From Hydrogenobacter sp. (lineage in GTDB: Bacteria; Aquificota; Aquificia; Aquificales; Aquificaceae), in the NCBI GenBank assembly GCA_028276405.1, contig JAPYWJ010000001.1:1-64000 (forward strand): DNA of 64,000 nucleotides. The letters run 5' to 3'. Position 1 is the first letter of the stretch. Each line of letters begins with the position of its first letter. This document shows positions 1 to 64,000 of this stretch, piece after piece. Below the pieces are notes generated by a model that did not search any database, was not told the origin of the DNA, and saw only the letters and a list, made by a program, of their open reading frames with translations. Made by a program: the position numbers and the translations under genes.

Positions 1-182
1 AAAACCGTTAAAGGTCAAAAGGCTAAGTTCAGAGAGCTTTTTTGTGGCATCCTCAAGAAGTTTTTTGTTTTTCTCGTAATGATAAGCTCAGCACATTAGA
101 GGAGCTTTTATAAACCCTGTCAGAAAATCCAAAGTTGAGCGGTTTTAAAACATATATAAGACCACAAAAGGGAGGTGGTAAA

Positions 183-242
183 ATGAAAAGAACCCTGCTT
201 TTTATGTCTTTGCCAATAGCCCTAAGCTTTGCTGTTTCTTGA
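183..242 (+). CDS. 19-residue signal-peptide-like small ORF (aborted lipoprotein leader?)
   Basis: A strong ribosome binding site (GGGAGGTGG at 171-179) precedes this ATG, and 19 codons follow that read as a perfect export signal: MKRT, a hydrophobic core, then FAVS. The stop TGA falls exactly where a lipobox cysteine (TGT/TGC) would be expected. The next gene starts 8 bases later. It may be a decayed small lipoprotein gene, a leader peptide that couples translation to the next gene, or chance. No function can be assigned. Confidence 0.35.
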   Translation: MKRTLLFMSLPIALSFAVS

Positions 243-250
243 GGTAAGCT

Positions 251-811
251 ATGAGAAAGCTACTGACCTTTGCCCTGCTTGTTTTCCTTAGCCTTTTTGC
301 CTTTGCCCAGCAAAAGCCCGAGCCCTTTGGTCTGAAGTTAGGAATTAGCACAAAGGAAGAAACTATGAATGTTATAGAAAAGGAAGGTGGAAGGGTAGTA
401 AATTCAGGGTATAAGGTAATAAAAGGAGATGTGATAAATCCCAATGTGGAGGGAGTGGAGGTTGAGAGACTTCCCGTAGATAATCTGGTATCTGCTACTT
501 TTTGGTTTTTCAAGGGAAGACTGTACAAGATAGAGTACCTTTTCCCGCTTTCTATGAACAAAGAAGAGTTTTATGTGATTTCCGAACAGCTTAGGAAGAA
601 GTATGGCAATCCCAGAAGGTATGTAAGACCTTATCTTGCAGATGGCGTAGCAGAGTGGAACTTTGGGGATGTAAGAATGAGCTTAATAGCCCCTTGGGCA
701 TCTTGGAGCATGTATCTGATCTACGAGCACACACCCACTGCAAGGGAAGTAGAAAAGAGCGACCAAGAGGTCTTTAACAAAGAAACCGCAAAACCAAAAA
801 GAGGACTATAA
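251..811 (+). CDS. Exported protein of unknown function, 186 aa
   Basis: I do not recognise the family. Residues 1-20 are a signal peptide (MRKLL, hydrophobic core, cleavage after FAFA). The mature part opens with PFGLKLGIS and has a mixed alpha/beta pattern, with aromatic strands near residue 80 (ATFWFFKGRLYKIEY), and a charged Lys/Arg-rich tail. It has no cysteines and no membrane segment after the signal, so a periplasmic location is inferred. The SD is GAGG at 241-244, inside the tail of the preceding mini-ORF. The next gene follows after 14 bases with a nearly identical signal peptide, so the two probably form one exported operon. Confidence 0.75.
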   Translation: MRKLLTFALLVFLSLFAFAQQKPEPFGLKLGISTKEETMNVIEKEGGRVVNSGYKVIKGDVINPNVEGVEVERLPVDNLVSATFWFFKGRLYKIEYLFPLSMNKEEFYVISEQLRKKYGNPRRYVRPYLADGVAEWNFGDVRMSLIAPWASWSMYLIYEHTPTAREVEKSDQEVFNKETAKPKRGL

Positions 812-825
812 AAGGAGGTTAAGCC

Positions 826-2757
826 ATGAAGAAAGCCTTCAGCCTTCTTTTCATCATCCTCAGCCTTTTTGCCTTTAAAAACTTTGCCTTTGCCCAGCCA
901 GAAGTGGATGCGTGCTATAACTTCCATAAAGCTGGAGACTACAGAAGGGCTATAGAAGCTGGGAAAGTGGCGGTTCAAAAGTATCCAAATAGCTTAAAAG
1001 CACACTTTTGCTTGGGAGCAAGCTACTACGCAATCGGAGAGTTTAAACTTGCCCTAGAGCATATGAAAAAGGCAGAAAGATTAACTTCAGACAAAGGAGC
1101 TTTGATGCATATTTACAATCGGCTTGGATTGACTTACTGGAGAATGGGCTACTTGGATGACGCACTTCTTTACTACAGCAGAAGCCTAAGCTTGGCAAGA
1201 GATCTAGGAAATAAAAGTATGCAGGCAACAGTCTTGAACAACATCGCTTTGATATACGACAATAAAGGTGAATTTGATAAAGCCTTAGAATATTATGAAG
1301 AGTCTTTAAGGTTAGAAACAGACGAAAAGGCAAAGGCTGCCACCTACAACAATATTGCCTTTGTCTATGAAAATAAAGGCGACTATCAAAAGGCTGTGGA
1401 ATATCTCCAAAAGGCGATAGAAATAAGCGAAAGGTATGGAGATTATCATGGGGCTTCTATGATAAAAGTTAACCTTGGGAATGCATACAGAAAGATGAAA
1501 GACTATGAAAAGGCAGAAAAATATATTCTGGAAGGTCTTGAGGGTGTAAAAAAGGTCGGTGATAAATACTGGGAAGCTTTCGGGTATTATGTTCTTGGTT
1601 TGCTATACAGAGACAAAGGGGACAAAAAGACTGCCAAAGATTACCTCACTCGTGCCTATAATCTGTTTAAATCCATCGGTGCGGAAGGGAATGCTAAGGA
1701 AGTCCTTTCTGAAATACAAGAGCTTGAAAAACAGAGGGTGGCTGTATATGGTGGTGTGGAGATTGGGTCAAAGGGTGTGAAGGCTCAGGCTTACAGGATT
1801 GGTCTTAAGGGGGATGAGTTTTATGACCTGCAGGAGGTCTTTAGGGAAAGCATAAACACCACCATAATAGCTGGGGTCAAAGAGACGGGAGCTTTTTCTA
1901 AGGATGGTATAGAGGAGACTGCACAGGCGGTTAAGACATTGATAGAGAAGCTAAAGGAAAAGGGTGTGCCCGGGGATAACATTTTTGTGGTGGCAAGCAG
2001 TGCTATATCCTCGGTGAAAAACAGGGATGAGTTGGCAAAAAGGGTGGAGGAACTCACGGGTTATAAGTTGGAGTTTTTGACGGTTAAGGATGAGGTGCTT
2101 TTTGGTATTGCGGGGGCTGTTCCGCCCAAGTATTTTTATAACTCCGTCTTTGTGGATGTAGGCAGTGGAAACACCAAGATAGGATACCTTGAAAAGGTAG
2201 GAGGCTCCATAAACGTGAGGAGCTTTGAGATTCCTTATGGGACTGTGAGCCTGACGGAGAGGGCAAGCAAGGGTAAAGATTTCAGAACGGAGTTGGTGGA
2301 GGTTTTGAGTAAAGAGGTGGAGCCTGTGCTCAAAAGGGAAGCCCAAAAGAACCCTGCTTACCTAAACAGACAGAACGTTTTCTTGGTGGGTGGCATTGTT
2401 TGGGCTATAACCACTCTTCAAAAGCCGGGGCAGGTTGAAGAGGCTTATGTTAAGCTGAGTAGTTCGGATATTAGAAACTTCACGCTGGCGGTCCGGCAAA
2501 ATCCAGACAGAGTTTTAAACCCTGACCTCTCAAAGCTAAAGCCTGAGCTCAGAGACAAGGCTAAAAAGCAGATAGAGAAAGTAAAGGATGTTTTCAGTAT
2601 GGATAATCTTTATGCGGGTGGCACGCTTTTGGATAGCATTGGCAAGACCCTTAACTTTGAAAAGAGGAGTTTGATATTCCCAAGGTATGGCAATTGGTTG
2701 GTGGGTTATGTGGTGCTGAGGGGATACCTTGAAGAGACGGAGGCGGTGAAAAAGTAA
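826..2757 (+). CDS. Exported TPR protein fused to an actin-like (ASKHA) ATPase-fold domain
   Basis: Residues 1-24 form a signal peptide ending FAFAQ. About residues 28-300 are tetratricopeptide repeats (for example NNIALIYDNKGEFDKALEYY and NNIAFVYENKGDYQKAVEYL). Residues ~305-640 look like a Ppx/GppA- or ParM-like ASKHA domain: a first phosphate loop-like stretch YGGVEIGSKGVK near 306 and a second DVGSGNTK near 444. The usual Ppx DxGGGS signature is not exact. ASKHA enzymes normally use cytosolic ATP or polyphosphate, so combining this fold with a signal peptide is odd. AGGAGG at 813-818 fixes the start. Function is unknown; a role in envelope scaffolding is inference only. Confidence 0.75.
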   Translation: MKKAFSLLFIILSLFAFKNFAFAQPEVDACYNFHKAGDYRRAIEAGKVAVQKYPNSLKAHFCLGASYYAIGEFKLALEHMKKAERLTSDKGALMHIYNRLGLTYWRMGYLDDALLYYSRSLSLARDLGNKSMQATVLNNIALIYDNKGEFDKALEYYEESLRLETDEKAKAATYNNIAFVYENKGDYQKAVEYLQKAIEISERYGDYHGASMIKVNLGNAYRKMKDYEKAEKYILEGLEGVKKVGDKYWEAFGYYVLGLLYRDKGDKKTAKDYLTRAYNLFKSIGAEGNAKEVLSEIQELEKQRVAVYGGVEIGSKGVKAQAYRIGLKGDEFYDLQEVFRESINTTIIAGVKETGAFSKDGIEETAQAVKTLIEKLKEKGVPGDNIFVVASSAISSVKNRDELAKRVEELTGYKLEFLTVKDEVLFGIAGAVPPKYFYNSVFVDVGSGNTKIGYLEKVGGSINVRSFEIPYGTVSLTERASKGKDFRTELVEVLSKEVEPVLKREAQKNPAYLNRQNVFLVGGIVWAITTLQKPGQVEEAYVKLSSSDIRNFTLAVRQNPDRVLNPDLSKLKPELRDKAKKQIEKVKDVFSMDNLYAGGTLLDSIGKTLNFEKRSLIFPRYGNWLVGYVVLRGYLEETEAVKK

Positions 2758-2804
2758 TAATATAGCTCAAGTTGCTACATTAATAACTCTTATGAGGTTT
2801 TGAT

Positions 2805-5486
2805 CTAAAAGAGATCACCATACCTTTTGATGAACATGCCTTTTAGAAATTGAGCTAGTGTAAGGTAGCCTATTATGGCTGGTAAAAGCACAGACCAATA
2901 ATAAAGACTTGGGAGGGGTCTCATGCCAAGTTTCTCACCAAACACAGTAAAAGGCAACAGGCTACCGATAAGCAGGGCTAAAACAGTAAAAACGACCAAT
3001 AAGATGCCTGGAAAACTACTTATTAGAGGAGCTTTTTTTGTCCTCAGCATATAGACTACCATGGTTTGTGTCCAAAGACTCTCAACAAACCACCCAGTTT
3101 GAAAGAGAGATACAAACTGAGTTTTCAATTCAGTGGACAGATGGTTATAGGGTCCTAATACTGTTGGACATACAACAAAAAACAGCATGGCGTAAGTAAA
3201 AATATCAAAAAGCGAGCTGGAAGGTCCAAACCATAGCATAAGGTTTTTGATTCTTTTTGCAGACCACCTTTTTGGTTTCTCTATGTATTCTCTGTCTACT
3301 CTATCAAAGGGCATTGATGTCATAGAAAGATCATAAGTAAGATTTAGAAAAAGAAGTTGGAGCGGAGCCATAGGTAGGAAAGGTAGAAAGGCACTGGCAA
3401 CGAGCACAGAAAAGACATTTCCAAAATTAGAGCTTGCGGTTATGGATATATACTTGGCTATATTGGCAAAGGTTTTTCTTCCTTCTACAACACCGTTTTT
3501 AAGCACCATAAGGTTTTTTTCCAAAAGAATTACATCTGCGGACTCCTTTGCTATATCAACGGCATTATCTACGGATATGGCTACATCAGCTTCTTTCATG
3601 GCGAGTGTATCGTTTATACCATCTCCAAGAAAACCCACTGTGTGCCCCCTACTTTTCAGAACCTTTATTATCCTCGCTTTTTGTGTAGGGGTTAGTTTAG
3701 CAAATATGGTTGTTTTCTCTACCACCTTCGCAAGTTCTTCATCGCTCATGCTTTCTATCTGATCTCCCAGAAGTACATTCTTTACATCTATTCCCACCTC
3801 TTTGCATATCTTTTTAGCCACTATGTGATTGTCTCCTGTTAGTATCTTTACATCTACACCACAGGCTTTTAGCGCTTGCACAGCTTCAGGTGCAGTTTCT
3901 TTGGGTGGGTCAAGAAAAGCCAAGAAGCCCATAAGCACCATATTACTCTCGTCCTTAACCCCAAAAACACCTTCTGGTGGTACATCATTTTTCTGAGCCA
4001 CCGCAAGCACCCTCATACCGTCTTCGTATAACTTTTCTACCATCTGAAGCACTTCAGCTTTTATCTCATCAGTAAGAGGGATTACACGCCCTCTATACTC
4101 TACCAAACTACACACAGAAAGAACCTCTTCTACCGCACCTTTTGTAATAAGTTGTCTTTTTTTACCTCCTGCAACTGTGCTTTCCAAAACTACAGACATC
4201 CTTCTCCTGACAAAATCAAAGGGTATTTCATCTACTTTCTTGTAGATTTTTTCTAATGTGCTTCCTTCCATACCTTTCTCTCTGCCGTACTCTAAGATGG
4301 CTATATCAAGGAGATTTTTCAGACCTGTTTGGTAATAACTGTTTAAAAAGGCATGTCTAAGCACCCTCTCCTCCTCTTGTCCGTGTATGTCCATGTACTT
4401 TACAAGGATCACTTTGTTAAGTGTAAGGGTACCTGTTTTGTCTGTGCATAGCACATCCATAGAACCAAGATTCTGTATAGAATCAAGTTTTTTTACTATG
4501 GTTTTACGTCTTGCCATCGCTACTGCACCCTTTGCGAGGTTAGTAGTCACTATCATGGGCAGCATTTCTGGTGTGATGCCTACTGCTACCGCAAGAGCAA
4601 ACAAAAGAGCGTCAAACCAACTTCCTTTTGTGATGCCGTTTATCACAAAAACTAATGGGAATATAAAGGCTATAAACTTGATAAAAAGCTTGCTAACTTC
4701 GTTTACACCTTTTTCAAAGCTTGTTCTAGACCTACGACCTACAAGACTTTTAGCCATAGAACCTAAATAGGTACTTTCACCTGTAGCCAACACCACACCT
4801 ATACCAGAACCACTTGCTACGCTTGTCCCCATAAAGCAAATATTTTCAAGATCCAAAAGGGTTGGTTTTTCTGGAAGCTCTTTGGTAAGTTCTGCATATT
4901 TCTCAACGGGTTCCGACTCTCCAGTAAGAACTGCCTGGTTTACAAATAGGTCTTTTGAGCGCAGAATCCTTAGGTCAGCAGGTACCAAATCTCCCGCAGA
5001 CAGATAAACTATATCCCCAGGAACAACCTCTTCTATGTTTATTTCTACTATACCCTCGTCCTTTCTCTTGACCAGCACGGTAGTGTGAACCATAGCCTTG
5101 AGCTTCTGTGCTTCAAGATGAGACTTGTACTCCTGCAAGAAACGTAGGACACCGCTCACTATTACCATCACGCTTATGATGATTATGGTGCTCCAGTCTT
5201 TTTCGTCTGGAGGTGCAAAGAGAACATCCGTTATATAGGATACTACCGCAAGAAATATGAGAATACCAATGAAGGGATTTATGAAAGCTTTTAATAACTC
5301 TATGTACCATGGTGCTGGCTTTTCGTGAACTATTTCGTTGTTGCCAAATATCTCAAGTCTTCTCTTTACCTCATGTGTAGATAATCCTTCATCTGAGCTC
5401 TCCAATATATCAAACAACTCCTTTATATCTTTCCTTGCAAAATCCACAAGCCTAGCAAAGCTATAGGTGTTCTTTCTTCTCCTCAT
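2805..5486 (-). CDS. mgtA: P3-type Mg2+-transporting P-type ATPase, MgtA/MgtB-like
   Basis: An 893-residue P-type ATPase that should import Mg2+ across the inner membrane. Visible landmarks are an N-terminal cation-ATPase segment (~20-60), the actuator loop LTGES (187-191), the M4 ion-site motif GITPEMLP (303-310), the phosphorylation site DKTGTLT with Asp349, the GDGIND hinge, and the M6 region LTYDLSMTSMPFD typical of MgtA. Length matches the family (~890-900). A perfect TATAAT (5503 down to 5498) lies 11 bases before the ATG, so the message is probably leaderless or nearly so; that leaves no room for a Mg-sensing leader such as an M-box. Convergent with the upstream exported-protein gene. 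Confidence 0.92.
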   Translation of the reverse strand: MRRRKNTYSFARLVDFARKDIKELFDILESSDEGLSTHEVKRRLEIFGNNEIVHEKPAPWYIELLKAFINPFIGILIFLAVVSYITDVLFAPPDEKDWSTIIIISVMVIVSGVLRFLQEYKSHLEAQKLKAMVHTTVLVKRKDEGIVEINIEEVVPGDIVYLSAGDLVPADLRILRSKDLFVNQAVLTGESEPVEKYAELTKELPEKPTLLDLENICFMGTSVASGSGIGVVLATGESTYLGSMAKSLVGRRSRTSFEKGVNEVSKLFIKFIAFIFPLVFVINGITKGSWFDALLFALAVAVGITPEMLPMIVTTNLAKGAVAMARRKTIVKKLDSIQNLGSMDVLCTDKTGTLTLNKVILVKYMDIHGQEEERVLRHAFLNSYYQTGLKNLLDIAILEYGREKGMEGSTLEKIYKKVDEIPFDFVRRRMSVVLESTVAGGKKRQLITKGAVEEVLSVCSLVEYRGRVIPLTDEIKAEVLQMVEKLYEDGMRVLAVAQKNDVPPEGVFGVKDESNMVLMGFLAFLDPPKETAPEAVQALKACGVDVKILTGDNHIVAKKICKEVGIDVKNVLLGDQIESMSDEELAKVVEKTTIFAKLTPTQKARIIKVLKSRGHTVGFLGDGINDTLAMKEADVAISVDNAVDIAKESADVILLEKNLMVLKNGVVEGRKTFANIAKYISITASSNFGNVFSVLVASAFLPFLPMAPLQLLFLNLTYDLSMTSMPFDRVDREYIEKPKRWSAKRIKNLMLWFGPSSSLFDIFTYAMLFFVVCPTVLGPYNHLSTELKTQFVSLFQTGWFVESLWTQTMVVYMLRTKKAPLISSFPGILLVVFTVLALLIGSLLPFTVFGEKLGMRPLPSLYYWSVLLPAIIGYLTLAQFLKGMFIKRYGDLF

Positions 5487-5497
5487 AGGGAAGGTTA

Positions 5498-5503
5498 ATT
5501 ATA
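5498..5503 (-). promoter_or_regulatory. -10 box of mgtA (leaderless)
   Basis: The minus strand reads TATAAT here, 11 bases before the mgtA ATG at 5486. This predicts a start site within a few bases of the initiation codon. Confidence 0.5.
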
Positions 5504-5584
5504 TTTGCATATACTTAAAGTTTTTGTTAAGAATGTGGTAGGTTTATAAAAAATTCATGTACAGCAGGTGTGTGGGTTTGATGT

Positions 5585-5590
5585 TATAAT
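5585..5590 (+). promoter_or_regulatory. Extended -10 promoter of the rpmF-plsX-fabH operon
   Basis: TGTTATAAT is an extended -10 (TG one base upstream of TATAAT). No good -35 is visible at 16-18 bases. The SD AGGAGG at 5613-5618 and the rpmF ATG at 5628 follow, giving a leader of roughly 30 nt, longer than at most other operon heads here. Confidence 0.55.
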
Positions 5591-5627
5591 ATTGAAAATA
5601 AAACCATAACTTAGGAGGCAATGAATT

Positions 5628-5813
5628 ATGGCTGTTCCTAAAAGGAAGACTTCTAGATGGAGAAGGGATCAGAGAAGAGCACAAAACTTTTTTTCAAAAG
5701 TAAAGCCTTTGTCTCTTTCTCTGTGTCCTAATTGCGGAGAGTTTATCCTCCCCCACAGGGTATGCCCTTACTGTGGTCACTACAAAGGCAAGGAAGTTAT
5801 TAAAATTGGTTGA
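5628..5813 (+). CDS. rpmF: 50S ribosomal protein L32
   Basis: 61 residues starting [19 protein letters not shown], the L32 signature, followed by a zinc-ribbon CPNC (34-37) ... CPYC (47-50), so this is the Zn-binding form. It is a structural protein of the large ribosomal subunit. AGGAGG lies 9-14 bases upstream of the ATG. Its TGA overlaps the plsX ATG (TGATG), preserving the widely conserved rpmF-plsX-fabH order. Confidence 0.97.
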
Positions 5814-6826
5814 TGGATAAGCCAAGAATAGCAGTTGATTGCATGGGGGGTGACTATGCCCCCGAAGAGATAATCAAAGGATGTCTATTGGCTCATAAGG
5901 AGCTGGATCTTATACTTTACCTTGTAGGCCATCAAGAGAGAATAAAAAACATATTGGGAAAGAATTACAATAAAGATAGACTTCAAATAGTTCATGCGGA
6001 AGATGTGGTAAGCATGAGTGAGCCTCCTTCAAATGTGCTTAAAAAAAAGAGTTCATCCCTTTACATCGCTGGGCTATTACTTAGAGAAAATATGGCAGAT
6101 GGGTTGGTTTCTGCAGGAAACACTGGAGCGGTACTTACCGTAGGTAAGTTTTTAGTAGGCGCTCTTGAAGGCATAGAAAGACCAGCTATAGGTGTAGCTT
6201 TGCCTAATCCAAAGGGAAAGACAGTTCTTATAGATGTAGGTGCAAATGTGGATTGCAAGCCCAGGCACCTGTTGCAGTTTGCCATAATAGGACACACTTA
6301 CGCTAAGGAGATACTTGGTATACAGAATCCAAGAGTAGGCATTCTCAGTATAGGTGAGGAGGAAGGTAAAGGGAACGAGCTTGTAAAGGAATCTTACATA
6401 CTTCTCAAAAGAAGCAAGTTGAACTTTTTGGGAAACGCAGAAGGGAGGGATATATACGCTGGAACTTTTGATGTTATAGTGTGTGATGGTTTTGTAGGAA
6501 ATGTGATACTAAAAGCTAGTGAAAGTCTTGGCATGGCAGTTTTGCAAATGATAAAGGAAGAGGTGCAAAAGAGTCTGCTCGCCAAGATAGGAGCCTTGCT
6601 TATGAAACCTGCCCTCAATAACTTTAAAAAGAAGGCAGATTTTGCAGAATACGGAGGCATACCTCTATTGGGTGCAAAAAAACCCGTTATAATAACTCAC
6701 GGAAGAGCAAACGCAAAAGCTATAAAGAACGCCATAAGAGTAGCCAGCGAATTCTACCTTCAGCACTTTAACGAAAGGCTAACAGAAGAATTAAGAAACC
6801 TAAGCCCAAAAGAGGTAAAGATCTGA
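5813..6826 (+). CDS. plsX: Phosphate acyltransferase PlsX
   Basis: 337 residues beginning [17 protein letters not shown], the hallmark PlsX N-terminus. It converts acyl-ACP and phosphate into acyl-phosphate, the donor for glycerol-3-phosphate acylation by PlsY, on the cytosolic face of the membrane. Conserved SAGNTGA (~99-105) is present. An in-frame TTG lies one codon upstream, but ATG 5813 sits in a TGATG coupling with rpmF and is preferred. It overlaps fabH by the same TGATG arrangement, so the three genes are translationally coupled. Confidence 0.96.
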
Positions 6827-7749
6827 TGGGAACTACCATAGCAGGTATAGGAAGATATTTGCCCTCCAAGGTACTTACCAACTTTGATCTAGAAAAAATG
6901 GTGGATACATCCGATGAGTGGATCACTACAAGAACGGGAATAAAAGAGAGACGCATAGCGGATCAAGAGAGTATAACTCAGATGGCTTACATAGCCAGTT
7001 TAGAGGCAATAAATGCTGCAAAAATAAAGCCAGATGACTTGGATATAATCATCTTTGCTACACTCACGCCAGAGCTAAGATTTCCATCTACCGCGTGCCT
7101 TCTGCAAGCACAGTTGGAAGCTTCGAATGCCTATGCTTTTGACATATCAGCAGCGTGCAGTGGCTTCCTGTACGGACTTGACTTAGCAGACGCTTACATA
7201 AGGTCGGGTAGAGCAAAAAACATACTCTTAGTTGGAGCAGAAAGGCTTTCAGAGATAGTAAATTGGGAAGATAGGAGCACCTGCGTGCTTTTCGGAGATG
7301 GTGCAGGTGCTGTGGTTCTTTCCCAAGGAGATGGCCAAATACTATCCTCAAAAATGAAGTCAGACGGAAACTTCTGGGAAATACTTTATGCCCCTAAGTG
7401 TGGATACATAAGCATGAAAGGCAAAGAACTTTTTAAGCTTGCAGTTAGAAGTATGGAAGAGGTCTGCAGACAGGTTATACAAGAGGCAGGTGTAAGTATT
7501 GAGGAAGTTAGCATGATAATACCCCATCAAGCAAACATAAGGATAATGGAAGCTCTTGCGGAAAAGTTGGGTATACAGAAAGAGAAAGTTTATTCCAACA
7601 TACATAAGTATGGAAACACAAGCGCTGCATCCATACCTATAGCCATGTACGAAGCTTACGCGGAAGGAAAATTAAGAAGAGGAGACTTAATACTTCTTAC
7701 CGCTATGGGAGGAGGACTCACATGGGGAGCAGTCCTTCTGAAATTTTAG
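6826..7749 (+). CDS. fabH: Beta-ketoacyl-ACP synthase III (FabH)
   Basis: 307 residues; condenses acetyl-CoA with malonyl-ACP to start fatty acid synthesis. The catalytic triad is visible: Cys111 in SAACSGF, His234 in PHQANIRI and Asn264 in YGNTSAAS. The family G-G-G-W-G type C-terminus ([13 protein letters not shown]) is intact. Third gene of the rpmF-plsX-fabH cluster. The following ATPase gene starts inside its last 28 bases, using GGAGGA within fabH as its SD. Confidence 0.96.
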
Positions 7750-10154
7750 GTTTATCCTCAAAAGAAGCACAACAGAGACTAAAAAAGTACGGTTACAACA
7801 AAGTTGAAAAAGGAAAAAGGTTAAGTGATTGGGAAATTTTTCTAAATCAGTTTAAAAACCCCTACACCCTCTTGCTTTTATCAGTGGCTCTATTGTCCAT
7901 TTACTTAGGTGAGAAAACGGACGCTTTTGTTATAGCAGGCATAGTTCTGCTTGGCAGTCTTTTAGACTTCTGGCAGGAAAGGGGTGCTTACAGGACATTA
8001 GAAAAGCTTCTCTCTATGGTAAGGATCTCCGCAACAGTAATAAGAGACGGTGAAGAAAAGGAGATGCCTATGGAACACATAGTCCCTGGAGATATAGTGG
8101 TACTAAGGGCTGGAGATATGATTCCTGCAGAAGGCACAGTTCTTAAAGAGAAAGACCTATTCATAAACGAAGCCCTAATGACAGGAGAAGCTTACCCTGT
8201 AGAAAAGAAAGTAGGTGACTATCTCTACATGGGCACACATGTGGTCAGTGGTTTTGGTGTTATGAAAGTTATAAAGACCGGTAAGGATACTGAATACGGA
8301 AAGATACTACAGAGATTAAGAATAGGCAAGGGTGAAACGGACTTTGAACATGGTCTTAGGAGATTTGGTTATACTCTCTTTGAAGTGGCAACATTTCTCA
8401 CCCTTTTGGTATTTGCGGTGAATGCGTATTACAATAGGGGGGTTATAAACTCTGTCCTCTTTGCACTATCCTTAGGAATAGGCATAACGCCGGTACTTCT
8501 TCCAGCGGTGGTAAGCGTTGGGCTTTCTTATGGTGCAAGGCACATGGCTCGCAAAGGTGCTATAGTAAAGAGATTAGCATCCATCGAAAACTTTGGAAGC
8601 ATGACAGTCCTATGCTGTGATAAAACGGGAACGCTTACAGAAGGAAGAATGAAGGTATACGCATTTAAGAACATACTTGATGTAGATGATAAAGAGGTAG
8701 CTTTATTCTCTTATGTGAACTCTTATCTTCAGACAGGGTATAAAAATCCCGTAGACGAAGCCATAAAGGAGCGGATGGGTTCAGAAGACTTATCTGAATT
8801 TAAAAAACTTGATGAACTACCCTACGACTTTAACAGGAAGAGACTGTCAGTGCTCGTAAGAAGAGGAGAAGAAAACCTTTTGATAACTAAGGGGGCATAC
8901 TCTCATGTGTTAGAAGTATGCAGTTTTGCGCAAATAGAAGGAAAGATACATAACTTGCAGGAGGTTTTAGAAAATATAGAGAAAGTTTATACGGATTATA
9001 GCAAACGAGGTTTTAGATTGATAGCCACAGCCTACAAAGTTGTGGAAAAGGAATCTATCAGTTATGCAGATGAGAGGGATGAGATTTTCCTTGGCTTTAC
9101 AGTCATGCACGACCCTATTAGGGAAGACGCCAAAAATGTTTTAAAGAAGCTTCTGGATTTAGGTGTGGAGTTGAGGATCATCACAGGAGATAACAAACTC
9201 GTTGCAGAATATGTGGCGCAACAGATGGGTCTTCAAGGTAGTGTTATAAGCGGTGAGGATTTTAGAAAGCTTTCTGAAGAAGCTCTCATAAGCAGAGTAA
9301 GGGACACTTTTGTTTTTGCTGAACTGTCTCCTTTGCAAAAGGACATGGTGATCAGAGCCTTGAGAAAGGCAGGTTATGTGGTAGGATACATGGGGGATGG
9401 AATAAACGATGTTGCTGCTATGAGAAGTGCAGATGTGGCTATATCTGTAGAAAACGCTGTAGATGTAGCAAAGGAAAGTGCAGACATAGTTCTTCTAAGA
9501 GCGGATTTAGAAACTGTGATAGATGCGATATTAGAAGGTAGAAAAACCTTCCTGAACACTATGAAGTATCTCTTTATGCAAACAAGTTCCAACTTTGGAA
9601 ATGTGTTCTCCATAGCAGGTGCTTCCTTCTTAGTACCTTTCCTACCCATGCTACCTAAACAGGTATTGACTACAAACCTTCTGACGGACAGTGCGGTTAT
9701 GTCTATACCAACAGACAAAGTGGATGAAGATGAGATAAAAGGTCCCAAAAGGTGGGACATGGTCTTTATAAAGAGATTTATGTTCTTTTTTGGTGTTCTG
9801 AGTTCCATCTTTGATTACATAACCTTTATCTTCTTGCTGTATGTATTTAGAGCTAGTTCAGAAATGTTTCGCTCCGCATGGTTCTTAGAAGGGCTTCTTA
9901 CCCAAGCCCTGGTAATACTTGTTTTACGCACCAAAAAAGCTTTCGCAAAGAGTAAACCATCACCTTTACTTGCACTCACCGTATCGTTAGTGGTGTGTAT
10001 TGGCTTTTCTATACCCTTCACTCCTTTAGGTAGTATACTGGAACTAAAACCTCTGAGTAATGGACTCTACGCCTTTGTTTTTATAATTGCCTTTACTTAC
10101 CTTTTATCGGTAGAAGTCCTCAAGAAATTCTTTTACAGAAGGTATAACTTTTAA
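7722..10154 (+). CDS. P3-type cation-transporting P-type ATPase with altered ion site
   Basis: 810 residues with all catalytic P-type motifs: MTGEA (153-157), DKTGTLT with Asp300, TGDN, GDGIND and an MgtA-like C-terminal half. Compared with the 893-aa MgtA in this window it lacks the ~60-residue N-terminal extension. Its M4 motif is GITPVLLP (254-261) instead of GITPEMLP, and M6 reads [13 protein letters not shown] instead of LTYDLSMTSMPFD. Replacing the M4 Glu by Val resembles P3A proton pumps (PVGLP). Mg2+ import is therefore not safe to assume; proton or another ion is possible. Start ATG 7722 is supported by GGGAGGAGGA just upstream. Confidence 0.85.
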
Positions 10155-10168
10155 CCCAAATCCGCAAG

Positions 10169-10288
10169 AAGTCTCCATCTTCTGTAAGGTGGAACAGTCC
10201 GAAGTTAAGCCTGGGTGTGGCCGGCGCAGGGGGGAGAGGTGAAAACCTCTGTGAAGCAGGAAGCTCCATCTTCTATAAGGTGGAGTAG
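10169..10288 (+). pseudogene. Relic of a TnpB C-terminus
   Basis: 39 codons are open in this frame and end CEAGSSIFYKVE-stop, the kind of tail that IS200/IS605-family TnpB proteins carry where their coding sequence runs into the transposon right end. Everything upstream of about 10160 is the intact P-type ATPase, so the RuvC and Zn-finger parts of TnpB are absent. There is no start codon or SD. I read it as the left-over right end of a degraded or minimised element rather than a gene. Confidence 0.55.
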
Positions 10289-10293
10289 TTCAC
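10174..10293 (+). mobile_element. IS200/IS605-type right end with omega-RNA-like hairpins
   Basis: The segment ends GAAGCTCC-hairpin-GGAGTAGTTCAC, the usual form of IS605-group right ends. Three hairpins are visible: 10175-10194 (8-bp stem), 10235-10250 (AGAGGT, GAAA loop, ACCTCT) and 10264-10285 (9-bp stem, one wobble). The first and last are near-identical copies. In complete elements this region encodes the guide (omega) RNA used by TnpB, whose guide begins just after TTCAC; here that would be about 10294 onward, antisense to the end of the helicase gene. No tnpA or tnpB is in the window and no left end was found, so it is a solo end or a non-autonomous element. Confidence 0.6.
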
Positions 10294-11387
10294 ACTTCTG
10301 TGTATCTCTCTTTTACTTTTTTAATTCTCCAAAGGGCTTTGCTGTCTTCTGGAGTTATCAAGCTATAAGCTTTTCCGTAGGTTCCTACCCTTCCAGTCCT
10401 ACCTATCCTATGTATGTAAACTTCTGGGTCCTCCGGTATATGATAGTTTATTACTAAGCTCACACCCTTTATATCAAGACCTCTTGAAGCCACATCCGTA
10501 GCAACCACCGTTTTTACCTTGCCTTCTCTGAAAAGCCTAAGGGCTGTTTCTCTCTGTTTTTGTGTCATATCGCCGTGCAGGGACACCACATTAAAGCCTT
10601 TGTTTTTGAGTTCCTGAGATATTTCCCTTGCATCCTTTTTAGTTTTTACAAAGATGATAACCTTCTCAAGTAGGTGTTCTCTAAGAAGCTTTTCAAGTTC
10701 AGATATCTTTTGCCTTGGAGAGCTAAGCTTTATGAGTCTCTCTTCTATCTTGGGTTTTAACTGGGCGGATATGACCTTTACCACTTTATGGTCTTCTTTT
10801 AGATGCCTTTTGGCTAAAACTTCTATCTGCTTGGGGATGGTGGCAGAAAAGAGAAATGTCTGTCTGTTTGTAGGCGTTTGAGCTATTATGTACTCAATAT
10901 CTTCAGCAAAACCCATGTCTAACATTAGGTCTGCCTCATCAAGGACGAGAAAAGAAATGCTGCTCAGACCCAATAACTTTCTGTTTATCAAGTCCTTGAT
11001 CCTACCGGGAGTACCTACCACTATGTTAGGTATAGCTTTACTAAGAAAGTCTACATCCCTTCTTACAGGTGTGCCACCGTAAAAGACGGCAGTTTTGAGT
11101 CCCTTGTACTTGGAAAGAGCGTATAACTGCTCTTTTACCTGAAGCGCAAGCTCGCGCGTTGGGGTTAAAACAAGAGCCTTTAGTCCATCACTTTTGTTTA
11201 CTTTCTCTATTATAGGTATACCAAAGGCAGCTGTTTTACCCGTCCCTGTTGCTGCTTGTCCCATAAGGTCGTATCCTTTTAAGGCTAAAGGGATGGCTTC
11301 CTTTTGAATGGGGGTAGGTTCTTTAAAACCTAATTCTTCAATAGCTTTCCTAAGGGGTTCGCTGAGTTGTTGAAAGTTAAACTCCAT
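10290..11387 (-). CDS. DEAD-box ATP-dependent RNA helicase
   Basis: 365 residues with the full helicase core: Q motif near 25 (PTPIQKEAI), Walker A ATGTGKT (46-52), PTREL (76-80), DEAD (150-153), SAT (181-183), ATDVASRGLD (296-305) and HRIGRTGR (326-333). It unwinds structured RNA, plausibly in ribosome assembly or mRNA turnover. The protein stops only ~30 residues after motif VI, with no basic C-terminal tail. Its TGA is formed from the TTCA at the right end of the adjacent IS605-type relic, so the original tail may have been cut off by that insertion. Promoter TTGCAA-16-TATAAT and SD AGGAGG lie upstream. Confidence 0.92.
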   Translation of the reverse strand: MEFNFQQLSEPLRKAIEELGFKEPTPIQKEAIPLALKGYDLMGQAATGTGKTAAFGIPIIEKVNKSDGLKALVLTPTRELALQVKEQLYALSKYKGLKTAVFYGGTPVRRDVDFLSKAIPNIVVGTPGRIKDLINRKLLGLSSISFLVLDEADLMLDMGFAEDIEYIIAQTPTNRQTFLFSATIPKQIEVLAKRHLKEDHKVVKVISAQLKPKIEERLIKLSSPRQKISELEKLLREHLLEKVIIFVKTKKDAREISQELKNKGFNVVSLHGDMTQKQRETALRLFREGKVKTVVATDVASRGLDIKGVSLVINYHIPEDPEVYIHRIGRTGRVGTYGKAYSLITPEDSKALWRIKKVKERYTEV

Positions 11388-11404
11388 AAATACCTCCTCA
11401 CTTA

Positions 11405-11455
11405 ATTATAAGCTGTTTTTAACTTTTTGCAAAAATTCTTACTGGTTTTTATAAT
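11405..11455. promoter_or_regulatory. Divergent promoters sharing one palindromic -35 box
   Basis: TTGCAA at 11427-11432 is its own reverse complement. On the plus strand it sits 17 bases before TATAAT (11450-11455), which precedes tRNA-Ser. On the minus strand it sits 16 bases before TATAAT (11410 down to 11405), which precedes the helicase. Both promoters appear to use the same -35 hexamer, so polymerase binding should be mutually exclusive. Confidence 0.6.
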
Positions 11456-11472
11456 TAAATACTACCTCTTAA

Positions 11473-11562
11473 GGAGAGGTGGCCGAGTGGTCTAAGGCGC
11501 AGCACTGGAAATGCTGTGTACGGGTAATCCCCGTACCGCGGGTTCGAATCCCGCCCTCTCCG
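11473..11562 (+). tRNA. tRNA-Ser (GGA)
   Basis: 90 nt with a 7-bp acceptor (GGAGAGG/CCTCTCC), anticodon loop CTGGAAA giving anticodon GGA, a long variable arm typical of class II tRNAs, T loop TTCGAAT and discriminator G at 11562. CCA is not encoded. The convergent ferredoxin gene ends one base later. Confidence 0.96.
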
Positions 11563-11563
11563 T

Positions 11564-11854
11564 TTAATCCGTTTCTATTTCTATAATGTCCGGAGGTTCT
11601 TTTTCTATAACAAGCTGACAGGTTAGCCTTCTGTTTTCCTCATACTCACCTATTCTCCAGAGGGTTTCTTCCTCTGCTTCTGATGGCTCTGATAGGTACT
11701 CCAAGCCTTTTTTTACTGTGCACACACAGACACCACACTGACCGTCCGTGCAACCAAATTCTACTCCTGCTTTTTCTATCTCGTGGTGAAGCTCACCAAA
11801 CCGGACACCCACGGGGATGTCAAAGATCTTTTTGTTTATCTTAACCTTAGCCAT
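11564..11854 (-). CDS. [2Fe-2S] ferredoxin
   Basis: 96 residues of plant/vertebrate-type ferredoxin fold. The cluster ligands read GCTDGQCGVC (C-x4-C-x2-C) near residues 35-43, plus a distal Cys in RRLTCQLV near 79. It is a soluble electron carrier; partners cannot be told from the context (mnmG lies upstream, 50 bases away, on the same strand). The gene ends one base from the 3' end of tRNA-Ser, leaving no space for a terminator. Confidence 0.9.
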   Translation of the reverse strand: MAKVKINKKIFDIPVGVRFGELHHEIEKAGVEFGCTDGQCGVCVCTVKKGLEYLSEPSEAEEETLWRIGEYEENRRLTCQLVIEKEPPDIIEIETD

Positions 11855-11904
11855 GAGTTTTATTCTATTATGTATAAGAAACTTTCACACTGATATGGCT
11901 CATC

Positions 11905-13749
11905 TTAATCTAATTTTCCTAAGTAAGCAAGAAGCGCGGTTATCGTAGCAGGAGTGATACCATCTATGCGCGAAGCCTGACCCACTGTAATGGGTCTAAA
12001 GCGCTTGAGCTTTTCCCTTGCTTCGTTAGTTAAACTGGGTATCTTATCATAGTCTATATCCTCAGGAATCTTTACATCTTCAAGTTTCTTAAGCTTTTCG
12101 TTAAGCTTCTTTTCCCTCTCTATGTAAGGTTCGTACTTTAGTTCTATCTCTACCTCTTCTTTCACATAAGGATGCTCGGGAACTTCAAAGCCAAAGGCTT
12201 TAATGTCTTCTATACAGCGTTCTGAAGTGAGTAACTGAGAAGGTGTGTAGCTTCTAACATCAGAACCCATAGCTACCGCTACTTTAACGCTCTTGTAAAA
12301 TTCCATCCAGCTTTCTATCTCCTTCTTCAGTTCTTTGACTAACTTGTACTGCTCCCCACTTAAAAGCCCAAGGTTATACCCTATGTGTGCAAGCCTCAGA
12401 AGTGCGTTGTCCTGTCTTAGGTAAAGCCTATACTCGGACCTTGAGGTAAATAGCCTGTAAGGTTCTAACACACCCTTGGTGGTAAGGTCGTCAACCATTA
12501 TACCTATGTAGCTCTCGTCCCTGCGCAAGTAGATGGGTTCTTTACCAAAAGCTCTGAGTGCAGCGTTTATACCCGCAAGGATACCCTGTCCTGCAGCTTC
12601 TTCATAACCAGTAGTGCCGTTGAAGTTGCCAGCGTGGAAAAGTCCTCTTATCTTCTTGGTTTCCAATGTAGGGTAAAGTTCCGTTGGTGCTACCACATCA
12701 TATTCTATAGCGTAGGCAGGGCGAATAAGCTCTACTTTTTCAAGCCCGGGTATGCTTCTGTATAGTTCCCACTGGACTTCTTCTGGTAACGATGTAGAAA
12801 GACCGTTAGGATATATCTCTATAGTGTCCCAACCCTCGGGCTCTAGAAATATTTGGTGTCTCTCTTTATCAGGAAATTTTACCACTTTGTCCTCTATAGA
12901 AGGACAGTAGCGCGGTCCTATACCCTTTATCAGACCTCCGTAAAGAGCAGTTCTGTGCAGGTTTTTGCGTATTATCTCGTGAGTTTTGGGAGTAGTATAA
13001 GTTATCCAACAGTTTACCTGGGGTTTTCCTTTGGGAAACCAATAAGTGCCTACAGGGTCTGTCCAAAAGGAAAACTTAGGGGGCGGATCATCTCCCGGTG
13101 CCACCTCAAGAGCGGAAAAGTCTATGGTTCTCCTGTCAAGCCTTGCGGGAGTACCAGTTTTGAACCTAAGAAGGGTAAAGCCATGCCTTTTGTAAAATTC
13201 AGACAGCCCCTCTGACGGGGGTTCCCAAGCCCTTCCTCCGCGGAAAACTTTATCGCCTATGTATATGGTACCCCGTAGGAATGTACCCGTAGTAACCACG
13301 ATCGCCTTTGTTTTGTACTCTATCCCCAGTTTTGTCCTTACAGCTACTACTCTGTTGTCTTTAACTACTATATCCACCACCTCATCCTGTTTTATATAAA
13401 GGTTTTCTTGGTTTTCACAAACTTTTTTCATATACTCCCTGTAGAGCTTTTTGTCAGCTTGCGCTCTTGGAGACCACACCGCCTTGCCTTTTCGCGTATT
13501 TAGCATTTTGAACTGTATTCCCGTAGTATCTATCGCTTTTGCCATCTCACCACCTAAAGCGTCTATCTCTCTCACCACTACACCCTTAGCTATGCCTCCT
13601 ATGGCAGGATTGCAAGACATCTGACCTATACTGTCCACATTCAAAAGGAACATAACAGTTTTTGCACCCATACGCGCAGAAGCCAACGCTGCCTCTATGC
13701 CCGCATGCCCACCGCCTATGACCACCACATCAAATTCGTCCACTATCAT
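11905..13749 (-). CDS. mnmG: tRNA uridine-34 5-carboxymethylaminomethyl modification enzyme MnmG
   Basis: 614 residues. The FAD-binding N-terminus VVIGGGHAGIEAALASARMG is near-perfect for MnmG/GidA, followed by GCNPAIGG-type (SCNPAIGGIAKG, ~45-56) and the C-terminal tRNA-binding helical domain ending ITALLAYLG. With MnmE it installs the cmnm5 group at wobble uridine of several tRNAs. Length fits the family (~620). Only 21 bases separate its ATG from the divergent glycosyltransferase ATG, so both transcripts must be leaderless or their promoters lie inside the opposite gene. Confidence 0.97.
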   Translation of the reverse strand: MIVDEFDVVVIGGGHAGIEAALASARMGAKTVMFLLNVDSIGQMSCNPAIGGIAKGVVVREIDALGGEMAKAIDTTGIQFKMLNTRKGKAVWSPRAQADKKLYREYMKKVCENQENLYIKQDEVVDIVVKDNRVVAVRTKLGIEYKTKAIVVTTGTFLRGTIYIGDKVFRGGRAWEPPSEGLSEFYKRHGFTLLRFKTGTPARLDRRTIDFSALEVAPGDDPPPKFSFWTDPVGTYWFPKGKPQVNCWITYTTPKTHEIIRKNLHRTALYGGLIKGIGPRYCPSIEDKVVKFPDKERHQIFLEPEGWDTIEIYPNGLSTSLPEEVQWELYRSIPGLEKVELIRPAYAIEYDVVAPTELYPTLETKKIRGLFHAGNFNGTTGYEEAAGQGILAGINAALRAFGKEPIYLRRDESYIGIMVDDLTTKGVLEPYRLFTSRSEYRLYLRQDNALLRLAHIGYNLGLLSGEQYKLVKELKKEIESWMEFYKSVKVAVAMGSDVRSYTPSQLLTSERCIEDIKAFGFEVPEHPYVKEEVEIELKYEPYIEREKKLNEKLKKLEDVKIPEDIDYDKIPSLTNEAREKLKRFRPITVGQASRIDGITPATITALLAYLGKLD

Positions 13750-13770
13750 AAGTTATAAAATATATTAGCA

Positions 13771-14547
13771 ATGGCTAATCATCCAAAGCTTTCCGTTTTG
13801 ATTCGCACAAAGGATGAGGAGAAAAACATAGGAAGAGCTATAAAAAGTGTTAAGGACCTGGCTGACGAAGTGATAGTTTTGGACTCAGGTTCTAAGGATA
13901 ACACGGTAAACATTGCCAAGCATTTGGGTGCTAAAGTGTTTTTTAAAGAGTGGGAAGACCACTCAAGTCAGCTCAATTATGGTATTGGCCTGTGTGAGGG
14001 GGAATGGGTGTTTGTTTTGGACGCGGATGAGGAGCTAACAGAAGAACTTAAACATTCGGTAAAGATAGCCATAAATTCTGGTGAGTTTGAAGTTTATATG
14101 GTCAACAGGAGAACCTACTACATGGGAAGGTTTTTATCGCATACTTGGCAACCCGAGTGGAGAGCCAGACTTTTTAGGAAAGGTAAGGTGCGCTTTGAGG
14201 GAAGGCTTCACGAAAAGGCTTTATTTTCCGGAAAGGTAGGAAAGTTAAGGGGATATCTTAACCACTACTCTTTTAAGAGCCTTTACCACCATTACGCCAA
14301 GTCTTTGGAATACGCTAAAATAATGGCAGAAAACATGAAAAAAGAGGGAAGGAAATTTAGACTTTACAACCTTTTGTTTAATCCTTTTTGGTCAGCCTTC
14401 AAGGTTTACTTCCTTAAGCTGGGTTTTCTTGACGGCTTGCGCGGGCTTGCTGTTGCCTTTTCCACCTTCTTTTATGTATTTTTAAAGTACATGTTTTTGC
14501 TTGAGCTGGAGCTAAAAGAGAAATATGGAGATGAGCTATGGAAGTAA
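13771..14547 (+). CDS. Family 2 glycosyltransferase, WaaE/KdtX-like
   Basis: 258 residues with a GT2 fold: [18 protein letters not shown] at the N-terminus, [10 protein letters not shown] (~36-45) for nucleotide-sugar binding and the DxD-like DADEE near 87-91. The central [11 protein letters not shown] motif (~125-135) is typical of the lipopolysaccharide core WaaE-like subgroup. It probably adds a hexose to LPS inner core at the cytosolic membrane face; donor and acceptor cannot be read from sequence. The last 10 bases overlap mtnA. Confidence 0.85.
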
Positions 14548-15491
14548 AAGCCTTTTACTGGAGAGGAGATCACCTACTTTTGCTTGATCAGAGGGAGCTT
14601 CCGGAAAGAGAGGTCTGGCTTAGGCTTACGGATCATATACAGGTAGCTGACGCTATAAAAATCATGGCTGTAAGAGGTGCGCCTGCCATAGGTTGTGTTG
14701 CAAGCTACGGTTTTCTGTTGGGAATTAGAAAAGAAGATCCGCAAAAGGTTTATCAAGTTCTTAGAAATACAAGACCCACTGCTTATAACCTCTTTTGGGC
14801 ATTGGAGAGGATGATGAAAGCTCTTAAGGAGGGTAAAGACCCCGAAAAAGAAGCCATGAGTATAGAGCAAGAAGATTATACAGCCAACAGAAGAATGGGA
14901 GAGTTAGGTAAGGACTTGCTACCTGACGGTGCTAATGTGCTTACTCACTGCAACACGGGAGCCCTAGCAACAGCAGGCTGGGGGACTGCTTTGGGAGTTA
15001 TAAGGTCTGCCCATTACTCAGGTAAAAAGGTACATGTGTTTGTAAACGAAACCAGACCTTACCTTCAGGGATCAAGGCTTACCGCATGGGAACTTCTCAA
15101 AGAAGGCATACCCCATACGATAATAACAGACATGACAGCAGGATTTCTCATGAAAAAGGGGCTCATAGACGCAGTTTTGGTGGGTGCAGACAGAATCACT
15201 AAAAGGGGGGATGTGGCAAACAAAATTGGTACTTACACCCTTTCTGTGCTTGCTAAAGCTCACGGCATACCTTTCTATGTAGTTGCACCCACCTCCACTT
15301 TTGACCCGCACACGGAAAGTGGAGAAAACATACCCATAGAGGAAAGGTCTGAAGAAGAAGTAAAGTCCTTCAAGAGTTGCAGTTTTGCACCCAAAGAAAG
15401 CAGAGCTCTTCACTTGGCTTTTGACATAACACCCGCAGAGAACATTACCGCCATAATAACCCAAGAAGGTATAAAGTACATCAACTTATAA
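14538..15491 (+). CDS. mtnA: S-methyl-5-thioribose-1-phosphate isomerase
   Basis: 317 residues. It interconverts methylthioribose-1-phosphate and methylthioribulose-1-phosphate in methionine salvage. The catalytic Cys lies in [19 protein letters not shown] and the catalytic Asp in [26 protein letters not shown]-type substrate loop (VRGAPAIG) is at ~46. Length is a little below the usual 340-370 but all core motifs are present. It is translationally coupled to the glycosyltransferase by a 10-base overlap, and its 3' end overlaps the convergent EpmA-like gene by 11 bases. No other mtn gene is nearby. Confidence 0.95.
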
Positions 15492-16362
15492 AGTCAAGCT
15501 CTTCTATGCTATCAATACCTTGCAAAACCATAAACAATCTTTCAAGACCTATGGAACAGCCGGCACACGGAGGAAAGCTTTCATAGGCGATAAGAAGTTC
15601 TTTGTCAATAGGTATGTTTCTTTCTTGCAGGTAATCTTTCATCCTCCTTTCTATCTCACTTTTTGATGTCTCTTCTGTCCAACCGTTGGCTATCTCTACA
15701 CCTTTTATGTAAAGTTCAAACCTTTCTGCATAACCATCCTTTATCTTGGCATAAGCGCTCAGCCTTGTAGGAAAGTGGGTTATAAAGGTGGGCGCTTCCC
15801 AACCCAAATGCTTTTCTACTTGTATGTATATCCTGTAAAAGAGGGTTTCCCAGTCTTCATCTTCCTCAAAGGGATAACCGTAAGATATTAGATTGTTCTT
15901 AAAAATTTCCTCATCTTCAGAAAGTATCACACCAGCATACTCTTCAAAAGCATGCTCAAGCCTTACAGTTTTATAGCCATCTGACAACCCAAGATATCTA
16001 AGAAGCTGTCCTATTTCTTCTATAAGATAAGTGTAATCCTTTCCTATCTTATACCACTCAAGCATAGTGAATTCGGGTCTGTGAAGCTTTCCGCACGGAT
16101 CTTTCCTGAACACCTTACCTATTTGGAACATATCCACGGGATACTTGCTAAGCAGTTTCTTCATGGAGTTTTCTGGTGATGTCCTGAGCCAAAAGATGCT
16201 TGGACAGTTTCCTGTGCCTTCCCACTCAAGCTTGAAAGGTTCCACATACGGATCTATGTTGGGGTATTTCTGTAATATGTTGGTATAAACTTCAAGATAG
16301 CCTCTTTGTTTGAAGAACTGTCTTACTTGGTCTATAAAAAGGCTCCACTCTTTTATAAGCAT
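15481..16362 (-). CDS. epmA: EF-P lysine ligase EpmA (PoxA/GenX), lysyl-tRNA synthetase-like
   Basis: 293 residues corresponding to a class II lysyl-tRNA synthetase catalytic core without the anticodon-binding domain, the defining architecture of EpmA. Motif 2 is visible in [20 protein letters not shown] and motif 3 in [13 protein letters not shown]. The family attaches (R)-beta-lysine to elongation factor P. No epmB or efp lies in the window, so whether this organism makes beta-lysyl-EF-P cannot be told here. The 3' end overlaps mtnA; 32 bases separate its start from the divergent phosphatase. Confidence 0.88.
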
Positions 16363-16369
16363 GATGTGA

Positions 16370-16375
16370 TATAAT
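16370..16375 (+). promoter_or_regulatory. -10 box of the histidine phosphatase gene
   Basis: TATAAT overlaps an upstream in-frame ATG at 16374, so that ATG cannot be the start of a transcript from this promoter. The expected start site (~16382) puts initiation at the ATG at 16395. Confidence 0.5.
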
Positions 16376-16394
16376 GATAACGCATTTAGCGGTT

Positions 16395-17009
16395 ATGAAG
16401 CGCCTTTTTCTGGTCAGACACGCACAGAGCGAGTACAACGAAAAGGGCATATTCCAAGGCAGGCTTGACAGCGACCTTACTCCTCTGGGTTTTGTTCAGG
16501 CAAGGCTTACCGCTAAGGAGCTATCGGATAAGAATGTACAAGTCATATACACATCTCCGCAAAGAAGGGCATACAAGACAGCACTTACCATAGGAGACAT
16601 ACTACACCTTGAGCCTATAGTAGATGAAAGATTAAGGGAGATGTCTTTTGGTGAGTATGAAGGAAGGCACTTTTGGAGTATGTTAGAAGAAAACAGAGAA
16701 CTTTTTTTAAATTGGCTTGCCAACCCGCTTAAAAACCCCCTTCCCACTCAGGAAAGCATGAAAGAGTTTGAAAGTAGGGTGAGGAGCTTTTTAGAAGATA
16801 TAAAAGAAAATCCATACGAGAACATACTTATAGTTGCACACGGAGGCACCCTTCATGCCTTGATATGTCTGTCCGTAGGACTTGGGCTTGAAAACCTTTG
16901 GAACATACACATGGACAACGCTGGTATAACAGAGCTTTGCATAAACAAGGATAGGGTGCGGATAACTTGTCTCAACAGGCTATGCCATATGAAGAAGCTC
17001 ACTGTTTAG
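16395..17009 (+). CDS. Histidine phosphatase superfamily (phosphoglycerate mutase-like)
   Basis: 204 residues with the RHG-type motif LVRHAQSE (His9 phosphorylated), the second catalytic His in VAHGGTLHAL, and Arg/Glu residues of the fold (EMSFGEYEG). Cofactor-dependent mutase, alpha-ribazole phosphatase or, in Hydrogenobacter, metal-independent phosphoserine phosphatases (PspA/PspB) belong here. The serine-pathway role is attractive for this lineage but is inference. An upstream in-frame ATG at 16374 lies within the -10 box and is rejected. Its TAG interlocks with the TAA of the convergent nitrilase gene (17006-17009). Confidence 0.85.
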   Translation: MKRLFLVRHAQSEYNEKGIFQGRLDSDLTPLGFVQARLTAKELSDKNVQVIYTSPQRRAYKTALTIGDILHLEPIVDERLREMSFGEYEGRHFWSMLEENRELFLNWLANPLKNPLPTQESMKEFESRVRSFLEDIKENPYENILIVAHGGTLHALICLSVGLGLENLWNIHMDNAGITELCINKDRVRITCLNRLCHMKKLTV

Positions 17010-17749
17010 TCACCTACCGGCAGGGACTCTCTTACCTTTTTTACTTGTGCAAGTTCTATGTGTGCTGACAGAAGTATATCCCCTTTTTCTGCGTAAGAAA
17101 GCACGCTTCCCCAAGGGTCGTATATACCAGAACAACCGGCATAATCTTCTTCTCCTACTTTTCCCCATGCGTTGGAAGCTATAAGGTAAGCTTGGAGCTC
17201 CACAGCTCTTGTTTTGGTAAAGAGTTGCCAATGTTCCTTCCTTTTGTTTCCCCACATGGCAGGCACCCCTAACATCTGAACCTGCTGTTTTTTGAGTTCT
17301 AACACCAAGCTTGTGAACCTCAGCTCAAAGCATATAAGGACGCCTAAGCTCCCAAAATGCGTTTGGAAAACTGTGTTTTCAACGCCAGCACAGAAAAACC
17401 TGTCTTCTTGGTAAAGAGGGAAGAGTTTTATTTTATGCCTCTGTCCCAATATTTGTCCCTTGCCTATTACTATAGCTGTGTTGTAAATGCACCTTCCTTC
17501 TTGGGTAGGGTAAGTTCCAACTAAGGTTAAGCTTTTCTCCTTTGAATGCTTTGAGAGTTCCTCTAAGACTTCTTGGGTTGCCTGTGCGTGCTTTTTCATA
17601 TTTTCGTAATCAAACCCACACTGCCACATTTCAGGTAGGAAGATCACAGAACCTTCTTTTACTTCCGAAAGAAGTTCTATAACCTTCTTTAGGTTCTCTT
17701 CCACTTTACCAAATGTGGGTCTTATCTGTAAGCTGTAAACTCTCAGCAT
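17006..17749 (-). CDS. Carbon-nitrogen hydrolase (nitrilase/omega-amidase family)
   Basis: 247 residues. The Glu-Lys-Cys triad is visible: Glu40 in FLPEMW, Lys106/108 in RHKIKLFP and Cys140 in LICFELRF. The family hydrolyses amides of small molecules; the E-C sequence context resembles omega-amidases (2-oxoglutaramate/2-oxosuccinamate hydrolysis). An in-frame TTG at 17755 exists, but TATAAT (17763 down to 17758) lies 8 bases before ATG 17749, so I start there. The promoter and start lie inside the 3' end of tsaE, which overlaps this gene by 44 bases. Confidence 0.83.
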   Translation of the reverse strand: MLRVYSLQIRPTFGKVEENLKKVIELLSEVKEGSVIFLPEMWQCGFDYENMKKHAQATQEVLEELSKHSKEKSLTLVGTYPTQEGRCIYNTAIVIGKGQILGQRHKIKLFPLYQEDRFFCAGVENTVFQTHFGSLGVLICFELRFTSLVLELKKQQVQMLGVPAMWGNKRKEHWQLFTKTRAVELQAYLIASNAWGKVGEEDYAGCSGIYDPWGSVLSYAEKGDILLSAHIELAQVKKVRESLPVGD

Positions 17750-18128
17750 GCTCAAGAATTATAAGTCTTCCCTCGGGCAAAAACTCTATCCTTATGATCA
17801 CATCACAACAACTCAGATCCGTGGGCCACTCTATTAGCAGAACACCTTGACCGATAAACTCTGTGATATCAAAGTCTTTTACTCTGTAAAGGTCCACATG
17901 TATAAGCTTCCCTCTTTTTGTGGGATACTCATTCACAAGGGTAAAGGTGGGGCTTCTGACCTGATAACCGTCTAAGATCTCCATACCCTGTGCTATACCC
18001 TTTACGAGGGTAGTTTTACCCGCGCCAAGCTCTCCCACAAGACATATAACCTCATTACCTTTAAGAGACCTGCCCATTTGTCTTCCCAGCTTAAGGGTTT
18101 GCTCTTCAGAGGTGGAAATTATCTTCAT
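17706..18128 (-). CDS. tsaE: tRNA threonylcarbamoyladenosine biosynthesis ATPase TsaE
   Basis: 140 residues with Walker A GELGAGKTT (32-40) and the TsaE-specific SPTFTLVNEY followed by HVDLYR. It drives turnover of the TsaBD complex that makes t6A37 in ANN-decoding tRNAs. It overlaps the nitrilase gene downstream. A perfect TATAAT (18143 down to 18138) is 9 bases before the ATG, predicting a leaderless mRNA. Confidence 0.94.
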   Translation of the reverse strand: MKIISTSEEQTLKLGRQMGRSLKGNEVICLVGELGAGKTTLVKGIAQGMEILDGYQVRSPTFTLVNEYPTKRGKLIHVDLYRVKDFDITEFIGQGVLLIEWPTDLSCCDVIIRIEFLPEGRLIILEHAESLQLTDKTHIW

Positions 18129-18134
18129 GTATGC

Positions 18135-18145
18135 TATATTATAAA
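18135..18145. promoter_or_regulatory. Overlapping divergent -10 boxes of tsaE and the SSB-tailed protein
   Basis: TATATTATAAA reads as TATATT/TATAAA on the plus strand and TATAAT on the minus strand. The two start codons lie 9 bases (minus) and about 6-11 bases (plus) away, so two leaderless promoters share the same few base pairs. Confidence 0.45.
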
Positions 18146-18151
18146 AGCATT

Positions 18152-18619
18152 ATGGAATTTTTCTTCTTCACAGATGTTTATGCAGACAGGCATCTTATTG
18201 ACTATTACATAATCACCTTTAAGCTGTTAGACGAGGGTGTGGTAATTACAAAAGAGTGGGAAGGCAGGAAGTACATAACGGAGATAAAAAACTGGGAAGA
18301 GTTTAAAAGAAATGCTTACGACATAGTGCTGTATGAGTTTGGTGATGAAGTGGAAAGATTTACGGATATAGAGACCGCTCTAAGAACCGCTTACAAAATG
18401 GCTTACACGGAAGCGTCAAGAAAAGTGCCTAAAAGTATATTGCCTTCTGTAGGTATAGGAGCACCACCCGTTGATGTTATAAGAAGAGTATTTCCTGTGA
18501 ACTTTGAGTTTGAAAGATTTCCTGCTAACATAGACCTTTTCCTTGAAAAAATAGTGAAGGAAACGGAAGAAGAAACCACAAGAAGTGAGTTTAACGATGA
18601 TGACGAGATCCCTTTCTGA
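18152..18619 (+). CDS. Unknown 155-aa protein with an SSB-like C-terminal tip (DDDEIPF)
   Basis: I do not recognise the fold. The protein opens [10 protein letters not shown], is mixed alpha/beta, and has a flexible acidic tail (about residues 135-155) that ends FNDDDEIPF-stop. That ending is the same type as the conserved C-terminal peptide of bacterial single-stranded-DNA-binding proteins (acidic residues then I/L-P-F at the very end), which docks repair and replication enzymes. The body has no OB-fold pattern I can see, so it is not SSB itself. An in-frame start at 18131 lies upstream of the likely transcription start. hslU begins inside its last codons. Confidence 0.75.
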
Positions 18620-19946
18620 CCTCCTTGAAGAGCTAACTCCCAAAAAGATAGTGGAAGAGCTTGACAAGTACATAGTAGGTCAGGAACAAGCAAAGAAGGC
18701 AGTAGCCATAGCTCTCAGAAACAGGTGGAGAAGACAAAGACTTCCCGAACACATAAGAGACGAAATAGCACCCAAAAACATACTTATGATAGGTCCAACA
18801 GGGGTTGGGAAAACAGAGATAGCGAGGAGATTGGCACAGCTAATAAAGGCACCTTTTATAAAAGTTGAGGCAACTAAGTACACAGAGATAGGCTATGTGG
18901 GTAGGGATGTGGAGTCTATGGTAAGGGAGCTCGTAGAAGTATCCTACCAGATGGTAAAGCAGGAAAAGATACAAAAAGTAAAGGAAAGGGCTAAAAGGTC
19001 TGCAGAAGAGAGGATACTTGACTATCTTGTCCCCCAACAGCTCAGCTTTGGTATAAGAGAGTCACAAGATGTAGGCAAAAGAGAAACCATGAGAGAAAAA
19101 CTAAGAAGTGGTGAGCTTGACGAAAAGATCATAGAGATAGACATCCAAGAGAAGGCGGCACCTTTCATAGGGATAGCTGGACCTCCAGGGCTTGAGGACT
19201 TAGAAGAGCAAATAAAAAATATGCTTGGTAGTATTATGCCCACAAGAAGGAGGAGGAAACTGAAGGTAAAAGAAGCTTTGCCTCTTCTTGAACAGGAAGA
19301 AGCTGAAAAGCTCATAGACCCAGAAGAAGTGTCCCGTGATGCCATACACAGAGCGGAAAACTTCGGGATAATATTTATAGACGAGATAGACAAGATAGCG
19401 GTCAAAACTCCCGGCGTAGGTCCTGGCGTTTCAAGGGAAGGTGTTCAAAGAGACCTTTTACCCATAGTGGAAGGCACAACGGTAAAGACCAAATACGGGT
19501 CTGTTAGGACGGATCACATACTCTTCATAGCTGCTGGTGCTTTCCACATGGCTAAACCTTCAGACCTCATACCTGAACTTCAGGGAAGGTTTCCCATAAG
19601 GGTTGAGCTTAGTCCCCTCACAAAGGAAGACTTTATACGCATATTAAAAGAACCTAAAAATGCGCTCACCAAACAGTATACAGAGCTTTTAAGAACAGAG
19701 GGTGTTGAGTTGGAATTTACTGAGGATGCCATAGAAGAAATAGCACGGATAGCAGAAGAAGCAAACAATAAGACGGAAAACATAGGAGCAAGGCGTTTGC
19801 ACACGGTTATGGAAAAACTGCTTGAGGACATATCTTTTAACGCACCTGATATGGAGGGACAGCATATAATAGTAGATGCCAAGTTCGTTAGGGCAAAATT
19901 AGAAAGTTTAGTAAAAGATGTGGAGCTCTCCAGATACATACTATGA
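18597..19946 (+). CDS. hslU: ATP-dependent protease ATPase subunit HslU (ClpY)
   Basis: 449 residues of AAA+ unfoldase: Walker A GPTGVGKT (66-73), an intermediate domain (~110-240, Lys/Glu-rich), Walker B IIFIDEID, and the C-terminal sensor-2 [15 protein letters not shown]. The C-terminus LSRYIL is the HslV-docking type. It feeds substrates to the HslV peptidase, which is not encoded nearby although the two are often adjacent. The ATGs at 18597 and 18600 are equally possible; a GTG at 18585 is less likely. It overlaps the upstream gene by 23 bases and the next by ATGA. Confidence 0.95.
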
Positions 19947-20434
19947 GGGACATACCACTGCGTATACTAATAGAAAGGCTTGAGGATCTCATCACCGCTC
20001 AACAAAAACTTGCAAGCCTAATCCTCATCGTAGAAGGACAATGGGTGAAGCTTTCTATACCCACCACCATTGACATGCTTTACGCACACATGGAAATGCT
20101 TGAGCTCGTTTCAGAAGTAATAAGTTCACTGCAAGACATATCAGACAGCTATACAAGAGAGTACGCAGTCATGCTGACAGCGGAAGCCTTATCCTGGACA
20201 GGTTTTATGCTTCCCTATTTAGAAGCTTCATCTCCCATATTTATAGAACACCTAAGGGTGGATAGTCAACCCGTCGTTTCAAAGATAAAAAGTATAGTAT
20301 CCTTTATAGAAAGGTTTGGTACTCAGGTGGACCTTCTGTCCTCTGATGAGATAATAAAGACCATTAATATAATATCTAAGGCTATCAGATACCAGCTTTT
20401 TATGGCAAAAAAGGCTTACGAGGCAATGGCGTGA
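19943..20434 (+). CDS. Conserved-looking hypothetical, all-helical, 163 aa
   Basis: No family recognised. The sequence is almost entirely amphipathic helix (for example [20 protein letters not shown] and [19 protein letters not shown]), without cysteines, signal peptide or transmembrane segment, so it is probably a small soluble helical bundle. Its ATG overlaps the hslU stop (ATGA), and its TGA overlaps the hisI ATG (TGATG). It is therefore translationally coupled between a protease subunit and a histidine enzyme; that says little about function. Confidence 0.7.
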
Positions 20435-21051
20435 TGTATCTTAAGTTCAACGAAGAAGGGCTTATTCCTGTGGTAGTGCAAGACTACAGGACTGGTGAGA
20501 TAAGGATGTTTGCTTGGGCAAACCAAGAAGCATTAGAAAAGACGCTTCAGACAGGTTATGCTCACTATTACTCAAGGTCAAGGCGATCCATCTGGAAGAA
20601 GGGAGAAACCTCTGGTGAACTCCAAAAAGTTATGGAGGTCAGAGTAGATTGTGATGAAGACACTCTTGTGTACATAGTAAAGCAGGAGAAGGACAAGGCT
20701 TGCCATACGGGAGAAAGAAACTGCTTTTTCAGAAGTATTAACGGGGAAAAAGTCAAAAAAGTCCTGCCTTTTGAGATCCTGCAAAGGTTACAAGATGTTA
20801 TAAGAAGCAGAATAGAGGAAAGAAGAGAAGATTCTTACACCTACAAACTTTACACACAAGGTGAGGACAGAGTGCTTCAGAAGTTTGGAGAGGAAGCAGT
20901 GGAAAGCTTGATAGCTCTAAAGAACGGACAAAAAGAACCTATAAAGGCAGAGCTTTCGGACTTGCTTTACCATATGCTCCTTATGTTAACCATAAGAAAT
21001 GTTGATGTCTGTGAGGTGCTTGAAGAGTTAGCCAGTAGGTTAAAAGGCTGA
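20434..21051 (+). CDS. hisIE: Bifunctional phosphoribosyl-AMP cyclohydrolase / phosphoribosyl-ATP pyrophosphatase
   Basis: 205 residues catalysing steps 2 and 3 of histidine synthesis. The HisI part (~1-110) shows ARYYSRSR-type (AHYYSRSRRSIWKKGETSG) and the Zn ligands VRVDCDEDTL and ACHTGERNCFF. The HisE part (~120-205) shows EDRVLQKFGEEAVE and ELSDLLYHML, the Mg-binding acidic helix. A GTG lies one codon upstream; ATG 20434 in a TGATG coupling is preferred. No other his gene is nearby, as usual in Aquificales where pathways are scattered. Confidence 0.95.
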   Translation: MYLKFNEEGLIPVVVQDYRTGEIRMFAWANQEALEKTLQTGYAHYYSRSRRSIWKKGETSGELQKVMEVRVDCDEDTLVYIVKQEKDKACHTGERNCFFRSINGEKVKKVLPFEILQRLQDVIRSRIEERREDSYTYKLYTQGEDRVLQKFGEEAVESLIALKNGQKEPIKAELSDLLYHMLLMLTIRNVDVCEVLEELASRLKG

Positions 21052-21052
21052 C

Positions 21053-22135
21053 CTAAACACGCTGGGTTTGGTATGTAAGGTACAATACTGATTTTATTTT
21101 TTCTTCCACTTCTTTTTGTGTGTTTGCCACTATGTTGATGTGTCCCATCTTTCTTCTTTCTCTTTTTTCTTTTCCATACCAGTAAAGCTTTATGCCTTCT
21201 AAGGATAGTAGACCTTCCACATCTATATCCTGTATGGACGCGCCTAGAAGGTTTACCATACCAGAGGGTAACTTCAGCTTTGCAGAACCAAGCGGTAGGT
21301 TCGCTATGGCTCTCAGAAGGTTTTCAAACTGAGATGTATAGCAACCGTCCAAAGTGTAATGTCCTGTGTTATGAGGTCTTGGAGCCATTTCGTTTATAAG
21401 CACCTTACCATCTTGGCAGAAGAAAAATTCAACCGCCAAAAGACCCACAATATTTAGATCCTCCATAAGAGATGTTAGTATGTTATGCGCTTCCTTTATA
21501 TGCATGCTGCTTGTGTAGTTGTATAGCAACACACCTTTTTCATGATGGTTTATGGTCATGGGATAGACCCTTACATCTCCCCTTTTACTTCTTACGCCTA
21601 TAAGAGAAAACTCAAAAAGAAAGTTCACGCGCCTTTCCACTAGAAAGTTCTCACTTTTTGAGTGGTTTTTAAATATCTCATCCATCCCAAAAAGACTTTC
21701 TACCAAATACTGACCTTTCCCATCATAACCAAGCTTTTCCGCTTTAACTACTGCAGGGAGCCCAAATTCTACAAGCTTTTTGTAAAGCTCCTCTCCTTTA
21801 GCAAAAGTAAACTCTGCAGTGGGATATCCCATCTTCCTGTAAAAGGACTTCTCTTGTATCCTACTGAATTTTAACTTTAAAACTTCTGCAGAAGGACTAA
21901 GAAGGTGAGAAACCTTTTCTACTAGTCCTTGCTCTATATGTTCAAATTCATAAGTTATCACATCACAACTCTTTAGAAAAGTTTCCGCTTGCTCTGGTGT
22001 GAAGCATGCGTCCGCTACCTTACAAGCGGGCGCTTTGGGATCTTTATTAAGAACAAAAAACTCAAAACCCAATTTTCTGCCCTCTAAAATGGTCATCCAA
22101 CCAAGCTGTCCGCCTCCTAAAATGCCTACTCTCAT
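21053..22135 (-). CDS. purK: N5-carboxyaminoimidazole ribonucleotide synthase
   Basis: 360 residues of ATP-grasp fold. N-terminal MRVGILGGGQLGWM is the PurK signature; the central VVKAEKLGYDGKGQ is the ATP-binding loop, and EMAPRPHNTGHYT is the conserved active-site stretch. It converts AIR, bicarbonate and ATP to N5-CAIR in purine synthesis. purE is not adjacent. A TTG one codon upstream is possible, but ATG 22135 overlaps the stop of the upstream flavoprotein gene as TGATG. Confidence 0.94.
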   Translation of the reverse strand: MRVGILGGGQLGWMTILEGRKLGFEFFVLNKDPKAPACKVADACFTPEQAETFLKSCDVITYEFEHIEQGLVEKVSHLLSPSAEVLKLKFSRIQEKSFYRKMGYPTAEFTFAKGEELYKKLVEFGLPAVVKAEKLGYDGKGQYLVESLFGMDEIFKNHSKSENFLVERRVNFLFEFSLIGVRSKRGDVRVYPMTINHHEKGVLLYNYTSSMHIKEAHNILTSLMEDLNIVGLLAVEFFFCQDGKVLINEMAPRPHNTGHYTLDGCYTSQFENLLRAIANLPLGSAKLKLPSGMVNLLGASIQDIDVEGLLSLEGIKLYWYGKEKRERRKMGHINIVANTQKEVEEKIKSVLYLTYQTQRV

Positions 22136-23841
22136 CAATACTTCCTCTCGGCAGGCTGATACTTGGTGATCCTAACGGGTATGTATTCTATGGTTAGTCT
22201 TCCGTCCTCCTGCTTTACTAAAGTGTGTTTAAGAAAGTTCTCATCGTCCCTTTCTGGATAGTCTTCCCTGTAATGACCCCCTCTTGATTCCCTCCTGTGA
22301 AGAGCACAGAAGGCTACCGCTCTTGCCATCTCTATCATGTTCCTAAGTTCCATAAGCTCTATAAGATTAGTGTTGAAGACTTTTGACTTGTCCACCAGTG
22401 GTATGTTTTCCCACCTTTCAAGAAGTTCTGATAGCTCCTCATAAGCAGAGGTTAAAGACTTTTCGTCCCTAAAGATCCCCATTTTTTCCCATGTTATTTC
22501 ACCCAATCTCCTTCTTACTTGTGCAAGCTTTTCTGAACCTTCCCTTTTCATAAGTTTCTCAATATACTCCCTTCCGGCGTTTTCTTCCGCTTTTGTTAGG
22601 GGTAGATGCTGGTTATACTTGGCATACTCCCTTACCGCTATACCACAGAACTTACCGAAAACTAAAAGCTCTATCAAGGAATTTCCACCCAGTCTGTTAG
22701 CTCCGTGTACGGATACACAGGCACACTCACCTACAGCATATAGCCCTTCAAGAGGTGTAGAAGAAGTTATGTAGTTTTCCACATGGATACCCCCCATGCA
22801 GTAATGGGCGGTGGGCCTTATGGGAACAAGGTCTGTGACGGGATCTACACCTTCAAAATCTATGGCGAGCTGACGCACTTGCGGTAGCCTTTCTTTTATC
22901 TTCTCCTCCCCCAAGTGTCTTAAGTCTAAATAGACATATGCAGATGTCCCTTCTCCTATGCCTCTGCCTTCTCTTATTTCGTACTCTATGGCTCTTGATA
23001 CCATGTCTCTTGGTGCAAGTTCCATCTTTTCTGGTGCGTACCTGGACATAAAACGCTCCCCAAATTTGTTAAGCAGGTACCCACCTTCACCGCGACAGGC
23101 TTCAGAAAGTAGTATACCCGTTTTGGCAAGTCCCGTAGGATGGAACTGGATAAACTCTATGTCTTTGAGGGGCACACCGTTGCGTAAAGCCACCGCTACA
23201 CCATCCCCCGTATTACCTACTGCGTTGGTGCTTCTCTGCCAATAAATCCTTGCAAAGCCTCCTGTTGCTAAGACTACCGCCTTGGTCCTGAGTGTTATAA
23301 CCTCACCGTTCTTTATATCGTATATGCTAACCGCTTTTACCCTCTGACCGTTGTGCAAAATGTCTATTAGGAAAAACTCGTTGTAAAAGTCTATGTTATC
23401 TTTAGAAAGTGCCTGTTCAAAAAGAGTGTGTAATATCACATGGCCTGTCCTGTCTGCGGAAAAGACAGTTCTTGGGAAGGAAGCACCTCCGAAAGGTCTT
23501 TGGGCTATCCTTCCATCAGGAAGCCTTGAAAAAGGTACACCCCACCTGTCAAGCTCGTATATGACCTCGGGGGCGTTTTCACACATGAAAAAGACAGCAT
23601 CCTGATCAGCTAAAAAATCTGAACCTTTTATGGTGTCATAGGCATGCGTTTCGGGACTGTCATCTTTTATCACATTACCCAGCGCAGCGTTTACACCACC
23701 CTGCGCTGCACCCGTATGGGAGCGCGTAGGATAAACCTTTGATACAACTGCTATTTTTATATCTTCATCCCTTGCACATTCTATGGCTGTGCGTAACCCA
23801 GCACCACCTGCACCAACAATTATTACATCGTAAGCCCTCAT
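22135..23841 (-). CDS. Succinate dehydrogenase / fumarate reductase flavoprotein subunit
   Basis: 568 residues. Covalent-FAD region TRSHTGAAQGGVNAALG (His near 44), FAD N-terminus IIVGAGGAGLRTAIE, active-site QFHPTGL, RPTAHYCMGG and HGANRLGGNSL are all present. In Aquificales this reaction runs in the reductive TCA cycle (fumarate to succinate), so fumarate reductase is the more likely physiological direction. The iron-sulfur and membrane subunits are not adjacent, unlike in most bacteria. It is coupled to purK by TGATG. Confidence 0.9.
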   Translation of the reverse strand: MRAYDVIIVGAGGAGLRTAIECARDEDIKIAVVSKVYPTRSHTGAAQGGVNAALGNVIKDDSPETHAYDTIKGSDFLADQDAVFFMCENAPEVIYELDRWGVPFSRLPDGRIAQRPFGGASFPRTVFSADRTGHVILHTLFEQALSKDNIDFYNEFFLIDILHNGQRVKAVSIYDIKNGEVITLRTKAVVLATGGFARIYWQRSTNAVGNTGDGVAVALRNGVPLKDIEFIQFHPTGLAKTGILLSEACRGEGGYLLNKFGERFMSRYAPEKMELAPRDMVSRAIEYEIREGRGIGEGTSAYVYLDLRHLGEEKIKERLPQVRQLAIDFEGVDPVTDLVPIRPTAHYCMGGIHVENYITSSTPLEGLYAVGECACVSVHGANRLGGNSLIELLVFGKFCGIAVREYAKYNQHLPLTKAEENAGREYIEKLMKREGSEKLAQVRRRLGEITWEKMGIFRDEKSLTSAYEELSELLERWENIPLVDKSKVFNTNLIELMELRNMIEMARAVAFCALHRRESRGGHYREDYPERDDENFLKHTLVKQEDGRLTIEYIPVRITKYQPAERKY

Positions 23842-23866
23842 GGTAGCAATAATTTTAACTTATGTT

Positions 23867-24520
23867 TCAGATGATCTTGAGAACATAAAAGGTTAGAACC
23901 AAACATGCAAAGAATATTACAGCACCGTAAATTTTATAAAGCCATGTGTGTGTCCTGTAATAACCTACATCCACCTGCTTTATAGTTCTATAAAAGTTTA
24001 TGGTACCAAGTATAAGCGTGAAGAGTCCTACAATTATTATGAAAACTCCTACGCTTACGAGAGTCCTGTGATCACCTCTCAGATGTATGTTGAATACTTT
24101 CTCTAACTGTTCTAAGAAAAATTCAAACTTCTCTATAACAAAGCCAAAGACTATTAGGGCTATAGAAGTCCTTATCCATGCGAGGAATGTCCTCTCCGCA
24201 GCCATATAAATCCTTGGGTCAGTAACTTCTTTTGGGGACACTTCTATACCTCCTTCTATGTATTTTATGTCCAAGTAAAAAGTAAGTATGCCTGCAACTA
24301 TAAGAAAAGTACCCACTATGGATAAAGCTATGGCTACATTTTCCAAAAACACGGATACATGTATCTTCTGTGTTATATCTGCAAGCACCTCCAGCTTCCT
24401 TAGGAAAACCGCAAAAGACAGGGTGTAAAGGGAAAGCCTTATATAACCCAAGTAAGTTCTTTCAACAGACATGTATATACGAGCATCCTTTGCAGATGGA
24501 AGATGCTTAGCTATAAGCAT
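23867..24520 (-). CDS. Membrane protein with tandem DUF202 domains
   Basis: 217 residues with six hydrophobic segments. Two copies of the DUF202 (YidH) core are visible: ARIYMSVERTYLGYIRLSL (~13-31) and PRIYMAAERTFLAWIRTSI (~101-119); each is followed by transmembrane helices. Function of DUF202 proteins is not established. The duplication within one chain is notable since family members are usually single-domain. TATAAT (24537 down to 24532) is 11 bases before the ATG. Confidence 0.82.
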   Translation of the reverse strand: MLIAKHLPSAKDARIYMSVERTYLGYIRLSLYTLSFAVFLRKLEVLADITQKIHVSVFLENVAIALSIVGTFLIVAGILTFYLDIKYIEGGIEVSPKEVTDPRIYMAAERTFLAWIRTSIALIVFGFVIEKFEFFLEQLEKVFNIHLRGDHRTLVSVGVFIIIVGLFTLILGTINFYRTIKQVDVGYYRTHTWLYKIYGAVIFFACLVLTFYVLKII

Positions 24521-24531
24521 GGTTGTAAAAC

Positions 24532-24539
24532 ATTATAAT
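24532..24539. promoter_or_regulatory. Overlapping divergent -10 boxes of the DUF202 gene and rng
   Basis: ATTATAAT contains TATAAT on both strands (24534-24539 plus; 24537-24532 minus). The minus-strand message would be near-leaderless, while the plus-strand message would have a leader of about 29 nt to the rng ATG at 24576. Confidence 0.45.
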
Positions 24540-24575
24540 ATAAAGCTCTACCTTTTTAGTGTTAATATATTTTTG

Positions 24576-25970
24576 ATGGCAAAGAGCTTGTTGGTGCTTT
24601 CTAATCAGGAAGGTTTTTTTTCTTTCCTGATAGAAGGGGAAGAAATACAAAAGATAAAGGTGGAACGGCGAGGTCTTTTGAGGATAACGGATAGTATATT
24701 CAAAGGTAAGGTAAAGAAGTTAGTAAAAGGTATGGACGGAGCTTTTGTTGATATAGGGCTTGAGAAGGAAGCTTATTTACCTCTTAAGTCCCCCTGTAAA
24801 GGAGAGCATACATCTCCTGTAAAGGTGGGAGAGGAAGTGATCGTACAAGTACTGAGAGAACCAGTAGGGGAAAAGGGAGCGAAGCTGACAAGAAGGATAA
24901 AGTTAATAGGCAAGTATGTTATATACCTGCCTAACACAAACGAAGTAAAATACTCTTCAAAACTAGAAAAGGAAGAAAAAGAGAGGTTAAAGGATATGGC
25001 TTCACGCTTGCTTTCCCAATATGGGTCTAACTGTGGTGTTATATTCAGGAGACATGCTTCAAAAGCAAGCGAGGAGGAGATCATAAAGGACCTAGATAAC
25101 CTAAAAAAAATGTGGCTCAAAATTTTAAAAAGATCCTCCGCTCAAAAAAAACCGGGCATACTTCTTGAAGAGTATCCTTCTTATGTAAAGTTGATAAAGG
25201 ACCACTGGCACGAGCTTGAAGAGATAGTAGCAGACAGTCCTTATGTGTGGAATGATATAGTATCCTTCCTTGAGGAGTTTGAACCTTCTTTGGTAAAAAA
25301 GACCGTGTATGTTAAAGATGTTGGCGCTTATATAAGCAAGTACAGAATACACGAAACCTTCAGAAAGATGCTCAGTAAGTATGTTTGGCTAAAAGGGGGA
25401 GGTTATTTGGTCATAGAAGAAACAGAAGCCATGACGGTAATTGATGTAAACAGTGGAGAACCCTATGGGGAATCTCATGAAGAAAACGCAAAGAACACCA
25501 ACTTGGAAGCAGCAAAAGAGATAGCTCGGCAGATAATACTCAGGGACATAGGTGGTATAATTGTTATAGACTTTATTGATATGAAGAAGCAAGAAAATAG
25601 AGACTTAGTTATAAAAGCGTTGCAAGAATCTTTTGGGGAAGAAGCTTGTAATGTTCAGATTTACGGTTTTACAAAGCTTGGGCTTTTGGAAATAGCCAGA
25701 AGAAAAAGTGGTGAGAGTCTATCTTCCCTACTTACCGAAAGTTGTCCACTGTGCAGGGGAAAAGGAAAAGTGCGCAGTAAAAGTCTGTTAGCTTTTGAAC
25801 TTGATAGATACCTAAAGAGTGATATTCATGGCGTTATTCATCTGCATGTAAACCCTCAAAGCTTGAATGTGGTGAAAAATGTGATAGAAAAAAGCGGAAT
25901 AAAGTATGTGAACTTAGTTGAAGACCCAAATGTGGATTACAATGACTATGAGATACATTACAAGGCATAG
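24576..25970 (+). CDS. rng: Ribonuclease G/E family endoribonuclease
   Basis: 464 residues. An S1-like domain (~35-100, DGAFVDIGLEKEAYL) is followed by the RNase H-like and DNase I-like catalytic parts; the metal-binding acids lie in VIDVNSG and IIVIDFIDM, and the Zn-link motif CPLCRGKGK is near 388. RNase G/E processes rRNA and degrades mRNA. It has no RNase E scaffold tail, so it is RNase G-sized. An in-frame start 35 codons upstream lies before the promoter and inside the divergent gene, so MAKSLL is used. First gene of a nine-gene co-directional run. Confidence 0.92.
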   Translation: MAKSLLVLSNQEGFFSFLIEGEEIQKIKVERRGLLRITDSIFKGKVKKLVKGMDGAFVDIGLEKEAYLPLKSPCKGEHTSPVKVGEEVIVQVLREPVGEKGAKLTRRIKLIGKYVIYLPNTNEVKYSSKLEKEEKERLKDMASRLLSQYGSNCGVIFRRHASKASEEEIIKDLDNLKKMWLKILKRSSAQKKPGILLEEYPSYVKLIKDHWHELEEIVADSPYVWNDIVSFLEEFEPSLVKKTVYVKDVGAYISKYRIHETFRKMLSKYVWLKGGGYLVIEETEAMTVIDVNSGEPYGESHEENAKNTNLEAAKEIARQIILRDIGGIIVIDFIDMKKQENRDLVIKALQESFGEEACNVQIYGFTKLGLLEIARRKSGESLSSLLTESCPLCRGKGKVRSKSLLAFELDRYLKSDIHGVIHLHVNPQSLNVVKNVIEKSGIKYVNLVEDPNVDYNDYEIHYKA

Positions 25971-26862
25971 AAAGTTTGTACTTTTAGGACTTCTTATGCT
26001 TATCTTCAGCTGTGCCAAGATGACAGAAGAAAAAAGAGCCAAGTACGCTGTTGAGTATTACCAAGAAGGCATGACAGCGTATGCCAACAGAGACTACTCA
26101 AAAACAGTAGAGAAACTCAAAGAAGCCCTCAAGTATCTTGAGAACCTTACACCCGAGCAGATAAAGGATGCAAAGTATGCCATAGCAGAAAGCTATTATA
26201 TGAAGAAGGATTATATAAACGCAGTAGTTTACCTTGAAGACTTTCTCTTCTACTACCCGGACATACCAGAGACACAGAAGGCTTACTTTATGTTAATAGA
26301 CAGTTATATGAAAGTGGCACCAGACCCCTATAGGGATCAAACCTATACCCTTAGAGCCATAGACAAGGCAAAAGACTTTTTAAGTAAGTTTCCCCAAAGT
26401 CCTTACGCAGATAGAGTGAGAAGCATAATGGAAGAAGCACAGAAGAAACTTGCAATGCATGAGTACCTTATAGGTAGGTTTTACGAAAACTTTGGCTACT
26501 ACTACTCAGCATCTTTAAGATACAGGGATCTGCTCATAAACTATCCAGACCAGATATCGGACGCAGAAGTGTCTTTTAGGTATATAAAATCTCTACTTTT
26601 GGTGAGGTTTCAGGCAAAAAGACAAGAGGAAAAGTACAGAGAATGGGTGGAGGAAGCTAAAAAACGCTTCAAAGAAGCAAAAACGGAAGATGACAAAAGA
26701 GCCATCCAGAAAAGAATGGAGTTCCTTGAGGGGGAAATAAAAAGGTGGAAGCAGATAGCAGAGGAGAGCTACCAAGAAGGGGTAAAAAACATGGAAAAGT
26801 ACAAAAGTGTCTATGGAGAAAACAGCTACTACAGAGAGCTTAAAAAGTATATAAAGAGATGA
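25948..26862 (+). CDS. bamD: Outer membrane assembly lipoprotein BamD
   Basis: 304 residues. A signal peptide ends in the lipobox LIFSC (Cys22), followed by TPR repeats (EYYQEGMTAYANRDYSKTVE, AIAESYYMKKDYINAV, PYADRVRSIMEEAQKKLAMHE), the last matching the BamD consensus. It is a subunit of the BAM complex that inserts beta-barrel proteins into the outer membrane. The coding start lies inside rng (23-base overlap); ATG 25942 is an alternative. A long charged helix (~220-270) extends beyond usual BamD length (~245). Confidence 0.87.
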   Translation: MRYITRHRKFVLLGLLMLIFSCAKMTEEKRAKYAVEYYQEGMTAYANRDYSKTVEKLKEALKYLENLTPEQIKDAKYAIAESYYMKKDYINAVVYLEDFLFYYPDIPETQKAYFMLIDSYMKVAPDPYRDQTYTLRAIDKAKDFLSKFPQSPYADRVRSIMEEAQKKLAMHEYLIGRFYENFGYYYSASLRYRDLLINYPDQISDAEVSFRYIKSLLLVRFQAKRQEEKYREWVEEAKKRFKEAKTEDDKRAIQKRMEFLEGEIKRWKQIAEESYQEGVKNMEKYKSVYGENSYYRELKKYIKR

Positions 26863-27191
26863 CGGAAAAGTTGAAGCTTATAAAGGATCTTCTTGAAAAC
26901 AAAAAAGGTGAAGACATAGTAGTGCTTGATGTTTCAGAATTTACCAACATAGCAGATTACTTTGTGATAGCAACTGCAAACTCATCCGTTCATGCAAAAG
27001 CCCTTGCGGACTATCTAACTCAAGAGCTTGGGAAACATGGCATAGAACCAGATCATATAGAAGGTTTAGAAAACGCCCATTGGATACTTATAGACTATCT
27101 TGATACTATAGTGCACATATTTCAGAAAGAGTGGAGGGAATATTATGATTTAGAGTGGCTTTATGGAACCGCAAGGAGGGTTGAGGTATGA
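26859..27191 (+). CDS. rsfS: Ribosomal silencing factor RsfS
   Basis: 110 residues matching RsfS/RsfA/Iojap: VVLDVSEFTNIADYFVIATA near 21-40, HGIEPDHIEG, WILIDYLDTIVHIF and the C-terminal YYDLEWLYG. It binds L14 of the 50S subunit and prevents subunit joining in stationary phase. ATGA overlap with bamD and with the next gene indicates tight coupling. Confidence 0.95.
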   Translation: MTEKLKLIKDLLENKKGEDIVVLDVSEFTNIADYFVIATANSSVHAKALADYLTQELGKHGIEPDHIEGLENAHWILIDYLDTIVHIFQKEWREYYDLEWLYGTARRVEV

Positions 27192-28342
27192 ATTTTATAA
27201 AGGTGCTTGTTGCGGTAGCTTTTATAGTTTTGTTCCTAGTGTTTGTTGCCCAGCATGCGTACTATGTTCAACTGAACTTTTTTGGTATGGCTTACCAAGT
27301 TCCTCTTTTTGTAATAATACTCTTCTCTTTCTCCCTAGGTTTTATACTTCCCACCTTGTACTTCTTGATAAAGGACATAAGACAAAGTAAGTTCAGGGAA
27401 GGACTGATGAACGGTATATCCCATTTAGCTCGTGGCTATTTTCAAAAAGCTGAAGGAGAACTACTATCAGCTTCAAAAAAGAGAGAAGAGGTGGCACTTA
27501 TTACACTCAAAGCCTTAGTGGAGAAGGGGGAAATCTACAGAGCCCAAGAACTAAAGTTCAATAGAGAAAGAGGACTTGTAGACGCTCTGATTGGTTATTA
27601 CTTGCTCAAAGCAAAAGATTATCAAAAGGCTAAGGAGAGCTTTCTTTCTGCCCTTTCAAAGGATCCCCATAACTTAACTGCCTTAAAAGGACTAAGAGAC
27701 CTAAGCTTTTTGGAAAAGGATATACTCCTCTGTGTAAATTATCAGGAAAAGATCATCAAGCTGTGTGAAAAGTGGGAAAAGGACATGCAAAAAAAGGTTT
27801 TTTCGGAGGTACTTGCATACGCTTCTGAAATCTTATCGGAAAACAGAGAAGAACTCTTGAAGAAAGCTTTGGACGCATACAAAGCTTTTTACACTCAGGC
27901 CATTTGGATAAAGTATTTACTTGAAAAAGGAGATGTAAAGGAAGCAAAAAAGCAATTAGATAAGGTCTTCTCCGTAGGCATACAAAACAAGGTACTTGCC
28001 ATCTTGCATCAAGATGAAGAAAGATTGACCCAAATTATGGACATCATCAGGGAAAAACAAGAGAGCATAAACCCAGAAGTGCTTGTAAGCATCTACATAA
28101 AGCTTAGTCTCTTTACTCAAATAAAACCCCTTCTTGATAAAGTTTCTGAACCTTTAAAGCTCATAGCTATTTCTTCAGAATCCCACAGGGATCTGGACAA
28201 AACCTGTGGTGAGATTTTGCAAAAACTCTATAAACCGTGGGTATGTTCATGTGGTGAGAGTTATAATAGTTATGTACCTCTGTGTGAGAGATGTCTCACT
28301 TGGGGGAATATAATGCTAAGGGGGGTAGAAGATGTTGCTTGA
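27188..28342 (+). CDS. LapA-LapB fusion: membrane anchor, TPR repeats and rubredoxin-like zinc ribbon
   Basis: 384 residues. About 1-70 are two transmembrane helices with the LapA/DUF1049 look (FVAQHAYYVQLNFFG between them). About 75-350 are helical TPR-like repeats (ARGYFQKAEGELLSASKKRE, YLLKAKDYQKAKESFLSAL). The C-terminus is a rubredoxin-type knuckle CSCGESYNSYVPLCERC. In E. coli LapA and LapB (YciM) are separate adjacent proteins; LapB uses its TPRs and rubredoxin domain to control LpxC and LPS synthesis. Here they appear as one chain. An LPS-control role is inferred from the architecture. Confidence 0.75.
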   Translation: MNFIKVLVAVAFIVLFLVFVAQHAYYVQLNFFGMAYQVPLFVIILFSFSLGFILPTLYFLIKDIRQSKFREGLMNGISHLARGYFQKAEGELLSASKKREEVALITLKALVEKGEIYRAQELKFNRERGLVDALIGYYLLKAKDYQKAKESFLSALSKDPHNLTALKGLRDLSFLEKDILLCVNYQEKIIKLCEKWEKDMQKKVFSEVLAYASEILSENREELLKKALDAYKAFYTQAIWIKYLLEKGDVKEAKKQLDKVFSVGIQNKVLAILHQDEERLTQIMDIIREKQESINPEVLVSIYIKLSLFTQIKPLLDKVSEPLKLIAISSESHRDLDKTCGEILQKLYKPWVCSCGESYNSYVPLCERCLTWGNIMLRGVEDVA

Positions 28343-28904
28343 TGTGAGCAAGAAACTTATAAGGCTCAAAGTGGTGTACTATGGTCCTGCTCAATCTGGT
28401 AAAACTACAAATCTTGAAAAGCTCGCACAAAGAGAAGGGCTTAATCTGATGAAGATAGATACTCACGGAGAGAGAACCTTAGTGTTTGACTTTGTTACGA
28501 AAAAGATAGATGTGGGCAATATGGAGGTTTCCTTTGCTCTTTATACAGTACCCGGGCAGGATATATACAGGGATATAAGGCTTACTGTTATAAGAGGTGT
28601 GGATGGTGTGGTTTTTGTTGCGGATGCGCAGAAAGAAAGGCTTGAGGAAAATTTGGAGTTTTTAAAGCTACTCAAAGATGACTTAAGAAAGATGGGAAAA
28701 AGCTACGATAACCTTCCCATCGTTATTCAATACAACAAGATGGATCTTCCCAACGCTCTTGATTTTGAAACATTGGAGAAAAAAATAAACCCAGAAGGTA
28801 TAACTGCCATATCTGCCAGTGCCATAAAAGGTGAAGGTGTTATGAAAACCTTTAACTTACTTACCAGTAACCTGATACGCAAAGTAAAACAGATGGTAGG
28901 TTAA
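28332..28904 (+). CDS. mglA: MglA-like small GTPase
   Basis: 190 residues of Ras-like GTPase. G1 GPAQSGKTT (18-26), a G3 variant TVPGQ (72-76) and G4 NKMD (135-138) are clear; a G5-like SAS follows near 155. The TVPGQ form is typical of the bacterial MglA group, which sets cell polarity in Myxococcus. No MglB/roadblock GAP gene is visible next door; the next gene is an unknown 470-aa protein followed by a two-component pair. It overlaps the LapAB gene by 11 bases. Confidence 0.9.
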   Translation: MLLDVSKKLIRLKVVYYGPAQSGKTTNLEKLAQREGLNLMKIDTHGERTLVFDFVTKKIDVGNMEVSFALYTVPGQDIYRDIRLTVIRGVDGVVFVADAQKERLEENLEFLKLLKDDLRKMGKSYDNLPIVIQYNKMDLPNALDFETLEKKINPEGITAISASAIKGEGVMKTFNLLTSNLIRKVKQMVG

Positions 28905-28905
28905 G

Positions 28906-30318
28906 ATGCTTTCGGGATACATAAATACCGCGCAAGATGTGATAGATATTATAAACAGCTGTTTGATAAACAAAGAGGGGATATTAGACTTCTTTTCTAA
29001 TGGAAGTTTCGTATCCCTTTATGTGGAAAAGGGTTATGTGAAGGCATTTTCTACCCCGAATATTCAGAGCGGTAATGTGAGAAATAAGACCGCTTTGCTT
29101 TTTTATCACATGTCTGAAGTCTTAGAAAACCCCGAAGGCTTTTTCACATTTAGAGAGGACAAGCTGCAGGAAAACTTTCTGATCCTTGAGCGACCTCTTC
29201 AAGCAGAAGAGTTAGTTTTACAGCTACAGCTTATATCCACTGAGCTTAAAAGCTTAATAGAAAAAGTTATAACGCCTTTTGCGGTTCTAAAAGCACAAAG
29301 ACCCTTTGAAGGTATGGAAAGGTATAACGAAAAAAGCCTATATGAAATCATAAGTTCCTCTGAAGAGAGTATACTGGACACACTAAGAAAAGTAAAAGAA
29401 CTTTTATTGCAGGGATCCCTTGACATACACCAGTTTTACAATGTTGGTGAAGAAAAAGAAGAGAAGCTTTATGTAGAGTACCTTATAAAGGATGTGGAAG
29501 CAAAAAAGATAAACCTTAGTAGTATACTTGAAAACTTGCAACTGAGTAGGTTTACAGGTTTTTTAAAAACGCAAGAGTTTGAACTATACTATGTAAAAGG
29601 CAAACCTATAAGCCTTTATCCGGTCAATTACGATGTCTTTGAGTTTTTCCTAAATCCTAACAGCTCTATGCAAGTAAATGTGGTGAGTATGGATGCTACC
29701 TCCATAAACCTATACATGCTAAAAAACTCAGAGAAAAAAAGTGTAAACAACCTTCCCAACGACTTTATTGAGGTAGGTAAGGTGTTTATGGGCATCAGCA
29801 GGTCAAAGAGTAGCGGTCTTATTACGCTTTATACACCTCAGAGAAATTTTCACTTACTCTATGAAGAGGGAAACCTTAGAGGTATATTACAGGAGGAGCG
29901 GGGTTATATAAAGGTAGTTTCACAACTAAAGCTTGAAAAACCTTTCTGGATGGACCTTGTGCTTTATGAACCTATGGGTAATATGTCCGCTGTAGTTTAT
30001 CTCTTTCTTATAAACCTCGTTTATGGCATACTTCTTAAGCACGCAAGCGATGTAAGTCAAAGCGTTATGGGTTATGTAGCTTCTTCAGATATATTCCTTC
30101 ATGAGGAGGGGTCCATAAAGTATAGGAAAAATCCCAAGGAAGAGGACGATGCCATCCTATCTTTCCTCTCTACACTTCTGGACATAGGTTATAGAACCTT
30201 AGGGCAGAAAAAGTTGGAAGAAGCGTTGGAGTCTGCTTTACAGCCTTATAGAGATGTGTTTAAAATTATGGATGTGGAGGAGTTTATAAAGTTTCCCGAT
30301 GAAAGTGCTTCTCGTTGA
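28906..30318 (+). CDS. Unknown 470-aa protein, possible repeated DUF4388/PATAN-like domains
   Basis: Not firmly recognised. At least three segments follow a DUF4388-like pattern, a short helix, small-residue SG/TG turn, strands and a ligand-like G-hairpin: ~1-55 (KEGILDFFSNGSFVSLYVEKG), ~200-245 (LSRFTGFLKTQEFELYYVKG) and ~292-335 (SKSSGLITLYTPQRNFHLLY). It has no signal peptide and is mainly soluble, with a hydrophobic stretch near 365. Its position between an MglA GTPase and a response regulator suggests it connects the two, perhaps as GTPase effector or regulator; this is inference. The 3' end overlaps the regulator by 20 bases. Confidence 0.65.
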   Translation: MLSGYINTAQDVIDIINSCLINKEGILDFFSNGSFVSLYVEKGYVKAFSTPNIQSGNVRNKTALLFYHMSEVLENPEGFFTFREDKLQENFLILERPLQAEELVLQLQLISTELKSLIEKVITPFAVLKAQRPFEGMERYNEKSLYEIISSSEESILDTLRKVKELLLQGSLDIHQFYNVGEEKEEKLYVEYLIKDVEAKKINLSSILENLQLSRFTGFLKTQEFELYYVKGKPISLYPVNYDVFEFFLNPNSSMQVNVVSMDATSINLYMLKNSEKKSVNNLPNDFIEVGKVFMGISRSKSSGLITLYTPQRNFHLLYEEGNLRGILQEERGYIKVVSQLKLEKPFWMDLVLYEPMGNMSAVVYLFLINLVYGILLKHASDVSQSVMGYVASSDIFLHEEGSIKYRKNPKEEDDAILSFLSTLLDIGYRTLGQKKLEEALESALQPYRDVFKIMDVEEFIKFPDESASR

Positions 30319-30973
30319 AGATGACGCTTACTTGGCAGAGATGATAAAGGAGGGTCTGCGTCATAGTGGCTACAGCGTAGTTTGGGTAAAGGATGGTTTT
30401 TCTGCTATGAGGTCTGCCATGGAGGAAGATTATGACCTTATCCTTCTTGACATAATGCTACCTAAGTTTGACGGCATAAGGGTTCTCAAAAGGATAAGAG
30501 AGGTAAAAGATGTCCCAGTAATTATGATCACAGCAAAATCCCAACTGGAGGATAAGATAGAGGGACTCTTTGCGGGCGCTGATGATTACATAACCAAGCC
30601 CTTTTCTTTTAAGGAACTGCTCGCAAGGATAAACGCTGTTCTAAGAAGGTATAAAAGAGAAGAAAGAGAAGTTATAAAAATAGGAGAGCTCTTGATAAAT
30701 CCTAAGTCTTATGAGGTGTATTACAGAGGGCGCAACATAAAGCTTACTAACAGAGAGTTCAAGCTTCTCAAGGTGCTTGCACAGCATGCAGGAGAAGTGT
30801 TAAGTAGGGAAAAGCTGTTCGCAAAAGTATGGGGCTCTGCTTATGGTGAAAATTCTAATGTAGTGGATGTTTACATAAAAAACCTAAGGAAGAAGTTAGG
30901 GGACAAACCCCCAAGACTTATACACACAGTTAGAGGTATGGGTTACATGCTCAAACCACAAGATGTCAGTTAG
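30299..30973 (+). CDS. OmpR-family response regulator
   Basis: 224 residues. Receiver domain with acidic pair ED (7-8), phospho-acceptor Asp51 in LLDIMLPKFDG, Thr in MITAKS and Lys in DDYITKPF; a winged-helix DNA-binding domain (~130-220) ends in RLIHTVRGMGYML. It overlaps both the unknown gene upstream and the kinase downstream, so it is the cognate regulator of that kinase. Targets are unknown. Confidence 0.95.
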   Translation: MKVLLVEDDAYLAEMIKEGLRHSGYSVVWVKDGFSAMRSAMEEDYDLILLDIMLPKFDGIRVLKRIREVKDVPVIMITAKSQLEDKIEGLFAGADDYITKPFSFKELLARINAVLRRYKREEREVIKIGELLINPKSYEVYYRGRNIKLTNREFKLLKVLAQHAGEVLSREKLFAKVWGSAYGENSNVVDVYIKNLRKKLGDKPPRLIHTVRGMGYMLKPQDVS

Positions 30974-32288
30974 ATTAAAGTTCTTAATTTTTTTCGTAGG
31001 TGCGTACTTAGTGAGTATGTTGAGTATAACTCTTTTTACCATTGCCACAGTAAGAGAACTTCTCCTAAACTACACCTATGACTATATGGACTATCAGATA
31101 AAACCTGCTGTAGAGTTTTATAAAAACCTGCACACTAATCCAAACAAGTACATAAACTTACTTGCTTCTGATGTGGTCTCCAGAGAAATAGCAAGCTTGG
31201 TAGTGGATAAAAAGGGTAAAATATTACATAAAGAGCCTTTCTTGGACGGTGAAGACCCACACTTAACACAAGATGATGTTATGTTCCTTTTAACTAATAA
31301 AAAAGGACTTTTACATGATTATGCTTTTATCGTCAAGGACATAGGCGATTACAAACTGATTCTTCTGGGAAAGATGGAAAAAATAGAAGGCATACAGAGA
31401 AGGCTTTTGTTTTTCATGACTTCTTTTTCACTTGTGATATCCCTGATGATAACTTTACTTCTTATGATTTTTATAAAACATCTTTTAAAGCCTTTGGGAT
31501 ATCTAACAGAAATTTCACGGGAAGTCTACAGGGGGAACATAAATGTACAGATCGAAAAAAGCAATAGCACAGATGAGTTTGGCGTACTTCAAAACGCTTA
31601 CAGAGACATGATAGAAAAACTCCAAAAAACCTTTGATTGGCAGAAGGAATTTATAGCGGGTATGGCACACGAATTAAAAACACCGCTAACTTACATAAAA
31701 GGACAGCTGGAGCTGATAAGTATGGGCATTTACAAAGATGGAAACAAGCTAAGACAGGTAGTAAAAAACATGTTAGTACAAACAAACAAAATGGAACGCC
31801 TTATGAACCATCTTATACTACTTATGCGACTTGAGTCAGGCATTCCTCTTAGGCTTTTACCTGTAAGCGTAAATGAGCTCTTGGCAGAGATAGATGAAGA
31901 GTACGAATTTATAAAACAAACCCATAACTTTAAAGTGGAATACTTAGATAAGGATGTGGAGATCCTTGCAGACAAGGACTATCTTAAGATAGCCATAGGT
32001 AATCTGGTAGAAAACAGCTACAAGTATACGCAGAGAGGTGGTTCCATAAAGGTTTTTTACAAAGATGCCTGTTTGGTAGTTGAAGATAACGGAAGAGGTA
32101 TAAAGAATACGGAAAAAGTGGTTGAAAGGTTCTACAGAGAAGCTCAGGACAAAGATGGCTTTGGATTGGGTCTTGCCATAGTGAAAGCTATAGCGGACGC
32201 ACATCATTTTGAGCTCATCATAGAAAGTAAACTGAGTAAAGGGACAAGGGTCCTGCTATGCGCCAAAGGTGTTCAAAACATGCTATAA
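30963..32288 (+). CDS. Membrane sensor histidine kinase
   Basis: 441 residues: TM1 (~8-30), an extracytoplasmic sensor of about 110 residues, TM2 (~148-172), HAMP (~173-225), HisKA with phospho-acceptor His236 in MAHELKTP, then an HATPase domain with N box (GNLVENSYKYT), G1 VEDNGRGI and G2 GFGLGLAI. It phosphorylates the response regulator it overlaps. The sensed signal is unknown. The tonB promoter lies in its last bases. Confidence 0.94.
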   Translation: MSVRLKFLIFFVGAYLVSMLSITLFTIATVRELLLNYTYDYMDYQIKPAVEFYKNLHTNPNKYINLLASDVVSREIASLVVDKKGKILHKEPFLDGEDPHLTQDDVMFLLTNKKGLLHDYAFIVKDIGDYKLILLGKMEKIEGIQRRLLFFMTSFSLVISLMITLLLMIFIKHLLKPLGYLTEISREVYRGNINVQIEKSNSTDEFGVLQNAYRDMIEKLQKTFDWQKEFIAGMAHELKTPLTYIKGQLELISMGIYKDGNKLRQVVKNMLVQTNKMERLMNHLILLMRLESGIPLRLLPVSVNELLAEIDEEYEFIKQTHNFKVEYLDKDVEILADKDYLKIAIGNLVENSYKYTQRGGSIKVFYKDACLVVEDNGRGIKNTEKVVERFYREAQDKDGFGLGLAIVKAIADAHHFELIIESKLSKGTRVLLCAKGVQNML

Positions 32289-32289
32289 T
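32284..32289 (+). promoter_or_regulatory. -10 box of tonB
   Basis: TATAAT sits across the end of the kinase gene, 8 bases before the tonB ATG at 32298, predicting a leaderless message independent of the upstream operon. Confidence 0.45.
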
Positions 32290-32297
32290 CTTAACAG

Positions 32298-33005
32298 ATG
32301 GCTGACAGGATACATACCGAGGAGCTCTTTTACTGGCTTATATCTCTCTTTGTAAACCTTCTGATATTCAGTTTCTTATCCTATCTTTTCCTTCTAAAGA
32401 TAAACATAAAAGAAGAAACACCCCCTTTGAATGTATCCCTTGAAGTACCCAAGCAGGTAACTCAGGAAGTTAAGTTTTCAAAAGGTAGGCATGCACACCT
32501 TGAGCCCAAGGAAGGAAAGCACACCTTAGCTAAAGGCAAGCATGTGGCTAACACTACGCCCATGGTAATAGATAGAAAGCAGGGGGATGTGGAGGTACCT
32601 TCTGGCAAGGAAACTCAAGAAGATGTTTCTGTGCTTTCACAGATAGAGCAAAAAGTAAAAGGTAGAAAAGAAACGCAGGAAGAAGGAATAAAAACCAAAG
32701 AGATAGGAGAAGTGAGTGCGGTTGTGTCTAAGGAAGGTGTGGGTTTTTCTGGTGGTAAAGGTAGAGGTATTCTTTACGCCCCACCCTTGCCTAGACTGAT
32801 TTCGGAAGAGCTTCCGTCAACACTGAAGATAAAAGTGTGGGTAGAGCCTACGGGAGAAATTTCAAGATTGGAAGTGCTACAAAGAAGCGGTGTGCCAGAA
32901 ATAGATGAGAAGCTTATACAGTTCGTAAAGCGCATAAAGTTTGAGCCTATAAGAGAAAATGTTCTGCAAACAGGAATAATTATCTTTAGGTTTAAGGGAG
33001 GTTAA
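32298..33005 (+). CDS. tonB: TonB-like energy transducer
   Basis: 235 residues: a single N-terminal transmembrane anchor (~12-34), a charged Lys/Glu/Thr-rich periplasm-spanning linker (~45-155), and a C-terminal TonB domain ([20 protein letters not shown] ... [10 protein letters not shown]). It couples inner-membrane proton motive force to outer-membrane receptors. ExbB and ExbD are not adjacent. The linker is Lys/Glu-rich rather than Pro-rich. Confidence 0.85.
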
Positions 33006-33007
33006 AA

Positions 33008-33805
33008 ATGACAAGTATAGGCAAAGCGGTCAGGCTTGAGAGGATTATAGACAGGAATACGAAAAACACCATCATAGTACCCATGGACCATGGTGTTAGT
33101 TCTGGACCTATAGAAGGTATAGTTGACATAAGGTCTGCGGTTGATGATGTAGCAGAAGGTGGTGCCAACGCAGTTGTCCTGCACAAAGGTATGGTAAAGG
33201 CTGGACACAGAGGCAGGGGTAAAGACATAGGTCTTATTGTGCACCTTTCTGCGTCAACAGACCTTTCTCCTACCAAGAATGATAAGGTTTTAGTGTGCAC
33301 CGTAGAAGAGGCTATTAAACTTGGTGCTGATGGTGTATCTGTACATGTTAACATAGGTGCGGATATGGAAAGAGAGATGCTTAAAGACCTTGGGTATGTA
33401 GCTAAGGTGTGTGAGGAATGGGGTATGCCACTGTTAGCAATGGTTTACGGCAGAGGTAAAGACATAAACCAGTATGACCCTAAGGTGATAGCTCACTGTG
33501 CAAGAATAGGTGCTGAGCTTGGCGCTGATATAGTGAAGGTCCCGTACAGCGGAGAACCAGAGAGCTTCAGGCTTGCGGTAGAGGGTTCACCAGTTCCAGT
33601 GGTGATAGCAGGTGGTCCCAAGATGAAAACAGAAAGGGAAGTCTTAGAAATGGTAAAGGGAGCCATGCAAGCAGGTGCAAGGGGGTTATCTGTGGGAAGA
33701 AATATATTTCAGGCAAAGGATAGGGTAAAGATGGTCAAGGCTTTGGTGCATATAGTTCACAAAGGAGGAAGTGTTGAAGAAGCTATAAAAATACTACAAG
33801 AATGA
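33008..33805 (+). CDS. Class I aldolase, archaeal FBA / ADTH-synthase family
   Basis: 265 residues of the DhnA/archaeal-type class I aldolase family. [16 protein letters not shown] at the N-terminus and the Schiff-base Lys in [15 protein letters not shown] are diagnostic; [12 protein letters not shown] forms the phosphate-binding part. Members are either fructose-1,6-bisphosphate aldolases or 2-amino-3,7-dideoxyheptulosonate synthases of the alternative aromatic pathway. The sequence alone does not decide between them. SD GGGAGG at 32997-33002. It overlaps the start of the fabI reading frame by 4 bases, so probably one operon with fabI and the aminotransferase. Confidence 0.85.
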
Positions 33806-33816
33806 AGGAGGATTTT

Positions 33817-34629
33817 ATGGGTATCCTTGAGGGAAAGAAGGCCCTTATTACTGGAATAGCCAACGAAAAAAGTATCGCTTATGGTATAGCAAAAGCTTTT
33901 TACAGAGAAGGTGCAGAGCTTGCCTTTACATATGCCAACGAAAAGCTAAAAAGTAGGGTAAAAGAGATAGCTTTGGAGTTTGGCTCAGAGCTTATTTTTG
34001 AGTGTGATGTTTCAAAGGACCAGCATGTAAAAGACCTTGCCCACGCGCTTAGCTCTGCATGGGGAAAGCTTGACATTTTTGTGCATTCCATAGCTTTTGC
34101 ACCCAGAGAGGAGTTCAAAGGAGGAGTTATAGACACATCAAGAGAAGGCTTTAAAATAGCTATGGACATATCCGTTTATTCTCTGATAGCGCTCACAAGG
34201 GAGCTTTTACCCCTCATGGAAGGAAGGAACGGTTCCATCATAACCCTTACATACTACGGTGCGGAAAAGGTAGTGCCTCATTACAATGTTATGGGTATAG
34301 CAAAAGCAGCTCTTGAAAGCACAGTGAGGTATCTGGCATACGACATAGCAAAGTACGGTCATAGGATAAACGCCATCTCTGCAGGACCTGTAAAGACGCT
34401 CGCTGCTTACAGCATAACGGGGTTTCACCTTTTGATGGAACACACTACTAAAGTCAATCCTTTTGGTAGAGCCATAACCATAGAAGATGTGGGAGACACT
34501 GCGGTTTTCCTATGTAGCGACTGGGCAAGAGCTATAACGGGGGAAGTACTTCATGTGGATAACGGCTACCACATAATGGGAGTGTTTGGTAGGGAAGAAG
34601 ATATAAAGAAAGAGGTTTTTGGAGAATGA
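33817..34629 (+). CDS. fabI: Enoyl-ACP reductase (NADH), FabI
   Basis: 270 residues of short-chain dehydrogenase fold. N-terminal GKKALITGIANEKSIAYGIA is FabI-type; the catalytic Tyr and Lys are in YNVMGIAKAALES, and ITLTYYGAEKVVP matches the family. It reduces trans-2-enoyl-ACP in the last step of each fatty acid elongation cycle. An ATG at 33802 opens the frame earlier, but AGGAGG at 33805-33810 sits between it and ATG 33817, so 33817 is the start. It overlaps the next gene by ATGA. Confidence 0.95.
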   Translation: MGILEGKKALITGIANEKSIAYGIAKAFYREGAELAFTYANEKLKSRVKEIALEFGSELIFECDVSKDQHVKDLAHALSSAWGKLDIFVHSIAFAPREEFKGGVIDTSREGFKIAMDISVYSLIALTRELLPLMEGRNGSIITLTYYGAEKVVPHYNVMGIAKAALESTVRYLAYDIAKYGHRINAISAGPVKTLAAYSITGFHLLMEHTTKVNPFGRAITIEDVGDTAVFLCSDWARAITGEVLHVDNGYHIMGVFGREEDIKKEVFGE

Positions 34630-35807
34630 GCCTGTCCAAAAGAGTATCCCACATAAAGCCCGCTCCTACGCTACAACTTTCTGCAAAGATAAACGAGCTC
34701 AAAGCGAAAGGGGTAGATTTGGTAGGCTTTGGGGCTGGAGAGCCAGATTTTGACACACCAGACTTTGTAAAATCCGCATGCACACAAGCAATAAAGGACG
34801 GAAAGACTAAGTACACACCTTCTGCTGGCATATTAGAGCTAAGAGAGGCTCTGTCTGAAAAGCTACATAAGGAAAACTCTGTAGAGTATGCGCCATCTGA
34901 GATAGTGATCACCGCCGGTGCCAAAATGGCTCTCTACCTTGTTTTTTTAGCATTGCTGGACGAAGGGGATGAGGTACTACTTCCCTCACCTTACTGGGTG
35001 AGTTATCCAGAACAGATCGTGCTTTGTGGTGGTGTGCCCGTTTTAGTACCTCTCAGAGAAGAGGAGGGTTTTGTCCTTACCGCTCAGCATCTAAAGCCTT
35101 ACATAACAAAAAAAACCAAGATGTTAGTGCTCAATTCACCTTCCAACCCAACAGGAGCAGTAATACATGAGGAAGAACTCAAAAGGATAGTGGAACTGTG
35201 CGTTGAAAGGGGCATATTTATAGTATCCGATGAATGCTACGAAGCCTTTATTTACGACGGTAAAAAGTTTGTAAGTCCTGCAAGTCTTTCCAAAGAAGCA
35301 AGAGAGCTCACCTTTACCATCAACGCTTTTTCCAAAACCTTCTCTATGACGGGGTGGAGGGTAGGTTATGTAGCTTGTCCGCATAGGTATGCAAAGGTTA
35401 TAGCAGATATAAATAGTCAAACCATATCTAATGCTACATCCTTTGCCCAGTATGGAGCTCTTCAAGCCTTAAAGGACCCACAAGCCAAAACCTTTGTGAA
35501 GCAGATGAAAGAAACCTTTGAAAGAAGAAGGAATATAGCTTATGAGCTTTTGCAAGAGATACACGGTATAAGCGTTGTAAAACCTCAAGGTGCCTTTTAC
35601 ATATTCCCTAACCTTAAGGTTTATTCCCACAAACTGGGTTCAGACCTAAAACTTGTAGAATATTTAATAGAAGAGGGTAAGGTAGCGTGCGTGCCTGGTT
35701 CTGCGTTTGGTGCAGAGGGATATGTGAGGATATCTTACTGTGTTTCGGAGGACACTATAAGGGAGGGAATAAATCGCATAAAGAGGGCTTTAGAAAAACT
35801 TTCCTGA
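34626..35807 (+). CDS. PLP-dependent aspartate aminotransferase (fold type I)
   Basis: 393 residues. GFGAGEPDFDTPDFV at the N-terminus, the PLP-phosphate pocket, the NSPSNPTGAV motif, and the Schiff-base Lys in NAFSKTFSMTGWRVGYV identify an aspartate/tyrosine/aromatic aminotransferase of subgroup I-gamma/beta type. It probably transaminates aspartate with 2-oxoglutarate; prephenate could be an added substrate in this group. Coupled to fabI by ATGA. Confidence 0.93.
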   Translation: MSLSKRVSHIKPAPTLQLSAKINELKAKGVDLVGFGAGEPDFDTPDFVKSACTQAIKDGKTKYTPSAGILELREALSEKLHKENSVEYAPSEIVITAGAKMALYLVFLALLDEGDEVLLPSPYWVSYPEQIVLCGGVPVLVPLREEEGFVLTAQHLKPYITKKTKMLVLNSPSNPTGAVIHEEELKRIVELCVERGIFIVSDECYEAFIYDGKKFVSPASLSKEARELTFTINAFSKTFSMTGWRVGYVACPHRYAKVIADINSQTISNATSFAQYGALQALKDPQAKTFVKQMKETFERRRNIAYELLQEIHGISVVKPQGAFYIFPNLKVYSHKLGSDLKLVEYLIEEGKVACVPGSAFGAEGYVRISYCVSEDTIREGINRIKRALEKLS

Positions 35808-35811
35808 CACC

Positions 35812-37194
35812 ATGCTTCTATTTGTGCTTCTTTACATGATAACTACTATAGGAATAGGGATATTAGCAAGCAGGTGGGTCAACAACAGCAAGGATTTCCT
35901 TCTTGCAGGACGCGGACTTCCCCTTTATATATCTGCGAGTGCTCTTTTTGCCACTTGGTTCGGTTCAGAAACTGTTTTGGGTGCATCTTCAAAGATAGCC
36001 AAGGAAGGGCTCTACGGTGTTATAGAAGATCCTTTTGGTGCATCTTTATGCCTTTTTCTTGTGGGACTTTTCTTTGCAAAGCCTCTTTACAGAATGAACC
36101 TTCTTACCTTTGGTGATTTTTATCGTGAAGTTTATGGCAGAAAGGTAGAGATAGTAGCAAGCTTTATGTTGGCTCTGTCTTACTTAGGATGGGTTGCTGC
36201 ACAGATGGTTGCCGTAGGTATCATCATACAGGTAGCTCTTGGCGTGCAAAAAGAGGTAGGTATTCTCATAGGCTTTGGTGTGGTACTGTTTTATACATTT
36301 TTGGGTGGCATGTGGGCAGTATCTCTTACAGACTTCATACAAACCATTATGATAGTGGTAGGGCTTTTACTGACCCTTTACGAGGTCTCTGACGGTTTTT
36401 CTCAGATACCTACAGTCCTTACACACCAACCACCGGGATTTTACAAATTCTTCCCAGACAACAATTTAAAGGATCTTCTTTACTACATCAGTGCCTGGAT
36501 CACCATAGGGTTAGGATCCATACCTCAACAGGATGTCTTTCAAAGAGTTATGTCTTCAAGGTCCGAAAGAGTAGCGGTACTTTCTTCCTTCATAGCGGGA
36601 TTTATGTATCTAACCGTTGCTATGATACCGTTGATTTTAGCCCTTTTCGCTAAGACTTACTATCCAGAGCTCTTGTCCGCAGATACGCAATTACTTCTGC
36701 CACGTATGGTGATGGAACACACAAGCGTATTAACACAGGTACTTTTTGTAGGTGCGCTTCTTTCTGCCATAATGAGTACAGCAAGCGGAGCCATTCTTGC
36801 ACCTTCTGCCGTCTTAAGTGAAAACCTGATAAAACCCCTTTTTAAAGATGTGTCAGATAGAGCCTTTCTGTGGATAACCAGAGCTTGTATATTAGCAGTT
36901 GCTCTTACATCTTTAACTTTTGCCTTTATGGGGGAGTCCATATACGAACTTGTAGGAAGCTCTTCTGCTCTTAGCCTTGTATCTCTATTTGTGCCACTGG
37001 TTGCAGGATTGTACTTTAAAGGTTCTAACAGTATAAGCGCCATGAGTTCAATGCTTTGTGGTTTTCTTGCGTGGCTTTTGTTGTATGTATTCCATCTGGA
37101 ATATGCCCTGTTGATGGGCTTTCTCTTCAGTATACTTGGCTACTTAGTGCCTTCATTGATAAAGAGGCTTTTAACTTCTCCATCTCCTGTATAG
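35812..37194 (+). CDS. Sodium:solute symporter (SSS family)
   Basis: 460 residues with about 13 hydrophobic helices. Features of the LeuT-fold SSS family are visible: SKDFLLAGRGLPLYISA near the start, ATWFGSETVLG, TFLGGMWAVSLTDFIQ (helix 5) and GALLSAIMSTASGAILAPS (the Na-site helix 8). It should import an unidentified organic solute with Na+ across the inner membrane. Proline-like, pantothenate-like and acetate-like substrates are all possible. Its last 24 bases overlap the convergent ubiX gene. Confidence 0.9.
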   Translation: MLLFVLLYMITTIGIGILASRWVNNSKDFLLAGRGLPLYISASALFATWFGSETVLGASSKIAKEGLYGVIEDPFGASLCLFLVGLFFAKPLYRMNLLTFGDFYREVYGRKVEIVASFMLALSYLGWVAAQMVAVGIIIQVALGVQKEVGILIGFGVVLFYTFLGGMWAVSLTDFIQTIMIVVGLLLTLYEVSDGFSQIPTVLTHQPPGFYKFFPDNNLKDLLYYISAWITIGLGSIPQQDVFQRVMSSRSERVAVLSSFIAGFMYLTVAMIPLILALFAKTYYPELLSADTQLLLPRMVMEHTSVLTQVLFVGALLSAIMSTASGAILAPSAVLSENLIKPLFKDVSDRAFLWITRACILAVALTSLTFAFMGESIYELVGSSSALSLVSLFVPLVAGLYFKGSNSISAMSSMLCGFLAWLLLYVFHLEYALLMGFLFSILGYLVPSLIKRLLTSPSPV

Positions 37195-37740
37195 ATCATG
37201 TGGTATACTAAGGCTATCTAAAACCTTGCCTACTACAAAATCTATCACATCCTGAAGGCTCTGAGGCTTGTGATAAAAGCCAGGGCTTGCAGACATAACA
37301 ACCGCTCCTGCCTTTGCCACCTTGAGCATGTTTTCTATGTGTATGATGGAATAAGGCATCTCGCGAAGAAGAATCACCAAAGGCACGCGCTCTTTGAGTG
37401 CCACTTCACATGTTCTGTGTATGAGGTTTTGGTTTATTCCGTTTGCAACACACGCAAGAGTGCTCATGGAACAAGGAGCCACCACCACACCGCTGTAAGA
37501 GATAAGGCGCGAACCGCTGGCTACATGACTGTCTATCTTTCCCGCGGGTATAAGGTTTACCTGGGGGAACTTTTTAAGAAGGTCTTCCTTTGTGAGTTCA
37601 AGTTCTTCCTTCAAAACTAAGTATCCCGAAGGAGATACGATAAGGTGTACATTAAAGCTTGGATAAAGCAGTTCAAGGAGCCTGTATCCGTATATACTAC
37701 CGCTGGCACCGGTTATACAAAGTACTATATCTTTTTTCAA
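37171..37740 (-). CDS. ubiX: Flavin prenyltransferase UbiX
   Basis: 189 residues with ITGASGSIYGYRLLE at the N-terminus and VVVAPCSMSTLACVANGI, both signatures of UbiX/Pad1. It makes the prenylated FMN cofactor used by UbiD-family decarboxylases. No ubiD is adjacent. The ATG overlaps the end of ymdB (ATGA). The coding end runs 24 bases into the convergent symporter gene. Confidence 0.94.
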   Translation of the reverse strand: MKKDIVLCITGASGSIYGYRLLELLYPSFNVHLIVSPSGYLVLKEELELTKEDLLKKFPQVNLIPAGKIDSHVASGSRLISYSGVVVAPCSMSTLACVANGINQNLIHRTCEVALKERVPLVILLREMPYSIIHIENMLKVAKAGAVVMSASPGFYHKPQSLQDVIDFVVGKVLDSLSIPHDLYRRWRS

Positions 37741-38543
37741 ACCATCACCTCTGCCAGCTGATCTTTTTTTATATAGTGTTGAAGTCTTTCTATGCTTATT
37801 GTCTTACCAGAAAGCTCATCTATATCTACTAAGATACCGTTGAAAACTAAGTCTTCCTTTTCTTCCACTTCATACTTTTGAGGTATTCCCTTTATAAATC
37901 TCTCTATCACCGCATTGGGCTTCATACCTATGACTGAATACCAGCATCCGCTCATACCCACATCGGTTATATAACCAGTTCCTCCCTTAAGTATGACCTG
38001 ATCCGCTGTGGGTACATGTGTATGGGTTCCGTACACAAGGCTTGCTCTTCCATCTGCATAAATACCAAAAGCCCACTTTTCTGAGGTGGTTTCTGCATGA
38101 AAGTCAACAATGATGATTTGGGTTTCTTGAAAAACCTCTCGGTAGATCTTGTCAAAGGTCGCAAAGGGATTTTCAAGATTTGCATCCAAAAAAGACCTCC
38201 CCATAAGGTTTATAAGGGCAAACCTTACACCCTTTTTCTCAAAAATACCGTATCCTCTGCCCGGCACACCTTGAGGGTAGTTAGCAGGTCTTAGCAGGTC
38301 TGGTACTTTGCCTATAAATTCATACACTTCCCTTTTGTCCCATATGTGATTGCCAGATGTCATAAAATCAACACCCATGGACTTTAGCTCTTCGTAGACT
38401 TTCTTAGTTATACCAAACCCACCAGCGGAGTTCTCTACATTAACTATAACCAAGTCCACTGAATCTCTGTAGCTCTTTAGTATGTATTTCAAAGCTTTCC
38501 TACCGGGTTTACCTATTATATCGCCAACAGCAAGTACCCTCAT
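37737..38543 (-). CDS. ymdB: YmdB-type metallophosphoesterase (TIGR00282 family)
   Basis: 268 residues. Metal ligands appear in AVGDIIGKPG (Asp8), VNVENSAGG, MTSGNHIWD, IVDFHAETTSEK and YGTHTHVPTAD, the set of the YmdB 2',3'-cyclic nucleotide phosphodiesterases. The frame extends 13 codons upstream through the end of tRNA-Leu; MRVLAVGD at 38543 with SD GAGG is the real start. It lies 12 bases after tRNA-Leu(UAG) on the same strand and so is probably co-transcribed with it. Confidence 0.92.
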   Translation of the reverse strand: MRVLAVGDIIGKPGRKALKYILKSYRDSVDLVIVNVENSAGGFGITKKVYEELKSMGVDFMTSGNHIWDKREVYEFIGKVPDLLRPANYPQGVPGRGYGIFEKKGVRFALINLMGRSFLDANLENPFATFDKIYREVFQETQIIIVDFHAETTSEKWAFGIYADGRASLVYGTHTHVPTADQVILKGGTGYITDVGMSGCWYSVIGMKPNAVIERFIKGIPQKYEVEEKEDLVFNGILVDIDELSGKTISIERLQHYIKKDQLAEVMV

Positions 38544-38555
38544 ATTAACCTCAAG

Positions 38556-38639
38556 TGCGGGTGGAGGGAGTTGAACCCTCACGGCCTAAAGGCCACAGGA
38601 TCCTAAGTCCTGCGCGTCTGCCAATTCCGCCACACCCGC
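38556..38639 (-). tRNA. tRNA-Leu (UAG)
   Basis: 84 nt on the minus strand: acceptor GCGGGTG/CACCCGC, anticodon loop CTTAGGA giving UAG, long variable arm with GGCC/GGCC stem, T loop TTCAACT and discriminator A at 38556; CCA is not encoded. TATAAT (38656 down to 38651) is 11 bases before the 5' end. It heads the ymdB-ubiX operon. Confidence 0.96.
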
Positions 38640-38658
38640 TATACTTGTATATTATAAA

Positions 38659-38687
38659 TTAGCAAGTTTGGTTTTTTGGGTTATAAT
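38659..38687 (+). promoter_or_regulatory. Promoter of tRNA-Val
   Basis: TTAGCA (38659-38664), a 17-base spacer and TATAAT (38682-38687), ending 8 bases before the mature tRNA 5' end at 38696. Confidence 0.55.
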
Positions 38688-38695
38688 GATAAGTA

Positions 38696-38771
38696 AGGCG
38701 CGTAGCTCAGTGGGAAGAGCGCCGCCCTTACAAGGCGGAGGTCGGCGGTTCGAGTCCGCCCGTGCCTACCA
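38696..38771 (+). tRNA. tRNA-Val (UAC)
   Basis: 76 nt including an encoded CCA (38769-38771). Acceptor AGGCGCG pairs with CGTGCCT (one G-U), anticodon stem CCGCC/GGCGG with loop CTTACAA giving UAC, T loop TTCGAGT. It is the only tRNA here with genomic CCA. Its last 6 bases also encode the final codon and stop of the convergent ATP-synthase-gamma-like gene. Confidence 0.95.
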
Positions 38772-39935
38772 TTCAAACAAACGAAAGAGACCCTCAAGAG
38801 TGAAGTCATAAAGAGATTTTTTTGAGAATATCCTAAATCCAGTAATGTCTTTTCTCTTTAAGACCTTTTTTATTCCGAGCCTTTCTTTTAAATATTCAAT
38901 GCTCTCCTCATTGAATACTTCGCTTACTTCAAGAGTGCACCATGTATCATAAACATCTTTGAAGAGCTTTTCCTTAATAGACATGTGAATGTTTACAAGG
39001 TCTATAAGCTCGTTGTTTATCCTTTCTTGTCTTAATTTATTTTTTTGATGGCTCAGTTGTGATCTCTTTTTGTCAATAGCCTTTATGATCTCTCTGGTTT
39101 TGATAAACCTTGCGGAAAGTTCTGCAGAAAAATGTTCCAAAAAGATCTCCCTAAAAAGAAAATTTAGGTAAAGTCTTAACACCTCCTTCAGTATAAGCTC
39201 CTCATCGCCCTCAAAATTCATAACACCATCCTCCATGTAAGAGCCTTCTAAGACTGGAGGGATAAACTTTATCACATGAGAACTGTATGAGGTTATATGC
39301 CCTATCGCTACAGGCACTTTAGGTGTAGCTTTTTTGAAGAGCTCATAAAATATCTCTCCTGCTTGAACTTTTTCTCCTTCCACCGCTTTTTTTCCTTTTT
39401 CAACTCTTTCTGCATACAGTACACCTTTTACTACTGGTCTATTGACGGCTATATAAACCGCATCGTAATAATTCATCATATACTGTTCTACTACACTTTG
39501 AAAGATCACTTGAGCCTTCTCCCAATCTATATCTTTTCTGAACACATCTGTGTAGATCTCTACATCTTTCCTGTTTTTAAAATACTCTGCACCTTTTTTA
39601 CCTATGACTATGAACCTTTTCAACTCAATAGATGTCTGTTCCAAAAAGTCAAGGAGCTTTTTCGCTAAAATCTCATTAAAGCTTCCCACAAAACCTCTAT
39701 CCGTACTCAAAAGAACAAGACACATACTTTTTTCTTCCCTTTTAAGCAGACCTCCCTTATATAGGTATACAAGCATCCCGAGTACTTCCTTAAGCCTTAA
39801 AAAGTACATGTACTGAACGCTTAACTCTGCATAGTACTTTCTATATCTGTTTATGGAAAGCAGGTTCATAGCGTTTATATACTTTTTGACCGCATCAAGG
39901 TAATTTATCTTTTCATCAATATCCTTTAATCTCAT
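38766..39935 (-). CDS. ATP synthase F1 gamma-subunit-like protein with C-terminal extension
   Basis: 389 residues. The N-terminal helix [19 protein letters not shown] and the stretch LLSTDRGFVGSFNEILAKKL match the F1 gamma subunit (LKDI... and SSDRGLCGGFN). The C-terminal coiled-coil equivalent, ending near LRQERINNELIDLVN (~residue 315), also matches. About 75 residues then continue beyond the normal gamma end (gamma is ~290 aa). No other atp gene is adjacent; tyrS lies upstream in a TGATG coupling. It may be the organism's true gamma, or a divergent paralogue; the extended end should affect how it sits in the alpha3beta3 bearing. Confidence 0.72.
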   Translation of the reverse strand: MRLKDIDEKINYLDAVKKYINAMNLLSINRYRKYYAELSVQYMYFLRLKEVLGMLVYLYKGGLLKREEKSMCLVLLSTDRGFVGSFNEILAKKLLDFLEQTSIELKRFIVIGKKGAEYFKNRKDVEIYTDVFRKDIDWEKAQVIFQSVVEQYMMNYYDAVYIAVNRPVVKGVLYAERVEKGKKAVEGEKVQAGEIFYELFKKATPKVPVAIGHITSYSSHVIKFIPPVLEGSYMEDGVMNFEGDEELILKEVLRLYLNFLFREIFLEHFSAELSARFIKTREIIKAIDKKRSQLSHQKNKLRQERINNELIDLVNIHMSIKEKLFKDVYDTWCTLEVSEVFNEESIEYLKERLGIKKVLKRKDITGFRIFSKKSLYDFTLEGLFRLFEW

Positions 39936-41125
39936 CAAGAAGGCACTATCCTGTAAAAGCGCTTCTTGCCTATCTGAAGTTTTAGCTCTTGTTTTACTTC
40001 TATTTCTTCGTTTTCGTCCTGAACCTTTCTGAAGTTTATCCTGAGGCCTCCTCCCTGAATGACCCTTCTGGCAGAGTTTTTCGTTTCCTCTATACCAAGC
40101 TCGTAAAGAAGCTCGTAAGCCTTTTTCCTTAGTCCCATGGGGACTTTTATGACTGGTGCATCTTCTGGAAACTCTCTCTTAGAAAAGGTCTTTTCAAAGA
40201 ATTCAAGGGCTTGGTTTGCAAGCTCTTCAGAGTGAAACCTGGCAACTATGTAGTGCGCGAGCCTCTTTTTTGCGGACATGGGATGAAGTTCTCTTTTCAT
40301 ACGCTCTATCTCTTCCTGAGTGTAGTCGGTAAGGAGTGCGTAGTAGTCCCACATGAGCTCGTCAGAAATGGACATGATCTTGCCAAACATGATGTTTGGG
40401 TCTTCCGTTATGCCCACATAGTTTCCGTAAGACTTGGACATTTTCTTAACACCGTCAAGACCCACAAGAAGTGGCATGGTTATACACACCTGGGGCTCTT
40501 GCCCTGCATCTCTCTGCAGGTCTCTTCCTACCAAAAGGTTAAACTTCTGGTCTGTGCCACCAAGTTCCACATCAGCCTTGAGGAACACAGAATCGTAGCC
40601 CTGAAGTAGTGGATATAGAAACTCGTGTATGTATATGGGATTACCTTCTTTGTATCTTTTTGAAAAATCATCTCTTTCTAGCATTCTTGCAACAGTGTAT
40701 TTACCCGCAAGCCTTATAATACCTTCTGTACCAAGTTGTGATATCCAAGTACTGTTAAACACTATGTTGGTCTTTTGTGGATCAAGCACTTTAAACACTT
40801 GGTGTTCGTAAGTCTTTGCGTTTTCAAGCACCTGTTCTTTTGTAAGTGGAGGCCTTGTATCAAGCCTACCTGTGGGGTCTCCTATTATAGCTGTAAAGTC
40901 TCCTATGACGAAGTAAACCTCATGCCCGAGCATTTGGAAAGTTCTGAGTTTTTGGAGTAAAACAGTATGACCAAGATGGAGGTCAGGAGCGGTAGGGTCA
41001 AAACCAGCCTTTATCCTGAGCTTTCTTCCGCTCTTTAACTTCTTGAGAAGCTCCTCCTCTTCTATAATCTCTGCAGTACCCTTTTTTATAAGCTGGAGTT
41101 GTGCCTCTGGAGTCATAATAACCAT
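39935..41125 (-). CDS. tyrS: Tyrosyl-tRNA synthetase
   Basis: 396 residues with class I motifs [10 protein letters not shown] (HIGH-type) and KMSKS, tyrosine-site [10 protein letters not shown] and a C-terminal S4-like RNA-binding domain ([18 protein letters not shown]). It charges tRNA-Tyr. The open frame extends 50 codons further upstream but runs antisense through tRNA-Leu(UAA), so MVIMTPEA at 41125 (or ATG 41116) is the start. Coupled to the gamma-like gene downstream. Confidence 0.95.
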
Positions 41126-41156
41126 TTTACCATGCGTGCTGTATAATTTTAAGTAT

Positions 41157-41241
41157 GGGGGTGTGGCGGAACTGGCAGACGCAGGGGACTTAAAATCCCC
41201 TGGGGTAACCCCCCGTGAGGGTTCGAGTCCCTCCACCCCCA
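41157..41241 (+). tRNA. tRNA-Leu (UAA)
   Basis: 85 nt: acceptor GGGGGTG/CACCCCC, anticodon loop CTTAAAA giving UAA, long variable arm (GGGGTAACCCCCC region), T loop TTCGAGT, discriminator A at 41241, no encoded CCA. TATAAT at 41142-41147 lies 9 bases upstream. dcd starts 11 bases after the tRNA on the same strand. Confidence 0.96.
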
Positions 41242-41252
41242 TGTGCAAAGAC

Positions 41253-41786
41253 ATGATACTGAGCGATGCTACCATAAAAGAGCTGATTTTAAAGGGAGAG
41301 CTCCTTATAGAGCCTTACTTTCCAAGTCATGTACAAGCGTCCTCTGTAGACCTAACTCTTGGTAGAGAAGTGCTTATTTATAAAGCGAATTACATAGATG
41401 TGATGCAAGAGGAAACACCTGTTGAGAAAGTGTCTATCTCTCAGGAAGGCTTTATAATAGAGCCTAAGGCTTTTGTTCTTGCTACTACCAACGAGTATAT
41501 AAGGCTCCCCCAAGACATAACAGCCTTTGTGGAGGGACGCTCATCTTTGGGAAGACTGGGACTATTTATAGAAAACGCCGGCTGGGTAGATGCCGGTTTT
41601 GAAGGGCAGATCACTCTTGAACTATACAATGCAAACTCTTGCCCCATAAAGCTTTATGCAGGTATGAGGATATGCCAGATAGTCTTGGCTAGGTTAGACA
41701 GAAAAGCGGAAAAACCTTACAGCGGTAAGTATCAAAAGCAAAAGGGTGTAACCCCTTCAAAGATATTTCTTGATTTTGGAAGGTGA
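41253..41786 (+). CDS. dcd: dCTP deaminase
   Basis: 177 residues. [12 protein letters not shown], the trimer-core [13 protein letters not shown] with catalytic Glu in [15 protein letters not shown], and the C-terminal nucleotide-closing [11 protein letters not shown] are diagnostic. It makes dUTP (or dUMP if bifunctional) from dCTP, supplying dTTP synthesis. The frame runs upstream through tRNA-Leu(UAA); ATG 41253 is chosen by homology, ATG 41241 being an alternative. There is no SD, so translation may rely on a nearly leaderless 5' end left by tRNA 3' processing. Confidence 0.94.
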
Positions 41787-41790
41787 GTTT

Positions 41791-42975
41791 ATGTCTTTAA
41801 AAACTATCATTCGCATATCCATCAAGTATGTACTAACAAGCAAAGGATCTACACTGCTTGTGTCCCTGATAGCTCTTTTGGGTGTAATTCTCAGCGTTTG
41901 CGCTATTCTACTAACTATGGGGGTTTTTGCGGGTTTTCAGCACGCACTTAAAGAAAAGATCCTATCCACATCACCACACATAGTAGTGAGTATCCCGTCT
42001 GAGGAACATCTGCAAGAGTACGAGGAAAAGCTAAATAAAATAAAAGGGGTCAAAAGAGCTTATCCCGTTGTCATATACCAGGGTATACTGTCAAAAGATG
42101 GTTCTCTCCAAAGCGTTAGCGTGAAGGGTATGAGACCTTCTGACCTGTTCCAAAAGAAGGGTCTTCTCATAGAAGGAACTTTCAAGGGTGGTGTGCTTAT
42201 AGGCAAAGGGCTTGCAGATATCATGGGCGTAAAAGTAGGACAAGAAATAACCCTTGTTTCTCCAATAGGCAGAACTACTCCCTTTGGATTTGTGCCAAAG
42301 GTGGGACACTTTAAGGTGGATGGCATTTTTCAAACAGGCACTTTTGATCAAGACTATCTTACCGTGATCATGAGTATGTCCTCTGCAACAGAGTTTTTTG
42401 GCTATAAGTGGCAACTTTACGGCTTTGAAGTTTATCTACAGGATCCCTACAAAGCTCAGGAGATAAAAAAGCAGATAGAGAAAGAATTGGGAGATACACT
42501 TATAGTACGCTCTTGGATAGACCTTAACAAACCCCTTTTTAATGCCTTACAGCTTGAAAAGGTTGGCATATTTTTTGTCCTTCTTTTAATGGTCATAGTA
42601 GCTTCTTTCAATATAACCAGCTTGCTGTTTATGAAGGTAAAGGAAAAACTCAAAGACATAGCTGTGTTTCGTACCTTTGGGATGAAGAAGAATCAAATAG
42701 CTATGGTGTTCCTCTTTCAGGGTATGACTCTGGGTGTTGTTGGGTCTTTGTGCGGTCTTTTATTATCTCTGTTAGGTGGCTATCTGATTAACGAGTACAA
42801 GTTGGTAAGAGTGCCTGCGGATGTTTATCTCATGGATCATGTGCCTGTATTCTTTGAACCGTCAGATGTACTCATAACTCTAGTGGGAGCCTTTATTCTT
42901 TCCTTAATAGCAAGCCTTTTACCCGCCTACAGAGCTAGTAAAACGAGCATAGTGGAGATCCTCAGGCATGAGTGA
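41791..42975 (+). CDS. lolC: Lipoprotein-releasing ABC transporter permease (LolC/LolE family)
   Basis: 394 residues with the MacB/Lol topology: one TM at ~22-45, a large periplasmic domain (~50-255), and three C-terminal TMs (FtsX domain, ending [19 protein letters not shown], the typical AYRASKxxPxEALR-like end). It extracts lipoproteins such as BamD from the inner membrane. Only one permease gene is present, so a homodimer is likely. An upstream in-frame ATG at 41770 lies before the SD AGGTGAG at 41781-41787; ATG 41791 is used. It overlaps lolD by 8 bases. Confidence 0.9.
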   Translation: MSLKTIIRISIKYVLTSKGSTLLVSLIALLGVILSVCAILLTMGVFAGFQHALKEKILSTSPHIVVSIPSEEHLQEYEEKLNKIKGVKRAYPVVIYQGILSKDGSLQSVSVKGMRPSDLFQKKGLLIEGTFKGGVLIGKGLADIMGVKVGQEITLVSPIGRTTPFGFVPKVGHFKVDGIFQTGTFDQDYLTVIMSMSSATEFFGYKWQLYGFEVYLQDPYKAQEIKKQIEKELGDTLIVRSWIDLNKPLFNALQLEKVGIFFVLLLMVIVASFNITSLLFMKVKEKLKDIAVFRTFGMKKNQIAMVFLFQGMTLGVVGSLCGLLLSLLGGYLINEYKLVRVPADVYLMDHVPVFFEPSDVLITLVGAFILSLIASLLPAYRASKTSIVEILRHE

Positions 42976-43624
42976 AGTTATAAAAGTGGTAGACCTTAAA
43001 AAGGTTTATCCGGACGGCACACAAGCTTTAAAAGGCATTAACCTGACCATTAAAGAAGGAGAGTTCTGCGGAGTTATGGGTCCTTCTGGTTCGGGCAAAA
43101 GCACCCTGCTGCACCTAATAGCGGGTCTTGACAAACCTACAGAGGGTAATGTGTGGGTGTGGGGCAAAGAGATAACATCCATGAAGGAAGATGAGCTTGC
43201 AGAGTTTAGGAAAAAAAACATAGCTTTTGTGTTTCAGTTTTACTACCTTTTAGAAGACTTTAATGTCCTTGAAAACTTAGTAATCATAGGACATGTGGCA
43301 GGAATAAAGAACGCGGAAAGAAAAGCTTTTGATATTCTTAGATTTTTGAGGCTTGAGGACAAAGCTAAACATAAACCCAGTCAGCTTTCAGGTGGTCAGA
43401 TGCAAAGGGTTGCCATAGGTAGAGCTCTTATGTTAGAACCTAAAATACTCCTTGCAGATGAACCCACGGGCAATCTTGACCTTGAGGAAGGTATGAGAAT
43501 ATTTGAACTTTTTAAACATCTCAATCAAGAAAAGGGAATAACCTTTGTAGTGGCAACGCACAACGCAGAGCTTAGCAAGTTTTTCAGCAGGATCATCAAG
43601 CTAAGGGACGGTTTGCTTCTCTAG
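42968..43624 (+). CDS. lolD: Lipoprotein-releasing system ATP-binding protein LolD
   Basis: 218 residues of ABC ATPase: Walker [11 protein letters not shown]-loop [12 protein letters not shown], signature [15 protein letters not shown], Walker [13 protein letters not shown] and H-loop ATHN. The Q-x-Y-L-L region is typical of the LolD/MacB group. It powers LolC. Its TAG shares CTAG (43621-43624) with the stop of the convergent glycosyltransferase. Confidence 0.94.
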
Positions 43625-44550
43625 AGGTTTATGGTTTTCTCTATGATATAAGGTTTTTCTTCTTTGATCCTGTAGTATATCCTTACCATCATCTCAGCCA
43701 ATATACCCGTGGATATTAGCTGTATGCCTGCAAGTATAAGAAGCACACTCAGGATAAGCAGAGGTCTTCTCCCTATATCTTCTCCAAAAAGCTTCAGGAA
43801 AGTAAGATACAAAAGTGTTAGCATGCCTACCGCAAACAGAAGGAAACCTGCAGTACCAAACACATACATGGGCTTGTTTATATACTCGTTTAGAAACTTT
43901 ACCAAAAGTATGTCAAGAATAACTCTGATGGTTCTACCTATACCATACTTTGACTTACCGTAAAGCCTTGGGTGGTGTCTAACAACTATCTCTGTTATCT
44001 TTGCACCTTGCCTTTTTGTAAGAGCAGGCAAAAATCTGTGCATGTCGCCGTAAAGCTCAAGCTCCTTTAAAAGCTCTGCTCTGTAAACCTTCAAAGTGCA
44101 CCCATAGTCATGCAGATGAACACCTGTAGCTTTAGATATTATCCAGTTAGCTACCATAGAAGGGAGCTTTCTCGATAAAAAGGGGTCTTTGCGTTCTTTT
44201 CTCCATCCACTCACAAGGTCATACCCTTCTTCAAGCTTTTTGAGCAGAGTGGGTATGTCCTCAGGATCGTTTTGTAGGTCTGCATCCATGGTAACTATCA
44301 CATCACCCTTAGCGTGCTGGAAGCCTGCATACATGGCAGAGGTCTGTCCGTAATTTCTTTTGAAGCGTATAACTTTTACCCTCTTGTCCGTATCAGCTAT
44401 CTTTTCCAACACTTCAAAAGTGCCATCTTCAGAACCATCATCAACGAATATAATCTCGTAATCTTTACCTACAAGCACTTGGGTAAGCTTTTGATAGAGT
44501 ATGGGAATGTTTTGTTCTTCGTTGTAAGCAGGTATTACCACAGAAATCAT
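43621..44550 (-). CDS. Polyprenyl-phosphate glycosyltransferase (DPM1/ArnC-like GT2)
   Basis: 309 residues. GT2 domain with VVIPAYNEEQNIP, IFVDDGSEDGT and the DxD MDADLQNDPED, followed by two C-terminal transmembrane helices (~227-250, ~262-290). This architecture transfers a sugar from a nucleotide donor to undecaprenyl phosphate on the cytosolic side. Sugar identity is unknown. TATAAT (44563 down to 44558) lies 7 bases before the ATG, so it is leaderless. Confidence 0.88.
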   Translation of the reverse strand: MISVVIPAYNEEQNIPILYQKLTQVLVGKDYEIIFVDDGSEDGTFEVLEKIADTDKRVKVIRFKRNYGQTSAMYAGFQHAKGDVIVTMDADLQNDPEDIPTLLKKLEEGYDLVSGWRKERKDPFLSRKLPSMVANWIISKATGVHLHDYGCTLKVYRAELLKELELYGDMHRFLPALTKRQGAKITEIVVRHHPRLYGKSKYGIGRTIRVILDILLVKFLNEYINKPMYVFGTAGFLLFAVGMLTLLYLTFLKLFGEDIGRRPLLILSVLLILAGIQLISTGILAEMMVRIYYRIKEEKPYIIEKTINL

Positions 44551-44557
44551 CTTACAT

Positions 44558-44563
44558 ATTATA
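44558..44563 (-). promoter_or_regulatory. -10 box of the polyprenyl-phosphate glycosyltransferase
   Basis: Minus-strand TATAAT 7 bases before the start codon at 44550. Confidence 0.45.
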
Positions 44564-44620
44564 GGTTAAAACCTCCCATAAAATATAGGATATTTTATTT
44601 CACGCTCAACAAAAAAGCCT

Positions 44621-44626
44621 TATAAT
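44621..44626 (+). promoter_or_regulatory. -10 box of moeB
   Basis: Perfect TATAAT, 7 bases before the moeB ATG at 44634; no SD fits in the gap, predicting a leaderless mRNA. Confidence 0.5.
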
Positions 44627-44633
44627 TAATTCT

Positions 44634-45449
44634 ATGTTTAAGTTCACTGAGGAACAGATAAAGAGATACGCAAGGCACATCATACTGCCAGAAGTTGGAG
44701 GTAAAGGGCAAGAAAAATTACTAAATTCAAAAGTTCTTGTGGTAGGTGCTGGAGGCTTGGGGTCACCCGCCATTTTTTATCTTGCCGCAGCTGGTGTTGG
44801 AACCATAGGGATTGTAGATTTTGATGTGGTAGACTTCTCAAACCTTCAAAGGCAGATACTTCACGATACGGAAAGGGTAGGAGTTCCAAAAGTGGAGTCT
44901 GCCCGCATGACTGTAGAAAAACTAAATCCTGATGTAAAAGTCATAACTTACAACACCATGCTAAACAAAAGCAACATCATGGACATAATAAGGGATTACG
45001 ATGTGATCCTTGATGGCACAGACAACTTTCCCACAAGATTTCTTATAAACGACGCTTGCTACTTTGCAAGCAAGCCTTTGGTGTCTGCTGCCATGCTCAG
45101 GTTTGAAGGACAGATCACTGTTTTTGACTTCAGAGACAAAGAGCACTCACCCTGTTACAGATGTCTGTTTCCAGAACCACCTCCGCCGGGATTAGTGCCC
45201 AGCTGTCAAGAAGCAGGCATACTGGGTTCCATAGGTGGGATAATGGGGTGCGTTCAGGCAACAGAAGCTATAAAGCTTCTTTTAGGTATAGGTGAACCTT
45301 TAGTAGGTAAGCTTCTTATCATGGATGCCCTTTCTATGGACTTTAGGAAGGTAAGGTTGCGCAAAGATCCTTCTTGTCCTCTTTGTAGTGAGAAAGCCAG
45401 TATAAAGGAGCTTATAGAGTATGAGCAAGTCTGTGATGTACACTTCTGA
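44634..45449 (+). CDS. moeB: MoeB/ThiF-family adenylyltransferase
   Basis: 271 residues of E1-like fold: RYARHIILPEVGGKGQEKL, Rossmann VVGAGGLGSPAIFYLAAAGV, DFSNLQRQILH, and two zinc knuckles CYRC (~178) and CPLC (~252). It adenylates the C-terminal Gly of a ubiquitin-like sulfur carrier (MoaD or ThiS). Whether it serves molybdopterin, thiamin or tRNA thiolation cannot be decided here; no carrier gene is adjacent and there is no rhodanese domain. Confidence 0.92.
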   Translation: MFKFTEEQIKRYARHIILPEVGGKGQEKLLNSKVLVVGAGGLGSPAIFYLAAAGVGTIGIVDFDVVDFSNLQRQILHDTERVGVPKVESARMTVEKLNPDVKVITYNTMLNKSNIMDIIRDYDVILDGTDNFPTRFLINDACYFASKPLVSAAMLRFEGQITVFDFRDKEHSPCYRCLFPEPPPPGLVPSCQEAGILGSIGGIMGCVQATEAIKLLLGIGEPLVGKLLIMDALSMDFRKVRLRKDPSCPLCSEKASIKELIEYEQVCDVHF

Positions 45450-45457
45450 AAAATAAC

Positions 45458-45673
45458 ATGAAGATGGTGCTTTACTTTACGCTCTTTTTAGCCACACTTG
45501 GTGCTTCCGCTTACTTGGTATTTTTGAACCATCAACCCATCAGTCTTTTGCTCACCCCACAGATGGGGGAGTACATATACACCACGCCACCTATGCCTTT
45601 GGGACTTCTTGTACTACTTTTTTTCTTTGCAGGATTGCTTTTTGGATACTTACTTCGTATGTTTTTAAAGTGA
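45458..45673 (+). CDS. Small LapA-like (DUF1049) membrane protein
   Basis: 71 residues with two transmembrane helices (~3-22 and ~48-68) separated by an extracytoplasmic loop containing FLNHQPISLLL, then a short basic tail. This is the LapA/DUF1049 hairpin topology also seen at the N-terminus of the 384-aa LapA-LapB fusion in this window. Role unknown beyond likely envelope function. It sits 8 bases after moeB and 3 bases before mazG. Confidence 0.7.
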   Translation: MKMVLYFTLFLATLGASAYLVFLNHQPISLLLTPQMGEYIYTTPPMPLGLLVLLFFFAGLLFGYLLRMFLK

Positions 45674-45676
45674 AGC

Positions 45677-46447
45677 ATGGATGAAATCAAAACTCTCTTA
45701 GAGGTTGTGGAAAGGATAAGAAAAGAGTGCCCTTGGGACAGGTCTCAAACCCATGAGAGTCTAAAAAAGTATCTTATAGAAGAAGCTTACGAGCTGTTGG
45801 ACGCCATAGATAAAAAAGACGATAAGGCTCTTTTGGAAGAGCTGGGAGATGTGTTTCTTCAGGTGCTTATGCATTCACAGATAGCAAGAGAAAGGGGATC
45901 TTTTACCTTTTATCATGTAGCAAAACATTTGAAAGAAAAGCTCATTGATAGACATCCACATGTGTTTGGCAATAAGCCTGCGCATGAAGTTCTCAAAAGG
46001 TGGGAAGAGGAAAAGATAAAAACCAGAGAGAGTGTCCTTGACGGTGTACCAAAGCACATGCCTGCTTTGATGCGCTCTCAGAAACTCCAAGACAGAGCAA
46101 GCGTGGTGGGCTTTGATTTTGAAAACTTAGATCAGGTACTCAATAAACTTGAGGAAGAGATAGAAGAACTAAAAATGGCTATAAAAGAGGGAGAAAAAAA
46201 GCACATACAACATGAAATTGGCGATGTTCTGACAGCAGTTGTGGAGCTTTGCAGGTTTTTGAAACTGGATGCGGAAACAGTTCTTCAAAAAGCCAACGAC
46301 AGATTTGAAAGAAGGTTCAGGTATATGGAAGGAAAAGCAAAACAAATGGGTAAAGCACTAAAAAGCATGAGCCTTCAAGAGATGGACATATTATGGCTTG
46401 AAGCAAAAAAGTTTGACGAGGATGAGACTCCTAATAGTGGAAGATGA
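45677..46447 (+). CDS. mazG: Nucleoside triphosphate pyrophosphohydrolase MazG
   Basis: 256 residues. The N-terminal MazG domain has CPWDRSQTHESLKKYLIEEAYELLDAI and the metal-binding ELGDVFLQV; a second, C-terminal MazG-like half has EEIEELKMAI and HEIGDVLTAV. This two-domain layout is the full-length E. coli type. It hydrolyses NTPs/dNTPs to monophosphates and pyrophosphate (house-cleaning). The 3' end overlaps the sigma-54 activator by 26 bases. Confidence 0.95.
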   Translation: MDEIKTLLEVVERIRKECPWDRSQTHESLKKYLIEEAYELLDAIDKKDDKALLEELGDVFLQVLMHSQIARERGSFTFYHVAKHLKEKLIDRHPHVFGNKPAHEVLKRWEEEKIKTRESVLDGVPKHMPALMRSQKLQDRASVVGFDFENLDQVLNKLEEEIEELKMAIKEGEKKHIQHEIGDVLTAVVELCRFLKLDAETVLQKANDRFERRFRYMEGKAKQMGKALKSMSLQEMDILWLEAKKFDEDETPNSGR

Positions 46448-47735
46448 ACATGATTTGGTAAGCCTGCTCAAAGAGTACTTAGAGGATAAAGGTTATAAAG
46501 TTTCTATTGCAGAAAAAGGTGCCCAAGCCCTTGAGCTATTAGAAAGACAGGGTTTTGACCTTGTACTGCTTGACCTCTTCCTGCCTGACATGAACGGTAT
46601 AGAGATCCTTGAAAAGATAAAGCTTTCTCAACCCCTTTCGGAAGTGATAGTGCTTACTGGACACGGCACTGTTAAGGTTGCAGTAGATGCTATGAAAAAG
46701 GGAGCTTACGACTTTCTTACAAAACCGTGTACCCTTGAGGAGATAGAAACTACCCTTGAAAAAGCCTATCAATCCCTGATGATAAAGAAAGAAAACAGAC
46801 TCTTTAAAAGAGAAAAAAACTTAACAGAAGAGGGGTTTGTTTTTGAAAGTCCTAAAATGAGGGAGCTACTAAAAACTGTAGAAAAAATAGCTTGTAGTGA
46901 TTGCCCTGTACTTTTAGTAGGGGAGACGGGTGTAGGCAAAGAGTTGATAGCGAGGATGATCCACTCTGTCAGTAATAGAAGAGAAAAACCCTTTGTAGCC
47001 ATAAACATAGCGTCCATACCTAAAGACCTTCTTGAGGCAGAGCTCTTTGGATACGAAAAGGGAGCTTTTACAGGTGCTACCTTTTCAAAAGATGGGTTCT
47101 TTGAGCTTGCAGATGGTGGTGTCCTCTTTCTTGACGAAATAAGTGAGATAGAACCTTCCCTTCAGGCTAAGCTTTTGAGAGCCATAGAAACTAAAAAGTT
47201 TTATAGGGTGGGTGGAAGAAAAGAGATAGAAAGCGATGTTAGGATCATAAGCGCAACCAACAGGAACCTAAGGGAACTTATAAAAGAGGGCAAGTTCAGG
47301 GAAGACCTTTACTTTAGATTAAACACTTTTGAACTTTACATACCACCACTCAGAGAAAGAAGGGAAGACATAATACCTCTCGCACGGCACTTTTTAAAAG
47401 GGTTTTCCGTGAAGTACTCAAAAAATACAAAAGGCTTTACGCAAGAAGCAGAAAAACTGCTTTTGTCGTACAGCTTTCCGGGAAATGTAAGAGAGCTTAA
47501 AAACATAGTAGAGAGGGTTTGTCTTCTTTGTGATGGGGAATACATAGATGAAGATGACCTTGCCTTCCTAAATGTTGAGGAACATAAACTTCTTAAAGAG
47601 CTTGAGAAAAAGAAAATAGAGGAAGTTTTGAAGGAAGTTAACTATAACAAAAAGCTCGCATCAGAGATCCTTGGCATACCCCTCCGAACTCTTTACAGAA
47701 AGATAGAGAAGTACAATATAAAGCCTCAGCCCTAG
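46422..47735 (+). CDS. Sigma-54-dependent response regulator (NtrC family)
   Basis: 437 residues: receiver domain with Asp51 in LLDLFLPDMNG, AAA+ domain with Walker A GETGVGKE, sigma-54 contact loop GAFTGA and Walker B LFLDEIS, then a Fis-type helix-turn-helix (ASEILGIPLRTLYRKIEKY). It activates sigma-54 promoters when phosphorylated. No partner kinase is adjacent. An upstream in-frame ATG at 46398 is inside mazG without SD; ATG 46422 begins MRLLIVEDE. Its TAG shares CTAG with the convergent RND gene. Confidence 0.93.
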   Translation: MRLLIVEDEHDLVSLLKEYLEDKGYKVSIAEKGAQALELLERQGFDLVLLDLFLPDMNGIEILEKIKLSQPLSEVIVLTGHGTVKVAVDAMKKGAYDFLTKPCTLEEIETTLEKAYQSLMIKKENRLFKREKNLTEEGFVFESPKMRELLKTVEKIACSDCPVLLVGETGVGKELIARMIHSVSNRREKPFVAINIASIPKDLLEAELFGYEKGAFTGATFSKDGFFELADGGVLFLDEISEIEPSLQAKLLRAIETKKFYRVGGRKEIESDVRIISATNRNLRELIKEGKFREDLYFRLNTFELYIPPLRERREDIIPLARHFLKGFSVKYSKNTKGFTQEAEKLLLSYSFPGNVRELKNIVERVCLLCDGEYIDEDDLAFLNVEEHKLLKELEKKKIEEVLKEVNYNKKLASEILGIPLRTLYRKIEKYNIKPQP

Positions 47736-50700
47736 CGCCTTCTTAGTTTTATGCTGTCAAAAAGCTCATAAACTATTGGAAGTACCAAAAGGCTCAGAGG
47801 AAGAGCGGAAGCTATACCTCCTATAACCGCTATTGCTAGGGGTTTCCTAAGTTCTGAACCTGCAGTAAGACCAAGAGATACGGGGAGGAGAGCAAAGACA
47901 ATGGTCATAGTTGTCATAAGGATGGGTCTTAGCCTCTCTTTCCTTGCCTGAAGGATAGCCTGTCTGGTCTGATAGTTCTCTTTTCTTAGCTGAATTATCC
48001 GCTCTATGAAAAGCACAGCATCGCGCACTACTATACCTATCAGCAGGATGATGCCAAAGTATGAGGGAACGCTCAAAGATGTATCAGTAACATACAGGAG
48101 TCCAAAGGCACCAGATAAACTCAAAGGTACGGTAAGCAACACGGTAAAAGGATGTCTGTAACTCTCAAAGAGACTGGCAAGCACCATGTATATACCCACT
48201 ATAGCCACCGTCAATGCAAAGGCAAGATTTTTGAAGGCTCTCGCAAACTCTCTTGTCTGACCCGTAGCTTCAAAGGAGTATCCAGGAGGCAAGTTGTTCC
48301 TAAGCCATCTTTCTACTTCTGCACTGGCAGAACCCAAAGCCTTTCCAGAGAGATTGGCATAAAAGGTAAAGGAGTACTGTCTGTTGTACCTGTTGATGAC
48401 ATGGTATCCTGGAGCTATGCTTAGGTCTACCACCTGTGTGAGGGGGACTAATCCCCCATTTTTGGTTCTAAGATACACCTTGTTTAAGTTCTCCCAATTT
48501 TGCACAAATTCTGGGGTAGCCTTTATGTAAGCGTTATAACTCTCTCCACCGAGCTCGTAAGTGCCAAATTTATACTTCCCAAAGAGAATGTTGAGAGTTA
48601 AAGCTACATCTTCAACACTTATGCCCAAGTCCCCCAACCTGTCTCTGTTGACCCTTATTTGGATCTGAGGTTCGTTAAGCCTTAGATCCGTATCCACATC
48701 TTTAAAGCCTGGTCTGTTTCTAAACTCTGATACCATGCTCTTTGCTATCCTTTGGAGTTCCTCCAAAGAGGGACCTTTCACTGCGTAAGTTATGTCCGTT
48801 TGCTTACCTGCACCCACGACTATAGGGAAGGCTTCAACACTAACCCTTATGTCCTTTATCTTTGATAGCTGTTGTCTCAGTTGGTTCATTATTACCTTTT
48901 GGTGAGGTCTTACAGATCTGTCTTTTAAAAAGATAAAAGCTTGTCCACCGTTTACATCAGGCCTTCCTGCTACACCTTGACCTATGGCTATACCAAACCT
49001 GTCAATGTATGGATTTTTAAGAAGGATAGCCTCTACCTCTTTGGCTTTTTGGTTGGTAAAATCAAAGGATGTGCCTATGGGAGTTTCAAACCTTACTATG
49101 AAAGCACCTTCGTCTGTAATAGGAAAAAATTCTTTCTTTACAGCTCTTACAAACATAAAACCTATAAGTACTGTTATAGCAGATATGAGTAGCACTATCA
49201 ACTTGTGGTCCAGAGACCACCTTAGCAAACCATCAAAAAAAGCCTCAAACTTATCGTAAGCTCTCATAAAGGCATTCTCTTTTACCTCTCTTATCAGCCT
49301 TGCGCTTGCCATAGGTGTAAAGCTTATAGCAACTATATAGGACACCGCTATGGCGACTACCAATGTTAAGGCAAAACTTCCAAAAAAGCTACCTATGACA
49401 CCCCTTAGGAATATTATGGGCAGAAAGACTATCACAAGAGACACAGTAGAGGCAAGCAGAGCAAAGACCACAATGCGTGTGCCCATCTCAGCAGACTCAA
49501 GAGCCAAAAGCCCTTCTTGTCTTCTTCTGTATATGCTTTCTATGACTACTATGGCGTCATCTATAACTATACCTACCGCTACCGCAAGAGCAAGCAAAGT
49601 GAAAGTATTTAAAGAGTTACCAGTGTAATACAGAAACACAATGGCGCTCAGAAGGGTTATGGGTATAGCAACCACTGGAATTAAAGTGAGTCTCAAGCTT
49701 CCCAAAAAGAGAAACACCACAAGACCTGTAAGGAAACTGCCTATTATTATCTCTTCTACTGCTGCGCGTGCGCTCTCCTTTGGAAAAACGCTGGCATCAA
49801 AGGTAATGTCCATACGCATACCTGGAGGAAGTTCTTTGTTTAGTTCAGCCATCCTGTTTTTTACTGCATCCGCTACGGATACGGTGTTGAACCCCGACTG
49901 TTTGTATATGATGAGGGCTATGGATCGTTCACCCTTAAAGCGAGCGATCCCCCTCTCTTCATCCTGTGTAAACTCCACAAATCCTACATCTCTGAGCTTT
50001 ATGTTCCCCTTTATGTAGGTATCTTCAAGCTCCCTGGGATCCTTTACCTTACCGTAAAGTCTTATGATGTAATCTTTGTCTTGTCCGTATATGCTACCAG
50101 TAGGTGCCTCAAGGTGGTTGTTTTGCACTGCACTGAGGACATCCACAGGTGTGAGCCCATAAGAGTACAATCTTTCTGGAAAAATTCTAACCCATAGGAC
50201 ATTATCTCTAAAGCCTCCTAAGCCTACACTACCTACACCGTTTATCTTCTGGAATTCCCTGCCTATTACCTTATCCGCATAATAGGCAAGAGTTTGATAA
50301 TCTACGCTCTTGGAATGAAGATGAATAGCCAATATGGGAAAACCGCTCGTATCTACCTTGCTTACCACTGGAGGGTCTACTCCCAAAGGCATACGCTTGT
50401 AAGCCCTTTGTACCGCATCCCTTACTTCTTGTGCCCCCACATCTATGTTCTTGTCAAGGTTAAAGATAATGGTCACCCTTGATACACCAGCGTAGCTCTG
50501 AGAAACTATGGCATCTATACCGCTTATAGTAGAAACCTCGTCCTCTATGAGCTTTGTCACATTTGTATCTACCACATCGGGGTTCGCTCCCTGATAAGTG
50601 GTACTAATATTAACGATGGGAAAATCTACATTGGGAAGCCTATCAACGGGTATCTTGGTATAGGTAAACAAGCCCAAAAGCACAAAAGACAGCATGAACA

Positions 50701-50740
50701 TAATGGTAGTTACAGGTCTGCGTATGAAAAATCTGTACAT
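47732..50740 (-). CDS. RND-family multidrug efflux permease (HAE1/AcrB-like)
   Basis: 1002 residues in two homologous halves, each one TM, a large periplasmic loop and five TMs. TM4 carries the proton-relay acids in AVGIVIDDAIVVIESI; N-terminal RRPVTTIMFMLSFVLLG and the C-terminal GIVVRDAVLFIERI are typical. It exports drugs or lipids by proton antiport through the adaptor and TolC encoded divergently at 50791 and 51831. TATAAT (50754 down to 50749) lies 8 bases before the ATG, making it leaderless. Confidence 0.94.
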   Translation of the reverse strand: MYRFFIRRPVTTIMFMLSFVLLGLFTYTKIPVDRLPNVDFPIVNISTTYQGANPDVVDTNVTKLIEDEVSTISGIDAIVSQSYAGVSRVTIIFNLDKNIDVGAQEVRDAVQRAYKRMPLGVDPPVVSKVDTSGFPILAIHLHSKSVDYQTLAYYADKVIGREFQKINGVGSVGLGGFRDNVLWVRIFPERLYSYGLTPVDVLSAVQNNHLEAPTGSIYGQDKDYIIRLYGKVKDPRELEDTYIKGNIKLRDVGFVEFTQDEERGIARFKGERSIALIIYKQSGFNTVSVADAVKNRMAELNKELPPGMRMDITFDASVFPKESARAAVEEIIIGSFLTGLVVFLFLGSLRLTLIPVVAIPITLLSAIVFLYYTGNSLNTFTLLALAVAVGIVIDDAIVVIESIYRRRQEGLLALESAEMGTRIVVFALLASTVSLVIVFLPIIFLRGVIGSFFGSFALTLVVAIAVSYIVAISFTPMASARLIREVKENAFMRAYDKFEAFFDGLLRWSLDHKLIVLLISAITVLIGFMFVRAVKKEFFPITDEGAFIVRFETPIGTSFDFTNQKAKEVEAILLKNPYIDRFGIAIGQGVAGRPDVNGGQAFIFLKDRSVRPHQKVIMNQLRQQLSKIKDIRVSVEAFPIVVGAGKQTDITYAVKGPSLEELQRIAKSMVSEFRNRPGFKDVDTDLRLNEPQIQIRVNRDRLGDLGISVEDVALTLNILFGKYKFGTYELGGESYNAYIKATPEFVQNWENLNKVYLRTKNGGLVPLTQVVDLSIAPGYHVINRYNRQYSFTFYANLSGKALGSASAEVERWLRNNLPPGYSFEATGQTREFARAFKNLAFALTVAIVGIYMVLASLFESYRHPFTVLLTVPLSLSGAFGLLYVTDTSLSVPSYFGIILLIGIVVRDAVLFIERIIQLRKENYQTRQAILQARKERLRPILMTTMTIVFALLPVSLGLTAGSELRKPLAIAVIGGIASALPLSLLVLPIVYELFDSIKLRRR

Positions 50741-50748
50741 GAGTTTAT

Positions 50749-50784
50749 ATTATAACTGACTGACTGGTCAGTATGGTATATAAT
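50749..50784. promoter_or_regulatory. Bidirectional efflux promoter with central palindromic operator
   Basis: ACTGAC-TG-GTCAGT (50759-50772) is a perfect 6-2-6 inverted repeat. Minus-strand TATAAT (50754-50749) faces the RND gene and plus-strand TATAAT (50779-50784) faces the adaptor gene; a CTGACT -35 candidate (50756-50761) for the plus promoter overlaps the palindrome. It is a natural site for the TetR-family regulator encoded at 53071. Confidence 0.65.
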
Positions 50785-50790
50785 ATGAGT

Positions 50791-51834
50791 ATGGCTCAAT
50801 GGGTTTTGTTGCTAGTGCTTTTGATGTTCGCAGGTTGTAGCAAAAAGGAGACTCCCCAAACAAAACAGAAAGAGATTCCTATAAGCGTTTACAGAGTAAC
50901 ACCTCAGAAAGTGGAAGTTTTTTATACTGCAAACGGCTACTTTGAAAGCCCAAAAGATGTTACCCTAAGACCAGAGGTAAGCGGAAGGGTACTTGCACTT
51001 TTTGCGGATGAAGGATTCTCTGTAAGGGCTGGGCAACCCCTTTTGAAGATAGACCCCACTGATTATGAAAACACCCTCAGACAGATACAAGCTAATCTCA
51101 TGCAGGCAAAGGCAAACTATGAAAATCAAAAAGCCATCTACGAGAGGAGGAAGTTTCTGTACGAGCAAAACCTCATTTCAAGAGAGGATTTTGAAAACGC
51201 TGGCACCCAGTTAAAGGTCTATCAGGATCAGGTATCAGCTCTTCAAGCACAGCTCAAAAACGCAGAAGTCCAACTATCAAGGACAGTGCTAAAGGCTCCC
51301 TTCTCGGGATACATAGCCCAAAAGTTCGTGAACATTGGTGATTATATAACACCTCAATCCCAGACCTTCAGAGTCGTTGTGTTAGACCCTATAAAAGTAG
51401 TTTTCCAAGTACCTCAGAACATATCTGCCACAAAGGGTTCCTTGGTATATCTAGATGTAGAAGGTTTAGGAAGGTACCCATACGAAGGGAAAGTGATCTT
51501 CGTATCTCCTTCTGCAGATGCCAACAGACTTATAACTGTAAAGGCTATAGTGAATAACCCCCACGGAGATCTAAAACCTAACATGTATGCAAAGGTAAAC
51601 TTACCTCTTTACTCTACCACAGCCTTCAAGATACCAGAAACTGCGGTAGTACTTGTGGGAAATGAGAAAACTGTGTGGAAGGTAGAAGGCACAAGGGTCC
51701 TACCGGTAAAGGTGGATATAATCAAACAAGAAAAAGGTTATGTTTTTGTCAGAGGGGACCTCAAAGACGGAGATGAAGTTGCTGTTGAAAACGCCTACCT
51801 TTTGAACCAAACCAGCAGGGTAAAGGTAAAATGA
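50791..51834 (+). CDS. RND efflux membrane fusion lipoprotein (AcrA/MexA-like)
   Basis: 347 residues: lipoprotein signal with lipobox LMFAGC (Cys16), barrel-sandwich/lipoyl half (EVSGRVLALFADEGFSVRAG), alpha-hairpin (~80-160, QIQANLMQAKANYENQKAIY), second lipoyl half (TVLKAPFSGYIAQKFVNIGDYI) and beta-barrel. It bridges the divergent RND pump and TolC. An ATG at 50773 opens the frame earlier, but the -10 box (50779-50784) is downstream of it, so ATG 50791 at the expected transcription start is used. Confidence 0.91.
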   Translation: MAQWVLLLVLLMFAGCSKKETPQTKQKEIPISVYRVTPQKVEVFYTANGYFESPKDVTLRPEVSGRVLALFADEGFSVRAGQPLLKIDPTDYENTLRQIQANLMQAKANYENQKAIYERRKFLYEQNLISREDFENAGTQLKVYQDQVSALQAQLKNAEVQLSRTVLKAPFSGYIAQKFVNIGDYITPQSQTFRVVVLDPIKVVFQVPQNISATKGSLVYLDVEGLGRYPYEGKVIFVSPSADANRLITVKAIVNNPHGDLKPNMYAKVNLPLYSTTAFKIPETAVVLVGNEKTVWKVEGTRVLPVKVDIIKQEKGYVFVRGDLKDGDEVAVENAYLLNQTSRVKVK

Positions 51835-53063
51835 AGTATGTGATATGGTTTCTTATGCTCGTGTCCGTAGGTTGGTGCATAACCCTGGACTCCGCCATAA
51901 ACATAGCTTTAAAAAATAACACACAGATCAGGCTCTCTGAGCTGGATCTCAAAAGAGTAGAAGAGGACATAAGGAAGGCAAAAGCCGGAATTCTTCCTCA
52001 GGTTAATATTTCTTACTCTTACACAAGATTAGACAGCTCTTTAGCTTTCGGTTTTACACCCCAAAATAGGCAATCTTATGCTTTACAGATAAACCAAAGC
52101 ATCTTTGACAGGTCTGTATTTGATGCCATAAGGGTCGCTAAACTCACAAAGGACCTCCAGAGTTACATTTTAGAAGATGTAAAAAGGGTTGTGGAGAATC
52201 AAACCAAACAGCTCTTTTATGCCCTCTTGTACAAAAAGCAGGTAATAAACCTCTACAAGGAAAACCTAAGTTACTGGGAAGAAAACTACAAACTAACACA
52301 GGCTCAGTACAAGGCAGGCATAGTGCCTATGGTTAACCTCATAAGAAGCAAAGCACAGTTAGAAACAGCAAAGGCTCAGTACGAGCAAGCCATAGCAGAC
52401 TACAAAAAGTCTTTAGAAGATTTTAAAGCCTACCTTAGATTGAAGGAGGATGTGGACCCAGAAGGTTCTTTGGAATTCGTCCCCTTTGAGGAAGATTACC
52501 AAAGCCTTAAAAACAAACTCTTGGAGAAGAACTCCACGCTGATGGTAGCCAGAAAAAACCTTGAGGTCTATCAAAGACGCATAGACTTAGCAAAGGACGC
52601 TTACTTTCCAACCCTTTCTGGCTTCGTAACTTATCAAGGAAGTACAGGAAGGAGGAGCCTTAGCGGTGGTACTCAATGGATAGAAGGCTACACTCTTGGT
52701 TTCCAACTCAATTACAACCTCTTCAACGGTTTTCAGAGAGAGGCAGTCTTGGCACAGGCAAACATAGATTATCTCAAACAGAAAGAGAGCTACATAGATA
52801 CCCTTTACACCCAAGAAGCTCAGCTGAAAAAGTCTCTGGAGGATATACTGTCTCTAAAGGCACAGATAAAGGCAGTAGAGAGCTCTTTGGAGGCTGCAAA
52901 GGAGGCTCTAAGACTTTCCACAGAAAGGTACAGATACGGCTTGACCAATCAGCTTGAAGTGTTGGATGCCAGGAACAACTACAATCAAACTCTTCAGAAC
53001 TATTATCTTCTTCTGTATGAGTACATGAGTAGCATTGCAAACATAGAAAGACTTACCAAGTGA
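51831..53063 (+). CDS. TolC-family outer membrane efflux protein (first)
   Basis: 410 residues: signal peptide (cleaved around SVGWC-I), then two OEP repeats rich in long amphipathic helices (LTQAQYKAGIVPMVNLIRSKAQLETAK near 155; RYRYGLTNQLEVLDARNNYNQ near 365), the consensus of TolC periplasmic helices. It forms the outer-membrane channel for the RND pump. ATGA-type overlap with the adaptor gene. Confidence 0.92.
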   Translation: MKYVIWFLMLVSVGWCITLDSAINIALKNNTQIRLSELDLKRVEEDIRKAKAGILPQVNISYSYTRLDSSLAFGFTPQNRQSYALQINQSIFDRSVFDAIRVAKLTKDLQSYILEDVKRVVENQTKQLFYALLYKKQVINLYKENLSYWEENYKLTQAQYKAGIVPMVNLIRSKAQLETAKAQYEQAIADYKKSLEDFKAYLRLKEDVDPEGSLEFVPFEEDYQSLKNKLLEKNSTLMVARKNLEVYQRRIDLAKDAYFPTLSGFVTYQGSTGRRSLSGGTQWIEGYTLGFQLNYNLFNGFQREAVLAQANIDYLKQKESYIDTLYTQEAQLKKSLEDILSLKAQIKAVESSLEAAKEALRLSTERYRYGLTNQLEVLDARNNYNQTLQNYYLLLYEYMSSIANIERLTK

Positions 53064-53070
53064 TGGACAG

Positions 53071-53643
53071 ATGGACACAAGAAAAAAGCTGATTAATTCT
53101 GCCAAAAGACTTTTTTCCAAGAAGGGTTATTACGAAACGAAAGTTTCGGATATAGTAGCAGATGCAGGACTATCTCAAGGAACCTTCTACATTTACTTTA
53201 AGAGCAAAGAAGACATCTTTAAAGAGCTTGTCAAAGATATGTCAGAGAAGATCATAAGACTTCTGAAGGAATACGCATCTAAGGAAGATGACATAGAAAC
53301 CATTATCAAAAACGCAACTCTTGACTTTTTTAGGATCATGTATGAAGAAAAACCCATAGCTTACATATTCATGTTTCAACTTATAGGGATCAATGAGGAG
53401 TTCAGAAAGCTGTATTTTGATAAAAATAGAAGAGTAAGAGAACTTCTCAATAATATAGTGAAAAAGGGCATCGAAAAGGGAAATTTTTCCTACAAAAACG
53501 CAGAAAACATAGTTAACATACTTATGGGTTATGTGAGAATTGTGTATCTTGAGTATTTATTAAAGGATAAAGCATCTCTTGATGAAATCCTCAACATGGT
53601 AAACGAAGGTATAGACGTGATCCTAAAGGGGGTAAAAACATGA
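53071..53643 (+). CDS. TetR-family transcriptional regulator
   Basis: 190 residues. N-terminal helix-turn-helix KLINSAKRLFSKKGYYETKV ... DAGLSQGTFYIYFKSKEDIF is a textbook TetR DNA-binding domain; the C-terminal helical ligand domain is unspecific. It probably represses the efflux locus through the palindrome at 50759-50772, and lies between the RND-associated genes and the MFS-associated genes. Spacing to its neighbours (7 bases; 4-base overlap) suggests autoregulation in the same operon. Confidence 0.93.
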   Translation: MDTRKKLINSAKRLFSKKGYYETKVSDIVADAGLSQGTFYIYFKSKEDIFKELVKDMSEKIIRLLKEYASKEDDIETIIKNATLDFFRIMYEEKPIAYIFMFQLIGINEEFRKLYFDKNRRVRELLNNIVKKGIEKGNFSYKNAENIVNILMGYVRIVYLEYLLKDKASLDEILNMVNEGIDVILKGVKT

Positions 53644-54911
53644 AGACTTTCTTGATTTTATGCAGTTTTTCTTTTGCTTTTTCTCTGACTTTGGACCAAG
53701 CTATTCAAAGCGCTAAAAAGAATAACCCTGAGCTTAAATCTCAAGAGCATGCGGTAAACTCTGCCTTTTATCAGTTAAGAGCGGATAAAAACCTTTATCT
53801 TCCTACTTTCTTTTTAGGTCTCTCTTTTAATCACCTGTCTGACAAACAAAAGCTAAACATACCTCCTTTGGGTAATTTTCCTCCCCTTGCCATAGAATCT
53901 GCAAAGCAAAACTACAGGGCTTTCAGCGCCGGACTAAGAGAAGTCCTCTATGACGGTGGTGCCAGAGAAAGCAGAATAGACATCTCTTCTTCAGAGTTTA
54001 AGTTCCAAAAATATATTTACAGAGAGAAGGAGGAGGACATCAAACTTCAAGTTATAAAAGCTTATCTGGATGTGCTTGCAAGCAAAGATATAACGGAAGT
54101 ATACCAAAAACAGCTTGATGCGGTAAGATCCCAATACGAGCGTGCCAAAGCTTTCTTCAAAGAAGGATTGGTAGCCATAACAGATGTCCTTCAGGCACAG
54201 GTCAGGCTTGCGGAGGTTCAAAGGGACCTACGGCAGGCACAAGGCAATTACAACATAGCCTTGGCAAACCTCTCAAAGCTAACAGGCATTCCTCAGGAAG
54301 AACTAAAGGAGCTTGAGCCCCCAAAGCCTTTTGAATACAAAATACCAAACATTGAAAATCTTTACCTTACAGCTCTACAAAAGAGGTACATAATCCACGC
54401 ATACTTGGAAAAGCTCTACCAAGTACAGAGGTTAAAAGATGTAGAAAAAAGTAAGTACTTACCTAAGGTATATCTTCAGGCATCATATTCCTACTCTGAC
54501 CAAAATCCCGTTCTGAGCCCTAAGGGTGTGTATACATTTACTGCTGGTCTGAACCTTGAGTTTCAATCCTTTGAACCCTACTACAGACTACTAAGCACAG
54601 CGGAAGACGAGAAGAGAGCAAAATGGGAGCTTGAGAACACAAAGGAAAATGTAAAACTGGAAGTAAAAAGAGCCTACGAGAACTTACTTACAGCCCAAGA
54701 CAATCTGCGTGTTGCAGAAGAGGCTTTAGATTATGCCCAGGAGTTTTACAAACTTTCCCAAGAGCAGTACAAAAACCAGATAATAAGCTCCACAGACCTT
54801 CTTCTTGCAGAAGCGAGCCTAACACAGGCAAGAAAAAACAAGGTGATCTCCTACTACGAGTATCTAAAAGCCTATTATGAACTTATGCGTGCCATAGGAG
54901 GTGAGATATGA
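53640..54911 (+). CDS. TolC-family outer membrane efflux protein (second)
   Basis: 423 residues: short signal peptide (FSFAFS-L), then OEP helices (YERAKAFFKEGLVAITDVLQAQVRLAE near 165; LSQEQYKNQIISSTDLLLAEASLTQ near 380). It is only distantly similar to the TolC at 51831 and probably serves the HlyD/MFS pumps that follow. Overlaps both neighbours by 4 bases. Confidence 0.91.
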   Translation: MKTFLILCSFSFAFSLTLDQAIQSAKKNNPELKSQEHAVNSAFYQLRADKNLYLPTFFLGLSFNHLSDKQKLNIPPLGNFPPLAIESAKQNYRAFSAGLREVLYDGGARESRIDISSSEFKFQKYIYREKEEDIKLQVIKAYLDVLASKDITEVYQKQLDAVRSQYERAKAFFKEGLVAITDVLQAQVRLAEVQRDLRQAQGNYNIALANLSKLTGIPQEELKELEPPKPFEYKIPNIENLYLTALQKRYIIHAYLEKLYQVQRLKDVEKSKYLPKVYLQASYSYSDQNPVLSPKGVYTFTAGLNLEFQSFEPYYRLLSTAEDEKRAKWELENTKENVKLEVKRAYENLLTAQDNLRVAEEALDYAQEFYKLSQEQYKNQIISSTDLLLAEASLTQARKNKVISYYEYLKAYYELMRAIGGEI

Positions 54912-56035
54912 AGCGGAAGATAGGCATAGCTTTGATCCTTACGCTTATTGTCATCTTTGCCATACTTGCCATCAGATGGATAAAGCACCGCATAGATTAT
55001 GCGGTATCAGACGCAGTTTTTGTGAAAGCAGATGAGCTTTCTAATGTGGGTTTTCAGAAGGTCTCTGGAAGAGTAATAAAGTTATACAAGGATCTGGGAG
55101 ACAGAGTAAAGGCCGGAGAAGTTATAGCACAGATAGACCCCACTGATTACCAATTAAATCTTGATAGCCTGAAAGCCAAGATAGAGAGTTTGAGCGCCCA
55201 AAGGGAACTGCTTACTCTTCAATTACAGAGGATATCCAAAGAGCTAAACATAAACTACTCTATGGCTGGTCTTTCTGCGGATGAAATAAAAAAGAGAGAA
55301 CAAGCCCTTCAAAAACAGCTATCTCAAGTACAAGCTCAACTTGAGCTTGCCAGTAAGGATTTAGAAAGATACAAAAACCTCTTGGATAAGGGTGTGGTAC
55401 CAAGAAGAACCTACGAAGAGGTAGAAACCAGATACAAAGTTCTCAAAGATCAAGAAGATGCCATCAAAAAGAGCCTTGAAGAGATAAAGGTAAGCTACAA
55501 CAAAAGCGTAGAAAACATAAGCCTTTCAAAGGTAAACCTACTAAAGGAGAGGGAGCTTAAAGCTCAGATGGAGAGCCTAGATAAGGAAATAGACAGTCTG
55601 AAAAAGCAGGAAGAAACTGCAAAGTTTTTGCTGGAAAATACCAAGCTTTTGGCTCCCTTTGATGGCATTGTAGCCAAGAGGTTTGTAAGCGTTGGCGATG
55701 TGGTCAATCCTGGGACACCCATTTACGCCATAGTAAGACCAGATTCTCTTTATGTGGAGGTGCTACTTGAAGAGTCTAAGCTGAAGGGTGTTCAGAAGGG
55801 TTGTAAGGCTTATGTAAGATTGGATGCTTATCCCAACAAGGTTTTTGAAGGTGTAGTAGAAGAGATAAGTCCAGCATCCGCCGCAACTTTTGCCTTAGTT
55901 CCGCGTGATGTGTCTGCTGGTGAGTTTACCAAGGTAGTTCAAAGGATCCCTGTAAAGATAAGGCTCACCAAAGGTGATATGTCCCTTCTGAGGGTAGGCA
56001 TGGGTGGTGAGGTAGAGATCAGGAGAGCCAAGTGA
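54908..56035 (+). CDS. HlyD/EmrA-family membrane fusion protein
   Basis: 375 residues: N-terminal TM anchor (~5-25) instead of a lipobox, first lipoyl half (GRVIKLYKDLGDRVKAGEVIAQIDPTDY), a long coiled-coil hairpin (~65-235), second lipoyl half (KLLAPFDGIVAKRFVSVGDVV) and beta-barrel. EmrA-type adaptors pair with MFS pumps, and two MFS genes follow directly. Confidence 0.91.
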   Translation: MKRKIGIALILTLIVIFAILAIRWIKHRIDYAVSDAVFVKADELSNVGFQKVSGRVIKLYKDLGDRVKAGEVIAQIDPTDYQLNLDSLKAKIESLSAQRELLTLQLQRISKELNINYSMAGLSADEIKKREQALQKQLSQVQAQLELASKDLERYKNLLDKGVVPRRTYEEVETRYKVLKDQEDAIKKSLEEIKVSYNKSVENISLSKVNLLKERELKAQMESLDKEIDSLKKQEETAKFLLENTKLLAPFDGIVAKRFVSVGDVVNPGTPIYAIVRPDSLYVEVLLEESKLKGVQKGCKAYVRLDAYPNKVFEGVVEEISPASAATFALVPRDVSAGEFTKVVQRIPVKIRLTKGDMSLLRVGMGGEVEIRRAK

Positions 56036-57603
56036 TGCAAGAAAAACCCCTTCATGAGCTTATCTCTCCTTCTGAGAGGGTATTCCTTACTTTTTCTTTA
56101 ATGATAGGTGTCTTCATGGCTATCCTTGATACCACTATAGTGGATATAGTAGTACCAAAGATGATAGCTCCTCTCTCTACAGACCTCTACGGTGTACAGT
56201 GGGTGATAACAGCTTACATGACCTCTGCAGCGTCTGGTATTCTTATAGTAGAAAGTTTAGAAAGGGTTATAGGGCTAAAAAAAGTGTTCATGTCTGGACT
56301 TTTTCTTTTTACCTCTTCTTCCTTTCTTTGCGGTCAGGCTCAGTCTTTGGGTTGGATGATAGCATCAAGAACTCTTCAAGGTTTTGGAGAGGCTCTAATA
56401 GTAGTCAGTGCAGAAGCTATGCTCTTTAGCTCCTATCCACCACAAAAGAGGGGACTTGCCATGGGTATATACGGACTTGGTGTTAGCTTTGCACCAGCTG
56501 TTGGTCCTACTTTGGGTGGCTACATCACCGAGCACATAGATTGGAGATGGATCTTCTACATAAACATTCCCATAGGAATTCTGAACTTCATCTTAGCCCT
56601 TACCTTCTTGCCAGAACACAAACCCAACAGCTCTCACGGAAAGTTGAACATGGTATCCTTTCTGCTCATTTCTTTGGCGACTGTGTCCTTGCTCATAACC
56701 CTCTCCAAGGGGCAGCAGCATGGCTGGTGGAATTCAGAATTTATCCTCTACACTACCTTTATGGCAGTCTTTGCTTTCCTTCTCTTTTTACTCTCTGAAG
56801 TTTCTTCCAAGGAACCTCTTATAGACCCATCTATATTTAAAGTCAGGGAATTTGTTGTTGCTCTCACGGTGTATGCCTTTCTGCTTGGATTTTCCATGTA
56901 CCAAGTTTTTTATCTTATCCCCCTCTACTATGAGAACCTAAAAGGTATAAGCACCTTTCAAACAGGCATACATATACTTCCTATGGCTCTGGCTATTGGC
57001 TTATCTTCACCGGTGGCAGGGATTTTGGGAGACAAAAGGTCAGAGATCATGCCCCTCACTGTGGCAGTTTTTGTGTATCTCTTTGGCGTTCTGTACATAT
57101 TGCCTACTTTTGACTACTTTACACCTGCCTTTGCTGCAAGTCTAAAGCTCATTATAGTAGGCATAGGAATGGGTTTTTTCTTTGCCCCCATCACAAACCT
57201 TGCCTTAAAAAGACTGGGAGAGAAGACCACCTTGGGAGTGAGCATTATGCATTATGTGAGGTTTGTAGGTGGTTCTTTTGGAACTGCCATAGCTACCAAC
57301 GACCTTCAACGCCATCTATGGGAGAACTTCCAAAGAACTACAGAGATCCAAGCTCAGCAGAATGTGAATCAGTTCTTAAACAGTGTGTACGCTTACACAT
57401 CTTTATACTTTCACAACTACGAGGATAAGGCTAAGGCGATGTTTTATAACCTTCAGATGCTTTATGCCTACTCAGATGCCTTTAGTTCTACTTTCTTTAT
57501 TGCTGGGCTTTGGGGACTTCTTGGGTCTGTGCCCGTATTCTACCTTTTGACTCACTATCTATTAAAAGGTGTTAGAAAATGGTTTGGGTATATACCTTCT
57601 TAG
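56035..57603 (+). CDS. MFS multidrug transporter, DHA2 (EmrB/QacA) family, first copy
   Basis: 522 residues, about 14 hydrophobic helices. DTTIVDIVVPKM (TM1, motif D1), QWVITAYMTS (TM2) and the motif C-like GLGVSFAPAVGPTLGGYI (TM5) identify the 14-TM DHA2 group. It exports hydrophobic compounds by proton antiport with the EmrA-like adaptor. GTG 56032 is possible; ATG 56035 in the TGATG coupling is preferred. The second MFS gene starts within its last 25 bases. Confidence 0.92.
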   Translation: MQEKPLHELISPSERVFLTFSLMIGVFMAILDTTIVDIVVPKMIAPLSTDLYGVQWVITAYMTSAASGILIVESLERVIGLKKVFMSGLFLFTSSSFLCGQAQSLGWMIASRTLQGFGEALIVVSAEAMLFSSYPPQKRGLAMGIYGLGVSFAPAVGPTLGGYITEHIDWRWIFYINIPIGILNFILALTFLPEHKPNSSHGKLNMVSFLLISLATVSLLITLSKGQQHGWWNSEFILYTTFMAVFAFLLFLLSEVSSKEPLIDPSIFKVREFVVALTVYAFLLGFSMYQVFYLIPLYYENLKGISTFQTGIHILPMALAIGLSSPVAGILGDKRSEIMPLTVAVFVYLFGVLYILPTFDYFTPAFAASLKLIIVGIGMGFFFAPITNLALKRLGEKTTLGVSIMHYVRFVGGSFGTAIATNDLQRHLWENFQRTTEIQAQQNVNQFLNSVYAYTSLYFHNYEDKAKAMFYNLQMLYAYSDAFSSTFFIAGLWGLLGSVPVFYLLTHYLLKGVRKWFGYIPS

Positions 57604-59069
57604 TAGTTCTGGGAACTTTTTTAGCGGTGCTTGGCATAACCAGTACCAATGTAGCGATACCAAAAATGATCGCACCACTCCAAACAGACATATACGGCAT
57701 ACAGTGGGTACCCATAAGCTACATAGTGGCAACAGCCATAACAATAGTCGCCTTTAACTCTACAGTATCACGTTTGGGTCTCAAGAATACCTATCTTTTG
57801 GGGCTTGCTCTGTTTAGCTTGGGTAGTGTCCTTTCAGGGCAGGCGGTGAGCTTAGAGCAGATGATAGGTTTTAGGTTTTTACAAGGTATAGGCGAGGGTC
57901 TTTTGATACCATCCTCCCAGTCTATACTCTTTAACCTATTTCCTCCAGAAAGGAGAGGAACAGCTATGGGTTTTTACGCTATGGCAGTAGCCTTTGCACC
58001 TGGTCTTGGTCCTACGGTGGGTGGATACATGGTGGAGTACTTCTCTTGGAGATGGATCTTCTACATGAATGTTCCCGTGGTGCTAATTCTTATACCAGTT
58101 GCATACCTGCTACTTCCAGAGATAGGAAACAGAGCTAAGATACCCTTTAACCTTCCAAGTTTTATTTTCTTATCCACCTTCTCCGTAGCCTTCATAGTCT
58201 TTCTTTCAAAAGGAGAAAGTTGGGGTTGGTTTTACTCCAATAAAACCTTTTTTGCTTTTTCTATTGCTCTATTAGCCTTTTTACTCTTTTTTCTTTCAGA
58301 GCTTGCTGGGTCACATCCCCTCATAGACTACTCCATCTTCAGAGAGTTAAACTATCTGTATGCAGTGCTCACTTTTGTGATAATTTATGGTTTTGTTTTT
58401 TTTCAGGTCATATACCTTATGCCTATATATCTTGAAAGCATCAAGGGTATACCCACTTTTGATACTGGTCTGACCTTCTTAGGCTTTGCCACATTTTTGG
58501 GGATCTTTGCCATGATAGGGGGAAGACTAAGCGACAAGTTGGAACCCAAGCTATTGCTTCTGGTCTCTGAGTCTACTCTCTTTATAACCCTCTTCTTCTT
58601 CCTGTCTCATGTGGATTACTACACACCAAGGTTCAAAATTTTTTTATACATGTGCTTCATAGGTTTTGCTATGGGTTTTTTCTTCGCACCTCTAACAGCG
58701 CTTGCCTTCAAAAACCTAAAACCTCATCAGATACCCGTAGGCAGTGCGGTTTACAATTACGCAAGGCTTATGGGTGCATCAATAGCTACCTCCCTTGCAA
58801 CTTATAACTTTGAGACAAGGTCCGCTTTTCACTTTGAGGAAATAAACGCAGTAAGGTCTTTGCTTGGATACTCAAAAACTCTAATTTTGACGCACAAACC
58901 CCCTAATATTCCTGAATTTAAGTATAAGATCCTCTTGTCCCAATTTCAGAGCACCCTGTCTGGTTCTTATGCTATTCAAGATGCCCTTAGACTTGCGTCC
59001 TATATGAGCCTTGTGGCTATCCTTCTAACTCTTGTGTTCCTCTTTATACAGATGAGAAAAAATCCTTAG
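57579..59069 (+). CDS. MFS multidrug transporter, DHA2 family, second copy
   Basis: 496 residues, about 14 TMs, recognisably homologous along its length to the preceding MFS gene (STNVAIPKMIAPLQTDIYGIQWV; APGLGPTVGGYM). TM1 lacks the acidic residue of motif D1: the first copy has DTTIVDIVVPKM, this one STNVAIPKM. Two tandem DHA2 pumps behind one adaptor may form a heteromer or be alternatives. It overlaps the first copy by 25 bases. Confidence 0.9.
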   Translation: MVWVYTFLVVLGTFLAVLGITSTNVAIPKMIAPLQTDIYGIQWVPISYIVATAITIVAFNSTVSRLGLKNTYLLGLALFSLGSVLSGQAVSLEQMIGFRFLQGIGEGLLIPSSQSILFNLFPPERRGTAMGFYAMAVAFAPGLGPTVGGYMVEYFSWRWIFYMNVPVVLILIPVAYLLLPEIGNRAKIPFNLPSFIFLSTFSVAFIVFLSKGESWGWFYSNKTFFAFSIALLAFLLFFLSELAGSHPLIDYSIFRELNYLYAVLTFVIIYGFVFFQVIYLMPIYLESIKGIPTFDTGLTFLGFATFLGIFAMIGGRLSDKLEPKLLLLVSESTLFITLFFFLSHVDYYTPRFKIFLYMCFIGFAMGFFFAPLTALAFKNLKPHQIPVGSAVYNYARLMGASIATSLATYNFETRSAFHFEEINAVRSLLGYSKTLILTHKPPNIPEFKYKILLSQFQSTLSGSYAIQDALRLASYMSLVAILLTLVFLFIQMRKNP

Positions 59070-59070
59070 G

Positions 59071-60099
59071 CTACCACCTTAGTTCGCTTCTTTTGGCATA
59101 AGTTTGAGGCTTTGCCTGAAAGAAGTCCGTTTTTGTATCGTTTATGGTTCTAAACTGATCTATCCACTTCATGGGATTTTCGCTATGATTGGGGTAGAGA
59201 GCCTTATATCCCAATTGAGTAAGTCTTAAGTTGGCAAGATACTTTATGTATCTGTCTATAAGTGTGTTGTTTATGCCAAGTATCTGATTTTGGGTTGCGT
59301 ACTGTCCCCACTTTATCTCCGCATCTGTTGCGTACTTGAAAAATTCATAAACCCACTTTTCTATCTGTGGTGTAAAAAGCTCCGGACTTTCTTCCTTTAG
59401 GGTAAGTATAATGTTCCTGAAGAGAGTCACATGCGTGAGTTCATCCCTGTTTATGTACTTTATTTGCTGTACTGTGTTTCTCATTTTGCCCTGTCTTCCA
59501 AGGGTGTAAAAGAAAGCAAAACCAGAGTAGAAGTATAAGCTTTCAAGTACATAGTTGCCAAAAACCGCCTTTATGAAGTTCTCCTCAGTAGGCTTTCTTA
59601 TAAACTCGTTGTAAAGCTCTGCTATAACTTTATTGCGTTCCATAAGCACTTCATCTTGGCGCCAGTAGTTGTATATTTCATCCGCTTTTATAGGGTCCAC
59701 CACACTCTCAAGGATAAACTGATAAGAGTAAGAGTGAAGAGCTTCCTGAAATTCTTGAGAGGTAAGAGCCATAACAAGTTCCGGAGCTGTGATGTAGCGA
59801 GCAAATTCCTTTAGCATGTTTACCTGATAAGAATCAAGAGCTATCAGAAAGCTAAGCACCATCTCGTAGGCTCTTTTTTCGTATGGTGATAGGTCCTTTT
59901 CGTACTGTTTTTTGTCCTCTTGCATGGGTATCTCCTCGGGAATCCAGAAGTTGGTAAATCCCATAGTTTTGTAAAGGTCAAAAGCCCACTGATATTTAAC
60001 ATTGTTTAGTTCCATAATGTTAGTAGGATTGCCAGAAAGGATTTTCCTTTTTTCCAACTCTCTGTCTCCTTCTGGATTAAAGATAATGCTCCTTTCCAT
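59071..60099 (-). CDS. nrdB: Ribonucleoside-diphosphate reductase small subunit (class I)
   Basis: 342 residues of ferritin-like R2. Di-iron ligands appear in TSQEFQEALHSYSY (E-x2-x-H with the radical-region Tyr), ESLYFYSGFAFFY and NRDELTHVTLF (E-x2-H). It generates the radical for NrdA. The frame is uninterrupted, so no intein or insertion is present here. It follows nrdA by 12 bases with SD GGAGG. Confidence 0.95.
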   Translation of the reverse strand: MERSIIFNPEGDRELEKRKILSGNPTNIMELNNVKYQWAFDLYKTMGFTNFWIPEEIPMQEDKKQYEKDLSPYEKRAYEMVLSFLIALDSYQVNMLKEFARYITAPELVMALTSQEFQEALHSYSYQFILESVVDPIKADEIYNYWRQDEVLMERNKVIAELYNEFIRKPTEENFIKAVFGNYVLESLYFYSGFAFFYTLGRQGKMRNTVQQIKYINRDELTHVTLFRNIILTLKEESPELFTPQIEKWVYEFFKYATDAEIKWGQYATQNQILGINNTLIDRYIKYLANLRLTQLGYKALYPNHSENPMKWIDQFRTINDTKTDFFQAKPQTYAKRSELRW

Positions 60100-60111
60100 G
60101 ATAAAACCTCC

Positions 60112-62415
60112 TTATGCACTACAGCTTTCGCATTCCTCTATTTCCGTTAGGCTCTTGCTTCTGCAGTAATACACAGTTTTTAGTCCAAGCTCCCAAGCAA
60201 GCTCGTAAAGTCTTGAAAGCTTGGGTCCATCAACCTGCTCTGGGTCTATAAATAAATTTAGGCTCTGTGCTTGGTCGATCCACTTTTGTCTTTCTGCACC
60301 CGCTTTTATGACCCATTCCTGATCTATCAAATAAGCGGATTTGTAATGCCAGAAGTACTTATCTATTTCAGGTGGAACCTGCGGCAGTATGCCAGACATG
60401 TTTTCTTCCTTGTAATACTTGGCAAATATGGGGTCTATGGATGGTGTTGCTCCTATTATTAAAGAAGTAGAACCTGTAGGCATCAAAGCTAACAGATACC
60501 CGTTACGTATGCCGTACTTTTTAACTTCCTCCGCAAGCCCTATCCAGTCAAGATTATTCCCGTTTTGCTCAGAGAGTTTCTGGTTTTCTTCTGGGAGTCT
60601 GCCAAAGAACAGTCCCTTGCTCCAGTCCGATCCGTCAAAGAGGGGATATTTTCCTCTCTCTTTGGCAAGCTGGACTGAACCTTGACAAGCATAATAGGCT
60701 AATCTTTCAAAGAGAGCGTTTGCAAACCTAAGATGTTCTTCTGATTCCCAAGGAATGTTATTCTTCACAAGAGAGTAGTGGTAGTTGCTCACTCCTATGC
60801 CTATTGCCCTGTAGCGCTGATTGGTGTACTCTGCTTCTTTTATGGCGTAGTAATTTATTGAGATAACATTGTCTAACATGCGCACCAAAAGGGGTATAAC
60901 CCTTTCAAGGTCTTCTTTCTCATAGACTTTTCCAAGGTTTATAGAACCAAGATTGCAAACAACTACATCTCCAGACTTTTTCCTATGGGTGATCACTCCC
61001 GTCTGTGGGTCCAGGGAGTCTTCTATGTGCTCACTTGCAGACATGTTTTGGACTATTTCATGGCACAAATTGGAGGAATACACCATACCGCAATGTTTGT
61101 TGGGATTGAGCTTGTTGGCAGTGTCTCTGAAAAATATGTAAGGTTCACCCGTCTCAAAGATCACGGTAAGAAGTCTTTTCCAAAGCTCAAAGGCGGATAC
61201 TTCCTTCTTAGCAAAAGGTGGAAGTTCTTTCTCAAGCCTTTGATAAACTTTCTCAAACTCATCTCCGTAAAGGTCTTCAAGGTTTTTACCATCTTTGACA
61301 TTCTTGCAGTAGTAAGGATCAAAGAGGGTCCATGTTTTTTTCTCCTTTAGCCTTTTCATAAATAGGTCTGGTATGGATATGGCAGGGTGGATGTCGTGTG
61401 CTTTTTTCCTTTCATCACCTACATTAGTTTTTACCTCAAGAAACTCTAAAACATCCTTGTGCCATATGTCAAGGGTTATACTTGCAGAACCCTTTCTCAT
61501 TCCCAACTGATCCACATAAACCATGACATCGTTGAGAATTTTAACTACAGGAAGCACACCAGAGCTTGCACCTTTGAATTTCCTTATAGGAGAGCCTGTT
61601 GCCCTTATTTTGCCAAGGTATATACCCAGACCTCCAGCAAACTTGGATATCTGACCAGCTTTCTGCACATTGTCAAATATGTCGTAAAGGTCGTCATCGA
61701 CGGTTAAAACAAAGCAAGAAGAAAGCTGAGTATGAGACCTCCTTGCGTTCATAAGTGTAGGTGTTGCCAAAGAAACCTCATGTTTTGACATAAGATCGTA
61801 AAAAAGCTTTGCATACTTGAGCCTTTCTTCCTTTTTTTCTGGTATGGCAAGAGTCATAGCAATGAGCATGTACATTTCCTGCGGAAGCTCTATAACATTC
61901 CCATCCTCATCCCTTACTAAATACCTATCGTAGAGCACTTTTATACCAGTATAGTTAAAAAGCAGGTCCCTGTCTGGGTCCATGTAGCGCGCTAAAGTAT
62001 TAAAATCTTCCTTTGAGTACTCTTTAAGAAGATAGTCTCCGTAAATGCCTCTCTCTGTATAATTCCTAACAAGCTCAAAAAAGCTATCTGGGTTATAAGG
62101 CTTGTACTTTCCGTTTATCTTATCTTTTACCTTGTAGCCTCGCAAGTGTCCCACATCCTTATAAAGGTCGTAAAGAAGAAGTCTTGCAGCCACATACTGC
62201 CAATCAGGGCATTCTGGAGACACCTTTTCCGCAGCAGTCCTTATAAGAAGCTGTTGTATTTCCTTTGTGGTTATACCTTCACGGAACTGGATATGTGCGT
62301 CTGCTTCAAGCTCAAGAGGATCAACCCTCAAGCCTTTGCATGCAAAGTCTATAACTATGCGTATTTTGGATATGTCCATAGACTCTCTAAGTCCGTTCCT
62401 CTTTATTACATACAT
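60112..62415 (-). CDS. nrdA: Ribonucleoside-diphosphate reductase large subunit (class I)
   Basis: 767 residues: N-terminal ATP-cone (~1-95, [17 protein letters not shown]), then the catalytic barrel with LSSCFVL (redox Cys), [10 protein letters not shown] (Asn, Cys, Glu of the active site), the radical-path Tyr pair KTVYYC, and a C-terminal redox tail CESC. It reduces all four NDPs for DNA synthesis; the ATP-cone gives dATP feedback. An unusually long structured leader (62416-62571) precedes it; the local SD (AAAGGG) is weak and abuts a 9-bp hairpin. Confidence 0.96.
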
Positions 62416-62571
62416 AACTTTTCCCTTTCGTAGGCTACTGATAGCCTACGGCTGGAGTATTTATATCCCGCCTTTTTTTGAGCAACCATCCTCCAGCAGG
62501 CGGCACTTGGTTGCCCATAAGACCTTCCCCCAGATGAATGTTAATCTGATGGAATACTCAAGTCAAACTCT
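62416..62571 (-). ncRNA. Structured nrdA leader with pseudoknot and alternative pairing (candidate riboswitch)
   Basis: On the minus strand: a closing stem P1 (GAGTATT 62559-62553 with AATACTC 62461-62455); inside it a small hairpin (CAGAT/ATCTG, 62548-62531) and a 7-bp hairpin (GCAACCA/TGGTTGC, 62514-62482). In the loop of the latter, CCGCCT (62503-62498) pairs perfectly with AGGCGG (62473-62468), a pseudoknot. The adjacent loop segment GCTGGAG (62497-62491) can instead pair with CTCCAGC (62457-62451), which overlaps the P1 3' strand, so the two folds compete. A perfect 9-bp hairpin (62450-62429) ends one base before the weak SD region. I do not recognise a known class. Confidence 0.55.
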
Positions 62572-62577
62572 TGGAAG

Positions 62578-62605
62578 GTTATAGAGTAAAGCACAGATGA
62601 GCAAA
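62578..62605 (-). promoter_or_regulatory. Putative nrdA promoter
   Basis: TTTGCT (62605-62600), a 16-base spacer and TATAAC (62583-62578) on the minus strand predict a start near 62571, just upstream of the structured leader. Read-through from the upstream methyltransferase gene is also possible. Confidence 0.45.
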
Positions 62606-62634
62606 ATGCAAAATTATTGAAAATACGAAAACTT

Positions 62635-63900
62635 CTATTGTTGGCTCAGGTAAGCTACGCTTTCTATATGGTATGTCTGTGGAAAGTTATCTATAAGCCT
62701 TATGCCTTTTAGAACGTATCCCCCATTTGTAAGCTTGCCTATGTCTCTTGCTAATGTGGTAGGGTTACAAGACACATATATAATCTCCCTTGGTCTGTTT
62801 TGGAGTATAAGCTTGGTCTCTTCCGTGGTAAGCCCACTTCTTGGTGGGTCAAGAAACAGAAGGTCTATAACTTCTCCGGCGTAATTTTTTAGGGTTTGAT
62901 AGGCACTCTCTTGAGAAAAGACCACATTATCCCTCATGTTTAATTTAGCGTTGTATTCTGCATCCCTTATGGCAGATGGATTGTTGTCAGATGATAGAAG
63001 AAAGTTAGAAACTTCAGACATGGGAATACTAAAAAAACCAGCACCACAGTGAAGCTCAACCACCTTTCTGTAGCCACCTATCACAATGCCCCTTATAAGC
63101 TCTTCCCAAAGAGTGAAGTTTATTTGAAAGAAAGAATCGTTGCTTACCCTGTAACGGTACTTTCCCACTTGCATGTAGGTAAAGTTTCTCCCTATGTGAT
63201 ACCTCTTTATGAGCTGATCTCCTAACTTGGAATAATTACCCACACCTACAACCTCTTTAGGTAGCAGTTTCTCTTTTAGAGTTCTCATCTTATTTGCATC
63301 ATAAGCAGTGGGTGTTATGAGTTTTAAAAGAAACTCATCTTCAGTAGGAGAATAAAGCACATGAAGTTCCTGAAGGTCTTTGACTTTTTTAATAAGCTCT
63401 CTGAGGGAAGGAATAAGTCCGTTTATGGCTGGATGTAGCAAAAGGCATTCTTCTATGCTAACAAGATCGTGAGTTCCCCATGCAAAGAATCCCAACTTAC
63501 CGCTTTGAACCTTAAATTGCGCCTTTATCCTGTATCCAAATTCTTGCCCTGACTTTATGCTATCCCCAAGTCTATCTACAGCTATATGTGCAATGCGTTG
63601 TAGACTCTCCAAAAGAATATCCTCTTTTAATTCCACCTGTTTTTCTGGGTGTATGTGCTGAAGCTGACAACCTCCGCAGTAGGTGTAGTACTTACAAGGT
63701 GCTTGTCTTCTCCAGGGTGAGCTCACTATTATATCTTTTACCACCGCTTCTATATGATCTTTTTTTTCTTTTATGACTTCTGCAGAGACAAGCTCCATAG
63801 GTACAGCATACCTAACAAACACCTTTTTTCCTCTGTGATCTGCAAGACCGTATCCACCATAAACGAGTTTTTTTATGGAAAGTTCAGAGATAACTTTCAT
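62635..63900 (-). CDS. rlmD: TrmA/RlmD-family RNA (uracil-C5) methyltransferase
   Basis: 421 residues: N-terminal TRAM domain (~1-55), [4Fe-4S] ligands Cys69, Cys75, Cys78 (CKYYTYCGGC) plus a fourth in IEECLLLHP, SAM-binding VVELHCGAGFFSIPMSE, catalytic Cys in IYVSCNPTTLARD and general base Glu in IESVAYLS. The iron-sulfur cluster and TRAM domain fit RlmCD (23S rRNA m5U747/m5U1939) rather than TrmA. The exact target uridine is not readable. The start overlaps the nusA stop (ATGA). Confidence 0.88.
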   Translation of the reverse strand: MKVISELSIKKLVYGGYGLADHRGKKVFVRYAVPMELVSAEVIKEKKDHIEAVVKDIIVSSPWRRQAPCKYYTYCGGCQLQHIHPEKQVELKEDILLESLQRIAHIAVDRLGDSIKSGQEFGYRIKAQFKVQSGKLGFFAWGTHDLVSIEECLLLHPAINGLIPSLRELIKKVKDLQELHVLYSPTEDEFLLKLITPTAYDANKMRTLKEKLLPKEVVGVGNYSKLGDQLIKRYHIGRNFTYMQVGKYRYRVSNDSFFQINFTLWEELIRGIVIGGYRKVVELHCGAGFFSIPMSEVSNFLLSSDNNPSAIRDAEYNAKLNMRDNVVFSQESAYQTLKNYAGEVIDLLFLDPPRSGLTTEETKLILQNRPREIIYVSCNPTTLARDIGKLTNGGYVLKGIRLIDNFPQTYHIESVAYLSQQ

Positions 63901-64000
63901 TTTAGAGCAGTTAACCTTTCAAAGTCTTCTTCTGATAGCACATCTATGTACCAGCCGGTTATTCTGTTGGCAAGCTTTACATTAACACCGTGCTTACCTA
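63897..64000 (-). CDS. nusA: NusA, C-terminal end (partial, runs off the window)
   Basis: The last 34 codons of a minus-strand gene. GKHGVNVKLANRITGWYIDV matches the second KH domain of the transcription factor NusA, which ends soon after in thermophiles lacking the acidic repeats. Its TGA overlaps the methyltransferase ATG (ATGA). NusA promotes pausing and termination and would be co-expressed with the methyltransferase. Confidence 0.8.
   Translation of the reverse strand, partial: GKHGVNVKLANRITGWYIDVLSEEDFERLTALK

Follow-up and report, generated by a model that had tools for sequence, protein, structure and literature searches.

Upstream of nrdA in the window (the whole 64,000-nt stretch of Hydrogenobacter DNA analysed here) lies a conserved RNA element with a core of about 70 nt. 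It has three helices, h, a and b, whose arms follow one another in the order h5 a5 b5 h3 a3 b3, and an optional, variable hairpin, P4. The predicted fold, in which the three helices cross one another mutually (ABCABC order), is in our judgement real, as read from the aligned sequences. Dozens of unrelated housekeeping genes of hot-spring Aquificaceae, some thirty of them in one genome, have the same element ahead of them, and the nrdA leader is one copy of what we read as a new, portable class of cis-acting RNA. What does such an element do? From its near-constant spacing to the start codon, the loss of strong Shine-Dalgarno (SD) sequences beside it, the diversity of its housekeeping targets and its use by mobile elements that split SDs, we infer an action on translation and a mechanism: we lean, by a modest degree, towards a leader that takes over from a strong SD in supporting the initiation of translation.

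The non-coding DNA 5' of nrdA is 219 nt long, and the gene upstream of it, which has the same orientation, resembles a 23S rRNA methyltransferase by its translation. The sequence-only reading had given nrdA a leader of about 156 nt. The nrdA promoter is kept with identical spacing among the leaders of the genus (Table 1), so that a leader of about 116 nt is predicted instead. The segment GGGGGAAGG, in the gap between promoter and helix h (within 62518-62531), recurs in the four nrdA leaders that have the element, those of genomes G000, G025, G027 and G028. The nrdA leader of G026 (L034) retains the promoter, the weak SD and a stretch resembling the 3' arm of P4, the rest of the element being gone; it looks like a natural deletion allele.

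Table 1. Features of the nrdA locus and its RNA element in the window, with module-bearing TnpB-family elements at other loci
Feature	Position	Strand	Remarks
nrdA, class I ribonucleotide reductase large subunit	60112..62415	(-)	PF02867, E 5.6e-170
-35 box TTGACT	62561..62566	(-)	TTGACN-17-TANNNT common to five of five nrdA leaders of the genus
-10 box TAACAT	62538..62543	(-)	17 nt from the -35 box in each of these five leaders
Predicted transcription start	near 62531	(-)	placed by the usual promoter spacing
GGGGGAAGGTCTTA	62518..62531	(-)	between predicted start and helix h
Whole h-a-b core	62449..62518	(-)	covariance model R1: 70.9 bits, E 7.6e-21; sole strong match in the window
h5 arm TGGGCAACCA	62508..62517	(-)	covaries with 62479-62488
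a5 arm CCGCCT	62498..62503	(-)	conserved 5 bp are CCGCC; pairs with 62468-62473
b5 arm GCTGGAG	62491..62497	(-)	pairs with 62451-62457
h3 arm TGGTTGCTCA	62479..62488	(-)	partner of h5, 62508-62517
a3 arm AGGCGG	62468..62473	(-)	pairs with a5
Conserved loop GATATAAATA	62458..62467	(-)	between a3 and b3; GRTAYAAATA nearly invariant
b3 arm CTCCAGC	62451..62457	(-)	pairs with b5
P4 hairpin CGTAGGCTATCAGTAGCCTACG	62429..62450	(-)	in most copies, with differing sequence; ends 13-17 nt ahead of the start codon
Weak ribosome-binding region AAAGGGAAAAGTT	62416..62428	(-)	-5.5 kcal/mol with the anti-SD
TnpB-family elements carrying the module	L073:3207-4757; L220:2639-4279; also L118, L152, L171		

The aligned copies give the consensus h5, AAATR, CCGCC, T, GCYGGGK, h3, an A-rich linker, GGCGG, GRTAYAAATA and MCCCRGC, followed usually by the variable hairpin P4, the weak SD and the start codon. 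Several parts of this architecture had been seen in the sequence-only reading. The pseudoknot helix CCGCCT/AGGCGG is helix a, and the hairpin next to the weak SD is P4. The pairing of GCTGGAG with CTCCAGC is also genuine, as helix b, but it is not the competitor that it had been taken for, since no base belongs to more than one of the helices h, a and b, and all three are conserved together. The proposed closing stem (CTGGGG with CTCCAG) is not retained ahead of the nrdA orthologues in G027 and G028, as read from the alignment, and the helices that are conserved are not mutually exclusive ones; nor did we find such helices blocking the SD or forming a terminator. Helix h, the most variable and the best supported of the three, had not been singled out.

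The main proof of the structure is covariation across copies, more than the stability of the nrdA leader fold, which exceeds that of shuffled sequence by z = -2.1. In 98.6% of 72 non-redundant copies the h arm and its own partner form a stem of at least 7 bp; with a partner taken from another copy the figure is 25%. Over 103 distinct aligned copies, which are related to one another and were aligned by a fit to h only, 98.1% of the cells in the three helices hold standard pairs, as against 83.0% in the shuffled and 32-48% in the slid control, and 262 cells carry double changes, against 69 after shuffling. Compensatory changes occur in all three helices: at every pair of h, at three pairs of b (the third being C-G in 49 copies, U-A in 47 and G-C in 7) and at the outer pair of a (C-G in 91, G-C in 12). 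Among nrdA orthologues three double changes fall within helix h (one C-G/U-A and two A-U/G-C), and the outer two pairs of helix b are lost in G027 and G028; the htpX orthologue leaders show many more compensatory changes. Because the helix sequences vary while pairing is kept, a protein-DNA operator is unlikely.

No Rfam 15 family lies above its gathering cut-off in the nrdA leader, and none appears even at E up to 10. With this absence, the model matches and the covariation, the proposal of a conserved, undescribed cis-acting RNA ahead of nrdA is supported. We found no description of the h-a-b motif in the literature, and the main-text passages and headings of a 26-genome riboswitch survey (PMC8632094), so far as they go, contain no such motif. 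The Aquificales non-coding RNA study (PMC4227106) dealt with A. aeolicus.

When the nrdA leader was used as a nucleotide query against 64 Aquificaceae genomes, only its positions of about 89-156 matched widely beyond nrdA, many times per genome. The covariance model finds the element in 46 of the 64, at 0-35 copies each, with one in the window, and a search of 84,980 species genomes for the exact pattern shows it to be almost confined to the family. Outside it, Thermodesulfobacterium hveragerdense has one copy and T. thermophilum two, and the single or double copies in other non-Aquificaceae metagenome-assembled genomes may be mis-binned contigs. An exact-pattern scan of viral contigs found no copy, and a phage origin was rejected on that ground. 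Numbers differ sharply among relatives: G050, G018 and G015 carry 35, 18 and 12 copies, and G052 and G001 none, though G050 (1,500,577 bp) and G052 (1,521,037 bp) belong to one genus. That close relatives do without any copy indicates that the element is not essential to translation. About eight of the G050 cores, of a GCGCC/GGCGC subtype, are nearly identical (among them L184, L187, L202, L203 and L204); their downstream genes differ and their P4 hairpins are quite different, which suggests that the core alone has recently spread or been homogenised.

The genes behind the element have no pathway in common. By Pfam, the G050 targets include Hfq (twice), S21, S20, S18, S11, L25, L32, RpoA, Rho, FtsH, thioredoxin, Ndk, GlyA, MetE, IlvC and ThiG, and also transaldolase, inorganic pyrophosphatase, oxidoreductase subunits and others. 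In other genomes translations point to htpX, mreB, ftsZ, fusA, infC, acpP, atpA, lon, rplU and hsp20. Only four of the 30 nrdA leaders examined have the element, most Aquificaceae nrdA genes being without it. The suggestion that a nucleotide-pool or cofactor riboswitch serves ribonucleotide reductase here is not supported by this distribution, as such unrelated targets argue against a nucleotide riboswitch specific to nrdA.

Copies lie both directly behind promoters and within operons, and in many a -10-like box is found about 5-8 nt ahead of h5, ending most often 5-6 nt ahead of it. The distance to the gene is nearly constant. In most copies the 3' end of P4 lies 13-17 nt from the start codon, though P4 itself varies from about 16 to 33 nt, where gene starts were in part chosen by script; the outliers are mostly doubtful starts or hairpins. 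In the fusA copies, which lack P4, 17 nt separate b3 from the ATG. The fold ends some 15 nt 5' of the start codon, with the SD outside it.

The SD is weak beside the element and strong where orthologues lack it, the pattern of a leader that substitutes for an SD. At orthologous junctions G052 has the upstream stop, AGGAGG and the ATG, whereas G050 has the upstream stop, the element, a weak SD and the ATG. In all 23 G050/G052 pairs the element-bearing orthologue has the weaker SD (mean -6.6 versus -11.2 kcal/mol, p 2.7e-5), and 30 element-free genes of the same stretches show no such weakening (-7.35 versus -5.53). For nrdA, the four leaders with the element have SDs of -5.5 to -6.9 kcal/mol, against a mean of -11.4 in the 26 without (p 8.7e-4).

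A second setting of the element is the transposon. Seventeen of the collected copies form the 3' end of a longer RNA of about 330 nt, which in several cases (L073, L118, L152, L169, L171 and L220) reaches into the 3' end of an ORF of the TnpB family (TIGR01765, E 3e-22; TIGR01766, E 3e-18). Omega-RNAs adjoin and overlap the 3' end of the TnpB ORF, and by position and family match the long form is a candidate TnpB omega-RNA with a putative guide function; against Rfam the long forms gave nothing above cut-off. The left ends of these elements follow directly upon GGAGG in independent insertions (AAGGAGG/TTAGCAACAG, GGGAGG/TTAGCAACAG, AAGGAGG/TTAAAAACAG, GGAGG/TAAAAACAG and others), and their right ends consist of P4-TAACCAGG, mostly a few nt ahead of an ATG. 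Insertion is apparently targeted to the SD. At one site occupied by a long copy in G028, the G027 orthologue has AAGGAGG 7 nt ahead of the ATG, the neighbourhoods differing at the left end. Long forms of about 330 nt consisting of RNA only, with no TnpB ORF, also stand ahead of start codons (L064, L083, L091, L130 and L222); they are candidate non-autonomous elements with an omega-RNA-like RNA.

It seems, however, that transposon and leader are separable. Most TnpB relatives lack the h-a-b module, and those without it, among them the majority of the G052 copies and one copy in G000, end differently; most copies of the element stand alone, without TnpB. No TnpB of the same lineage was matched in G050, G018 or G015 despite their many copies, and TnpB as a trans-acting binder of the leaders was rejected, its number not tracking theirs. 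Nor are the short copies merely truncated TnpB insertions: 117 of them have neither the left-end motif AACAGTTG within 40 nt upstream nor an excess of GGAGG there. Since TnpB number does not track leader number and the stand-alone copies bear no trace of a left end, the module looks like a separate leader, one that SD-inserting elements may have taken up.

How might such a leader support initiation? Its folded 3' end, some 15 nt ahead of the start codon, would lie where the mRNA exits from the initiating ribosome. The element may dock on or near the ribosome, or insulate the weak SD and the start region from RNA further upstream and so keep them open, or do both. A TnpB element that inserts after GGAGG with this RNA at its right end would leave the gene with the split SD still translatable. 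The fuller proposal, in which the ABCABC pseudoknot docks at the mRNA-exit side of the ribosome and replaces the SD, SD-targeting transposons carry it for neutral insertion, and hosts have adopted it at dozens of genes, we put forward only tentatively. Base pairing of the conserved loops with 16S rRNA was rejected as the means, as no convincing or strong complementarity was found. Against a part in initiation, one might say that insertion, and not functional substitution, could account for the weaker SD, and that the -10-like box ahead of h5 also fits a role at the mRNA 5' end, in stability. A stabiliser, at the 5' end or between cistrons, would shield the downstream message from decay, and the predicted start at h5 in many copies and the mostly housekeeping targets are in its favour. 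Stability, however, needs neither a fixed spacing of about 15 nt to the start codon nor the loss of the SD. RNase J is the usual 5'-3' exonuclease, and no match to an exonuclease of this type exceeds the cut-off in seven Aquificaceae genomes, a result that weakens the idea of an exonuclease barrier; we regard a stabiliser as improbable.

Two other explanations must be weighed against support of initiation. The compact pseudoknot could gate the weak SD as a riboswitch or other switch, on binding a protein or a general signal such as a nucleotide, a second messenger, a metal ion or temperature. An aptamer-like, covarying structure in an mRNA leader is present, with near-invariant loop nucleotides, an adjoining weak SD and a multi-gene regulon, and copy number declines to none in close relatives, which would fit the loss of a trans factor or of a need. 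Yet the targets have no metabolic theme, no conserved alternative helix hides the SD or forms a terminator, and one would hardly expect transposons to carry a ligand sensor immediately ahead of the genes that they split. We think such a switch unlikely. The short copies might instead have no host function and be the remaining right ends of TnpB-type elements once inserted after the SD. The same module does occur at TnpB right ends, copy number varies widely, and several G050 cores are nearly identical. Such a remnant would not be expected to maintain its pairing, as the compensatory changes among the leaders of nrdA and of htpX orthologues show the element to do, and the absence of left ends and of an excess of upstream GGAGG at the short copies, together with the lack of the module in most TnpB relatives and a TnpB number that does not track that of the leaders, makes this reading as doubtful as stabilisation.

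It is useful to set the element beside known systems. Like the H-type pseudoknot translational riboswitches SAM-II, SAM-V and preQ1, it is a small pseudoknotted 5'-leader RNA with an A-rich loop by the ribosome-binding site. Unlike them it has no known ligand, leaves the SD outside the fold, adds a third crossing helix, serves unrelated housekeeping genes and has no Rfam match. The cobalamin riboswitch, the comparison drawn in the sequence-only reading, likewise occurs in leaders of ribonucleotide reductase genes, but the nrdA leader matches neither it nor any other Rfam cis-regulatory class up to E 10. The likeness to TnpB omega-RNAs of the IS200/IS605 type, the long form adjoining and overlapping the 3' end of the ORF, is limited by the many TnpB relatives without h-a-b and the many h-a-b copies without TnpB. 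Group I introns in mobile elements show that a carried RNA can make an insertion neutral for the host gene (PMC3984707). IStrons and group I introns share with the present case a mobile element carrying an RNA that would neutralise its insertion, but the h-a-b RNA does not splice; it stays in the mRNA and would support its translation. Ribosomal-protein autoregulatory leaders, such as the alpha operon pseudoknot, likewise place a complex pseudoknot at the ribosome-binding site, though the h-a-b RNA is not confined to one operon or one ribosomal protein.

Even under another mechanism there is novelty in a covarying, unlisted class of RNA that serves many genes and whose three helices all cross one another. 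If support of initiation is the correct reading, dozens of bacterial housekeeping genes use a structured RNA instead of the SD, and by carrying that RNA a transposon family hits ribosome-binding sites without silencing the genes downstream, a neutral-insertion strategy distinct from that of introns. SD-independent initiation on structured bacterial leaders would then be opened to direct test, and the element would offer a portable leader part for engineering thermophiles.
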